A stretch of DNA of 42,260 nt from the NCBI GenBank assembly GCA_017444065.1, contig JAFSXJ010000106.1, positions 1 to 42,260 of the forward strand, in the 5' to 3' direction. Source of the DNA: Paludibacteraceae bacterium. GTDB taxonomy: Bacteria; Bacteroidota; Bacteroidia; Bacteroidales; Paludibacteraceae. How positions within the stretch are numbered: the first letter of the stretch is position 1; the number at the start of each line of letters is the position of its first letter. The translations under genes and the position numbers were made by a program. Below the pieces are notes generated by a model. That model did not search any database, was not told where the DNA came from, and saw only the letters and a list, made by a program, of their open reading frames with translations. Below are positions 1 through 42,260 of this stretch, one piece after another.

Positions 1-601
1 GCATACCGAACACAGGCGTTGCCCAGTCCACACGACCGAACTTCGTGCCGGTGACAGCCAGCAGACACTGGATGGATTTCGGATACTTGAGGTCATACGC
101 GACGAAGGCTTCTTTCTCTGCATCCCAAGTCATCTGTTTGCCTTTCCCTATGCCGGCGTACGTGACTGCCGGCGGCATGACGTACATCGTCTCCATTGCC
201 GGACGACGACCGGTGCAACCTGTCAGAATGACGTTTGTGGCGGTACCTTCAACGTTCGTGGCGGTCAGATACACCTTTACGTCTTCACCCTCCGGCATGT
301 TCGGACCGAAGGCGACAGGGTACTTCAGGTCGGCTGCATAGTGATAGTCTTTCGTGCGGATCAGGTCAGTAGCGGCTACCCGCAGGCCTACCAGCACCTT
401 CACCTGCAACTGCGACAACGGAGTCTTCGTCTCGTTGATCTCCACATGGAAAGCAATGCTGTCTGTGCCGTATAACACACTCTCGGTGAGCAACGTGGCG
501 GTCATCTCAGGATTACCTTCCGGATAAACCGAACGGTAGTGCTCGGGTTGGCACGCCGACATTACCAGCGCAGCCAACATTATGTATAAATACTTTTTCA
601 T
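1..601 (-). CDS. SusE-position surface lipoprotein, N-terminal part (cut by window edge)
   Basis: This is the first 200 codons of a gene that runs off the left edge of the window, so its C-terminus is not seen. It starts with a short lipoprotein signal peptide (MKKYLYIMLAALVMSACQ) whose lipobox Cys is residue 17. The next 100 residues are beta-rich and include a TPLSQLQVKVLVG stretch and an LIRTKDYHYAADLKYPV stretch. This resembles the N-terminal DUF5016-type domain of Bacteroidales lipoproteins encoded after susD, but I could not test that. The start lies 12 bases after the susD stop, so it is the third gene of the susC-susD operon. By analogy with SusE-like proteins it probably binds the polymer at the cell surface (inference). 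Confidence 0.8.
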   Translation of the reverse strand, partial: MKKYLYIMLAALVMSACQPEHYRSVYPEGNPEMTATLLTESVLYGTDSIAFHVEINETKTPLSQLQVKVLVGLRVAATDLIRTKDYHYAADLKYPVAFGPNMPEGEDVKVYLTATNVEGTATNVILTGCTGRRPAMETMYVMPPAVTYAGIGKGKQMTWDAEKEAFVAYDLKYPKSIQCLLAVTGTKFGRVDWATPVFGM

Positions 602-613
602 ATCGCATTAATT

Positions 614-2119
614 TTAGTATCCGGGATTCTGTACCAGATTGGCATTCTTGTCAAGAGCAGTCTGCGGGATAGGCATCAGTCTGTGGTCCTCAACGAACGG
701 ACGCGCCTGCGGCATACGTCCCTCGTCGCGGTTGTTGATGCCGTTCATCACTTCAAGCAGTTTGCCGAAGCGGATGAGGTCGAACAGACGCTGTCCCTCG
801 AGTGCAAGCTCCAGACGGCGCTCATTGAGGATGGAGTTGAGCATCGCTTCCTCGCTGCTTGTCTTGGATGATTCCAGAGCCGGCAGACTGACACGTGCGC
901 GAATCTCATTCGTCAGCGTTGCTGCACTTGCCAGGTCGCCCTTGTGTGCGAGTGCCTCTGCCTTCAGCAACTGGATATCCGCGCCACGGAGCTTGATGAT
1001 GCTGTTGTATGCCGAGCGGCACTTGTACATGAACGGATAGTTGTTAGCCGGGTAGTAGTTGCTCCATGAGCAGGAGTAATAGACGATGGTCTGATTCTTG
1101 CGAATCTGGTCACCCTCCTTGTCGAAGGCGTTAATCAGGTCACGGCTCGGGGTTATCCATTTGGCCCAGGTGAAGTTGGCATCGGGGTCTTCGAGAGGAC
1201 GTCCGAACATCCAGGTCACCCAACTGCCGCTACCGGTATAATATTGCATCTCAAGGATGCTCTCCACCGAGTTGCGTAGCACAGCGTCGCCTTTCTCTTC
1301 GTCATACCCCCAAAGGTCGGCGAAGTTCGGCTCCAGTTGTATTCCGTCGGCGAACACCAGGTCGCAGTACTCGATGACCTTGTCCCAGTTCTTCAGTTCT
1401 GCGTAAAGCTTGGCGAGCAATGCGTACGCCACGGTTTTGCTCAATCGTGTTTTGTCGCCCGCATTCAGTGCCGGAGCGTCAGGTATGGCAGTCAGCAAAT
1501 CCTCCATCACACGCTTGTATGCCGAGTCTTGTGTTACGGGCATAGGGAAGTAGATGGGATAAACCTCTTCGATGTTATCAGCAGTGATATCCGGCGCCTC
1601 GGTGAGGTTCAGAGGTATGTTGCCAAACCAATGTGCGAGGTCGAAGATCATCATGCTGCGGAAGATGAGTGCCTCGGCTTTCCACTGCTTGCGCTCGCTC
1701 TCCGAGAATGCAGGGTCGGGTACGAGATCGATATTCGTGATAACGACGTTCGCTTTGGCTATGTCCTCAAGATAACGGTCCCAGTCGCGGGCTATATCCG
1801 GATTAGAGGCGTCGAGTGCGTTGGTCTCAACGGGCACCACTTCTGCGCCCGTCGTGCCGGCGTAGGCGTTGTCCGTACGCGACTCGCCGAACAGCAGGTA
1901 GTCGAGGTACCAGTGCTCCTGGCGGTCACGCATCACGTTGTACAGGTCATTGTACACGGCGTAGATGGCAGCGCGGTCCTTGAACTTGATGCGTACAGAG
2001 TCGCCGTCATCCTTGGATATATTCAGTTCCGACTGGTCGGATAGCGGTTCACGATCCAGACTGCAAGCAGCCATCAATGAAAGAGCTGCTATGCTAAGTA
2101 TATAAATGTACTTTTTCAT
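614..2119 (-). CDS. SusD/RagB family nutrient-binding lipoprotein
   Basis: The product is 501 residues, normal for SusD/RagB proteins. These cap the SusC pore on the outer face of the outer membrane and capture oligosaccharide or peptide ligands. The signal peptide MKKYIYILSIAALSLMAACS carries a lipobox with Cys at about residue 19. An N-terminal helical TPR-like scaffold follows (AEALIFRSMMIFDLAHWFGNIP is characteristic). The C-terminal part has the usual SusD ending motifs, including NEIRARVSLPAL, ILNERRLELALEGQRLFDLIRFGK and LMPIPQTALDKN. The gene lies 33 bases downstream of susC and 12 bases upstream of the next lipoprotein gene, so the three are one operon. The ligand cannot be told from the sequence. 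Confidence 0.95.
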   Translation of the reverse strand: MKKYIYILSIAALSLMAACSLDREPLSDQSELNISKDDGDSVRIKFKDRAAIYAVYNDLYNVMRDRQEHWYLDYLLFGESRTDNAYAGTTGAEVVPVETNALDASNPDIARDWDRYLEDIAKANVVITNIDLVPDPAFSESERKQWKAEALIFRSMMIFDLAHWFGNIPLNLTEAPDITADNIEEVYPIYFPMPVTQDSAYKRVMEDLLTAIPDAPALNAGDKTRLSKTVAYALLAKLYAELKNWDKVIEYCDLVFADGIQLEPNFADLWGYDEEKGDAVLRNSVESILEMQYYTGSGSWVTWMFGRPLEDPDANFTWAKWITPSRDLINAFDKEGDQIRKNQTIVYYSCSWSNYYPANNYPFMYKCRSAYNSIIKLRGADIQLLKAEALAHKGDLASAATLTNEIRARVSLPALESSKTSSEEAMLNSILNERRLELALEGQRLFDLIRFGKLLEVMNGINNRDEGRMPQARPFVEDHRLMPIPQTALDKNANLVQNPGY

Positions 2120-2152
2120 AATGGTGTTCCTTTCTATTTTAGCAATCGAAAC

Positions 2153-5100
2153 TTAGAATTCAATATTTATTCCCAGTACGAACGAGCGTGTTTGGGGATA
2201 GGTTCCGTAGTCCAGTCCCTGCACAGTACCCGAGTTGCCGCTCTGGTTGACTTCGGGGTCCATGCCCAAATACTTGGTCAGTGTGAACAGGTTCTGCGCC
2301 GAGAAGTACGGCTGCAGACGTGTCATGCCTATCTTCTTCATCCACTCGCCGGAGAACTCATAACCGATAGTAAGGTCCTTCAAACGGATATAACTGCCGT
2401 CCTCCACGAAATAGTCGCTGACACGCATGTCAAATCCTGCCTTCGGGATGCTGGTTTCCATACCCGGTCGACGCCAGCGGTCGAGGATGCGGGTTGACTG
2501 GTTCTTGGCATCGTACATGCCTTCCGTCTCAATTCGGCTTGCATTGAAGATGTCGTTGCCGTAGGAGCCTTGCAGCAGGAAACTGATGCTTACACCGTAG
2601 AAGTGGAAGTTGTTGGTCATGCCGAATGTGAACTTCGGGTTCGGGTCGCCGATGTACGTGCGGTCGTTGGCGGTAACCTCACCGTCACCGTTCGTGTCCA
2701 GATAGATCAGTTCGCCGGTTTCGGGGTCCACACCGCCTGTCTTGTAGCCGAAGAACGAACCGAGTGGCATGCCCGGAGTGTTGCGTACGCAGTACTCGGC
2801 AAGCACGTCCGTCACCTTGGCATCGTAATAAACCTGACTGGTAGCAAGTTTCTCAAGGCGGTTCTTGTTATGCGAGATGTTGAATTGCGTATCCCACTTG
2901 AAGTTCTTCTTTACGAAATTATGCGATGTGAGGCTGAACTCAACACCCATGTTCGACATCTCACCTTCGTTACGCTGAATGGAGCTCACGGCAGCTGAGC
3001 CGGCCGGCAGAGTAACCCACATCAGCCTGTTCGTCGTGTACGTGTAGTACCAGTCGAACGTCAGGCTCAAACGGTTCTTCAGTAGCGTCCAGTCCAGACC
3101 TACGTTCGACTGAGTGGTTGTCTCCCATGTCAGGTCGGTATTACGGAGCGAACTCTGGCTGTAAGTAGGGACAGCGTGCTCGTTACCTGTCTTCCACCAG
3201 TCCTGACGGTTGATACTGTAGCGCTCAAGGTAGGCGTAGTCGCCTATGCCCGCCTGGTTACCGGTCTGTCCCCAACCACCGCGGAGCTTGAGGTCGTCAA
3301 TCCAGTCCACATCCTGCATGAACTGCTCACCGGATATACGCCAGGCGGCACTTACCGACGGAAAGAATCCCCAGCGGTGCTTGGGCGCGAGCTTGCTCGA
3401 ACCGTCGGCACGGAAGTTGGCGGAGATGAGGTAACGGCTGTCATAATTATAACTTACACGCGCAAAAGCCGACATGATAGCCCAGGCAGAAGCGGTGGTG
3501 CGCGTGCTGCCCGGGTCAATCTTGTTGGCGGCATTCAGGGTCTCGATGGTACCGTCGGCGTAATGACTACCGTAGATGCCCGCCCAGGTGTACATCGAGT
3601 TGGTGTACGACGAACCCAGCATGATGTCCAGATTGTGCTTGTCAAACTGACCGTTGTAGTTCAGCACGTTGTCCCAGATGGTCACCTGGTCGAAGCTGCG
3701 GGTGTCCTGTCCCTCACCGTACTGCGTACGTCCCCATGAGGTCTTCTCCGGGTCGAGGAACGAGGTGTAGTTGATGATGCGCAGGTCTTCCGTGAACGTC
3801 GTCGTGAACTTCAGCGAATGAACGAAGTTGTCTGCACGCTGGAACTTCTTCGTGTCATACAGGGTGATGATGCCTTTTCCGCTGGCGAGCAGACGATGTT
3901 GCAGCGTGTGCTGGTTCTTGTAGCGCTCGATGTTCTCCAGAGGGTGGGTGATATTGCTCACGCCGTAGAAGTTCGTGTAGTAATAGTTCGGGTTGTCCAC
4001 ATCATAGATGGGTGCGTAGCTCGGAGTGTTGACTACCGATAGTACCAGACCACCGCGGTTGGCACCCGTACCGGAACTGATGCCGCCCTGATTGTCACTG
4101 TAGGCGTAGGCGACGTTTGCACCGATGTTCAGCCACTTGGTCACATCCACGTCAAGCGCAGTGCGGAAATTGTAACGGCTGTACTTGGTCGTGTTCACTA
4201 TGCCTACTTCGTTGGTGTAACCGCCCGACAGGAAGTAGTTCACTTTGTCAGTGCTGCCGCTGACATTGAGCTGGTAGTTCTGCGTCGAGCCGGTATGATA
4301 GATCTCATCAAACCAGTTCGTCTGGTCGGTCAGACCGTCTGGCAGCACAACATTCGAGCCGAGGTCCTGCAGATACTCTTTGTATTGAGCGAAGTTCAGG
4401 CTCTCCATACGTTTGGCGACCTGTGTCCAGCCGCCGTACATCGAAAAACCGACTTTCACCTTCTCCGAGCGAGCATGACCGGCTTTGGTGGTGATCATGA
4501 TCACGCCGTTGGCTGCGCGGCTTCCGTAGATGGCTGCCGACGAGGCGTCCTTCAGTATTTGCATGCTCTCAATGTCGTTCGGAGCGAGGAAATCGATGTC
4601 CGTCATCGGCACTCCATCGACTACGTACAACGGGTCGTTGCTCGCGTTCATAGATGTTGTACCGCGTACGCGCACGACCATGCCTGTACCCGGCTGACCG
4701 TTTGGCTTGACCACCGTTACACCTGCAGCCTTACCCTGCATCGCTTGGGCGGCGGAGGTGATAGGCAGTTTCTCCAGATTCTCGGTATCCACCGACGAGA
4801 TTGCTGTTGTCACATCGCGTTTCTTCTGCGTACCGTAGCCGATGACCACCACCTCATCCAGCACTTCGGTGTCGTCATGCAGTTGTACGCGTACCGACGT
4901 CTTGCCGGCAAGCTCCACAGTGGCGGTCTTCATGCCGACGTAACTTACTACCAACGTCACATTCGCGTTGGTAACATCCAGTGTGAACTGTCCGTCAAAA
5001 TCCGTCACAGTTCCGTTAGTGGTGCCCTGTTCGAGGACACTGGCACCGATGACCGGTTCGTTGTTGGAGTCGAACACGGTGCCGCTCACTGTCACTGCTG

Positions 5101-5158
5101 CCGAAAGAGGCAACGATAACAGGAATAACAAAGCAGTCGTAAATAGTTTGTGCTTCAT
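2153..5158 (-). CDS. SusC/RagA family TonB-dependent outer membrane transporter
   Basis: The product is 1001 residues when started at MKHKLFTTALLFLLSLPLSA, which gives a clean Sec signal peptide. The reading frame is open a further 104 codons upstream, but that stretch contains the promoter and has no signal peptide. After the signal come a carboxypeptidase-regulatory-like domain (VSGTVFDSNNEPVIGASV), the SusC plug signature (VVVIGYGTQKKRDVTTAIS, then DPLYVVDGVP and ASSAAIYGSRAANGVIMITT) and a beta-barrel ending in FVLGINIEF. It imports the substrate captured by SusD, using the TonB-ExbBD proton-motive-force system. A promoter in the 333-base divergent region drives the operon, which the adjacent DUF6377 regulator may control. 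Confidence 0.95.
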   Translation of the reverse strand: MKHKLFTTALLFLLSLPLSAAVTVSGTVFDSNNEPVIGASVLEQGTTNGTVTDFDGQFTLDVTNANVTLVVSYVGMKTATVELAGKTSVRVQLHDDTEVLDEVVVIGYGTQKKRDVTTAISSVDTENLEKLPITSAAQAMQGKAAGVTVVKPNGQPGTGMVVRVRGTTSMNASNDPLYVVDGVPMTDIDFLAPNDIESMQILKDASSAAIYGSRAANGVIMITTKAGHARSEKVKVGFSMYGGWTQVAKRMESLNFAQYKEYLQDLGSNVVLPDGLTDQTNWFDEIYHTGSTQNYQLNVSGSTDKVNYFLSGGYTNEVGIVNTTKYSRYNFRTALDVDVTKWLNIGANVAYAYSDNQGGISSGTGANRGGLVLSVVNTPSYAPIYDVDNPNYYYTNFYGVSNITHPLENIERYKNQHTLQHRLLASGKGIITLYDTKKFQRADNFVHSLKFTTTFTEDLRIINYTSFLDPEKTSWGRTQYGEGQDTRSFDQVTIWDNVLNYNGQFDKHNLDIMLGSSYTNSMYTWAGIYGSHYADGTIETLNAANKIDPGSTRTTASAWAIMSAFARVSYNYDSRYLISANFRADGSSKLAPKHRWGFFPSVSAAWRISGEQFMQDVDWIDDLKLRGGWGQTGNQAGIGDYAYLERYSINRQDWWKTGNEHAVPTYSQSSLRNTDLTWETTTQSNVGLDWTLLKNRLSLTFDWYYTYTTNRLMWVTLPAGSAAVSSIQRNEGEMSNMGVEFSLTSHNFVKKNFKWDTQFNISHNKNRLEKLATSQVYYDAKVTDVLAEYCVRNTPGMPLGSFFGYKTGGVDPETGELIYLDTNGDGEVTANDRTYIGDPNPKFTFGMTNNFHFYGVSISFLLQGSYGNDIFNASRIETEGMYDAKNQSTRILDRWRRPGMETSIPKAGFDMRVSDYFVEDGSYIRLKDLTIGYEFSGEWMKKIGMTRLQPYFSAQNLFTLTKYLGMDPEVNQSGNSGTVQGLDYGTYPQTRSFVLGINIEF

Positions 5159-5229
5159 TGCTTTATCGGATTGGTTAATATGTTGCAGAGTGTGTGTTTC
5201 CATGAATACTGAGTGACTCAAATTTTTTG

Positions 5230-5260
5230 CAAAGTTACGAAATGTTTCGCACGTATGCAA
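5230..5260 (-). promoter_or_regulatory. Bacteroidota promoter of the susC-susD operon
   Basis: On the minus strand TTG (5260-5258) is followed after 20 bases by TAACTTTG (5237-5230), a full match to the -33/-7 promoter of the phylum. Transcription should start near 5223, about 65 bases before the susC ATG. It faces away from the regulator promoter at 5433-5463. Confidence 0.8.
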
Positions 5261-5432
5261 GGGCAGAGGCGCGTCATATACCTGCAAAGTGGATGGTGTT
5301 TTGTCACAATCCGCAATAATTCTGCTTATTATCTCAAAAGGATAAGGCGTAAAAAGTGGTAAAAAAGTGATAAGCCTACTTTGCAAATTTAAGCACCAAA
5401 TGCCGGTATTTGCATCTTTTGGGAGAAAAGTC

Positions 5433-5463
5433 TTGCATCTGTCGGTAAAATTTTGTACCTTTG
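5433..5463 (+). promoter_or_regulatory. Bacteroidota promoter of the DUF6377 regulator gene
   Basis: TTG (5433-5435), 20 bases, then TACCTTTG (5456-5463). The start of transcription would be near 5470, about 22 bases before the ATG. The 170 bases between this and the susC promoter hold no gene and are the likely place for operator sites, though I see no clear dyad. Confidence 0.8.
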
Positions 5464-5491
5464 CGCCCATAACCTGTAAATACTCTTACAC

Positions 5492-7825
5492 ATGACTGCG
5501 CGTTTGCCCTTTTTGAACTTGGTTCTGTTCGTTGTTATCCTTTCTCCCGCACGATTGCGTGCTGCTGAACCGCTCATGGATTTTGATAGTCGTACCGACT
5601 CGCTCATAACCGTGTATGACGCTCTGGTCAGTCAGGCGTCGGAGTATATTTCTCTTCGACAGGCGGCAATCGACTCCCTGAAATCCCAACCCGCCTCTCC
5701 GGCAAACAACTTGCGTCTGGCTGAACTGTATGTCCCCTATCAGAGCGACTCCGCGTTGCATTATTACAGCCTTGCTATCATTGCGGGCGATGAGCAGCTT
5801 GCCGTGCTGGCTGCTATCCGCCGCATACGCCTGCTGGCGTCCATCGGTAATTATGACGCCGCCTTCCGCGAACACCGGAAGTTGGGCGTTGTGCCCGATC
5901 AGTACACGATTGCCTATTGCGATGCTATGTACCGACTATACAACGAGGCTGCGATGTCGGCCAAGCTCCAACCGTACGGTGACACCTATCAGGCGGAAGC
6001 CAATGCGTATGCCGATACGCTCATCACGTTCTGTGAGGCACTTGGCTTGAGGCCGTTGGAGTACTTGCGCCAATGTATCACACGTGCCAACAGCCGAAGG
6101 GACTATATGTCGGCTCTTGCCTATACCGACGAAGCCATGCAGAACCTTACGCCTGAGCAGCATGAGTATGCCATCTTTGCCTTTGAACGGGCAATCATCT
6201 ACCGCGAGATGGGTGATATTCAAGGGTCCTACCAGTGGCTGCTGCGTTCCGCCATCACTGACGTCAGGTGTGGGATAACGGACAATGGCTCATCGTGGAT
6301 GATTGCTGTGGAGGCGTACAACCGCGGGGATATTGACCGTGCATATCGGTATATCAACTACTCCGTGGGCAATGCCAACACTTTCAACGCCAATCCCCGC
6401 TACCAGCAGATTGCTCCCTTGGCGCTCATGATTGGTCGTACGTATGAGGATGCACAGCAGAGGTTCAACTTCCGATTATGGGCAGCGGTCATCGGACTCG
6501 TCGGAGTAATCCTGGCTATTATTGTCGCGGTTATCGTGGTGCATAAGCGCAACAAGGAGTTGCGTGATCTCAACAGGCAACTGCGTGTGCTGAACGGACG
6601 CCTCGAAGAGAGCAATATGGTCAAGGAGCAGTATATATGCCGTTACCTCGAGGTGTATAGCGACATGATTGACCGTATGGCACGCATGGCACGTAAGACA
6701 GAGAAAGACCCTGACGCCTTCCTCCGCAAAGAGATGGGAGCGTTCTATCTGGATTTCGACCGCACGTTCCTTACGCTCTATCCCACGTTCGTCAACGACT
6801 TCAACGCTCTGCTACGTCCCGAGGCGCGCATTCTGCCCAAGCAAGGGGATATTCTTACCACCGAACTGCGAATCTTTGCCTTGGTGCGTCTCGGCATCGA
6901 CGCCAGTGCGAAGATCGCCCGTCTGCTGCGGTATGCGCCCAACACCATTTACAACTACCGCGCGCAGATACGCAATGCTGCCCTCTCGGGGAAGGAGGAC
7001 TTCGAGCGTCAGGTGCGCCGCATAGGGCGAAATGTAGCGTCAGGCATCATGACTTGCATAGCGTTGTTGTTTGCTGTTGTACTCCCGTCGTGCGGAGGTG
7101 CCCTTGATAAGCCGCAGAAGACCAAGTTAATCAACTTGCAGCAGGGGTGTTACACTTCAAGCGATACGGCGTACGTGCTCGTCTTTCCTGAAGGGCAGCA
7201 CGACGGACAGTACGTGTCGCTGATGCACTTGGGTGAGTCAGGTATGGAAACGCTCGTGCCGGAATTGCTTGCCGAATATAATGATAGCACCGGCAAGGCG
7301 GTACTCTATGCCGGCGAAGAAACCATCAGCCTGCTTACCAACGGCAAGGACTCCGTATGGCTCTACAATGATGCAGATACGATTCCATTCGTTCACAAAG
7401 CAGAGGTCGACTATGCACCGCTGAGCCTGACAGGGCAGTGGAAACTGTCATACCCCGTGAACGAATACATGTCTATCCGCATCCTTGATGCCGTTATCAC
7501 CGACGACCTGCATTGCGATATTACGTTCAACATCCCCGACTCGGCGCAGCTTGTAGCGATGATTGAGGCTGTTGGAACGATGGAGGATTCCGAGGACATC
7601 AGTGCGATGCTGCCTGAAGGTGTGACTCTCAGTCAGTTGCTTGAATCGCTACCTGAAGGGATGACAGGAACAATATGGTATAGTGCGTACGCGGGCATGG
7701 GCGCGTTTGTGCCCGAGCAGGATAATAGTGAACCCGACGCCGCACTGCTCTTCACCACACCCAACGGCAAAACAATCCGCCTGACAGTCTCCGGGGAGAA
7801 CCTCGACATGACCAGAATAAAATGA
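5492..7825 (+). CDS. DUF6377-type membrane-bound regulator fused in frame to a lipoprotein-like C-terminal domain
   Basis: The product is 777 residues. Residues 1-25 are a signal peptide and 30-320 are TPR-like helices, probably periplasmic. Residues 329-350 are a transmembrane helix followed by the positive HKRNKELRDLNRQ. Residues 350-513 are a coiled linker and a C-terminal region with TTELRIFALVRLG and YAPNTIYNYRAQIRNAA, which looks like the helix-turn-helix of the DUF6377 family. Such proteins normally end near residue 513. Here the frame runs on with no stop into MTCIALLFAVVLPSCGG (residues 520-536), which looks like a lipoprotein signal with Cys534, and then about 240 residues I do not recognise. 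Either the two parts are one protein with a second membrane anchor, or the second part is also translated from the ATG at 7049. The regulator half probably controls the divergent susC operon. Confidence 0.85.
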   Translation: MTARLPFLNLVLFVVILSPARLRAAEPLMDFDSRTDSLITVYDALVSQASEYISLRQAAIDSLKSQPASPANNLRLAELYVPYQSDSALHYYSLAIIAGDEQLAVLAAIRRIRLLASIGNYDAAFREHRKLGVVPDQYTIAYCDAMYRLYNEAAMSAKLQPYGDTYQAEANAYADTLITFCEALGLRPLEYLRQCITRANSRRDYMSALAYTDEAMQNLTPEQHEYAIFAFERAIIYREMGDIQGSYQWLLRSAITDVRCGITDNGSSWMIAVEAYNRGDIDRAYRYINYSVGNANTFNANPRYQQIAPLALMIGRTYEDAQQRFNFRLWAAVIGLVGVILAIIVAVIVVHKRNKELRDLNRQLRVLNGRLEESNMVKEQYICRYLEVYSDMIDRMARMARKTEKDPDAFLRKEMGAFYLDFDRTFLTLYPTFVNDFNALLRPEARILPKQGDILTTELRIFALVRLGIDASAKIARLLRYAPNTIYNYRAQIRNAALSGKEDFERQVRRIGRNVASGIMTCIALLFAVVLPSCGGALDKPQKTKLINLQQGCYTSSDTAYVLVFPEGQHDGQYVSLMHLGESGMETLVPELLAEYNDSTGKAVLYAGEETISLLTNGKDSVWLYNDADTIPFVHKAEVDYAPLSLTGQWKLSYPVNEYMSIRILDAVITDDLHCDITFNIPDSAQLVAMIEAVGTMEDSEDISAMLPEGVTLSQLLESLPEGMTGTIWYSAYAGMGAFVPEQDNSEPDAALLFTTPNGKTIRLTVSGENLDMTRIK

Positions 7826-7843
7826 CAAATTGAAAAAAATACA

Positions 7844-7869
7844 CTATTTTGACAAATAATTCAAAATAG
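7844..7869 (+). terminator. Possible weak AT-rich terminator
   Basis: CTATTTTG (7844-7851) and CAAAATAG (7862-7869) form a perfect 8-bp stem with a 10-base loop. A T-rich run follows after a few bases and overlaps the promoter of the next gene. The stem is AT-rich and the U-tract is displaced, so termination may be weak. Confidence 0.35.
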
Positions 7870-7870
7870 A

Positions 7871-7902
7871 TTTGCTTTTTTGAAAAAAAAATCGTATCTT
7901 TG
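7871..7902 (+). promoter_or_regulatory. Bacteroidota promoter of the fumarate reductase iron-sulfur gene
   Basis: TTTG (7871-7874), 20 bases, TATCTTTG (7895-7902): a perfect match to the phylum consensus. It gives this gene its own transcript, starting near 7909 and about 53 bases before the ATG at 7962. Confidence 0.85.
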
Positions 7903-7961
7903 TGGTCGCGTTCGGCAAACTGCCGAAATAATTCGTGTGCACATACGAAAATCTATCATAC

Positions 7962-8717
7962 ATGGACAGCTACATTAACATCAAGGTTCGCGTCTGGAGA
8001 CAGGCTGGACCGAAAGCAAAAGGTTACTTTGAGACCTACGAACTCAACCACATCTTCCAAGGAGCATCGTTCCTTGAGATGATGGACATCCTGAACGAAA
8101 AACTCATCAGCGAGCACAAGGATCCCATCGCGTTCGATCACGACTGCCGCGAGGGCATCTGTGGCATGTGCTCGATGTACGTCAACGGCCATCCTCACGG
8201 TCCCGACAGCGCTATCACCACCTGCCAGCTTCACATGCGTAAGTTCAACGACGGCGACACGATCACCGTTGAGCCCTGGCGCAGCCACGCGTTCCCTGTT
8301 ATCAAGGACCTGATGGTTGACCGCAAGGCGTACGACAAGATTATGGCTGCCGGAGGATTCATCAGCGTGAACACCGGCGGTGTGCCCGACGCCAACGCTA
8401 TACCTATCCCCAAGCCCGATGCTGACGAGGCGATGGACGCTGCCAGCTGTATCGGTTGCGGCGCCTGCGCTGCTGCTTGCAAGAACGGCTCCGCTATGCT
8501 CTTCGTTGCAGCCAAGGTCAGCCAGCTCGCACTGCTCCCGCAAGGCAAGATAGAAGCGAAAGCACGTGCTAAAGCGATGGTGGCGAAGATGGACGAGCTC
8601 GGATTCGGTAACTGTACGAACACAGGCGCATGTGCTGCCGAGTGCCCCAAGCAGGTCAGCCTCGCGAACATCGCCCGACTCAACCGTGAGTTCCTCTGCG
8701 CCAAGTTCAGCGACTAA
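7962..8717 (+). CDS. frdB: Fumarate reductase / succinate dehydrogenase iron-sulfur subunit
   Basis: The product is 251 residues from the ATG of [14 protein letters not shown], the usual length and N-terminus for the Bacteroidota protein; nine in-frame codons upstream are rejected. It carries electrons between the quinone-binding membrane subunit and the flavoprotein. The N-terminal ferredoxin domain has the [2Fe-2S] ligands in [12 protein letters not shown] and a later Cys in TTCQLHM. The C-terminal domain has the [4Fe-4S] and [3Fe-4S] ligands in [11 protein letters not shown] and [13 protein letters not shown]. In most Bacteroidota it is the last gene of frdCAB, but here neither the membrane subunit nor the flavoprotein gene is adjacent. 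The FAD protein at 30.6 kb is NadB. The serpin gene follows after 15 bases with no promoter seen, so the two may be co-transcribed. Confidence 0.95.
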
Positions 8718-8732
8718 AAACATTCAACCCGC

Positions 8733-10022
8733 ATGAAAAAGTTACTATTGTTACTGCCAATGTTGGCAGCTCTTCTTTGTGGCTGTAATGTGCCTTCCGT
8801 TGAGCCCAAACCTGATGACGGCTCCGGCAATGACAAGACCGAGAAACATGCCATCCGGTCGTTCGAGTTGACCGATGCCGAGCAACAGATGAACGTGCAG
8901 ACGAACACGTTCGCACTGAACATGCTCCGGCAGATTGTCGGCAGCGAGGATTTGGCGCAGACGCCTAACATCTGTTTCTCACCCGTCTCGGCTAACATGG
9001 CGCTGGGTATATTGCTCGGCGGAGCGGACGGACAGACACGCGCACAGATGCAGACCGTTCTGGGCTTTGCCGACGCTACGGAGCCGCAGGTCAACGACTA
9101 CTACCACAAGCTAGTGGAGGCGCTGCCGTACCTCGACTCAACAACTGTCGTAAAGATTGCCAACGCCCTGTGGCTCAAGCAGACGTTCCCCATCAAGGAT
9201 GCATATCGGAGTCAGACCCAGGCCACGTTCAACGCCACGATCGACAATGTGCGCACCTTCGTCGACGATGCCGTCATCGACATGATCAACCAGTGGGCGG
9301 CCGACAACACCAACAACCTCATCCGGAAGGTCATTGACCGGAGTATGGTCAGCGACAACCTGATGATGGTTTTTGCCAACGCGCTGTACTTCAAAGGTAT
9401 TTGGGATGCAAAGTTCGAGAAGAGTAGCACCCGCCAAGAGAACTTCACTACCGCAGCCGGCAAGACTGAGAAGAAGGAGATGATGACCAAGTTCTTCTCC
9501 AACGCCCGATACACGGAGACCGAGGTCGCACAGGTGCTTGAGCTCGCCTACGAGGGCGACAAGTACTGTATGGATATCCTGCTACCCAAGTCCGGCAAGC
9601 AACCTGCAGATATACTGGATGACCTGACGCCGGAGCGTTGGGCTGAGATTGAAAAAAATGTCCGCTGGGGTTCGTACGATGTGGACGTCTGGCTGCCGAA
9701 GTTCAAATACACCTACGAACGCTCGCTCATACGCGACCTGCAGACTTTGGGTATTCAGGCTGCGTTCACGCCGATGGCGGACTTCTCCAGACTGAGCGAG
9801 GTAGATACATATCTGGGTTTCCTGAAGCAGGTTTGCTATATTGCAGTGGATGAGCAGGGCACAGAAGCCGCAGCCGTGACGATAGGTGGTAATTATACCA
9901 CCTCTGTCGGGCCGGAGCCTCAGCCGAAAATCTTCCACGCAACGCACCCGTTCGTGTACATCATTCGTGAACGCCAGTACGGAACGATCTTGTTCTGTGG
10001 CGTAGTGGGTGACCCGAGTTAA
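8733..10022 (+). CDS. Serpin family lipoprotein (protease inhibitor)
   Basis: The product is 429 residues: a lipoprotein signal peptide (MKKLLLLLPMLAALLCGCN, Cys18), a short acidic linker, and a full-length serpin fold. Family signatures include NICFSPVSANMALGILLGGA, FANALYFKGIWDAKF and the C-terminal HPFVYIIRERQYGTILFCG. The hinge of the reactive-centre loop reads EQGTEAAAVT, with the small residues typical of inhibitory serpins, so it should trap a serine or cysteine protease by loop insertion (inference from family knowledge). The loop after the hinge (IGGNYTTSVGPEPQPK) is a few residues longer than in alpha-1-antitrypsin, so the P1 residue cannot be assigned. As a lipoprotein it probably protects the cell envelope from host or competitor proteases. 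A strong terminator follows. Confidence 0.93.
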   Translation: MKKLLLLLPMLAALLCGCNVPSVEPKPDDGSGNDKTEKHAIRSFELTDAEQQMNVQTNTFALNMLRQIVGSEDLAQTPNICFSPVSANMALGILLGGADGQTRAQMQTVLGFADATEPQVNDYYHKLVEALPYLDSTTVVKIANALWLKQTFPIKDAYRSQTQATFNATIDNVRTFVDDAVIDMINQWAADNTNNLIRKVIDRSMVSDNLMMVFANALYFKGIWDAKFEKSSTRQENFTTAAGKTEKKEMMTKFFSNARYTETEVAQVLELAYEGDKYCMDILLPKSGKQPADILDDLTPERWAEIEKNVRWGSYDVDVWLPKFKYTYERSLIRDLQTLGIQAAFTPMADFSRLSEVDTYLGFLKQVCYIAVDEQGTEAAAVTIGGNYTTSVGPEPQPKIFHATHPFVYIIRERQYGTILFCGVVGDPS

Positions 10023-10043
10023 AGCGTAAGCCTGTTTGCATCT

Positions 10044-10076
10044 AAATAGAGCGCCGTAAGCGCTCTATTTTTTTTT
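10044..10076 (+). terminator. Intrinsic terminator after the serpin gene
   Basis: A perfect 11-bp stem (AAATAGAGCGC at 10044-10054, GCGCTCTATTT at 10060-10070) with loop CGTAA, followed by a continuing T-run to 10076. It ends the frdB-serpin transcript. Confidence 0.92.
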
Positions 10077-10355
10077 GATGGGAGCCTTACCGAACGCGTC
10101 AAAGACGCTTCGAGGCGTCGTAAGAATGGGATCTTCCGAGTAAAGTACGGCTTCCCCCCGGCTTAACTCCGGCTTGCCTATGGCAAGATGCCGAGTACAC
10201 TCCAAAATCACGGGATATATACTACGTATATATAGGGTGCTGTAGGATACGGGAATGGCTCGGGAATGGATGACCTATGGCTCAGCTTCGTGTGCAAATC
10301 GCTGCAGAGTTCCTATTTCAAGAACTGCAATTCTACGCGGCGGTTCTGCTGTCCG
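10077..10355. other. Intergenic stretch with small inverted and direct repeats, no gene seen
   Basis: I find no open frame with family resemblance on either strand. It contains a hairpin GCGTC-AAA-GACGC near 10098-10110, three copies of CCGGCTT or CGGCTT around 10150-10176, a perfect 8-bp inverted repeat ATATATAC-TAC-GTATATAT (10215-10233), and a doubled CGGGAATGG near 10250-10268. It lies between the serpin terminator and the 3' end of aroB. Confidence 0.6.
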
Positions 10356-11408
10356 TTAGAGTGAGCAGAGGTACTCGAGTGCCTCGCGGAACTGGTCGGG
10401 TGGGATTGATTGTCCGATGACCGGTTGACCGATATCCCGGAGCAAGGTGCACGTGATAGCGCCTTGCTCTCTGTTTTTCTTGTCGTGCTGCATGAGTTGC
10501 AGCAGTTGTTCATAGTCGTTGCAGGTGACAGGTGCCGCGCCGTAGTTCTCCAGCATGAACCGGCTGAGGGTGCTGACAACCTCGGTAGTCAGACCGCAGA
10601 GGGTGTGAGAGAGGTAAGCCTCCGCTACCATGCCGTACATCACGCAGTACCCGTGAAGACATTTACCATTTACCATTTGGCTGTGCTTCGTCAAGCACAG
10701 GGCTTCTATGGCGTGACCGACGGTGTGCCCGAGGTTGAGTATCTGGCGCAGGCCTTTGTCACGCGGGTCTTGCTCAACCACTGACTGCTTGAATGCGACA
10801 GATTGCCTGATCAGTTCGCCAAACGCCACAGACGAGACCTCGCGCAGGTCGTAGTCAAGCAGTTCGGCGAAAGCCTCTCTGCCTTGCAGGATGGCGTGCT
10901 TGAGCATCTCGGCATAACCGGACAGCAGCTGGTCGGCAGGCAGCGTTGCGAGGAAACGGGCATCAATAATCGTTTCTACGGGTTCGGCAAACACGCCGAT
11001 GGCATTCTTTATAAGACCGCTGTCGCTGACGGATGACGGGCTGTAGTCAATACCCGTCTTGCCGCCTGTAGCGGCATCAACCATCGCCAGCAGCGTGGTG
11101 GGGATATTCATGTACGACATGCCGCGCATGTACGTCGATGCCGCAAATCCGCCCATGTCTGTGATTACGCCGCCGCCGAGGTTGATCAGAAGGCTGCTGC
11201 GTGTCGCCTGTTGCGCGAAAAGAAAATCCCAGATGCGTTGCACCGAAGTGATGTTCTTGTGCTCCTCGCCTGCCGGCAGGATAAGGGTTGGGAGGTCAGC
11301 CAAACGTGCCTGACAATTCAACAGGGAAGATAAAACGGGCAGGCAGCACGTGGCTACCTGCTCGTCTGTTAGAAGGAATGCCCGGTCGTATGTATTCAGG
11401 TCAAGCAT
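10356..11408 (-). CDS. aroB: 3-dehydroquinate synthase
   Basis: The product is 350 residues. It converts DAHP to 3-dehydroquinate, the second step of the shikimate pathway, using NAD and a divalent metal. Visible family motifs are the NAD-binding GGGVITDMGGFAAS, the IPTTLLAMVDAATGGKTGI block, the metal-ligand Glu in SGYAEMLKH (E167), and the metal-ligand His residues in LNLGHTVGHAIEA and LHGY (H252). Two loops look longer than in typical relatives. One is residues 122-130 (YSPSSVSDS), before the conserved KN. The other is residues 239-249, ending MVNGK, which is encoded by the ATTTACC repeat array at 10661-10680. The gene starts 9 bases after the trigger factor stop and shares its promoter. 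Confidence 0.95.
   Translation of the reverse strand: MLDLNTYDRAFLLTDEQVATCCLPVLSSLLNCQARLADLPTLILPAGEEHKNITSVQRIWDFLFAQQATRSSLLINLGGGVITDMGGFAASTYMRGMSYMNIPTTLLAMVDAATGGKTGIDYSPSSVSDSGLIKNAIGVFAEPVETIIDARFLATLPADQLLSGYAEMLKHAILQGREAFAELLDYDLREVSSVAFGELIRQSVAFKQSVVEQDPRDKGLRQILNLGHTVGHAIEALCLTKHSQMVNGKCLHGYCVMYGMVAEAYLSHTLCGLTTEVVSTLSRFMLENYGAAPVTCNDYEQLLQLMQHDKKNREQGAITCTLLRDIGQPVIGQSIPPDQFREALEYLCSL
10661..10680. repeat. ATTTACC tandem array inside aroB
   Basis: Two full 7-base units ATTTACC and a partial ATTTGG lie inside the aroB coding sequence, where they encode MVNGK in a loop between the GHT and LHGY motifs. The same word makes the array at 26931-26968. Confidence 0.7.
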
Positions 11409-11417
11409 TCGCTCTGA

Positions 11418-12761
11418 TTAAGCATTGTCGCGCATGAGTTTGCCGAAGTCTTCGTAGGAGATAGCTTTCTCCTCAATCTTGGCAACGGTGCGCAGGTGGT
11501 CGTATATCTTGTTTTCAGCCACACGCTCCACGATGCCGCGGAGTTGGTTCTCATCCTTGAGGATGTTCTCGGCGAACGAGTTCAGATACTGCTCCTCGAC
11601 ATGCATCATACCGTACTGCAGGAACTGCATGCGGGCTACCTCGCGGGCGTATGCGTTGATGTCGTCTTTCTCGACCTTGACGTCGTACTCTTTCATCAAC
11701 TGGTCTTTGGCAAGTTGCCAACGCAGTTGCTTGAGCATCTCGGGGAAGTCGCGGTCAAGGTCTTCAGGTTTCATGTCTTTGTTCGTGGCAGCCACCCAGC
11801 GCTTGAGGAATGCCTCGGGTAGAGCGAACTCACCGGCTTTCTTCAGGATAGCGGCTTTGGCGTCGAGCCCGAACTTGTACTTTGCGTCTTCCGCCATGTT
11901 CGCTTCAATCTCCGCCTGCACCTTCGTGCGGAACTCGGCTTCATCCTTCACGTTGTTCTCGCCATAGACCTTGGCGAACAACTCGCCGTCAATCTTCGCT
12001 GCCTGGTGACGCGTGATAGAAGTGATGGTCAGTGTGAAATCGCTGTTGAGTTCTTTCACGTCGTCCTTCTTCAGGTCAAGCAGTGAGGCAACTTCGGTCT
12101 CGTTCTGGAAAGCCTTCATCGGGTTGAAGGTTATGACGTCGTTCTTCTTGGCGCCGTTGAAGAGTTTTGCCTGCTTCTTGTCCGCCATATATTGCGGATT
12201 GAGGATGGCGTTTTCTTTGACTATGCCGCCTTCCTTCTGTTCGGTCAGCGTACCGCGAAGCACATCGCCGTCCTTGAAGTCCTCGACATCCACATACTCG
12301 CCGAAACGCTCAGCGTAGGAGTTGACCTGGTTGTCCACCATCTTCTTATCGACGGTAATCGTGTATTGCGTGAGTTTGTTCTTGCCGGTCAGCTTTGCAT
12401 CGAACTCAGCGGGTACCGCTATATCGAAAGCAAAGGTGAACTCGGTATCGTTGTCAAGATCCATGTTCGGCGTCAGTTCGTCGTTGGGCATCGGGTCGCC
12501 GAGAATATGCAGCTTCTGCTCTTCGATGTACTTGGTCAGCTGCTCGGCAATCTGGTTGTTCAGCACGTCTGCGAGCACGCTCTTGCCGTACATCTTCTTA
12601 ATCAGGCCGATGGGCACCATACCTTTGCGGAAACCCGGGATGTCGGCTTTCTGACGCAGCTGGCGCAGTTGTTTGGTTACTGCCTCCTCGTAATCAGCCG
12701 GAGTAAGGGTCAGCGTGACTACAGAGGTCAGGTCTTTGAATTCAGTGTGATTGATTTGCAT
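11418..12761 (-). CDS. tig: Trigger factor, ribosome-associated chaperone
   Basis: The product is 447 residues from the ATG of MQINHTEFKDLTSV; an in-frame start 24 codons upstream would lie close to the promoter and adds an unrelated tail. Trigger factor binds near the ribosomal exit tunnel and shields nascent chains. The N-terminal ribosome-binding signature is present as GFRKGMVP near residue 45. The middle region (about 150-240) corresponds to the peptidyl-prolyl isomerase domain but is poorly conserved, as is usual in Bacteroidota. The C-terminal half is the helical substrate cradle. It has its own promoter and is followed by aroB 9 bases downstream. Confidence 0.95.
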   Translation of the reverse strand: MQINHTEFKDLTSVVTLTLTPADYEEAVTKQLRQLRQKADIPGFRKGMVPIGLIKKMYGKSVLADVLNNQIAEQLTKYIEEQKLHILGDPMPNDELTPNMDLDNDTEFTFAFDIAVPAEFDAKLTGKNKLTQYTITVDKKMVDNQVNSYAERFGEYVDVEDFKDGDVLRGTLTEQKEGGIVKENAILNPQYMADKKQAKLFNGAKKNDVITFNPMKAFQNETEVASLLDLKKDDVKELNSDFTLTITSITRHQAAKIDGELFAKVYGENNVKDEAEFRTKVQAEIEANMAEDAKYKFGLDAKAAILKKAGEFALPEAFLKRWVAATNKDMKPEDLDRDFPEMLKQLRWQLAKDQLMKEYDVKVEKDDINAYAREVARMQFLQYGMMHVEEQYLNSFAENILKDENQLRGIVERVAENKIYDHLRTVAKIEEKAISYEDFGKLMRDNA

Positions 12762-12834
12762 AATATTCTGTTGTTTTGTATTTGCACATGTATAGTTTTG
12801 CGCAGCGGAAACCCGTCGGCGCATAAAAAGCAAG

Positions 12835-12866
12835 CAAAGATACTAAAATAATCCCACATTTGCAAA
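12835..12866 (-). promoter_or_regulatory. Bacteroidota promoter of tig-aroB
   Basis: On the minus strand TTTG (12866-12863), 20 bases, TATCTTTG (12842-12835). Transcription should start near 12828, about 67 bases before the tig ATG at 12761. This supports the downstream start choice. Confidence 0.85.
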
Positions 12867-12923
12867 TTTTTTTCAATAATTGCAAGTTTTTATGCTTTTT
12901 TTCAATCGTTTTGACGGAGACAG

Positions 12924-12954
12924 TTGCAAATGTCAAATAATTTTCGTATATTTG
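12924..12954 (+). promoter_or_regulatory. Bacteroidota promoter of the HD-domain/GH3 operon
   Basis: TTG (12924-12926), 20 bases, TATATTTG (12947-12954). It lies back to back with the tig promoter and would start transcription near 12961. Confidence 0.8.
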
Positions 12955-12998
12955 CACCCTGAAGATATTTGTACCCTTAAGACGTGAGCCACATTGCA

Positions 12999-13616
12999 AT
13001 GACCGAACTACAGACCTATATCGAACAAACCATTCTGCCCCGGTACGATGCTTTTGACGGCGGTCACCGTCGCGACCACGCTGAGTCAGTCATCCGCGAG
13101 AGCCTTGCTCTTGCGCGCGAGTACCATGCTGACGAACGTATGGCGTACGTCATTGCTGCGTACCACGATCTTGGGTTATGTTATGACCGCGAGACCCACC
13201 ACATACGCTCCGGCGAGATTCTGCTTGCCGACCGGACTCTCCGCAGGTGGTTCACCGATGAGCAGCTGCTCACGATGCGTGACGCCATCGAGGACCATCG
13301 TGCCAGCGGCAAGAACCCGCCGCGAACCCTCTACGGCGCTATCGTGGCTGAGGCTGACAGGCAGATTGACCCGAAGGACATTGTACGCCGGACGATGGCA
13401 TATAGCCGGAAGCTCTATCCTGACGGCGATTTTGAGACGCTTTACCGCCGCAGCCTTGAGCACCTCAGGGAGAAATATGCCGAGGGCGGCTACTTGCACC
13501 TGTGGCTGAACAGCCCTCGCAACGTGCAGGGGCTCGCCGCGTTGAGAGAACTGATTGACGACAAGGAAAGACTTCGCGCCTTGTGCCGCGAGTGGTACGA
13601 ACTAAACGGTAACTGA
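12999..13616 (+). CDS. HD-domain phosphohydrolase-like protein
   Basis: The product is 205 residues from the ATG of MTELQTYIEQ; a GTG five codons upstream (12984) is also possible. It has the HD metal-binding pattern: His in GGHRRDHAE, the HD pair in AAYHDLGL, a following His pair in ETHHIRSG, and later EDHRASG and EADRQID. The histidines and aspartates are in the order expected for small HD hydrolases that act on nucleotides or phosphate esters. The substrate is unknown. No signal peptide, so cytoplasmic. The GH3 gene begins 4 bases after its stop, so the two are co-transcribed. Confidence 0.88.
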   Translation: MTELQTYIEQTILPRYDAFDGGHRRDHAESVIRESLALAREYHADERMAYVIAAYHDLGLCYDRETHHIRSGEILLADRTLRRWFTDEQLLTMRDAIEDHRASGKNPPRTLYGAIVAEADRQIDPKDIVRRTMAYSRKLYPDGDFETLYRRSLEHLREKYAEGGYLHLWLNSPRNVQGLAALRELIDDKERLRALCREWYELNGN

Positions 13617-13620
13617 ACAT

Positions 13621-16047
13621 ATGGAAACGAAAGCACATCTCACAGACGAACTCACTGAGCGTGAACGCTTGCACCGCTCGCTTGCGTTCGAGGCGGCTGC
13701 CGATGGTATTGTCCTTCTGCATAACAACGGTTGTCTGCCGTTGCAGCCCTGCCCTATAGCCTTGTACGGTGCAGGCGCTGAATACACCATCAAGGGCGGC
13801 ACAGGCAGCGGTGAGGTCAACGTACGGCATACCGTCACTATTCGCGAGGGGCTGGAGCGTGCAGGGTTTGCGACCGTCACCGAGGCTTGGCTGCGTAGGT
13901 ACGACCAACAGTGGCGACAGGGCAAGCAGGCGTTCCTCAAGGCTGTCAAGCGAAAGCTTTGGTGGCCAAGCGCCAAGGTCATCAACGATATGATGAGTGC
14001 CGAGTACCGTTTCCCGTCGGGAGACCGGCTGACCGAGCAAGAGGTGGCTGATTGCGGTGCGGATACATGTGTCTATGTGTTGTCACGTCAGTCAGGCGAG
14101 GGGCACGATCTGCAGGACGTCCCCGGCAGTTTCCGTATGGACGACACCGAGCAGCACAACATTCGCCTGTGTGCGGCACGCTTCAAGCGGTTCGTGCTCG
14201 TCATCAACACCGGCTGCCCCATTGACCTGTCGCCGCTGGATGAGATGAGCGGTATTGACGCTGTTGTGTATATGGGGCAGTTAGGCATGGAGGGCGGTAA
14301 TGCGCTGGCACCGGTGCTGACCGGGCAGCGCACACCTTGCGGAAGGCTCGCTGTAAGCTGGCCGGCGCGATATAGCGATGTGCCTTTCGGCGACGAGTTC
14401 GGGCGCGACGCCGTTCGTGCCGAGTACAAGGAAGGCATATATGTCGGCTACCGGTACTACGACAGTTTCGCTGTTGCGCCCCGTTACCCGTTCGGCTTCG
14501 GATTGAGTTACACCTCGTTCGACCTTTCGCCTCACACTCCGACCCTGACGGGCGAGAGTGTGGCAGGCTTCGTACAGGTCACGAACAGCGGAAGCAACTA
14601 CGCCGGTCGGGAGGTGGTGCAGGTGTACGTCAGCCTGAGCAGTGACGACTGCGAGTACCAGCGGCTCGTGGCGTTCGCCAAGACCGGAACACTCGCACCC
14701 GGACAAACGCAGACCGTCAAGTGGGCGTTCCCGCTATCCGCCTTGGCGCAGTACGACCCGACCGCAGCCGCCACGGTGATACCCGCAGGCAGGCACCTCA
14801 TACGTGTAGGCACCAGTTCTCGCAACACGCAGCCCCTGGCGGTACTCAGGGTTGACCGGACAATCGTCCTCAGCAGGCACAGACACCTGTGCGCAGCAGC
14901 ACGGCAAGTGGCTGAACTCACGCACCCCAACAGGTTCGACATACCTGACTCACTACCCGAACTGACGGTGGATGACAGCGCATGCACCACACGCGTCATC
15001 GATTATACGCCTCAGCCGCTCAACCCCTCACCACGTGTGCAACAGGCGTTGAGCCGACTCCTCCCTGAGGATGAGTTGCTCCTCTGCACAGGCACAGGTA
15101 TGTCTGGCGAGAACAGAGGTTTTCGCACACCCGGGGCAGTAGGGCACACCACAACCGCGTTCATTGAGCGGGGCATACCTAACATCGAGCTCTGCGACGG
15201 GCCGGCGGGCGTAAGGCTCGAGCGACGGGCGGTCAGGTATGCCGATGGGCAGATACGCGCGGTAGATATGTCGCTCTCCGTCTATGAGCTGCTGCCGCGG
15301 TGGCTGCTGCGATGGTTCATCCTGGGCGACCCCGACAAAGGGCAGATGCTCTATCAGTTCGTTACAGGTTTTCCTATCGAGGCTATGGTGGCGCAGACGT
15401 GGGATATCAGCCTCGCTCAGCGTATAGGGCAGGCGGTCAGCCGCGAGATGAACGAGTATGGCGTCAGGGTGTGGCTCGCACCTGCTATGAACATCGTGCG
15501 TAACCCGCTCTGCGGACGCAACTACGAGTACTACAGCGAGGACCCTCTGCTCACCGGACTCATGGCGGCAGCTGTCACGCAGGGCGTGCAACAGGCACAC
15601 GGGACCATTGCCACACTCAAGCACTTCTGCGCGAACAACCAGGAAAAGCACCGGTTCGTTGTCTCCTCCGAGGTGGATGAACGCGTGCTGCGGGAGATCT
15701 ACTGGCGAGGGTTCGAACTGGCTATACGGCTGGCGCAGCCGAGGGCGGTGATGACCGCCTATAACCGCTTGAACGGCACGTACTGCTCGAACAACAGCGA
15801 GCTCTGCACCGACCTGTTACGATGCGAGTGGCTGTTCGACGGACTGGTGATGACCGATTGGTTCGCCACCGACCAGGGGCGTGCCGACAACACGCAAGCA
15901 CTGAACGCCGGAGTCGATCTCATCATGCCCGGAGCAAAGAAGGTCACCAAGTCACTCACCCGCGCGTTCCGACAAGGACAACTGCCACACGACATTGTTC
16001 ATCGCGCCGCTACACGCGTGCTCGAAGCAGTACTGGCAGATGAGTGA
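13621..16047 (+). CDS. Glycoside hydrolase family 3 with swapped domain order (beta-glucosidase-like)
   Basis: The product is 808 residues and lacks a signal peptide, so it probably acts in the cytoplasm on imported oligosaccharides. The domain order is reversed from the common form. Residues about 15-300 are the GH3 C-terminal alpha/beta domain, with SRQSGEGHD (E160 is the likely acid/base). About 310-400 is a fibronectin type III-like domain, and about 440-808 is the GH3 TIM barrel. In the barrel, TLKHFCANNQEKHR is the substrate-binding KH motif and GLVMTDWFATDQG carries the nucleophile Asp746. This permuted order is known in some beta-glucosidases, especially of Firmicutes such as Ruminococcus. 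The coding sequence is notably GC-rich compared with the genes at the right of the window. Transfer from another phylum is possible but not shown. Confidence 0.92.
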   Translation: METKAHLTDELTERERLHRSLAFEAAADGIVLLHNNGCLPLQPCPIALYGAGAEYTIKGGTGSGEVNVRHTVTIREGLERAGFATVTEAWLRRYDQQWRQGKQAFLKAVKRKLWWPSAKVINDMMSAEYRFPSGDRLTEQEVADCGADTCVYVLSRQSGEGHDLQDVPGSFRMDDTEQHNIRLCAARFKRFVLVINTGCPIDLSPLDEMSGIDAVVYMGQLGMEGGNALAPVLTGQRTPCGRLAVSWPARYSDVPFGDEFGRDAVRAEYKEGIYVGYRYYDSFAVAPRYPFGFGLSYTSFDLSPHTPTLTGESVAGFVQVTNSGSNYAGREVVQVYVSLSSDDCEYQRLVAFAKTGTLAPGQTQTVKWAFPLSALAQYDPTAAATVIPAGRHLIRVGTSSRNTQPLAVLRVDRTIVLSRHRHLCAAARQVAELTHPNRFDIPDSLPELTVDDSACTTRVIDYTPQPLNPSPRVQQALSRLLPEDELLLCTGTGMSGENRGFRTPGAVGHTTTAFIERGIPNIELCDGPAGVRLERRAVRYADGQIRAVDMSLSVYELLPRWLLRWFILGDPDKGQMLYQFVTGFPIEAMVAQTWDISLAQRIGQAVSREMNEYGVRVWLAPAMNIVRNPLCGRNYEYYSEDPLLTGLMAAAVTQGVQQAHGTIATLKHFCANNQEKHRFVVSSEVDERVLREIYWRGFELAIRLAQPRAVMTAYNRLNGTYCSNNSELCTDLLRCEWLFDGLVMTDWFATDQGRADNTQALNAGVDLIMPGAKKVTKSLTRAFRQGQLPHDIVHRAATRVLEAVLADE

Positions 16048-16182
16048 TATAACAAGCGAACCCCATATCAGGGGTGCGCTCTCCCCACCGCAGGAGAAAT
16101 AAAGGTTAATATGTCAAAGAACGCTGCTGCCTGATTGTCACCCGCGACAGCGTTGCGGGATAGAAGTGCTTCTATTATATAG

Positions 16183-16359
16183 TCATTTTGATACAACCTT
16201 CAAGTGCTCAATTGTGCGCCTAATGGACTTACTGACAGCCGATTGAGAAATTTTCAACTTGTCAAAAATTTCGCCCCTTCTGAGCCCTTGACAGTAGAGC
16301 CAGAGAATCTTACGACTTAGTATCGGCTTGGGTCCGCCTTGACCCCGAGTAAGATGGCC
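16183..16359 (-). pseudogene. Possible helix-turn-helix protein remnant
   Basis: One minus-strand frame ending at a TGA (16185-16183) reads as a typical helix-turn-helix, with LSRKILWLYCQGLRRGEIF followed by DKLKISQSAVSKSIRRTIEH. The pattern is like sigma-factor region 4, LuxR or recombinase C-terminal domains. No start codon is found in frame for at least 20 codons upstream, and upstream the frame runs into the inverted repeat. I read it as the surviving C-terminal end of a lost gene, but 55 codons is too short to be sure. Confidence 0.33.
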
Positions 16360-16392
16360 GTTTCTTCGTGTTGGTTGGAAAATTAGCAGACA

Positions 16393-16463
16393 AAAAAAGT
16401 TGGCTGGGTGGTTGGTTGGCTAAAGGCTTCGCGCGTATATTTAACCACCCAACCAACTTTTTT
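16393..16463. repeat. 21-bp inverted repeat with 29-base loop (possible two-way terminator)
   Basis: The arms at 16393-16413 and 16443-16463 match at 20 of 21 positions, and the left begins with an A-run and the right ends with a T-run. The hairpin could end transcription from both sides. The arms and part of the loop are built from repeated GGTTGG or GGTGGTT words. Confidence 0.7.
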
Positions 16464-16685
16464 CATTTTTTATTTTCTTTTTGGTTCTTTTTCTTTGCTT
16501 TTTTTCTTTTGCCGCCCAAGTCTCTATGTCGGAGCGACGCTCCCCGCTGCTCCTTCGTTTGAATTGCCAAGTCAAGGCAATTCTCCAGGTCGGCGACTCG
16601 GCAAGAGTTAGCTGACGAAGGCGACGGTGCTGACATGGCTGCTGTCACGAACCGGCATACTATCTCATGCAGTACCGCAGGCAAT

Positions 16686-16726
16686 TATGCCTGCGAAAGG
16701 GAAAACGTATATGCCTGCGAAAGGGA
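16686..16726. repeat. 17-base direct repeat pair
   Basis: TATGCCTGCGAAAGGGA occurs at 16686-16702 and again at 16710-16726, a 24-base spacing. The first copy is also half of an 8-bp palindrome. No gene is visible around it. Confidence 0.7.
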
Positions 16727-16832
16727 CGCTATGGCTATTGCGAGTTTTTAGCCGTTGTCTAAGATATAAACATCGAGAGCAGCCAGAGTACCGCGACAAA
16801 ATGGATGCAAAACACAAATTTCTCAACAAAAA

Positions 16833-16864
16833 TTTGCAAATATCAAATATTTATATTATCTTTG
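16833..16864 (+). promoter_or_regulatory. Bacteroidota promoter of umuDC
   Basis: TTTG (16833-16836), 20 bases, TATCTTTG (16857-16864). A short inverted repeat (AAATAT-CAA-ATATTT, 16838-16852) lies between the two boxes and could be a repressor site, but nothing else supports that. Confidence 0.8.
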
Positions 16865-16936
16865 TATGCGTGAAGAAATATGAGACAGAATTGTTTTTAA
16901 TTGTGGGTAATTGATGACCGCTTATTGAAGATTCTT

Positions 16937-17371
16937 ATGTACCGATTGACTGACATAACGCCTTCGCGGCAGGGTTCGCCAGAGCTGGTTCTGGCGGAGC
17001 ATCTGCATGCGGGATTCCCGTCGCCTGCGGCGGATTATACCGAGCGTATAGACATAACCCGTGAGCTCATACGTCATCCGGAAACGACGTTCTACGCGCG
17101 TATCGAAGGTGACAGTATGCGCGATGCGGGAATCTTTAGCGGCGACATCGTGGTTATCGACCGAAGCCTGCAAGCGGCCGACGGCGATTATGTGGCAGCG
17201 TACATCGACGGCGAATTCACCGTCAAAGAGTTTCGCTCCGACCGTGCGCACAACTGCGCGTGGCTCGTTCCGCACAACGACGCCTATCAACCCATCCGTG
17301 TGGATGAACAGAACGCGTTCATCATCTGGGGTGTGATTACCCATGCGATTCACTCAATAATTGACATTTAA
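16937..17371 (+). CDS. umuD: UmuD-like S24 self-cleaving subunit of DNA polymerase V
   Basis: The product is 144 residues from the ATG of MYRLTDITPSRQG; an in-frame TTG 12 codons upstream is less likely. UmuD is activated by RecA-stimulated self-cleavage and then supports translesion synthesis by UmuC. The cleavage region reads AGFPSPAADY (cut expected between Ala25 and Gly26). The catalytic pair is Ser60 in EGDSM and Lys97 in EFTVKEF, the same residue numbers as in Escherichia coli UmuD. There is no N-terminal DNA-binding domain, which separates it from LexA. umuC starts 6 bases after the stop. Confidence 0.93.
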   Translation: MYRLTDITPSRQGSPELVLAEHLHAGFPSPAADYTERIDITRELIRHPETTFYARIEGDSMRDAGIFSGDIVVIDRSLQAADGDYVAAYIDGEFTVKEFRSDRAHNCAWLVPHNDAYQPIRVDEQNAFIIWGVITHAIHSIIDI

Positions 17372-17377
17372 AAAATA

Positions 17378-18652
17378 ATGTTTGCCCTGTGTGACTGCAA
17401 TAACTTCTTCGTCTCCTGCGAGCGTGTGTTCCGTCCCGACCTGCGCAGCCGTCCGGTGGTTGTGCTGTCGGGCAACGACGGCTGTGTGGTGTCTCGCAGC
17501 AACGAGGTGAAGCGTCTGGGCATACCGATGGGCGTACCGTTCTATCAGATCAAGGCCGAGGTGGAGCAATACGGCATCGTGGCTTTCTCCTCCAACTTTG
17601 CCCTGTATGGCGACCTCTCCTCGCGCATCATGCGTATGCTGTCGCGGTACACGCCTGAACTGCAACAGTACTCCATCGACGAGGCGTTCCTTGACCTGTC
17701 GCACATGCCGGATACAGCGTCTATGGTCGCCCTGTGCCGTCGTTTGCGCTCGGCGATTGACCGTGGCATAGGTGTACCCGTCTCGTTCGGTATCGCTCCG
17801 ACTAAGACGCTCTGTAAAGTTGCCACCGATTATGCGAAGCACTTTGCGGGCTACCACGGCGTCTGTGCGATGGAGACCGACGCCCAACGTCGCAAAGCAT
17901 TGGCTGACTATCCGGTAGAGGATGTATGGGGCATCGGCCGCCGCTCGGTTGGCAAGCTCCAGTCCGCCGGCATAACAACGGCTCTTGCTCTGGCGGAGCA
18001 TTCCGAGGCGTTCGTCCGCAACCTGCTTCACCAGCCGGGCGTACTGACGTGGCGCGAGCTCAACGGCGAGCCGTGCATCACGGACACCGACCACCCCGAG
18101 AAGCAGTCCATCATGTGCTCGCGGACGTTCGCGCATCCCGTGACCGACCGCACACAACTCGAGCAGGCGCTTGCGGCGTTCTGCGACAACGTTGCTGCCA
18201 AACTCCGCCGTCAGCACTCCGTATGCCGGCAGATGATAGTTTTTGCCCACACGTCGCGGTTCAATGCCGATGCCCAGCAGCCCATGCGTACCATCCGGCA
18301 GACAGTCACCTTCGCCACCCCGACGGCGAACACGCAGGAGCTGACGTCTGCGCTCCTTCAGGTGGTGCGCAGCCAATGGCAGCCTGACACACCGTACAAA
18401 CGTGCCGGCGTCCTGCTACTTGCCATTGAGCCTGACAACGGTGTGCAGCAGTCACTGTTCGACACGCGCAACCGTGAACGCGACAGCCGTCTGCAGCAGG
18501 TGCTGGACACCATCAACAACCGACACGGCAGACATACAGTAGGCTTCACGCCGAACATGCCGGACGAGACTACCGCAGGACTATACGAAGCAGGCAAAAA
18601 AAGTCCTGCATACACAACGCGTATGCAGGACGTGATTACACTGAAATGTTAA
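17378..18652 (+). CDS. umuC: Y-family DNA polymerase V catalytic subunit
   Basis: The product is 424 residues, the usual UmuC length. It copies past damaged bases together with cleaved UmuD. The catalytic acidic residues are visible: Asp6 in MFALCDCNNFF, and Asp101-Glu102 in YSIDEAFLDLS. The palm and fingers pattern continues with VVVLSGNDGCVVSRS and GIPMG. A helix-hairpin-helix region reads VWGIGRRSVGKLQ, and the little-finger domain follows, with a basic UmuC-type C-terminus. The gene is in an operon with umuD and ends 2 bases from the convergent M16 peptidase gene, with no terminator visible between them. Confidence 0.95.
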   Translation: MFALCDCNNFFVSCERVFRPDLRSRPVVVLSGNDGCVVSRSNEVKRLGIPMGVPFYQIKAEVEQYGIVAFSSNFALYGDLSSRIMRMLSRYTPELQQYSIDEAFLDLSHMPDTASMVALCRRLRSAIDRGIGVPVSFGIAPTKTLCKVATDYAKHFAGYHGVCAMETDAQRRKALADYPVEDVWGIGRRSVGKLQSAGITTALALAEHSEAFVRNLLHQPGVLTWRELNGEPCITDTDHPEKQSIMCSRTFAHPVTDRTQLEQALAAFCDNVAAKLRRQHSVCRQMIVFAHTSRFNADAQQPMRTIRQTVTFATPTANTQELTSALLQVVRSQWQPDTPYKRAGVLLLAIEPDNGVQQSLFDTRNRERDSRLQQVLDTINNRHGRHTVGFTPNMPDETTAGLYEAGKKSPAYTTRMQDVITLKC

Positions 18653-18654
18653 GA

Positions 18655-21459
18655 CTATTCGGGCAGCATAACCACCTCAATGCGGTTGTTGGCATCAACG
18701 ATAGTCTGCAGTGCTTCACGCACTGACTCCTGAGTGATACCCTCAACTGTCTTCACATAGTTCTCCACAATATTCTCTCCATAGCGGTAGTAGCGGTAGA
18801 TAACCGACTTCCACCAGTCGTTGTCACGCAGGTTCTCCTCATAATCCTTGAGCATCGATGCTTTCTCCTTGTTCACATCATTGGCAAGCGGACCGTCGCG
18901 AAGAATGGTCTGAATCTCCTCGTTGATGATCTCCATGATGCGCTCCTGCTTCTCGGGGTCGGTATCGAACTGAATGATCAGGTACTGCTCAGTTGTCGGC
19001 ACTTGCTTCATGCCGCCGCCAACGCCTACACCGTACGAGCCGCCCTCACGTTCGCGGACAGACTCCAGATACCGTGTATCCAACACGCGGCCGGCCATCT
19101 GAAGGTTAAGACGCTTGCTCAGACTGTAAGGCGTGTCATACAAAGCGTACTCAATGCGGTTAGTCGCAGTGCGTGTGGACATCTCGCGACGGAAGTAGAG
19201 CTTGTTGTCGCCATTGGGCTGACGCACATTCCAATCTACAAAATGCTCCTTTTTGCCCTTGGTCTTCAGTCCGCCTATCCATTGCAGAATAAGTTCCTTG
19301 GTCTGAGGGTCGTCGGGGTCGATTTGCCCGACGAAGGTAAACGTGAAGTCTGCCGGGTTGGCAAAACGCTGCTTGTAGTAACCGAGAGCCTTATCCAGGT
19401 TTACCTTTTCCACCATATCTTCGTTCATGATAAGCGTACGCTCGGAATGGTTCGTCGAGAACAGAGATAGCGAGTCACGGAAGATGGCTTTCGGGTTCTT
19501 GGCTTTGTTCTTGAGCTGGTTCTTGAGCATCGCTATGAGCGTCTGGTAAGCCTGCTCGTCACGTCGCGGTGCGGTGAACGTCAGGTAGGTCAGTTGCAGC
19601 ATCGTCTCCAGGTCACGCACGGTGGATGAGCCGCTCACCTCTTCGTCGTAGTCGTCTATACTCGGGTTGACCTGTACCTGCTTGCCTGCGAGTACCTTTT
19701 GCAGGTCGGTGTAACTGAACGTTCCCAAGCCCGACATCTGAACGACCGATGGCGCTATAGCTGCCGACGGTAGGTCTTCCGTGGGAACCATACTCAAGCC
19801 GCCTTGCGAGAATGCATCCATCAGTATCTGGTCGTGCCGGAAATCAGTAGTCTTGAAGATGACGCGTACGCCGTTCGACAGTAGCCACTCGGTTGTGCCC
19901 AGCGCTTCGTTCTTGGTCTGCTTCTTTATCTTGCCTTTCTTGGGTGCTTTCGCTACCAGCGGCCGATCAATCTTCTCGGATACAGGTGCCTCGATAGCCA
20001 GGTCGGGCATGCCGCGCAGCAGTGCTACCGCCTGCTCCTCACTCGGGATGTTCACGCCGGGCTTATCTACTCCGGTTATACAGATGATGATGTTCTCCTC
20101 ACCCATCAGTTGCTTTTGGGCGATATTGTTAATCATCTCTAAGTTGACGAGAGGTAGCATCTGCTGCACAAACTCGTACTCGAACTCTATTCCGGGGATA
20201 GGCTCCTTGTCTTCAAAGTGGCGTATGTACTCGCGTGCGAACGAGATGTTCTGCCGGGTCTGACGGCTGTTGTAGCTCTTCTCGTACTCGGACAGCATGT
20301 TTGCCTTGGCAACCTCAAGCTCGCTCTCGGTAAAGCCGTAGCGGCGCATCTTTTCCAGCTCGAACAGCAACGCTTGGTACGCCTCTGTCTCACGACCCTC
20401 TTTTGCCACGGAGATAGCGGTAAAGGCGTCACGCAGTTTGACCAGTTCGAAGTACCCTGCACCGGCACCTACGAACGGCGCTTCGGGGTTCATCGATGCC
20501 TCCTCGAACCGTGTGTTGAGCATCGCGCTGATGAGGTCGCGGCAGCGGTCAAGCAGGTAAGACATGTTCGTCGATTGCATGTAGATAGGCGTCTGCGGGT
20601 GTTTCCAGTAGAGCTGGATGCGCGTCTGCTGTGCTTCTTTGTCGGTCACGATGGCAACGATGGGCTCCTGATTGTCATCCACGCTGTAGAGAGGACGTTC
20701 GCCGCGGTTGGCACGCTCGGGAACATTAGCCCACAACGCTTTGATCTTGCCCTCGATGGCATCCACGTCGATATCGCCCACGACGATGATTGCCTGGTTG
20801 TCCGGTCCGTACCACTTGTGGTAGTAGTCGCGTAGTGCCTGATAGGCAAAGTTGTTGATGACTGCTGTGTCGCCAATCACGTCACGCTTGGCGTACTGGC
20901 TGCCGGGGAACATCTTCGCACGGCTCTCTTTCCACAGGCGGCGGTTAGCGTTGTTGCCTGTACGCCACTCTTCGCGAATAACGCCACGCTCGGCATCAAT
21001 CTCCTCGCCCAGCAACAGCAGACCGCACGACCAGTCGTGCATAACCAGGAGCGCCGAGTCAATGATACCCTCGCGGATAGTGGGCACGTCTGACAGACGA
21101 TAAACCGTCTCGTCAATCGAGGTGTAGGCGTTGATGTTGCCACCGAAGTTCACGCCGATGGACTCAAAGTAATTGATTATACCCTTGCCCGGAAAATGCT
21201 CCGTTCCGTTGAAAGCCATGTGCTCTAGGAAGTGAGCCAATCCGTTCTGGTTGTCTTCCTCCAATACGGCACCGACGCACTGAGCGATGTGAAACTCGCA
21301 ACGTTGCTTGGGTTCCTCGTTGTGACGGATATAATATGTCAGACCGTTAGGCAGTTGACCGTAACGCACCTCGCCGTCGATAGGCAGAGGTACCGGTTGC
21401 TGGGCTTGAGACATAACGCCTGCTACTACCAGCGAGAGAATAAATAGTACTCGTTTCAT
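18655..21459 (-). CDS. M16 family zinc metallopeptidase (insulinase/PqqL-like)
   Basis: The product is 934 residues, the length of the two-module M16 peptidases of Bacteroidota. It has a Sec signal peptide (MKRVLFILSLVVAGVMSQAQ), so it works in the periplasm. The inverted zinc motif is H76-FL-E79-H80 in GLAHFLEHMAFNGTEHFPG, and the downstream Glu ligand probably lies in DAERGVIREEW. The second half (from about residue 500) is the inactive partner module. Such enzymes degrade peptides or trim small proteins; the substrate is unknown. It starts 24 bases after the ftsH stop and has no promoter of its own that I can see, so it is the last gene of the gpmI-rsfS-ftsH run. Confidence 0.93.
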   Translation of the reverse strand: MKRVLFILSLVVAGVMSQAQQPVPLPIDGEVRYGQLPNGLTYYIRHNEEPKQRCEFHIAQCVGAVLEEDNQNGLAHFLEHMAFNGTEHFPGKGIINYFESIGVNFGGNINAYTSIDETVYRLSDVPTIREGIIDSALLVMHDWSCGLLLLGEEIDAERGVIREEWRTGNNANRRLWKESRAKMFPGSQYAKRDVIGDTAVINNFAYQALRDYYHKWYGPDNQAIIVVGDIDVDAIEGKIKALWANVPERANRGERPLYSVDDNQEPIVAIVTDKEAQQTRIQLYWKHPQTPIYMQSTNMSYLLDRCRDLISAMLNTRFEEASMNPEAPFVGAGAGYFELVKLRDAFTAISVAKEGRETEAYQALLFELEKMRRYGFTESELEVAKANMLSEYEKSYNSRQTRQNISFAREYIRHFEDKEPIPGIEFEYEFVQQMLPLVNLEMINNIAQKQLMGEENIIICITGVDKPGVNIPSEEQAVALLRGMPDLAIEAPVSEKIDRPLVAKAPKKGKIKKQTKNEALGTTEWLLSNGVRVIFKTTDFRHDQILMDAFSQGGLSMVPTEDLPSAAIAPSVVQMSGLGTFSYTDLQKVLAGKQVQVNPSIDDYDEEVSGSSTVRDLETMLQLTYLTFTAPRRDEQAYQTLIAMLKNQLKNKAKNPKAIFRDSLSLFSTNHSERTLIMNEDMVEKVNLDKALGYYKQRFANPADFTFTFVGQIDPDDPQTKELILQWIGGLKTKGKKEHFVDWNVRQPNGDNKLYFRREMSTRTATNRIEYALYDTPYSLSKRLNLQMAGRVLDTRYLESVREREGGSYGVGVGGGMKQVPTTEQYLIIQFDTDPEKQERIMEIINEEIQTILRDGPLANDVNKEKASMLKDYEENLRDNDWWKSVIYRYYRYGENIVENYVKTVEGITQESVREALQTIVDANNRIEVVMLPE

Positions 21460-21483
21460 ATAATTTGACTTAAGTTGATTTGC

Positions 21484-23469
21484 TTATGCTTGCTTGGCTT
21501 CTGCGTTGGCAGTGATGATTTCGTCACCGCGGCTTTTCCATTGACGCGGACCGAGTATGCGCTCGACGTCTTCGTGGGTGATAACCTCTCGCTCTACGAG
21601 CATCTCAGCGAGTTGGTGATGCTGCTCGGCATGCTCGGTAAGGATTTTCTTCGCGCGTTTCATCTGCTCAGCGATGATGGCCTCGGTCTCCTTGTCAATA
21701 GTTTTGGCGGTCTCTTCGGAATACGGTTTGGTGAATCCGTACTCATAGCGCCCTGTTGAATCGTAGAACGAAACGTCCTTCAGCTTGTCGCTCATGCCAT
21801 AGTACGCCACCATGGCGTATGCCTGCTTGGTGGCACGCTCCAGGTCGTTGAGTGCGCCTGTCGAGGTGTGGTCGAGGAACAACTGCTCGGCTGCACGACC
21901 GCCCAACAGTGAGCAGAGTTCGTCCAGAATATGCTCCTTGGTGGTCAGTTGCCGTTCTTCCGGCAAGTACCACGCTGCCCCGAGTGCTACACCGCGTGGG
22001 ACGATGGTGACTTTCACGAGCGGGTTGGCGTACTGCAGCAGCCACGAAATCGTAGCGTGCCCCGCTTCGTGGTAGGCAACTGAGCGTTTCTCTTCCGCGG
22101 TCATGATCTTCGTCTTACGCTCCAGACCGCCGATAATACGGTCAACAGCATCCATGAAGTCCTGCTTGTCAACCTCCTTCTTGTCGTGCCGCGCAGCTAT
22201 CAGAGCAGCCTCGTTGCATACGTTGGCTATATCCGCACCCGAGAAACCGGGCGTCTGCTTGGCAAGAAAATTGACATCCACATTCTTGGATAGTTTGATG
22301 TTCCTCAGGTGAACACCGAATATCTCCTTACGCTCCTGCAGGTCAGGCAGTTCGACGTGTATCTGACGGTCAAATCGTCCGGCACGAAGCAAGGCGCTAT
22401 CCAATACATCTGCGCGGTTGGTCGCGGCAAGGATAATGACGCCGCTGTTCGTTCCGAAACCGTCCATCTCGGTCAGCAACTGGTTGAGCGTCGATTCGCG
22501 TTCGTCGTTGCCGCCGGTGAGTACGTTCTTGCCACGGGCACGACCGACCGCATCAATCTCGTCGATGAAGATGATACACGGAGCTTTCTCCTTCGCCTGA
22601 CGGAAAAGGTCGCGCACACGGCTGGCACCTACGCCCACGAACATCTCTACGAAATCCGAACCGGACATCGATAGGAACGGAACATCCGCTTCTCCGGCAA
22701 CAGCTTTGGCGAGAAGCGTTTTGCCTGTACCCGGAGGACCGACGAGCAGCGCACCCTTGGGAATCTTGCCGCCCAGAGCGGTGTATTTGTCAGGGTTCTT
22801 GAGGAACGACACTATCTCCTCGACCTCCTGCTTGGCGCCCTCCAGCCCGGCTACATCCTTGAAGGTAACCTTCTGCTGTTTGTCTTTGTCAAAGACTTGC
22901 GCTTGCGCCTTGCCTACGCCAAAGATGCCGCCTATGCCTCCTGCGCTGCCTATACCGCGGCTCATCCAGATGAAAAACAGAATAAGCAGTGCGAACGGCA
23001 GTATGTTGACGAGGATAAGATACCAGTAGTCCTTCGACTTCTCGAAGGTCACATCCACCGCTGCCAACCCGTTCTGCTTGCGTTCGGCGTTGACGGTATC
23101 CATATACTTGGCAACCTCCTCGTTGGAAGGCACCTGCGTGCGAATCAGTCCTTTCGCCGCTTCGCCGGCATCCTGACTGCCGAACACGATTGCATAATGC
23201 ATCGGTCGGATGGTTGCCTTGGCTGAGTTGTCGTCATAGATGACAACTTTCTCTACCATATTATTCTCTACATACGCGGTGAACTTGGTGTAACTCAATT
23301 CTTTCTTGGCGCGCGATGAGTCTTTGCCGTCGAATAACCAGCCGGCAATCAGGAAAACGGCAACGACGTAGAGCAGGGTTGTTATTATCCTGCCCCATTT
23401 GCTCGGGCCTTTTGGGGTTTGATTATCCTGATTAGGCTGCATAACTTTTCTTTGTTTGTTTGCGCTCAT
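21484..23469 (-). CDS. ftsH: ATP-dependent zinc metalloprotease FtsH
   Basis: The product is 661 residues. FtsH is a hexameric inner-membrane protease that removes misassembled membrane proteins and regulatory proteins. Transmembrane helices lie at about residues 27-46 and 150-168, with a small periplasmic domain between. The AAA+ domain has Walker A GPPGTGKT (244-251), Walker [11 protein letters not shown] (about 298-307) and the second region of homology [20 protein letters not shown]. The protease active site is HEAGH (467-471). The start sits 1 base after the rsfS stop; an internal ATG nine codons later is an alternative. Confidence 0.97.
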
Positions 23470-23470
23470 G

Positions 23471-23839
23471 TTAACTGTCTATTTCTGTAATCTTGCCGTC
23501 TGCCCAGAGATGCTCCAGGTCATAGTATGCGCGCGGTTCACGCTGCATAATGTGTACAAACACCGTGCCGTAATCCAGTGCAATCCACTCGGCATTATCT
23601 TCGCCGACATGTGACAAAGGATGAACGTGCGTAACGGTGCGCACGTGGTCATCGACCTCGGCGGCAATAGCAGCCACCTGCGTGTTGCTGTTGCCCTGGG
23701 CGATGATCATGTACTCGACAGGTGCCTCTTTGATTTTGCGGAGGTCAATCTGTACGATGCGTTCGCCCTTGCGGTTACGGATCCCTTCGATTATCTCTTC
23801 GAGTAACTTTTTAGTTGAAACTTCTTTCTTTGTAGCCAT
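23471..23839 (-). CDS. rsfS: Ribosome silencing factor RsfS
   Basis: The product is 122 residues, the usual length. RsfS binds ribosomal protein L14 on the 50S subunit and prevents joining with the 30S subunit when nutrients are short. Family signatures are present: IVQIDLRKI, the AQGNSNTQVAAIAAEV segment, WIALDYGTVFVHIMQREPRAYYDLEHLWADGK. The gene is directly followed by ftsH, a common pairing in Bacteroidota. The 47 bases before it hold a 9-bp hairpin but no recognisable promoter, so it is probably read through from gpmI. Confidence 0.96.
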   Translation of the reverse strand: MATKKEVSTKKLLEEIIEGIRNRKGERIVQIDLRKIKEAPVEYMIIAQGNSNTQVAAIAAEVDDHVRTVTHVHPLSHVGEDNAEWIALDYGTVFVHIMQREPRAYYDLEHLWADGKITEIDS

Positions 23840-23886
23840 GTTTTGTATACGTGTTTATTTATCAGCCAAACTTGGCTGATGCGATA

Positions 23887-25413
23887 TTATCCAATCAGAC
23901 AATGCCCTGTCATTTCAGCGGGCTGCTCTATCCCCAGAATGTGGCAGATGGACGGTGCTACGTCGGCGAGTATGCCGTTCTCGAGCTTCGCGTCCTTGTG
24001 GTTGTTGCTCACATATACGAACGGCACGGGGTTCAGCGAGTGTGCCGTGTTGGGCGTGCCGTCGGGATTGATGGCGTTGTCGCAGTTGCCGTGGTCGGCG
24101 ATGATGATGATCTCGTAGTCGTTCCTGAGGGCGGCGTCCACGGTCTCGTTCACGCAGATGTCAATGGCGGTGATAGCCTGCTGGATGGAGTTATATACGC
24201 CGGTGTGGCCGACCATGTCGCCGTTGGCGTAGTTGAGGATGATGCAGTCGTACTTCTGCGAGTTGAGCGCATCGCGCAGGGCGATGGTCACCTCGGGCGC
24301 GGACATCATCGGCTGTAGGTCGTAGGTAGCCACCTTCGGGCTGGGGATGAGTATGCGGTCCTCGTTCTCGAACTCGGCTTCGCGGCCGCCCGAAAAGAAG
24401 AACGTCACATGCGCGAACTTCTCCGTCTCGGCTATACGCAGCTGGCGCAGCCCGGCTTTGGAGACGATCTCGCCCAGCGTGTTCGTCACGTTCTCCTTGG
24501 GGAAGAGCACGTGCAAGCCCTGGAACGAGCTGTCGTACGGCGTCATGCAGTAGTACTGCAGGTTCGGGATGGTCTGCATGCCGTTGGCGGGCATGTCGTA
24601 CTGCGTCAGAGCGATGGTGATCTCCTTGGCGCGGTCGTTGCGGTAGTTGAAGAAGATGACTACGTCACCCTCGCTGATTGTTGCCAGTGGCTTGCCGTTG
24701 CGCACGTGTACGATCGGTTTGATGAACTCGTCCGTCACATCGGCATCGTAGCTTGCCTGCATGGCTTCGTGCATCGACTCGAACTCTGCACCCTTGCCGC
24801 TCACCAGCAGGTCGTAGGCCTGTTTCACACGCTCCCAGCGCTTGTCGCGGTCCATGGCGTAGAATCGTCCGCAGATGCTGGCAATCTCGCCGCAGGACTT
24901 GGCTTGGTGAGCCTCCAGAGCGTCAATGAAACCGATACCCGAACGCGGGTCGGTGTCACGACCGTCCATGAAGCAGTGAACGAAGGTGTGACCTTGCAGA
25001 CCGTACTCCTTGGCTATGTCGCAGAGGTAGAACAGGTGGTCGAGCGAACTGTGTACACCACCGTCACTGGTCAGGCCCATGATGTGCAGGTTCACTCCGT
25101 GCTCCCTTGCATACCCGAAGGCGGACTGTATCTCGGGGTTCTTGAGGATCGAGCCGTCCTTGCATGCGCGATTGATCTTCACGAGGTCCTGATAGACCAC
25201 GCGCCCTGCGCCGATGTTCAGGTGTCCCACCTCGGAATTGCCCATCTGTCCGTCAGGGAGACCCACGTTCTCACCGCTCGCCTGGAGCTGCGAGTTCGGG
25301 TACGTCTGCAGCAGCTTGTCCCAATGCGGGGTGGATGTACAGGAGATGGCGTCGGCTTTGTCTTTGTGTCCGATTCCCCAGCCGTCGAGAATCATCAGTA
25401 ATGCTTTACTCAT
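23887..25413 (-). CDS. gpmI: 2,3-bisphosphoglycerate-independent phosphoglycerate mutase
   Basis: The product is 508 residues. It interconverts 3- and 2-phosphoglycerate in glycolysis and gluconeogenesis with two manganese ions. The alkaline-phosphatase-like metal site begins in MILDGWGIG, and the phosphorylated Ser is in [18 protein letters not shown]. Further ligands lie in [23 protein letters not shown] and [12 protein letters not shown]. It is promoter-proximal and may be read through into rsfS, ftsH and the M16 gene. Together with pckA at 28 kb it shows a complete lower glycolytic/gluconeogenic capacity. Confidence 0.97.
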
Positions 25414-25508
25414 ATTGTTTGGTTATTTTATCATTTTCACGAGTCATTTCGCACACAACACATGGCGATTGGAATGCTCCAAACGCAAGCGCACGTATAA
25501 ATCCGCTA

Positions 25509-25540
25509 CAAAATTACAAAAAAAATGTGATATATGCAAA
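25509..25540 (-). promoter_or_regulatory. Bacteroidota promoter of gpmI
   Basis: On the minus strand TTTG (25540-25537), 20 bases, TAATTTTG (25516-25509). Transcription would start near 25502 and give a 5' leader of about 90 bases. Confidence 0.8.
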
Positions 25541-25636
25541 TTTTTGTTCATTTTTTCGAGCAAAACGGAATGTGAGTCTGATTTTTTAGCAGCGGAAGTA
25601 CATCTTGGTATGCCTGAGTTATCATTTCGGGTACAG

Positions 25637-25663
25637 AAAAAGCAGAGCGTTTTCAGCTCTGCT
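25637..25663 (-). terminator. Intrinsic terminator of tRNA-Pro
   Basis: On the minus strand AGCAGAGC, loop TGAAAAC, GCTCTGCT, then a run of T. The 8-bp stem is perfect and lies 14 bases past the mature tRNA end. Confidence 0.88.
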
Positions 25664-25676
25664 TCCTACCATATTG

Positions 25677-25750
25677 TCGGGATGACAAGATTCGAACTTG
25701 CGACCTCCGGTCCCCCAGACCGTTGCGCTACCGGACTGCGCCACATCCCG
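25677..25750 (-). tRNA. tRNA-Pro (anticodon GGG)
   Basis: A 74-base cloverleaf on the minus strand. The acceptor stem is CGGGATG/CATCCCG. The D-arm contains GGCGCAGTCCGGTAGCGC, the anticodon loop is CTGGGGG (anticodon GGG), and the T-arm contains GTTCGAATC. CCA is not encoded. The outermost anticodon-stem pair is an A-G mismatch. It is a single gene with its own promoter and terminator. Confidence 0.95.
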
Positions 25751-25755
25751 TCGCA

Positions 25756-25867
25756 TTTTCGTTGTCAACCGATAAAACAGACTTGGCTGATTTTTATCGG
25801 AGAGGAGGAAGTGCGAGGCGGTATATTTCGCGTGCGAAATCTGTAGCCGAGCCACTTCCGACGAAAA
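25756..25867 (-). ncRNA. Structured leader RNA upstream of tRNA-Pro (possible three-way junction)
   Basis: Between the promoter and the tRNA the transcript carries about 110 bases that fold well. TTTTCGT (25867-25861) pairs with ACGAAAA (25762-25756) as a closing stem. Inside it are two hairpins. One is GGAAGTG/CACTTCC (25859-25853 with 25813-25807), capped by ATTTCGC/GCGAAAT (25840-25825). The other is a 9-bp hairpin CCGATAAAA/TTTTATCGG (25800-25769). It may be a processed 5' leader or a separate small RNA. I do not recognise an Rfam family. Confidence 0.4.
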
Positions 25868-25874
25868 GCGGGTG

Positions 25875-25906
25875 CAAAGGTAGTACAATTTTTTTATATA
25901 TCCAAA
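25875..25906 (-). promoter_or_regulatory. Bacteroidota promoter of the leader RNA and tRNA-Pro
   Basis: On the minus strand TTTG (25906-25903), 20 bases, TACCTTTG (25882-25875). The predicted start near 25868 coincides with the first base of the structured leader. Confidence 0.85.
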
Positions 25907-25974
25907 TTTTTTTCTCAAAAAAATGCTGTTCGTGGCACAATAGTTGTATTTTGACATGTCAAGATAAAACGACA

Positions 25975-26565
25975 ATGCTGCGAAGGCTACATTATATATT
26001 ATTTTGCGCCTGTGCTATGCTCTTGTGCACGCCTTGCGCACGCGCGGATACACCTGTTGTGCCACAGATTGCGGATGAGGGCGAGAATGACACGCTTTAC
26101 TACGCCATGCTGCACGAGGTGTACTGTTACGCGCCGCTAAAGTTCAAGAACAAACAGCAGGAGCGCTTCTATTGGCGGACAGTTCGTGACGTCAAAAAGA
26201 CACTCCCCTATGCCAAGCGTATAAGCAAGGCTATCGAAGAGGCGGAGGACACTCTGGCGGTGATGACTCCGAAAGAGAAACGCAAATGGTGGAAAAAGCG
26301 CGAGAAAGAACTATTCAAGGAGTATGAGAAAGATTTCCGCGGCATGACTGCCTCGCAAGGACGTATGCTGATGCTATTGCTCGACCGAGAAAGTGACCGC
26401 ACATCGTACGAACTCATCAAAACCTTCAAGAGCAAGTTCGCGGCAGACTTCTGGCAGTTTGTAGCCAAACTCTTCAAGAACGACCTGAAAGAGGAGTACG
26501 ACGCCAAAGACAAGGACCGTATTATCGAACGAATCATCACACTGGTTGAGGCGGAGCAACTATAA
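25975..26565 (+). CDS. DUF4294 domain-containing secreted protein
   Basis: The product is 196 residues from the ATG of MLRRLHYILFCACAMLLCTPCARA, which gives a Sec signal peptide; the frame is open further upstream but that part crosses the tRNA gene. The remainder matches the Bacteroidota-specific DUF4294 family: FKNKQQERFYWRTVRDVKKTLPYAKRI, then a charged helix-rich half with WWKKREKELFKEYEKDFRGMTASQGRMLMLLLDRE. The function is unknown. It is transcribed away from the tRNA; I cannot see a consensus promoter, only an imperfect TATTTTG at about 25947-25953. Confidence 0.88.
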   Translation: MLRRLHYILFCACAMLLCTPCARADTPVVPQIADEGENDTLYYAMLHEVYCYAPLKFKNKQQERFYWRTVRDVKKTLPYAKRISKAIEEAEDTLAVMTPKEKRKWWKKREKELFKEYEKDFRGMTASQGRMLMLLLDRESDRTSYELIKTFKSKFAADFWQFVAKLFKNDLKEEYDAKDKDRIIERIITLVEAEQL

Positions 26566-26606
26566 ACAGGAGACACCTGAACAAGTTTTAACATAGTACC
26601 TTATAC

Positions 26607-26639
26607 AAAAAATAGGAACGACGTGAGTCGCTCCTATTT
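26607..26639 (-). terminator. Terminator between the DUF4294 gene and rpsO (mainly for rpsO)
   Basis: AAATAGGA and TCCTATTT (26610-26617, 26632-26639) with inner CGAC/GTCG and loop GTGA form a long hairpin with one internal mismatch. The six A bases at 26607-26612 become a U-tract for the minus strand, so it mainly serves rpsO and could also stop the plus-strand gene. Confidence 0.85.
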
Positions 26640-26656
26640 CGTTTGGCAGGTAAGAC

Positions 26657-26926
26657 TTACTTACGGATGCCGAGTTCTTTGATGAGGGCACGATACTTCT
26701 CGATGTCCTTAGCCTTCAGGTAATCGAGCAGACGACGACGCTTACCAACGAGGTTGGTCAGTGCGCGCTCTGTACCAAAATCCTTGCGGTTTTGCTTCAG
26801 GTGCTCGGTCAGATGGTTGATACGGAAAGTGAACAGTGCAATCTGTCCCTCGGTAGAACCGGTGTCTTGTGCGCTCTTGCCGAACTTGGCGAAGAGCTCT
26901 GCTTTCTTCTCAGATGTCAAATACAT
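26657..26926 (-). CDS. rpsO: 30S ribosomal protein S15
   Basis: The product is 89 residues, the standard length. S15 binds the central domain of 16S rRNA early in assembly of the small subunit. The conserved core is FGKSAQDTGSTEGQIALFTFRINHLTEHLKQNRKDF in two parts, followed by LVGKRRRLLDYLK. It is a single-gene transcript with its own promoter about 135 bases upstream. The leader contains a degenerate ATTTACC repeat array immediately before the start codon, where a ribosome binding site would lie. S15 often regulates its own translation through its leader, but that is not shown here. Confidence 0.97.
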   Translation of the reverse strand: MYLTSEKKAELFAKFGKSAQDTGSTEGQIALFTFRINHLTEHLKQNRKDFGTERALTNLVGKRRRLLDYLKAKDIEKYRALIKELGIRK

Positions 26927-26930
26927 GAGT

Positions 26931-26968
26931 ATTTACCATTTATTCATTTGCCATTTGGTCATTTTATG
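26931..26968. repeat. ATTTACC-type degenerate array in the rpsO 5' leader
   Basis: Five imperfect 7-8 base units start with ATTT: ATTTACC, ATTTATTC, ATTTGCC, ATTTGGTC, ATTTTATG. The array ends 5 bases before the rpsO start codon (minus strand) and uses the same word as the array inside aroB. Confidence 0.65.
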
Positions 26969-27061
26969 ATGGGCAAATGAGAGTTAAACAATCACAGCTA
27001 AAGCAGCATTACATGAATAACAACTTCGCTGCATTTATTCGCTTTTCTGTAAAAGCGGCTG

Positions 27062-27093
27062 CAAAGGTACAACAATTATCTGATATTTGCAAA
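27062..27093 (-). promoter_or_regulatory. Bacteroidota promoter of rpsO
   Basis: On the minus strand TTTG (27093-27090), 20 bases, TACCTTTG (27069-27062). It gives a leader of about 130 bases that includes a hairpin CGCTTTTACAGAAAAGCG and the ATTTACC array. Confidence 0.85.
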
Positions 27094-27150
27094 CATTTTC
27101 ATCATTAGTGAACAAAAAACACATCTTTTTGTCATTTTTTCTCAATTAAA

Positions 27151-27182
27151 TTTGCAAATATGCAGAAAAAGTCGTAACTTTG
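27151..27182 (+). promoter_or_regulatory. Bacteroidota promoter of the SecD-like lipoprotein gene (and pckA)
   Basis: TTTG (27151-27154), 20 bases, TAACTTTG (27175-27182). Transcription would start near 27189, about 20 bases before the chosen ATG at 27209, which supports that start over the longer frame. Confidence 0.85.
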
Positions 27183-27208
27183 TAGTGCCTAAAAAGGCGC
27201 ATATAGGT

Positions 27209-28156
27209 ATGAGTGTTACAAAAAGACTTGGTTTAGGCGTTTTGTGTTCCTTGGCAGCGTGTCTGCTGTGCATGAACTCATGTGCGCACAAGAGCGCACA
27301 TGAGAAGTCGCAGGCAGCCATGGCGAAGAAAGGCGGCTTGGTGATTACGTTGGCCGTGAGTCAACCTGAGTTAACTGATTCGGTTATATCGCTGCTGGAG
27401 GCGCGTCTGGCCAATTACGGTGCCAAGAACACATACGTGAGTATCTCTGCTGACGGTCAGATTCATGCGCAAGTTCCCGGTGTGACAGATGAGGAGGATG
27501 CAGAACTTGTGCGTATGCTGCTAACTTCACGTGGCGAATTGGAGATATGGGAGACGTACAACCTGTCCGAACTGTTGTCTGCACTCACGGCACTGAACGC
27601 CACGGATTCCATCTTCACTGTTCTCCAGCCGTACATCAACGACGAGGGTGAGCCTATGCGCGGACCAATAGCAGGTCGCGTGCAACTTGACAACAAAGAT
27701 GCTGTGATGGCCGAACTGACTTCGCCCGTAGCACAAGCATTGCTGCCTGCCGATGTGCGATTCCGCTGGAGCTCGTCGGTGGTAAGTTACGAGTATGCTG
27801 AACTCATCGCCCTGAAGGCGCGTGACGGCAAACCGGCGTTCACAGGCGAGTGCCTGACCGATGTCGAATCGATGAAGACGAAGGATTGTCCGTACCCGAA
27901 CATCTCTATGGTGATGGGAGATGCCGACACTTGGGAGAGATTTACGGGTGAGAACGTCGGCCGCAGCATAGCCTTCGTGGTGGACGGTGCAGTCTATTCG
28001 TTCCCGATGGTGGTAGCGGCAATCCCCGGTGGCAAGAGCCAGATTAGCGGTAATATGACTTTCGAGGAAGCAGCAGCACTGGCCGCCATCATCAAGTTCG
28101 GGCCGTTGCCTTGCGAGGCGAGCGTGATGGAGGAAAACATAGTAAATCCAAAATAA
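27209..28156 (+). CDS. SecDF P1-head-domain lipoprotein (SecD periplasmic domain without membrane helices)
   Basis: The product is 315 residues from MSVTKRLGLGVLCSLAAC, a lipoprotein signal peptide with the lipobox MNSC. The rest matches the periplasmic part of SecD. The IHAQVPGVTDEEDAELVRMLL and RGELEIWETY segments correspond to the first periplasmic subdomain, and GENVGRSIAFVVDGAVYSFP, ISGNMTFEEAAALAAIIKFGPLP to the part that normally precedes the SecD membrane helices. Those helices and SecF are absent, so this is not the export motor itself. It may be an envelope-anchored accessory or an evolutionary remnant put to a new use (inference). pckA follows after 20 bases with no promoter seen. 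Confidence 0.88.
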   Translation: MSVTKRLGLGVLCSLAACLLCMNSCAHKSAHEKSQAAMAKKGGLVITLAVSQPELTDSVISLLEARLANYGAKNTYVSISADGQIHAQVPGVTDEEDAELVRMLLTSRGELEIWETYNLSELLSALTALNATDSIFTVLQPYINDEGEPMRGPIAGRVQLDNKDAVMAELTSPVAQALLPADVRFRWSSSVVSYEYAELIALKARDGKPAFTGECLTDVESMKTKDCPYPNISMVMGDADTWERFTGENVGRSIAFVVDGAVYSFPMVVAAIPGGKSQISGNMTFEEAAALAAIIKFGPLPCEASVMEENIVNPK

Positions 28157-28176
28157 TAACATAATTTATCAAAATC

Positions 28177-29781
28177 ATGAAACAATTAGATCTTACCAAG
28201 TACGGCATCACGGGCGCAACCGTGAAAGCGTACAACCCTTCGTACGAAGAACTGTTCAAGGAGGAGATGAACCCTGCCCTGACCGGCTACGAGAAAGGCC
28301 AGTTGACCGAACTCGGTGCTGTGAATGTGATGACCGGTATCTATACCGGCCGCTCGCCTAAGGACAAATACATCGTTATGGACAAGAACTCGAAGGACAC
28401 CGTTTGGTGGACCAGCGAGGAGTACAAGAACGACAACCATCCGATGTCGGAAGAGGTTTGGGCAACCGTTAAGGAGCTCGCGGTTAAGGAACTCAGCAAC
28501 AAGCAGTTGTACGTTGTTGACGCCTTCTGCGGCGCCAACAAGGACACCCGCATGGCTGTTCGTTTCATCATGGAGGTGGCTTGGCAGGCACACTTTGTGA
28601 AGAACATGTTCATCCAGCCGACCGCTGAGGAACTGGAGAACTTTGAGCCGAACTTCGTTATCTACAACGCATCGCTCGCCAAAGTTGAGAACTATAAGGA
28701 ACTGGGCCTTAACAGCGAGACCTGCGTAGCTTTCAACACCACGAGCCGTGAGCAGGTTATCCTGAACACATGGTATGGCGGCGAGATGAAGAAAGGTATG
28801 TTCTCGATGCAGAACTACTACCTGCCGCTGAAGGGTATCGCTTCGATGCACTGCTCGGCTAACACCGATATGGAAGGTAAGAACACCGCTATCTTCTTTG
28901 GTTTGAGTGGAACCGGTAAGACTACGTTGAGTACCGATCCGAAGCGTTTGCTGATTGGTGATGACGAGCACGGATGGGATGACGAAGGTGTATTCAACCT
29001 CGAAGGTGGTTGCTACGCAAAGGTTATCAACCTCGACAAAGAGTCTGAGCCGGATATCTACAACGCTATCCGTCGCAACGCATTGCTGGAGAACGTGACC
29101 GTTGACGAGAACGGTAAGATTGATTTTGCAGATAAGAGCGTGACGGAGAACACCCGCGTAAGCTATCCGATTAACCATATTGAGAAGATTGTTCGTCCGA
29201 TCAGTGCAGGTCCTGCAGCGAAGAATGTGATCTTCCTGAGTGCTGACGCTTTCGGCGTTCTGCCTCCTGTATCTATTCTGACTCCGGAGCAGACGAAGTA
29301 CTATTTCTTGAGCGGTTTCACGGCTAAGTTGGCGGGTACTGAGCGTGGTATCACTGAGCCGACTCCGACTTTCTCTGCTTGCTTCGGACAGGCCTTCTTG
29401 GAGTTGCATCCGACGAAGTACGCTGAGGAGCTGGTTAAGAAGATGGAGAAGAGCGGTGCGAAGGCTTATTTGGTTAACACCGGTTGGAACGGTACCGGTA
29501 AGCGTATCTCTATCCGCGACACCCGTGGTATCATCGACGCTATCCTCGGTGGCGATATCCTCACGGCTCCGACGAAGAAGATTCCGTTCTTCAATTTCGA
29601 AGTTCCGACAGCTCTGCCGGGTGTAGATCCTGCTATTTTGGATCCGCGTGACACCTATAAAGAGGCTGCTGAGTGGGAAGAGAAAGCTAAAGATTTGGCT
29701 GCTCGTTTCATTAAGAACTTTGCTAAATACACCACCAACGAGGCCGGTAAGGCTTTGGTGGCAGCCGGTCCGCAGTTATAA
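28177..29781 (+). CDS. pckA: Phosphoenolpyruvate carboxykinase (ATP)
   Basis: The product is 534 residues. It interconverts oxaloacetate and phosphoenolpyruvate. In fermenting Bacteroidales it often runs towards oxaloacetate, feeding the fumarate-to-succinate branch that ends at fumarate reductase. The ATP-specific kinase motifs are [13 protein letters not shown] (Walker A, 241-251) and [13 protein letters not shown] (260-270). The substrate-binding [11 protein letters not shown] (57-67) and the C-terminal [17 protein letters not shown] are also present. Smooth high-expression codon use agrees with a central enzyme. A terminator follows the gene. Confidence 0.97.
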
Positions 29782-29830
29782 CCAGCTTAGAGCTGGGGCA
29801 GGAATTGCCATTCGGTTCAGGGCTAAGAAG

Positions 29831-29853
29831 AAGCGTCCTTCGGGGCGCTTTTT
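29831..29853 (+). terminator. Intrinsic terminator after pckA
   Basis: AAGCGTCC (29831-29838), tetraloop TTCG, GGGCGCTT (29843-29850) with one G-T pair, then T to 29853. A smaller perfect hairpin, CCAGCT-TAG-AGCTGG, lies directly after the pckA stop. Confidence 0.85.
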
Positions 29854-29875
29854 CAGCCGCAAAGGTGAATAAGCG

Positions 29876-30586
29876 ATGTCGCTCTTAAGTATCTTGTATC
29901 CGCGCGTTTGCCCTATGTGCCAAAGGTATATGGGTGAACAGGCGGCTGAGTCGATGCTATGTTCGGCTTGTAAGGCTTCGTTGCCTCGCACCGAACAGGC
30001 TTCGATTAGGCAGAACGAGACCGAGATGGAGTTGGCGGGCAAGACATCGGACATCGTGGCGACGATGAAAACGATGCATCTGGAGCGTGGTGCGGCGTAT
30101 TTGTTTTACGAGAAAGAGCATCCGATTCAGCAGTTGGTGCATCAGATGAAGTATGCGGACCAGCCGATGATCGGTTATTACTTGGGCAAAGAGGCAGCGG
30201 CGGAGTTTCAGTACGCGGATTTTTTTGAGGGGATAGATGTGATAGTGCCGATGCCGCTGCATCCTAATCGTTTGCGTAGCCGCGGGTATAATCAATCGGA
30301 GTATATAGCGCGGGGGATTAGTGATTTGACAGGTATAGAGGTAGATACGACGCATGTAGAGCGTGTGAAGAACACGCCTAAGCAAGCGTTGCAAACGGGT
30401 GATGAGCGGCAGACGAATGTGGCGGATGCGTTTGCGGTTAATCATCCGGAGCAGTTGTATCGGAAGCATATACTGGTAGTGGATGATCTGGTGACGACGG
30501 GTGCGACGATGCGCGCCTGTTTGAAGGCGATGAAGCGGTTTAGGGGCGCGAAGTTTAGTGTTTTTGCGCTGTGTAAAGCCAGGTAA
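29876..30586 (+). CDS. comF: ComF family phosphoribosyltransferase-like protein
   Basis: The product is 236 residues. The N-terminus has the ComF zinc-type cysteines (C12-PM-C15 and C29-SA-C32). The C-terminal phosphoribosyltransferase fold has the PRPP-binding motif ILVVDDLVTTGAT (about 204-216) and the conserved PMPLHPNRLRSRGYNQSEYIARG block. ComF relatives assist DNA uptake across the inner membrane in competent bacteria and also occur in non-competent ones. The start lies just after the pckA terminator and I find no consensus promoter, so its transcription source is unclear. It is followed by nadB across a short repeat array. Confidence 0.93.
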   Translation: MSLLSILYPRVCPMCQRYMGEQAAESMLCSACKASLPRTEQASIRQNETEMELAGKTSDIVATMKTMHLERGAAYLFYEKEHPIQQLVHQMKYADQPMIGYYLGKEAAAEFQYADFFEGIDVIVPMPLHPNRLRSRGYNQSEYIARGISDLTGIEVDTTHVERVKNTPKQALQTGDERQTNVADAFAVNHPEQLYRKHILVVDDLVTTGATMRACLKAMKRFRGAKFSVFALCKAR

Positions 30587-30591
30587 ATAAA

Positions 30592-30631
30592 CTAGTCTTC
30601 TAGCATTCTAGCATTCTAGAAATCTAGAAAT
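30592..30631. repeat. CTAG-type 8-base tandem array before nadB
   Basis: Five consecutive 8-base units all begin CTAG: CTAGTCTT, CTAGCATT twice, CTAGAAAT twice. The array fills most of the gap between the comF stop (30586) and the nadB start (30642). Confidence 0.8.
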
Positions 30632-30641
30632 AATAATTATT

Positions 30642-32243
30642 ATGGTAAAAAAGTACGATTTTTTGATTATCGGTGGTGGTGTGGCAGGTATGAGTTTTGC
30701 GCTCAAGATTGCCCGCACGGAGAAGTACCGCATCGCTTTGTGCTGCAAAACGACGCTGGAGGAGGCTAATACCGCTAAAGCACAAGGTGGTATCGCTTCG
30801 GTGACCAATTTGTTAGTGGATGATTTCGATAAACATATCCACGATACGATGGTGGCCGGTGACTGGTTGAGCGATCCTGCAGCGGTAGAACAAGTGGTTC
30901 GCAATGCGCCTCGGGGCATTGAGGAATTGGTTAACTGGGGCGTTAATTTCGACCGTAAGGACGATGGTGCGTTTGACTTGCACCGCGAAGGCGGACACTC
31001 GGAATTTCGTATCTTGCACCACGCGGATGATACGGGTGCGGAGATTCAGCGTGGATTGATGGAAGCGGTGCGGAATAATCCATATATAGAGGTGCTGGAG
31101 AACCATTTTGCAGTGGAGATCATCACACAACACCATCTGGGCGTGTTGGTGACGCATCGCACACCGGATATAGAGTGCTATGGCGCATATGTTCTGAACC
31201 CCGATACGCAAAAGATCGATACCTATTTGAGTAGGATTACCCTGATGGCGACGGGTGGTACGGGTGCAGTCTATGCTACGACTACTAATCCGGAGATTGC
31301 GACCGGTGATGGTATTGCGATGGTGCATCGGGCGAAGGGTCAGATTAAGGACATGGAGTTTGTGCAGTTCCATCCGACAAGTCTGTATAATCCGGCAGAG
31401 ACGCATCCGGCGTACTTGATTACCGAGGCTATGCGTGGGTATGGCGGTATATTGCGGTTGCCTAACGGGGAGGAGTTTATGCAGAAATACGATCCGCGGT
31501 TGTCGTTGGCACCGCGTGATATCGTAGCGCGCGCGATTGATAATGAGATGAAGATCCACGCCATCGACCATGTGTGTCTGGATGTGACGCATAAGGACCC
31601 CGAAGAGACCAAGCATCATTTTCCCAATATCTATGCCAAGTGTTTGAGTATAGGTATTGATATCACGAAGGAGTATATCCCCGTGGCGCCGTGTGCGCAT
31701 TATATGTGCGGCGGTATCAAGGTGGATTTGGATGGTCAATCGACTATCCGTCGGTTGTATGCCGTAGGCGAGTGTTCGTGTACGGGACTGCATGGAGGTA
31801 ACCGCTTGGCGTCTAACAGTCTGATTGAAGCGGTAGTATATGCAGATGCGGCGGCTAAGCATAGTTTGAGCGTGATTGACCAATACGGTTTTAATGAGCA
31901 GATTCCTGAGTGGAACGATGAGGGTACGCTCAGTAATGAGGAGCGTGTGCTGATTGCGCAGGATGTGAAAGAAGTGGGGCAGATCATGTCCACGTACGTG
32001 GGTATTGTGCGTTCGGATCTGCGTCTGCATCGTGCGTGGGAACGTCTGGACTTGTTGTATGAAGAGACGGAGAACCTCTTCCGCCGCGTGAAGGCAACGA
32101 AGGATATATGCGAGTTGCGTAATATGATTAACGTGGGATATCTGATTACGCGGCAGGCCTTGGAGCGCAAGGAAAGCCGTGGCCTGCATTACTCGATTGA
32201 TTATCCACGCGAGGACAACCACACCCCGCAAGAAGTGTGGTGA
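30642..32243 (+). CDS. nadB: L-aspartate oxidase
   Basis: The product is 533 residues. It oxidises L-aspartate to iminoaspartate, the first step of de novo NAD synthesis, with FAD as cofactor and oxygen or fumarate as acceptor. The FAD fold starts with FLIIGGGVAGMSFALK. NadB-type signatures are AQGGIAS, HREGGHSEFRILHHADDTGAEIQ, the active-site region HPTSLYNP, and YMCGGIKVD with GECSCTGLHGGNRLASNSLIEA. The HREGGHS segment separates it from the related fumarate reductase flavoprotein. No nadA or nadC is adjacent. Confidence 0.95.
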   Translation: MVKKYDFLIIGGGVAGMSFALKIARTEKYRIALCCKTTLEEANTAKAQGGIASVTNLLVDDFDKHIHDTMVAGDWLSDPAAVEQVVRNAPRGIEELVNWGVNFDRKDDGAFDLHREGGHSEFRILHHADDTGAEIQRGLMEAVRNNPYIEVLENHFAVEIITQHHLGVLVTHRTPDIECYGAYVLNPDTQKIDTYLSRITLMATGGTGAVYATTTNPEIATGDGIAMVHRAKGQIKDMEFVQFHPTSLYNPAETHPAYLITEAMRGYGGILRLPNGEEFMQKYDPRLSLAPRDIVARAIDNEMKIHAIDHVCLDVTHKDPEETKHHFPNIYAKCLSIGIDITKEYIPVAPCAHYMCGGIKVDLDGQSTIRRLYAVGECSCTGLHGGNRLASNSLIEAVVYADAAAKHSLSVIDQYGFNEQIPEWNDEGTLSNEERVLIAQDVKEVGQIMSTYVGIVRSDLRLHRAWERLDLLYEETENLFRRVKATKDICELRNMINVGYLITRQALERKESRGLHYSIDYPREDNHTPQEVW

Positions 32244-32463
32244 TGTTTATGGAAAAAAACATAAAAAACCCTGATTGATAATTTTAGTACTGCGTACAAT
32301 CGAATCTTTATTTCGTAAAATCATCTCCAAATAGATTTGATATGATTTTTCAAAATAAATCTTCTAATTCTACGAATTAAAATTATCAATCAGACATAAA
32401 CACAAAAAACAAATATTAGAATCCTCAACGAGTAAAAAATGTTTTTTAGGTTTTTTTCTAATT
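32244..32463. repeat. AT-rich intergenic region with nested inverted repeats
   Basis: A perfect 16-bp inverted repeat, CTGATTGATAATTTTA (32271-32286) against 32378-32393, encloses 91 bases. Inside are AAAATCAT/ATGATTTT (32317-32324 and 32342-32349) and TTCGTA/TACGAA (32312-32317, 32371-32376). Outside is TGTTTATG/CATAAACA (32244-32251, 32395-32402). It could be a small non-autonomous element, an RNA structure or a regulatory region of the next gene. I see no gene and no consensus promoter. Confidence 0.6.
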
Positions 32464-33363
32464 ATGAAAGGCATTTCGTTACATAGTGTAGTGCCGGTGC
32501 GGACGGAGGCGAGAGAAGGGGCTGAGCAGAGTACTCAGATACTATTTGGGGAGACGTTTGAGATCATGAATACGGACCGTTGCACTGACAGAATACAGAG
32601 TACATACCTGAACACAGGCCGTTGGCGGTATGTGCGATTGGATGGTGATGGGCAGGAAGGATGGGTGGATGCGAAGATGGTGACGCCGATGACGGAAAGT
32701 GAGTATCAGGCGTATAAGAAGACGTATCAGGAGGCGGCGATGGTGGCTTTCCCGATGGCGTATGCGGTGAGTGAGAACAACGGGCAGACGATTCCGCTGA
32801 CGGCAGGAACCAAGTTGACGCAGTATTCAGTGATCAGTAATCAGCCTTCAGAAGTGGCGCGTGTGGGGCGGTTTGAAGTGCTGGGAGTGGGTTTTCGGAT
32901 TGATCCAAGTATGGTGATAGAGAAACCGCTGGAGCTCAATGAACAGAATCTGCAGCAAGTGGTGCGGTTCTTCTTGAATACTCCTTATCTTTGGGGTGGC
33001 AAGAACGCATTAGGGATGGATTGCTCGGGCTTTACGCAGGTAGTGATGAGTTTGTTTGGGAAACGCCTTCCTCGCAATGCTTCAGAGCAAGCTACGTGTG
33101 GGCGCGCGATACGCGATATACAGAACGCGCGCGCGGGTGATTTGGTTTTCTTTGATCATGAGGATGGCAAAATCTCTCACGTTGGGATAATCCTCCAATC
33201 ACCAATCACCAATCACCAATTACCATTAACAGTCGTCCACTGTTCCGGTCGGGTGAAGGTGGAGAGATTGGATGAAAAAGGTATCTTTTCGACCGAAATA
33301 AAGAACGCGGAATGTCCAAATGGTACTTACACTCACCATTTGGTATCAATTCGACGCATTTAA
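32464..33363 (+). CDS. SH3-domain NlpC/P60 cysteine peptidase (peptidoglycan peptide hydrolase)
   Basis: The product is 299 residues without a signal peptide, as in the cytoplasmic C40 peptidases that recycle cell-wall peptides (gamma-D-glutamyl bonds). Two bacterial SH3 segments come first (SVVPVRTEA to EGWVDAKMV, then a second around 95-150). The NlpC/P60 domain runs from about 160. Its catalytic Cys187 is in GMDCSGFTQ, His239 in KISHVGI, and the third residue His259 in VVHCSG. The loop between His239 and His259 is about eight residues longer than usual (QSPITNHQLPLT) and is encoded by a CCAATCA repeat array. Confidence 0.93.
   Translation: MKGISLHSVVPVRTEAREGAEQSTQILFGETFEIMNTDRCTDRIQSTYLNTGRWRYVRLDGDGQEGWVDAKMVTPMTESEYQAYKKTYQEAAMVAFPMAYAVSENNGQTIPLTAGTKLTQYSVISNQPSEVARVGRFEVLGVGFRIDPSMVIEKPLELNEQNLQQVVRFFLNTPYLWGGKNALGMDCSGFTQVVMSLFGKRLPRNASEQATCGRAIRDIQNARAGDLVFFDHEDGKISHVGIILQSPITNHQLPLTVVHCSGRVKVERLDEKGIFSTEIKNAECPNGTYTHHLVSIRRI
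33195..33229. repeat. CCAATCA 7-base tandem array inside the NlpC/P60 gene
   Basis: Five consecutive 7-base units: CCAATCA three times, CCAATTA, CCATTAA. They encode SPITNHQLPL in a surface loop close to the active site. A unit of 7 shifts frame each time, and five units alone would not keep frame, so flanking bases must have adjusted. Confidence 0.85.
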
Positions 33364-33445
33364 GGGTATTTTTGTTGCAAAATGTCCGCATTTTGTAAAG
33401 TAGAGTTTGCAAAATTGGCATAATTATTGTTTTTTCTACATTTTT

Positions 33446-33477
33446 TTTGTGTAATTCAGAAAAAAGTAGTACTTTTG
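33446..33477 (+). promoter_or_regulatory. Bacteroidota promoter of the second susC-susD operon
   Basis: TTTG (33446-33449), 20 bases, TACTTTTG (33470-33477). Transcription would start near 33484, about 47 bases before the susC ATG. Confidence 0.85.
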
Positions 33478-33530
33478 CAGCCAAATTCCATAAAAAGGAG
33501 TTGAAAATAGTAACAAACAATTTTTAAGGT

Positions 33531-36500
33531 ATGAAGAAAGTTTTACTTTTCTTGTCCGTTTTGCTATTGGCAATCGGACAGGTTTGGGCGCAGTCCCAGA
33601 CTATCAAAGGTACCGTTCTGAACGCCGCAGACGAGGAGCCGATCATTGGTGCATCGGTACAGGTTAAGGGAACGGTAAAAGGAACTATTACCGATGTAAA
33701 TGGTAAATTCTCCATCGAAGTAGACAAGGATGCAGTGCTGTACGTATCGTTTATCGGTATGGGCAGTCAAGAGATTCCTGCTGCGGATGGTATGGTAGTG
33801 TATCTTTCTGAGAATTCGAAGGAGTTGGAGGAAGTGATGGTTGTCGCTTTCGGTACAACTACCAAGAAATCATTTACGGGTTCGGCTTCAGTGGTTAAAG
33901 CTGACGAGATTACCAAGCGTCAAACGAGTAACGTTACGGACGCTTTGGCAGGTCAAGTAGCCGGTGTACAAGGTTTGAGCACCAGTGGTCAGCCGGGTAC
34001 AGTATCCAACATCCGCATCCGTGGTATTGGTTCTATGAGCTCAAGTAACGCACCTCTCTACGTAATTGATGGTATCCCTGCTACCAACGATGACGTCTCT
34101 ACGTTGTCGAATGCGGATATCGAGACCGTTACGGTATTGAAGGATGCGGCTTCGAACGCATTGTATGGTGCGCGTGGTGCTAACGGTGTGATTTTGATCA
34201 CTACCAAGCGCGGTTCTACGCGTGATGCACAAGTTAAGATTGACGCTAAGTGGGGTACTAACCAACGTGGTGTGCCGACCTACAACGTCATGACTGACCC
34301 CGGTATGTACTACGAGACCTTCTATCAGGCTCTCTACAACCAGTATGGTTCTCATGACAAAGCTAACCAGTACTTGTTGGATGCCAACAACGGTGGTTTG
34401 GGTTATCAAGTGTACACTGTACCTGATGGTGAACGTCTGATTGGTTCGAACGGAAAGTTGAACCCGAATGCTACTCCGGGTTTCGTTAACACGAAGAACG
34501 GCCTGCAATACACATTGCTGGCAGACAACTGGTATAATGAGTTATTCAACTCGAACAACCTGCGTCAAGAGTACAACCTGAGCATCAGCGGTTCGACCGA
34601 CAAGTTGACTTATTTCGCTTCGGGTAGTTATTTGGATGATAGCGGTATTATCCAAAACTCCGGTTTCCGTCGTGCTACCGGCCGTGTGAATGTGGACTAC
34701 CAGGCTAAAAAATGGTTGAAGATTGGTACGAACATGAGCTACAGCCACGCTGACATGCAGTATCCGGAAGAGGATGAGTACGGAAGTTACAGTTCGGGTA
34801 ACCTCTTCTATGTAAGCAACAACATTGCTCCTATTTATCCGTTGTATATTCGTGATGGTCAAGGCAATATTATGAAGGATGCCAACGGCTACACGATGTA
34901 TGACTATGGAGATGCTACTACTTTGAATGAGATACGTGCGTTCATGAACCAGTCTAACCCTGCCAGCGCTATTGAGTTGAACAAATCTCTTTACAAAAAG
35001 GATATCTTCTCCGGCAAGTGGTTCGTACAAATCGAGCCGATTAAAGGTTTGAAATTCACCGCTAACCTCGGTCTCCACTATGGTGGCGTGCGCTATCAGA
35101 TGACGCAGAACCCATTCTATGGACAATTTGCTTCGTCGGGTGGTTATGCTTATGTATCCAGTTCTCGCGTTACTGCGCTTGACCAACAATATTTGGCTAA
35201 CTATGCCAACAAGTTTGGTGAGCACAATGTAGATGTGATGGTAGGTTATGAGAACTATCACCTGACTACCTCTTCGCTGAGTGGTACGCAACAGAAACTG
35301 TTCAACCCAGATATCGCTGAGGTCAGCAATGCTATCCTCTCGCCGAGTACATCTTCTGCTACTGATTCGTACTTCCACCAAGGAATCTTGGCACAAGCAA
35401 AGTACGATTATGCAAGCCGTTACTATGTAAGTGTCAGCTATCGTCACGATGGTACCTCTCGTTTCAAAACGGGTCACCAATGGGGTGATTTCTGGTCGGT
35501 AGGTTTGGCTTGGGATATCAAGGGTGAGTCCTTCATGGATGGTGTTGATCAAGTGGATCTCTTGAAACTCAAAGCTAGTTATGGTTCGCAGGGTAATGAT
35601 AACTTATTGACCCCTGATGGTTATACCAACTACCACCCGTGGGCTGACCAATATGTTATCAGCGAGAATAATGGTGAGTTCGCTACAACTCTTTCTTATA
35701 AAGGTAATCCGGATATTACTTGGGAGACTTCGTACAACTTCAACGCCGGTCTTGACTTCGGTTTCTTTGGTGAGCGTCTGACCGGTACTATCGAGGGTTG
35801 GCGTCGTCGTACAGAGAATATGTTGTACTATCGTCCTGTTCCTGCTTCTCTGGGTTACAGCTACGTACCGGTGAACATCGGTTCTGTTAGCAATGCCGGT
35901 TTGGATGTAGAGCTCCACGGAGAACTCATCAAGACCCGTAATGTAACTTGGGGTGTATATTTCAACCTCTCGTTCTTCAAGAACCGTATCCTCAAACTCT
36001 CGCCGGAGTTGAACGGTCAATGGATTGATGGTTCTGCTATCTACAAAGAGGGTGAGTCTATGTACAACCGTTATCTGCCGAGTTACGCAGGTGTGAACCC
36101 CGCAACCGGTAAAGCGCAGTGGTACATCAATACCACCGACAGCGCAGGTAATGTTATTGAGAAAGGTGGCGTAACAGAGAGTTATGCTACGGCAACGGAA
36201 AACCGCTATGAGTCCGGTGACATTCTGCCGAAGGTTTATGGTGGTTTCGGTACCAACTTGAATGTATATGGTGTTGATTTGTCGGTTGCGTTTAACTACC
36301 AAGCAGGTGGCCGTATCTATGATAACGGTTATGCACAGTTGATGCACTCTGGTTATTCGAGCGATGCAGGTCATAACTGGCACTTGGATATCTTGAATGC
36401 ATGGACTCCGGAGAATACCAATACCGATGTTCCTGCGCTGAACGCAGGCGAGCGTTATGAGAATGGTGCTTCTGATCGTTTCTTGATTAGCAGCAACTAT

Positions 36501-36716
36501 GTATCGCTCCAGAACATCACCCTCGGTTATACTTTCCCGTCTAAGTTGACGAAGAAAGCCCATATCGAGAAGATTCGTGTTTACGCAGTCGCAGACAATG
36601 TAGCTCTTTGGTCTGCTCGTAAGGGTCTCGACCCGCGTCAAGGTTTCTCGAGCGCCAACTCTACCTATTATTCGCCGATGCGTTCTATCTCTGGTGGTTT
36701 AAGTATTACGTTCTAA
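33531..36716 (+). CDS. SusC/RagA family TonB-dependent outer membrane transporter (second locus)
   Basis: The product is 1061 residues with a Sec signal peptide (MKKVLLFLSVLLLAIGQVWAQ). Then come a carboxypeptidase-regulatory-like domain (IKGTVLNAADEEPIIGASV) and the plug signature (VMVVAFGTTTKKSFTGSASVV, then APLYVIDGIP and AASNALYGARGANGVILITT). A beta-barrel ends in SGGLSITF. It should move a SusD-bound nutrient across the outer membrane with TonB energy. It is only distantly similar to the first SusC in the window, and the gene is visibly less GC-rich. It heads an operon with susD (19 bases downstream) and a third lipoprotein gene. Confidence 0.95.
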   Translation: MKKVLLFLSVLLLAIGQVWAQSQTIKGTVLNAADEEPIIGASVQVKGTVKGTITDVNGKFSIEVDKDAVLYVSFIGMGSQEIPAADGMVVYLSENSKELEEVMVVAFGTTTKKSFTGSASVVKADEITKRQTSNVTDALAGQVAGVQGLSTSGQPGTVSNIRIRGIGSMSSSNAPLYVIDGIPATNDDVSTLSNADIETVTVLKDAASNALYGARGANGVILITTKRGSTRDAQVKIDAKWGTNQRGVPTYNVMTDPGMYYETFYQALYNQYGSHDKANQYLLDANNGGLGYQVYTVPDGERLIGSNGKLNPNATPGFVNTKNGLQYTLLADNWYNELFNSNNLRQEYNLSISGSTDKLTYFASGSYLDDSGIIQNSGFRRATGRVNVDYQAKKWLKIGTNMSYSHADMQYPEEDEYGSYSSGNLFYVSNNIAPIYPLYIRDGQGNIMKDANGYTMYDYGDATTLNEIRAFMNQSNPASAIELNKSLYKKDIFSGKWFVQIEPIKGLKFTANLGLHYGGVRYQMTQNPFYGQFASSGGYAYVSSSRVTALDQQYLANYANKFGEHNVDVMVGYENYHLTTSSLSGTQQKLFNPDIAEVSNAILSPSTSSATDSYFHQGILAQAKYDYASRYYVSVSYRHDGTSRFKTGHQWGDFWSVGLAWDIKGESFMDGVDQVDLLKLKASYGSQGNDNLLTPDGYTNYHPWADQYVISENNGEFATTLSYKGNPDITWETSYNFNAGLDFGFFGERLTGTIEGWRRRTENMLYYRPVPASLGYSYVPVNIGSVSNAGLDVELHGELIKTRNVTWGVYFNLSFFKNRILKLSPELNGQWIDGSAIYKEGESMYNRYLPSYAGVNPATGKAQWYINTTDSAGNVIEKGGVTESYATATENRYESGDILPKVYGGFGTNLNVYGVDLSVAFNYQAGGRIYDNGYAQLMHSGYSSDAGHNWHLDILNAWTPENTNTDVPALNAGERYENGASDRFLISSNYVSLQNITLGYTFPSKLTKKAHIEKIRVYAVADNVALWSARKGLDPRQGFSSANSTYYSPMRSISGGLSITF

Positions 36717-36735
36717 TCAAAGAAAGGAGATAATT

Positions 36736-38331
36736 ATGAAAACAAGTAAATATATTGCTGTTCTCCTCGTTGCTGCGCTGTCTTTCACCGCATGTAATGA
36801 TTGGATGAATGCAGAGCCCCAAGGCGCCACGAAGACTGCGGATCAAAAATCCGAAGCTGCGAGTCAGAATCCCAATGCTGCAGCTGCCGATATCTCGGCT
36901 ATCTATGCGCAGTTTATTCAGCTCTATAGTGGTCTGGGAGACCTCGGTTACAGCCGTCACAATGACTTTGGTTATGCAGCTATCTGTATGTTCACTGAGG
37001 CACAGGGTCAGGACTTCGTGAGTCCGAATATTGGCTATAACTGGTTCGGCTTCTCGGATTGGAAAGTGATTCGTGATAATACACTCACTACGACTCAAGG
37101 TTTGATTAGTCACTTGGTTTGGAATGAGTATTTTAAAATTATCCACGCTTGTAACAATGTGATTGAGATTGTAGACCGTGAGAATCCGGGTGCTATGAAA
37201 GAGGCCCTCTCGCAGGCTCTGGCAGTTCGTGCATTCTGCTATCTGCAACTGGCTCAACTCTATCAGGTTACTTATAGCGAAGCAACCAAGACTCTGCCTT
37301 GCGTACCTATTGTGAAGGACCGTATGGAAGCAGAGCAGCAGGTTAAGAACCCGCGTGCAACGGTTGAGGAAGTATTCGCTCTGATAAAGTCAGACTTGGA
37401 CTATGCATGTGACTCTCTGAAAGGATTCAAGCGTGCTGACAAGGGTTATGTAGATCAAGCAGTTGCTTATGGTCTCCGTGCTCGTATGAATTTGGTAATG
37501 CAGAATTGGGCACAGGCAGCAATCGATGCTGACTCCGCACTCGTTCTCTCCGGTGCTTCGCCGCTGAGTATTAGCGAGGTAAGCGTACCGGGCTTTGCTT
37601 CGGCTTCTGCTCACAACGTACTTTGGGCAAACATTGTTGTTGAGACCAATGATATCGTACAAACAGGTATTATTAACTGGCCTTCGCACATGTCTTCCTT
37701 CTATGGAGATGGTTATACCGGTGTTGGTGCCACCCGTTGGATTGCCAGTGCACTCTTTGATGAGATTCCTGCTACTGACGTTCGTAAAGGTTGGTGGTTG
37801 GATGAGGATCTTGAGTCTCCGCTATTGGATGCAGCCGGATATGTGGCTATCAAAGAGGATATCTTGGCTCAGGAGACGCCGTACTTGAATGTTAAGTTTG
37901 GTACAGGTGACGGAACGGTAAGTGGACTTGGTGCCGCAGCTGCTGACTGGATCCTGATGCGTGCTGAGGAGTTGATCCTTATCAAGGCAGAAGGTCTGGC
38001 TCGCTCTGGCGGTGATGGTGCAAGCGTACTGACTGAGTTCGTTCAAACGAACCGTGACCCATTGTTTGCTATTGGTCAACATGGTAGCATTGAAGATGAA
38101 ATCTGGTGGCAGCGTCGTGTAGAGCTCTGGGGTGAAGGTTTCGCTTGGGGTGACATCGTTCGTCTGCAAAAAGACATCACTCGTTCTACTTCGTCCAACT
38201 GGCCGGAGGCTTGGAATCAAGATGTGAAGGCTAGTACCGGTATCTATCTCTGGCGTATTCCGCAAGCTGAGATTGAGGCTAACCAAGGTATCAGCGATGC
38301 AGATAACAACCCGTATGTGCCTTTTAATTAA
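36736..38331 (+). CDS. SusD/RagB family nutrient-binding lipoprotein (second locus)
   Basis: The product is 531 residues. The signal peptide is MKTSKYIAVLLVAALSFTAC with lipobox Cys at residue 20. The TPR-like SusD core includes EYFKIIHACNNVIEIVD and ALAVRAFCYLQLAQLYQVTY, and the C-terminal part includes ILMRAEELILIKAEGLARSGG and WWQRRVELWGEGFAWGDIVRLQKD. It ends with LWRIPQAEIEANQGISDADNNPY, a usual SusD end. It pairs with the SusC just upstream; the ligand is not predictable. Confidence 0.95.
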   Translation: MKTSKYIAVLLVAALSFTACNDWMNAEPQGATKTADQKSEAASQNPNAAAADISAIYAQFIQLYSGLGDLGYSRHNDFGYAAICMFTEAQGQDFVSPNIGYNWFGFSDWKVIRDNTLTTTQGLISHLVWNEYFKIIHACNNVIEIVDRENPGAMKEALSQALAVRAFCYLQLAQLYQVTYSEATKTLPCVPIVKDRMEAEQQVKNPRATVEEVFALIKSDLDYACDSLKGFKRADKGYVDQAVAYGLRARMNLVMQNWAQAAIDADSALVLSGASPLSISEVSVPGFASASAHNVLWANIVVETNDIVQTGIINWPSHMSSFYGDGYTGVGATRWIASALFDEIPATDVRKGWWLDEDLESPLLDAAGYVAIKEDILAQETPYLNVKFGTGDGTVSGLGAAAADWILMRAEELILIKAEGLARSGGDGASVLTEFVQTNRDPLFAIGQHGSIEDEIWWQRRVELWGEGFAWGDIVRLQKDITRSTSSNWPEAWNQDVKASTGIYLWRIPQAEIEANQGISDADNNPYVPFN

Positions 38332-38355
38332 TCAATAAACTAAACAGTAATGATT

Positions 38356-40338
38356 ATGAAAACAATTAATAAATATTTGTTCTTACTCGCAGCGGTAGTC
38401 TTCGGGCTTACCGCCTGCGAGGAGCAGCAAAAGCGCGAACCGTCTCCGGTAGCTAATCCGAGTGCGATAGCTTTCAAGCAAAGTTCGGTATCTGCAGAGA
38501 TTAACCCCGGAAAAGTGGCTTTGGAGTACAAGCTGGCGTTAGTTCGTACCTCTACCGATTCGGCTGTAACAGCGGTTATTGAGGTGGTAGAAGGCGATAT
38601 TGATATTATCAATGTTCCGGCTAGTGTAACTTTCGCAAAAGGTGAGGCTGAGGCAGAGTTGCTGTTAACATTCCCGAACGCAGAGATTGATTCTACGTAC
38701 TCGATTACGTTAGCTATAGACTCGTTGAGCCAGTCTCCGTATCTGAGCGGTTCGACCACGTGTACCTTTACAGCGATTATCGCAGCATGGGAGAATGCAG
38801 AGAAACCGGCTGTATTCTTAGACGCTGTTGTAAGTTCTCCGTATGGTGTAACTCCGCTTCCTTTCTATGTTGCATACAAAGAGAAAGTGAATGTAGATGG
38901 TTCGAAAGACTACCGTTTCCTGAATCCGTACAACAATTTGGATCCGGAGGCAGAGGCAGACCAATTCGGTGTGTATAGCGTGTTCCCATATAACGAAAAA
39001 GAATCTGAGGTTGACTTAGATAATGACTATCACTGGGAGATGCACGTAGATGTTGACGGTAAAGTTACTTTCGGCAAAGTGCCTTTCGGTATCAACTATG
39101 GAGATGGTCTTGTCAATGCATGGATGGCTGCAGATTTCTGGGCTAAACGCAACGAAACAGAGCCGGATTATGAAACTTATGGCGCAGGTATCTACGATGC
39201 TGCTACAAAGACAATTACGCTTCCTGCAGGTGTTATGTTGTGGTACCTGGACGGTTATGGAGGAAACTATACTTCTATGGATCATGTAATCTACTTGGAT
39301 TCCAAAGCATATCAGGATGACCACTTGTCCATCGCTGATTACAACGATCCTACGATTGAGTGGGTTGAGCAAGAGAGTGTAGTAAATCAATTTGAGTCTA
39401 CCATCTTTAAATTTAAGAATGAGGATCAGAAACTCTTCAAGGCAGTAGATCAATATGAAGGCAATCCAAAGAGTCCGTTCATCGACCTCTATTGCTTAAA
39501 GGATGTATATGCAGAAGGTGGAAACCTCGCATTCTACTGGAATGGTGAGAAAGAGGATACTCTTGACATTCCTGTACCACAAAATACCAAGATATCCTTC
39601 ATGGGTAAGGAATTATTCATTCAAGAAGCTGAGGGTGTAGTTACTACCAACCAGCTTAAAGGTACGGATGTATCGGTATTTACCTTCAATATCACAGTTG
39701 TTTCAAAATCAGGTGATCTGGTTGGCACATTCGTTGAGACTTTCTCTATCGCTGACGAAGCTATCATCTTCGAGAAAGAAGATTTCCTTGGTAACTTCAC
39801 TTTAGATGGTTATAGCCCATTCAACGGTTCTGCAATGTCACAAACGATTGAAATTAAAGAAGATGGTGAGGATATTATCATCCTTGGTGTAACCCGTGCA
39901 GATACCATCTGGGCAGATTTTGATGCTGAGACCGGATTCCTCTCTATTGCTCCGCAGTACTTGCCGAATACCTTCCCGTATGGTGATACCGTTTATTCGA
40001 CGCTGCTTGTAACGTTTGATGAGGATTTCGATATCAGTACCAAAGCTCCTTTGATCTTTGGTTATAACCTCAGTGGTGAGTGTCTGCTCCAAGATACACA
40101 AATTGGTTATCTGATTCAGGCTGAAGGCTTAGGTAACTTAGCTGGATGCTTTGATCTTTCTCTCGCTCGTGTAGAAGTTGCGACTCCTGCTCCGGCTAAA
40201 GTTTCGGTTTCGAACTGCATTTACAACAACACCGAGATTCAGAAACAAGGTCTTCGTGTCAATGCACACAAACCAAGCGTAAGTGATCTCTCCTTCCAAG
40301 GAAAGTATCGTCGCACGGCAAAAGCAACTACACTCTAA
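38356..40338 (+). CDS. SusE-position surface lipoprotein with Calx-beta-like N-terminal domain
   Basis: The product is 660 residues from MKTINKYLFLLAAVVFGLTAC; an ATG two codons earlier is equally open. The lipobox Cys is at residue 21. Residues about 35-115 look like a Calx-beta-type beta-sandwich (PSAIAFKQSSVSAEINPGKV, then VTFAKGEAEAELLLTF). The rest is beta-rich and I do not recognise it; it has several acidic loops and no enzymatic motif. It is the third gene of the second susCD operon and probably helps bind the substrate on the cell surface. The C-terminus has no type IX sorting domain. A strong terminator lies about 60 bases after the stop. Confidence 0.88.
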   Translation: MKTINKYLFLLAAVVFGLTACEEQQKREPSPVANPSAIAFKQSSVSAEINPGKVALEYKLALVRTSTDSAVTAVIEVVEGDIDIINVPASVTFAKGEAEAELLLTFPNAEIDSTYSITLAIDSLSQSPYLSGSTTCTFTAIIAAWENAEKPAVFLDAVVSSPYGVTPLPFYVAYKEKVNVDGSKDYRFLNPYNNLDPEAEADQFGVYSVFPYNEKESEVDLDNDYHWEMHVDVDGKVTFGKVPFGINYGDGLVNAWMAADFWAKRNETEPDYETYGAGIYDAATKTITLPAGVMLWYLDGYGGNYTSMDHVIYLDSKAYQDDHLSIADYNDPTIEWVEQESVVNQFESTIFKFKNEDQKLFKAVDQYEGNPKSPFIDLYCLKDVYAEGGNLAFYWNGEKEDTLDIPVPQNTKISFMGKELFIQEAEGVVTTNQLKGTDVSVFTFNITVVSKSGDLVGTFVETFSIADEAIIFEKEDFLGNFTLDGYSPFNGSAMSQTIEIKEDGEDIIILGVTRADTIWADFDAETGFLSIAPQYLPNTFPYGDTVYSTLLVTFDEDFDISTKAPLIFGYNLSGECLLQDTQIGYLIQAEGLGNLAGCFDLSLARVEVATPAPAKVSVSNCIYNNTEIQKQGLRVNAHKPSVSDLSFQGKYRRTAKATTL

Positions 40339-40395
40339 TCAAGAACCTGGATAAGGTCTGCCATTCGGTAACCGATTATCCTTTGGTATGATACG

Positions 40396-40425
40396 AAAAC
40401 GACATCGCATTGCGGTGTCGTTTTT
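40396..40425 (+). terminator. Intrinsic terminator of the second susCD operon
   Basis: AAAACGACATCGC (40396-40408), loop ATT, GCGGTGTCGTTTT (40412-40424) with one T-G pair, followed by T. It ends the operon before the repeat array at 40447. Confidence 0.9.
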
Positions 40426-40446
40426 GGTTGTTGTGAGAGGGGAGAT

Positions 40447-40509
40447 TAAGGTTTTTAGGGGCTTTAAGGTCCTTAGGGACTTTAAGGGCTTTATGGCCTT
40501 AAGGAGCTT
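40447..40509. repeat. TAAGGNCTT 9-base tandem array at the 3' end of the four-helix-bundle gene
   Basis: Seven consecutive 9-base units fit the near-palindromic pattern TAAGGNCTT: TAAGGTTTT, TAGGGGCTT, TAAGGTCCT, TAGGGACTT, TAAGGGCTT, TATGGCCTT, AAGGAGCTT. The last units overlap the stop codon (40499-40501) and the final codons of the minus-strand gene. The same word occurs upstream of the gene at 41088-41123. Confidence 0.85.
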
Positions 40510-41059
40510 TTGGGGTGGTGCCTCTTTGTTCGCTGCGGAGGCGGTACATTCGCTCGCTAAAACCTCCCTTCTGCATATAATCATCTCCGAGCCTTTGTAA
40601 TTGGCGAAAGAGCAGGTAGTCTGCCTGTTTGATGAGCACGATACACATGTTTGCTATCGTTTCTGCAGGACGCGTCTGAACAAGTTTCATAAAGAACTCG
40701 GCATCATTATGTTTCTTCCCCAATTCACGCATTGCCTCTAACTCTTCTGAACCGTCTTCCCACTGACGATGTCCGCGTGTCTTGAGATAATCCTTGTAAT
40801 CTTCCAGCAACTCCTGTAAACTGGCTTTCGCTACATTGATCAGTTTAATCTCTGTCTTCGCAGAAGTGGTGCTGGCAGCGCTTCCCTCTATGATATTCTG
40901 CTTACCGGAACGTGCAGCTTGTAACATTTGGTCGTAGGTTCGATCCCCTTTTGGCAGAAAATGCTCAACAAAGAAATAGGTCAGGCAATAAATCACATTC
41001 GTCTTCTGGTAACTGAGTAGTTTCTTGTAGTTGCCATTATGTGGGATAAGTTGCTCCAT
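40499..41059 (-). CDS. Four-helix-bundle suffix-domain protein (23S rRNA IVS / Avd-like family)
   Basis: The product is 186 residues and mostly helical. The first part, LSYQKTNVIYCLTYFFVEHF to SKTEIKLINVAKASLQELLEDY, is like the four-helix-bundle proteins first known from 23S rRNA intervening sequences. Members of that broad family include Avd, a helper of diversity-generating retroelements. The C-terminal part (ANMCIVLIKQADYLLFRQLQRL, then GGFSERMYRLRSEQ) is the suffix found in a Bacteroidota subgroup. The last residues, TPKAP, and the stop codon come from the TAAGGNCTT array. It has its own promoter, and the 5' leader holds a second copy of that array. No reverse transcriptase or rRNA gene is nearby. 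Function unknown; nucleic-acid binding is likely from the family. Confidence 0.88.
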   Translation of the reverse strand: MEQLIPHNGNYKKLLSYQKTNVIYCLTYFFVEHFLPKGDRTYDQMLQAARSGKQNIIEGSAASTTSAKTEIKLINVAKASLQELLEDYKDYLKTRGHRQWEDGSEELEAMRELGKKHNDAEFFMKLVQTRPAETIANMCIVLIKQADYLLFRQLQRLGDDYMQKGGFSERMYRLRSEQRGTTPKAP

Positions 41060-41087
41060 AATAGTAGGGAATAGTGTTTTTTTTATA

Positions 41088-41123
41088 TAAGGACTTTAAG
41101 GTCTTTAAGGTCCTTAATGATTT
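41088..41123. repeat. TAAGGNCTT 9-base tandem array in the 5' leader of the four-helix-bundle gene
   Basis: Three clear 9-base units (TAAGGACTT, TAAGGTCTT, TAAGGTCCT) and a decayed fourth (TAATGATTT). They lie between the predicted transcription start near 41126 and the start codon at 41059, so they would be transcribed in the leader of the gene's mRNA. Confidence 0.85.
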
Positions 41124-41132
41124 TTAATGCTG

Positions 41133-41164
41133 CAAAGATACAACTTTTATTTTTATTATGCAAA
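41133..41164 (-). promoter_or_regulatory. Bacteroidota promoter of the four-helix-bundle gene
   Basis: On the minus strand TTTG (41164-41161), 20 bases, TATCTTTG (41140-41133). It places the upstream repeat array at the very 5' end of the mRNA. Confidence 0.85.
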
Positions 41165-41235
41165 TTAAATTATTCAAAATAAATAAAATTTACAATTTTT
41201 AGTATTTGTGTGTGTTAGTAGGTATTAAAACACGA

Positions 41236-41497
41236 ACTGCTAAAGCATTTTTTGGACAATGTGCTTGGGGTGACCTTGGGTCGTTCTCGGTAGATGGTCC
41301 CGTGATGGTACTGTTTTAAATTCGACGATGAACTATACCGTTCTAGGCGGAGGCCGCTCTTTCCGAAAGCGGAAAGACGCTCCGGGTCCCGTGATGGTCG
41401 CGTGGAAGACCGGATGATATCCGGTGTAACTACCAAGAAAGAGCCGGTGCGGTTAGCGATCGAGATAAACAATACCATCCTGAGCTGGTAGTGTTTT
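41236..41497 (+). ncRNA. Candidate structured non-coding RNA with internal 14-base repeat
   Basis: A GC-rich block in strongly AT-rich surroundings, with several stems. CGGAG/CTCCG (41348-41352, 41380-41384) encloses TCTTTCCG-AAAG-CGGAAAGA (41358-41377). ACCGGAT-GAT-ATCCGGT is at 41409-41425. A near-perfect hairpin at about 41470-41492 is followed by a T-run, as in a plus-strand terminator. GGTCCCGTGATGGT occurs twice (41296-41309 and 41385-41398). The best open frame crossing it (minus, 87 codons) has no family resemblance. I see no consensus promoter, so strand and ends are uncertain, and it matches no RNA family that I know. Confidence 0.4.
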
Positions 41498-41529
41498 TGT
41501 GATCAAAAACAAATATTTTGGCAAATTAA

Positions 41530-41561
41530 TTTGCATAAGTAAAATTTTTGTTGTAAATTTG
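41530..41561 (+). promoter_or_regulatory. Bacteroidota promoter of the response regulator gene
   Basis: TTTG (41530-41533), 20 bases, TAAATTTG (41554-41561). Transcription would start near 41568, about 16 bases before the GTG start, so the structured block upstream is not part of this mRNA. Confidence 0.82.
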
Positions 41562-41583
41562 CATAAAATTTACTTGAGGGCTG

Positions 41584-42252
41584 GTGAATACGAGAATTCT
41601 GATCATAGACAGCGACATTAGTTTGGCGACGGTGCTGGCGGATTATTTGAGTAGCCGCGGTTATAAAGCACAGCATCTATCCGATGGCAGGCAAGCGATT
41701 GAATTGCTGGGCAGTACGCATTTTGATGTGGTGCTGACGGAGTTGCAGGGTCTGGGCATTAACGGCTATGACTTGCTGCGTGAGATTCGTCACCGTGCAC
41801 CGCTTATTCCGCTGATTGTGTTGACAGCGCGTTCGGATCGTGAGAGTCAGATGCGGGCATTTCAGTTGACGTGCGATGATTATCAGACGAAGCCTTTTTC
41901 GATGGATATTCTGATTTGTCGCATAGAGGCTGTGCTTCGGCGGACGAGAAAGGATGAAGAGAACAAGCAGCGTGTTTTTTCGCTTAACGGTGTTTCATTT
42001 GATTCTGTGCATCAGACATTAGACGGCAAGCATTTGTCGGGCAGAGAGAGTGATTTGCTGCTTATGCTTTGTCGCAACGAAGGGGAGATAGTGGACAAAC
42101 ATACCATCTTGGCGTCGCTGTGGAAAGAGGACAATGCGTTTACGGCGCGTTCGCTGGGAGTGTTCATCAATCATCTGCGGAGGTATTTGAAGGAGGTAGG
42201 GTATAGCATCGTGTCGGTGCGTTACCGCGGATACAAACTAATTGAAAATTGA
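41584..42252 (+). CDS. OmpR-family response regulator with Glu at the phosphoacceptor position
   Basis: The product is 222 residues, starting at GTG; there is no ATG near the promoter. Residues 1-115 are a receiver domain and about 130-220 a winged-helix DNA-binding domain (GRESDLLLMLCRN, then ARSLGVFINHLRRYL and VSVRYRGYKLIE). Aligned by spacing to OmpR, the phosphoacceptor Asp is Glu53 (in VVLTELQGL). The acidic pair is Asp9-Ser10 instead of Asp-Asp, while Thr81 and Lys103 are kept. It therefore probably cannot be phosphorylated normally and may be permanently active. No sensor kinase gene lies upstream. The stop codon (42250-42252) lies within an ATTGAAA repeat array. Confidence 0.93.
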   Translation: MNTRILIIDSDISLATVLADYLSSRGYKAQHLSDGRQAIELLGSTHFDVVLTELQGLGINGYDLLREIRHRAPLIPLIVLTARSDRESQMRAFQLTCDDYQTKPFSMDILICRIEAVLRRTRKDEENKQRVFSLNGVSFDSVHQTLDGKHLSGRESDLLLMLCRNEGEIVDKHTILASLWKEDNAFTARSLGVFINHLRRYLKEVGYSIVSVRYRGYKLIEN

Positions 42253-42260
42253 AAATTGAA
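42241..42260. repeat. ATTGAAA 7-base tandem array at the end of the response regulator gene
   Basis: ATTGAAA, ATTGAAA, ATTGAA continue to the window edge. The array encodes the last three residues (IEN) and the TGA stop of the response regulator. Confidence 0.8.

Follow-up and report, generated by a model that had tools for sequence, protein, structure and literature searches.

Results

A four-helix-bundle gene between two repeat arrays

The window, by which we mean the whole 42,260-nucleotide stretch of DNA analysed, encodes a protein of 186 residues on the minus strand (40499–41059), and the gene has degenerate 9-nt repeat arrays at both ends. The 3′ array comprises seven degenerate 9-nt units (40446–40510) and includes the stop codon, a TAA (minus strand, 40499–40501) that falls within a repeat unit. 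The 5′ array, of three to four 9-nt units (41088–41117), occupies the interval from a promoter-like element to the start codon. Both placements had been proposed in a first-pass annotation, and both were recovered by Tandem Repeats Finder and by our array detector. The former reports the 3′ array as two overlapping calls, 40446–40487 (period 18, score 63) and 40454–40510 (period 27, score 77), and the 5′ array as 41088–41117 (period 9, score 46). The promoter-like element, TATCTTTG (41133–41140, minus strand), was read from the sequence and resembles the consensus of the Bacteroides -7 element; because it stands directly upstream of the 5′ array, this array is probably part of the leader. The same annotation described a single 9-base word repeated throughout both arrays. 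The 9-nt register holds, but the exact word TAAGGNCTT occurs just three times in the window (at 40483, 41088 and 41097; 0.6 expected, with at least three exact copies in 1 of 100 shuffles), and the remaining units are degenerate copies.

Scanned against Rfam at gathering scores, the window yields a single tRNA, which places the gene outside 23S rRNA, and its neighbours are protein-coding. A 41-nt inverted repeat (78% complementary; 41131–41171 and 41523–41563) spans the interval between the gene and a response regulator gene, and the 14-nt word GGTCCCGTGATGGT occurs twice in this region, at 41296 and 41385. Response-regulator orthologues were considered as possible empty sites and rejected, as the best has 71% identity; inspection by eye of the regions upstream of 12 such orthologues revealed no intergenic sequence in common.

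The protein matches the NCBIfam profile TIGR04258 (‘4helix_suffix’) with 75.9 bits (cut-off 40) and TIGR02436 with 29 bits (cut-off 24); its score against Pfam PF05635, 26.2, lies under the cut-off of 33.8. AlphaFold2 predicts an all-helical structure (pLDDT 87, pTM 0.80), in which the suffix domain (TIGR04258; 40523–40666, minus strand) corresponds to bundle helix 4 and the last short helix. The relationship to S23p proteins and to Avd that had been suggested at the outset is borne out by comparison of the model, which has the S23p/Avd four-helix fold, a bundle like those of XCC0516 and BT_0352. With Foldseek alone no match reached E ≤ 0.001; S23p entries ranked first, and VIA-align 2 confirmed them. 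A sequence search of solved structures returned nothing significant for the protein, no catalytic domain was found in it, and no Pfam or NCBIfam match to an HUH/Y1 tyrosine transposase appeared at E values up to 1. Some family members encode their own word within the protein itself, between the bundle and the suffix domain, as SSSTTSTTSTKSTTSTSS in L153, and arrays lie within the gene itself in L209, L215 and L217.

Arrays accompany the gene across the phylum

The family is present in 50 of 395 genomes of the phylum and in 24 of 61 genomes of the window’s genus. We collected 119 gene places in 118 loci: 46 loci from genome contigs (33 of these, with the window, make up alignment A1), 30 loci from a phylum-wide search, 40 further stretches (about 40 more of the phylum-wide places were taken in this form), the window itself, and L002, which holds a second copy from the window’s genome. 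Places with no start codon, no stop or a length outside 160–300 residues were dropped (22 of 119), which left 97 intact homologues. Arrays were called by lag autocorrelation, with at least 18 matches at a lag of 8–11 within a 27-nt window, a threshold picked from the detector’s own results table after the flanks had been inspected by eye; at this setting 212 arrays were detected in 511 kb of homologous loci, versus 8 in a dinucleotide-preserving shuffle.

An array lies within 250 nt upstream of 51 of the 97 intact homologues and within 250 nt downstream of 61 of the 94 with enough sequence, so the framing of the gene by its own repeat, as first seen in the window, is not a one-off. Arrays occur on both sides in 35 homologues, and 77 of 97 have at least one. 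Homologues that lack matching arrays had been named as evidence that would count against the idea, and they do exist as a minority: in 20 of the 97, neither side has an array detected within 250 nt. Most 3′ arrays start no more than about 20 nt from the stop codon. Elsewhere, 379 kb of the same loci contain 44 arrays, a density about 20 times lower than beside the gene, and a 3′ array follows 60 of 92 family genes versus 10 of 170 other open reading frames (Fisher 4e-25). Among the 51 upstream arrays, five or more represent other repeats, judged by period and sequence (period 11 in L002 and L003; period 8 in L011, L018 and L022), although the cognate 5′ array of CTAGACAA is also present in L002, where the detector reported another repeat. 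Four close relatives (L004, L005, L006 and L008) have a second array, with an 11-nt period, downstream of the 9-nt array.

The copies occupy varied surroundings. Among 15 Bacteroidales loci, hsdS lies upstream of the family gene in L007, L035, L042 and L045, and hsdR downstream in L007, L035 and L045. These copies sit within type I restriction-modification loci, those of L007, L035 and L045 between hsdS and hsdR. Other nearest neighbours are purH-like (L047), DUF1015 (L014), SpoU (L020), Fic (L005) and pyruvate phosphate dikinase (PPDK; L038) genes, and there is no reverse transcriptase among the 19 neighbour proteins scanned at these 15 loci. The family gene had no match in phage records, and a plasmid collection yielded one copy, on a Prevotella nigrescens replicon.

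The word matches across the gene and differs between genes

The words on the two sides of a gene tend to match. In 48 non-redundant loci (<80% protein identity; 5 of the 97 had earlier been dropped for short flanks), the upstream and downstream flanks of the same locus share 390 7-mers versus 152 ± 21 when flanks are permuted, a value reached in 0 of 20,000 permutations. The result is repeated within the window’s own genus, where 28 of 39 places (two of the 39 belong to the window’s genome) were read with the same detector and reduced to 22 loci by dropping two and removing four identical to loci already used: 323 shared 7-mers versus 83 ± 19, again with 0 of 20,000 permutations. A 5′ array was found in 19 of these 22 loci, a 3′ array in 17, both in 15 and at least one in 21. 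Their words are highly varied (AATTAGACC, CCTAAATATG, CTAGTTTGT, CTCCGAGCCA, CCGGAATCT and others), and the cores seen across the words, CTTAAG, CTAG, CCGG, GATC and GTGGAC, are other than GTAG.

The word follows the gene, not the genome, and it differs between lineages. The expectation that homologues would have different words holds even for paralogues: in 13 genomes that carry at least two copies (G205 was left out, with too few copies), the two flanks of one gene share 11.3 7-mers on average (31 values) and flanks of different paralogues 3.2 (50 values; 0 of 20,000 permutations). By eye, the four copies of G370 have the words TGGGAC, AAGGAC, GTGGAC and ATGGAC. Some copies do not show this; in G169, for instance, own flank pairs share 2 and 1 7-mers, as against 3 and 5 for cross pairs. 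These paralogue differences weaken the idea that arrays mark a genome, with the gene merely sitting in them. The idea that every small gene of these loci is bracketed in this way is weakened by control reading frames, both by the 3′ array counts given above and by flank matching: at least 10 7-mers are shared across 45 of 114 family genes versus 10 of 341 controls, a contrast that shrinks when the mark is lowered to 5 (69 of 114 versus 105 of 341). A KilA-N gene (L107, 7758–8627) has a longer duplicated segment in common to both sides, not a word array.

The second copy in the window’s genome (contig 14; L002, 1450–2010) has a word of its own, CTAGACAA, with period 8, on both sides, and its 3′ array begins in the stop codon. 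The contig 14 stretch (L107, 7500–8850, with L002, 1–3219) also carries KilA-N, ORF6N and Gp49/HTH genes amid duplicated segments, one of which codes MLTLGVGQMWG, and the ORF6N gene has AAAGTGCA repeats at both sides.

Solo arrays away from the gene

The window’s word is hardly dispersed in its own genome, where two solo arrays were found. The pattern TTTAAGGNCNTTAAGG, with at most two mismatches, gives 24 matches versus 12 for a reversed control, made up of 8 at the window gene, 7 in the two solo arrays and 9 single matches, as expected by chance. One solo array lies in frame inside a gene on contig 98 (L105, 4226–4306), where the repeat, coding LKDLSDLRDLSDPKDP, gives an insert that reads LKDLSDLRDLSDPKDPKAP in a variable-length loop; the other lies between a stop codon and the start codon of the next gene on contig 101 (L106, 3990–4046). 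Judged by their sequences, the gene that holds the first array is presumably miaA and the gene that follows the second is presumably ychF. None of the 24 miaA orthologues of the genus that were aligned (24 of 56 other genomes with a match) has the repeat, including the two nearest (79 and 78% identity).

Dispersal is clear in another family of the phylum, f19, which may be the green sulfur bacteria. Three words (GTGGAC, TGGGAC and ATCNGAC) were counted in 86 genomes of its genera g65 and g60, 65 of them in g60, as overlapping three-unit matches, so that one long array is counted several times. GTGGAC occurs in 35, TGGGAC in 41 and ATCNGAC in 34 of the 86. The GTGGAC pattern (GTGGACNNN)x3 reaches 116 matches in G173 (reversed control 1) and 107 in G370 (control 0), and the 65 genomes of the sister genus g60 have 0–13 matches each. 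Twelve GTGGAC arrays were located in 14 chosen stretches of G173: six touch a stop codon (within 5 nt), two lie 44–48 nt behind one, three fall within a called reading frame and one lies between divergent genes.

The solo words occur mostly in genomes that hold family genes. The sum of the three words has a median of 16 in the 39 genomes with a family gene and 0 in the 47 without a detected gene. Arrays in genomes without the gene had been named in advance as a finding that would speak against a self-contained unit, and this is borne out in part: solo arrays are common, and 20 of these 47 have at least one match; most of the 20 (14) have just 1–5 matches, and six (G110, G121, G153, G106, G145 and G299) have 16–46. 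ATCNGAC is found in each of the 18 genomes that have a subfamily-E gene (assigned by hand: 44–52% identity to L153 over nearly the full span, open frame of at least 250) versus 16 of 68 without. The association holds within g60 (11/11 versus 5/54) and is not significant within g65 (7/7 versus 11/14), and since the genomes are related, Fisher values for these counts overstate independence. GTGGAC is tied to its own gene more loosely than ATCNGAC. At least 40 GTGGAC matches go with a gene of at least 83% identity to L153 in G173, G315, G370 and G291, and with part of the gene in G157. Five further GTGGAC-rich genomes have no gene of at least 80% identity to L153: G020 (77 matches), G036 (59), G378 (59), G276 (58; best gene 71%) and G382 (42).

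One site in several states

The site downstream of a lipocalin gene was compared in 21 g65 genomes. In G173, G291, G370 and G315 the order is lipocalin gene, GTGGAC hairpin array, family gene, second array and ABC transporter gene, and in G157 and G193 the family gene at this site is recognisable in part only. Six genomes (G052, G110, G063, G106, G276 and G114) have the ABC gene 50 to 125 nt on, with the family gene absent. By eye, the vacant site holds one small GTGGAC hairpin in G052 and one hairpin with ATGGAC-like units in G276; in G110, G063 and G106 it holds a plain terminator whose stem is formed by GTTGTGGA/TCCACAAC. In the remaining nine genomes, the ABC gene is either about 620–1,260 nt off (six) or not seen in the locus (three). 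The lipocalin site would be compatible both with insertion at a hairpin and with deletion by recombination between arrays, and gain and loss would look alike here. The vacant terminators of G110, G063 and G106 hold word-like stems, so arrays may grow from local terminators.

Folding and pairing of the arrays

As RNA, the arrays fold better than shuffles on average, with a mean z of -2.8 upstream (27 arrays, 15 below -2) and -2.9 downstream (25 arrays, 14 below -2). In the window the 5′ array reaches -3.2 and the 3′ array only -1.5. Single arrays fold alone, in agreement with the first-pass proposal that they can pair with themselves. It had also been proposed that the two arrays pair with each other, and this survives in part: summed over loci, an upstream array pairs better with its own downstream array than with foreign ones (0 of 10,000 permutations), but the own downstream array ranks anywhere from 1 to 46 of 48 as a partner, so a stem across the gene is weakly supported. 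The flanks themselves are biased, as GGAC and GTCC occur 124:86 upstream and 60:124 downstream (92 loci). The fold data fit RNA and single-stranded DNA alike, and arrays of near-palindromic words fold by nature.

Discussion

Genes of the family tend to carry a near-palindromic 8–10 nt word of their own, whose arrays sit at the 5′ end of the gene, at its stop codon and, in some members, in frame between bundle and suffix domain. Our preferred reading, for which we judge the chances evenly balanced, is a unit of gene and cognate repeat, in which the protein would recognise its word and the word, as a hairpin, would settle at the 3′ ends of genes. Its safest part is the pairing of a gene with a cognate repeat, which the gene-specific words matched on both sides show. 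The co-divergence of word and gene argues strongly that the protein recognises its own word. Mobility of the unit, and a spread of arrays driven by it, are suggested less firmly by the solo arrays, the varied contexts, the scattered distribution and the lipocalin site. The gene may be what makes or spreads the repeat. A bolder form of this reading, which we put forward tentatively, is a class of selfish units of gene and repeat. In each, a four-helix-bundle protein with the S23p/Avd fold, assembled as a ring, would recognise a private 8–10 nt word, would drive arrays of it to the 3′ ends of genes and even into reading frames, and would change to a new word, along with both flanking arrays, as lineages split.

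How might such a unit work? By analogy with XCC0516 and Avd, the S23p-like protein is probably a ring, and it would recognise the word as a hairpin, in RNA or in single-stranded DNA. This recognition could help arrays to settle at the 3′ ends of genes and to bring the gene along, with the chemistry possibly supplied by a host enzyme or by one that belongs to another element. If the two arrays of one copy recombined, the gene would be lost and a solo array would stay behind.

Could the protein instead be a regulator and the arrays its binding sites, with nothing mobile? It would bind hairpin arrays in untranslated regions and control its own mRNA, the solo 3′ arrays would be its regulon, and word and protein would co-evolve like operator and repressor. 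The arrays lie at the stop codon and probably within the 5′ leader, which fits this, as do their better-than-shuffle folding and the frequency with which solo arrays of G173 touch stop codons. A regulator accords poorly with a distribution as scattered as that in the genus and the phylum, with the varied insertion contexts, with arrays that lie within reading frames such as miaA, and with presence and absence at one lipocalin site, and we consider it unlikely.

Hitchhiking is a poorer prospect, and one that we regard as improbable. Here the arrays would be ordinary terminator or minisatellite hairpins grown by slippage, beside which the gene settles or survives, with no recognition by the protein. 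The plain terminator with a similar stem at the vacant site of G110, G063 and G106 fits this, and the words do occur in six genomes without a detected family gene, with GTGGAC in four more that lack its own subfamily (G020, G036, G378 and G382). The match of the word across the gene, the difference between paralogues of one genome, and the rarity of such arrays or matches at other genes of the same loci all speak against it. Very improbable, in our judgement, is an RNA element in the manner of an intervening sequence (IVS), with 5′ and 3′ arrays paired across the gene into one long stem cut by RNase III as in 23S rRNA: the protein fold is the same, the flanks lean towards GGAC upstream and GTCC downstream, and a passage in PMC4990558 describes the IVS as an S23p reading frame between inverted repeats, but the own downstream array is often not the best partner, many loci have one array only, single arrays fold alone and the window gene lies outside rRNA.

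The unit of gene and cognate repeat that we favor has partial counterparts among known systems. Integron gene cassettes consist of a gene followed by a hairpin site and are inserted beside another such site, a layout shared with the arrangement here; unlike cassettes, the family has arrays on both sides of the gene and gene-specific words. Avd of diversity-generating retroelements shares the fold, whereas the scanned neighbours of the family gene include no reverse transcriptase. The closest layout is that of REP/RAYT, yet the unit is a member of no family that we found. In REP/RAYT (REPtrons) and TIRtrons, as here, a gene is flanked by its own repeat and the repeat is dispersed through the genome, clearly so in the family of G370 and slightly in the window’s genome. 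A section of PMC3733652 describes the REP/RAYT gene as flanked by the repeat, which is dispersed as hairpins that lie near the 3′ ends of genes or, at times, within them. RAYT itself is a tyrosine transposase, and its REPs carry a GTAG tag, in contrast to the four-helix bundle and tandem array of a gene-specific 8–10 nt word described here.

The IVS of 23S rRNA with its S23p protein (IVP) resembles the arrangement in protein fold and in bracketed layout. It differs in that the family gene lies outside rRNA, has word arrays in place of a single stem, is matched by solo arrays elsewhere and encodes a suffix domain. Portions of PMC4990558 describe the IVS as an S23p reading frame between self-complementary flanks and call it selfish; in the Coxiella IVS, three tandem heptamers stand just before the S23p reading frame and are reminiscent of the 5′ arrays reported here (PMC4990558). 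Elsewhere, a figure legend in PMC10910872 names the 23S rRNA IVP in connection with CRISPR-linked adaptation modules, and a phage table in PMC5524665 includes a four helix bundle gene. No description of the present arrangement was found in the open-licence PMC literature searched.

As of 2016, S23p/IVP proteins are given as without known function in a passage of PMC4990558. The match of the word on both sides of the gene, together with the differences between paralogues, points to sequence-specific recognition by these proteins, and the matched and mismatched arrays provide ready-made substrates for recognition tests. If the favored reading is true, it would explain where the degenerate tandem-repeat families of these genomes come from, and the unit would be a case of a repeat and a gene kept together without a known transposase.
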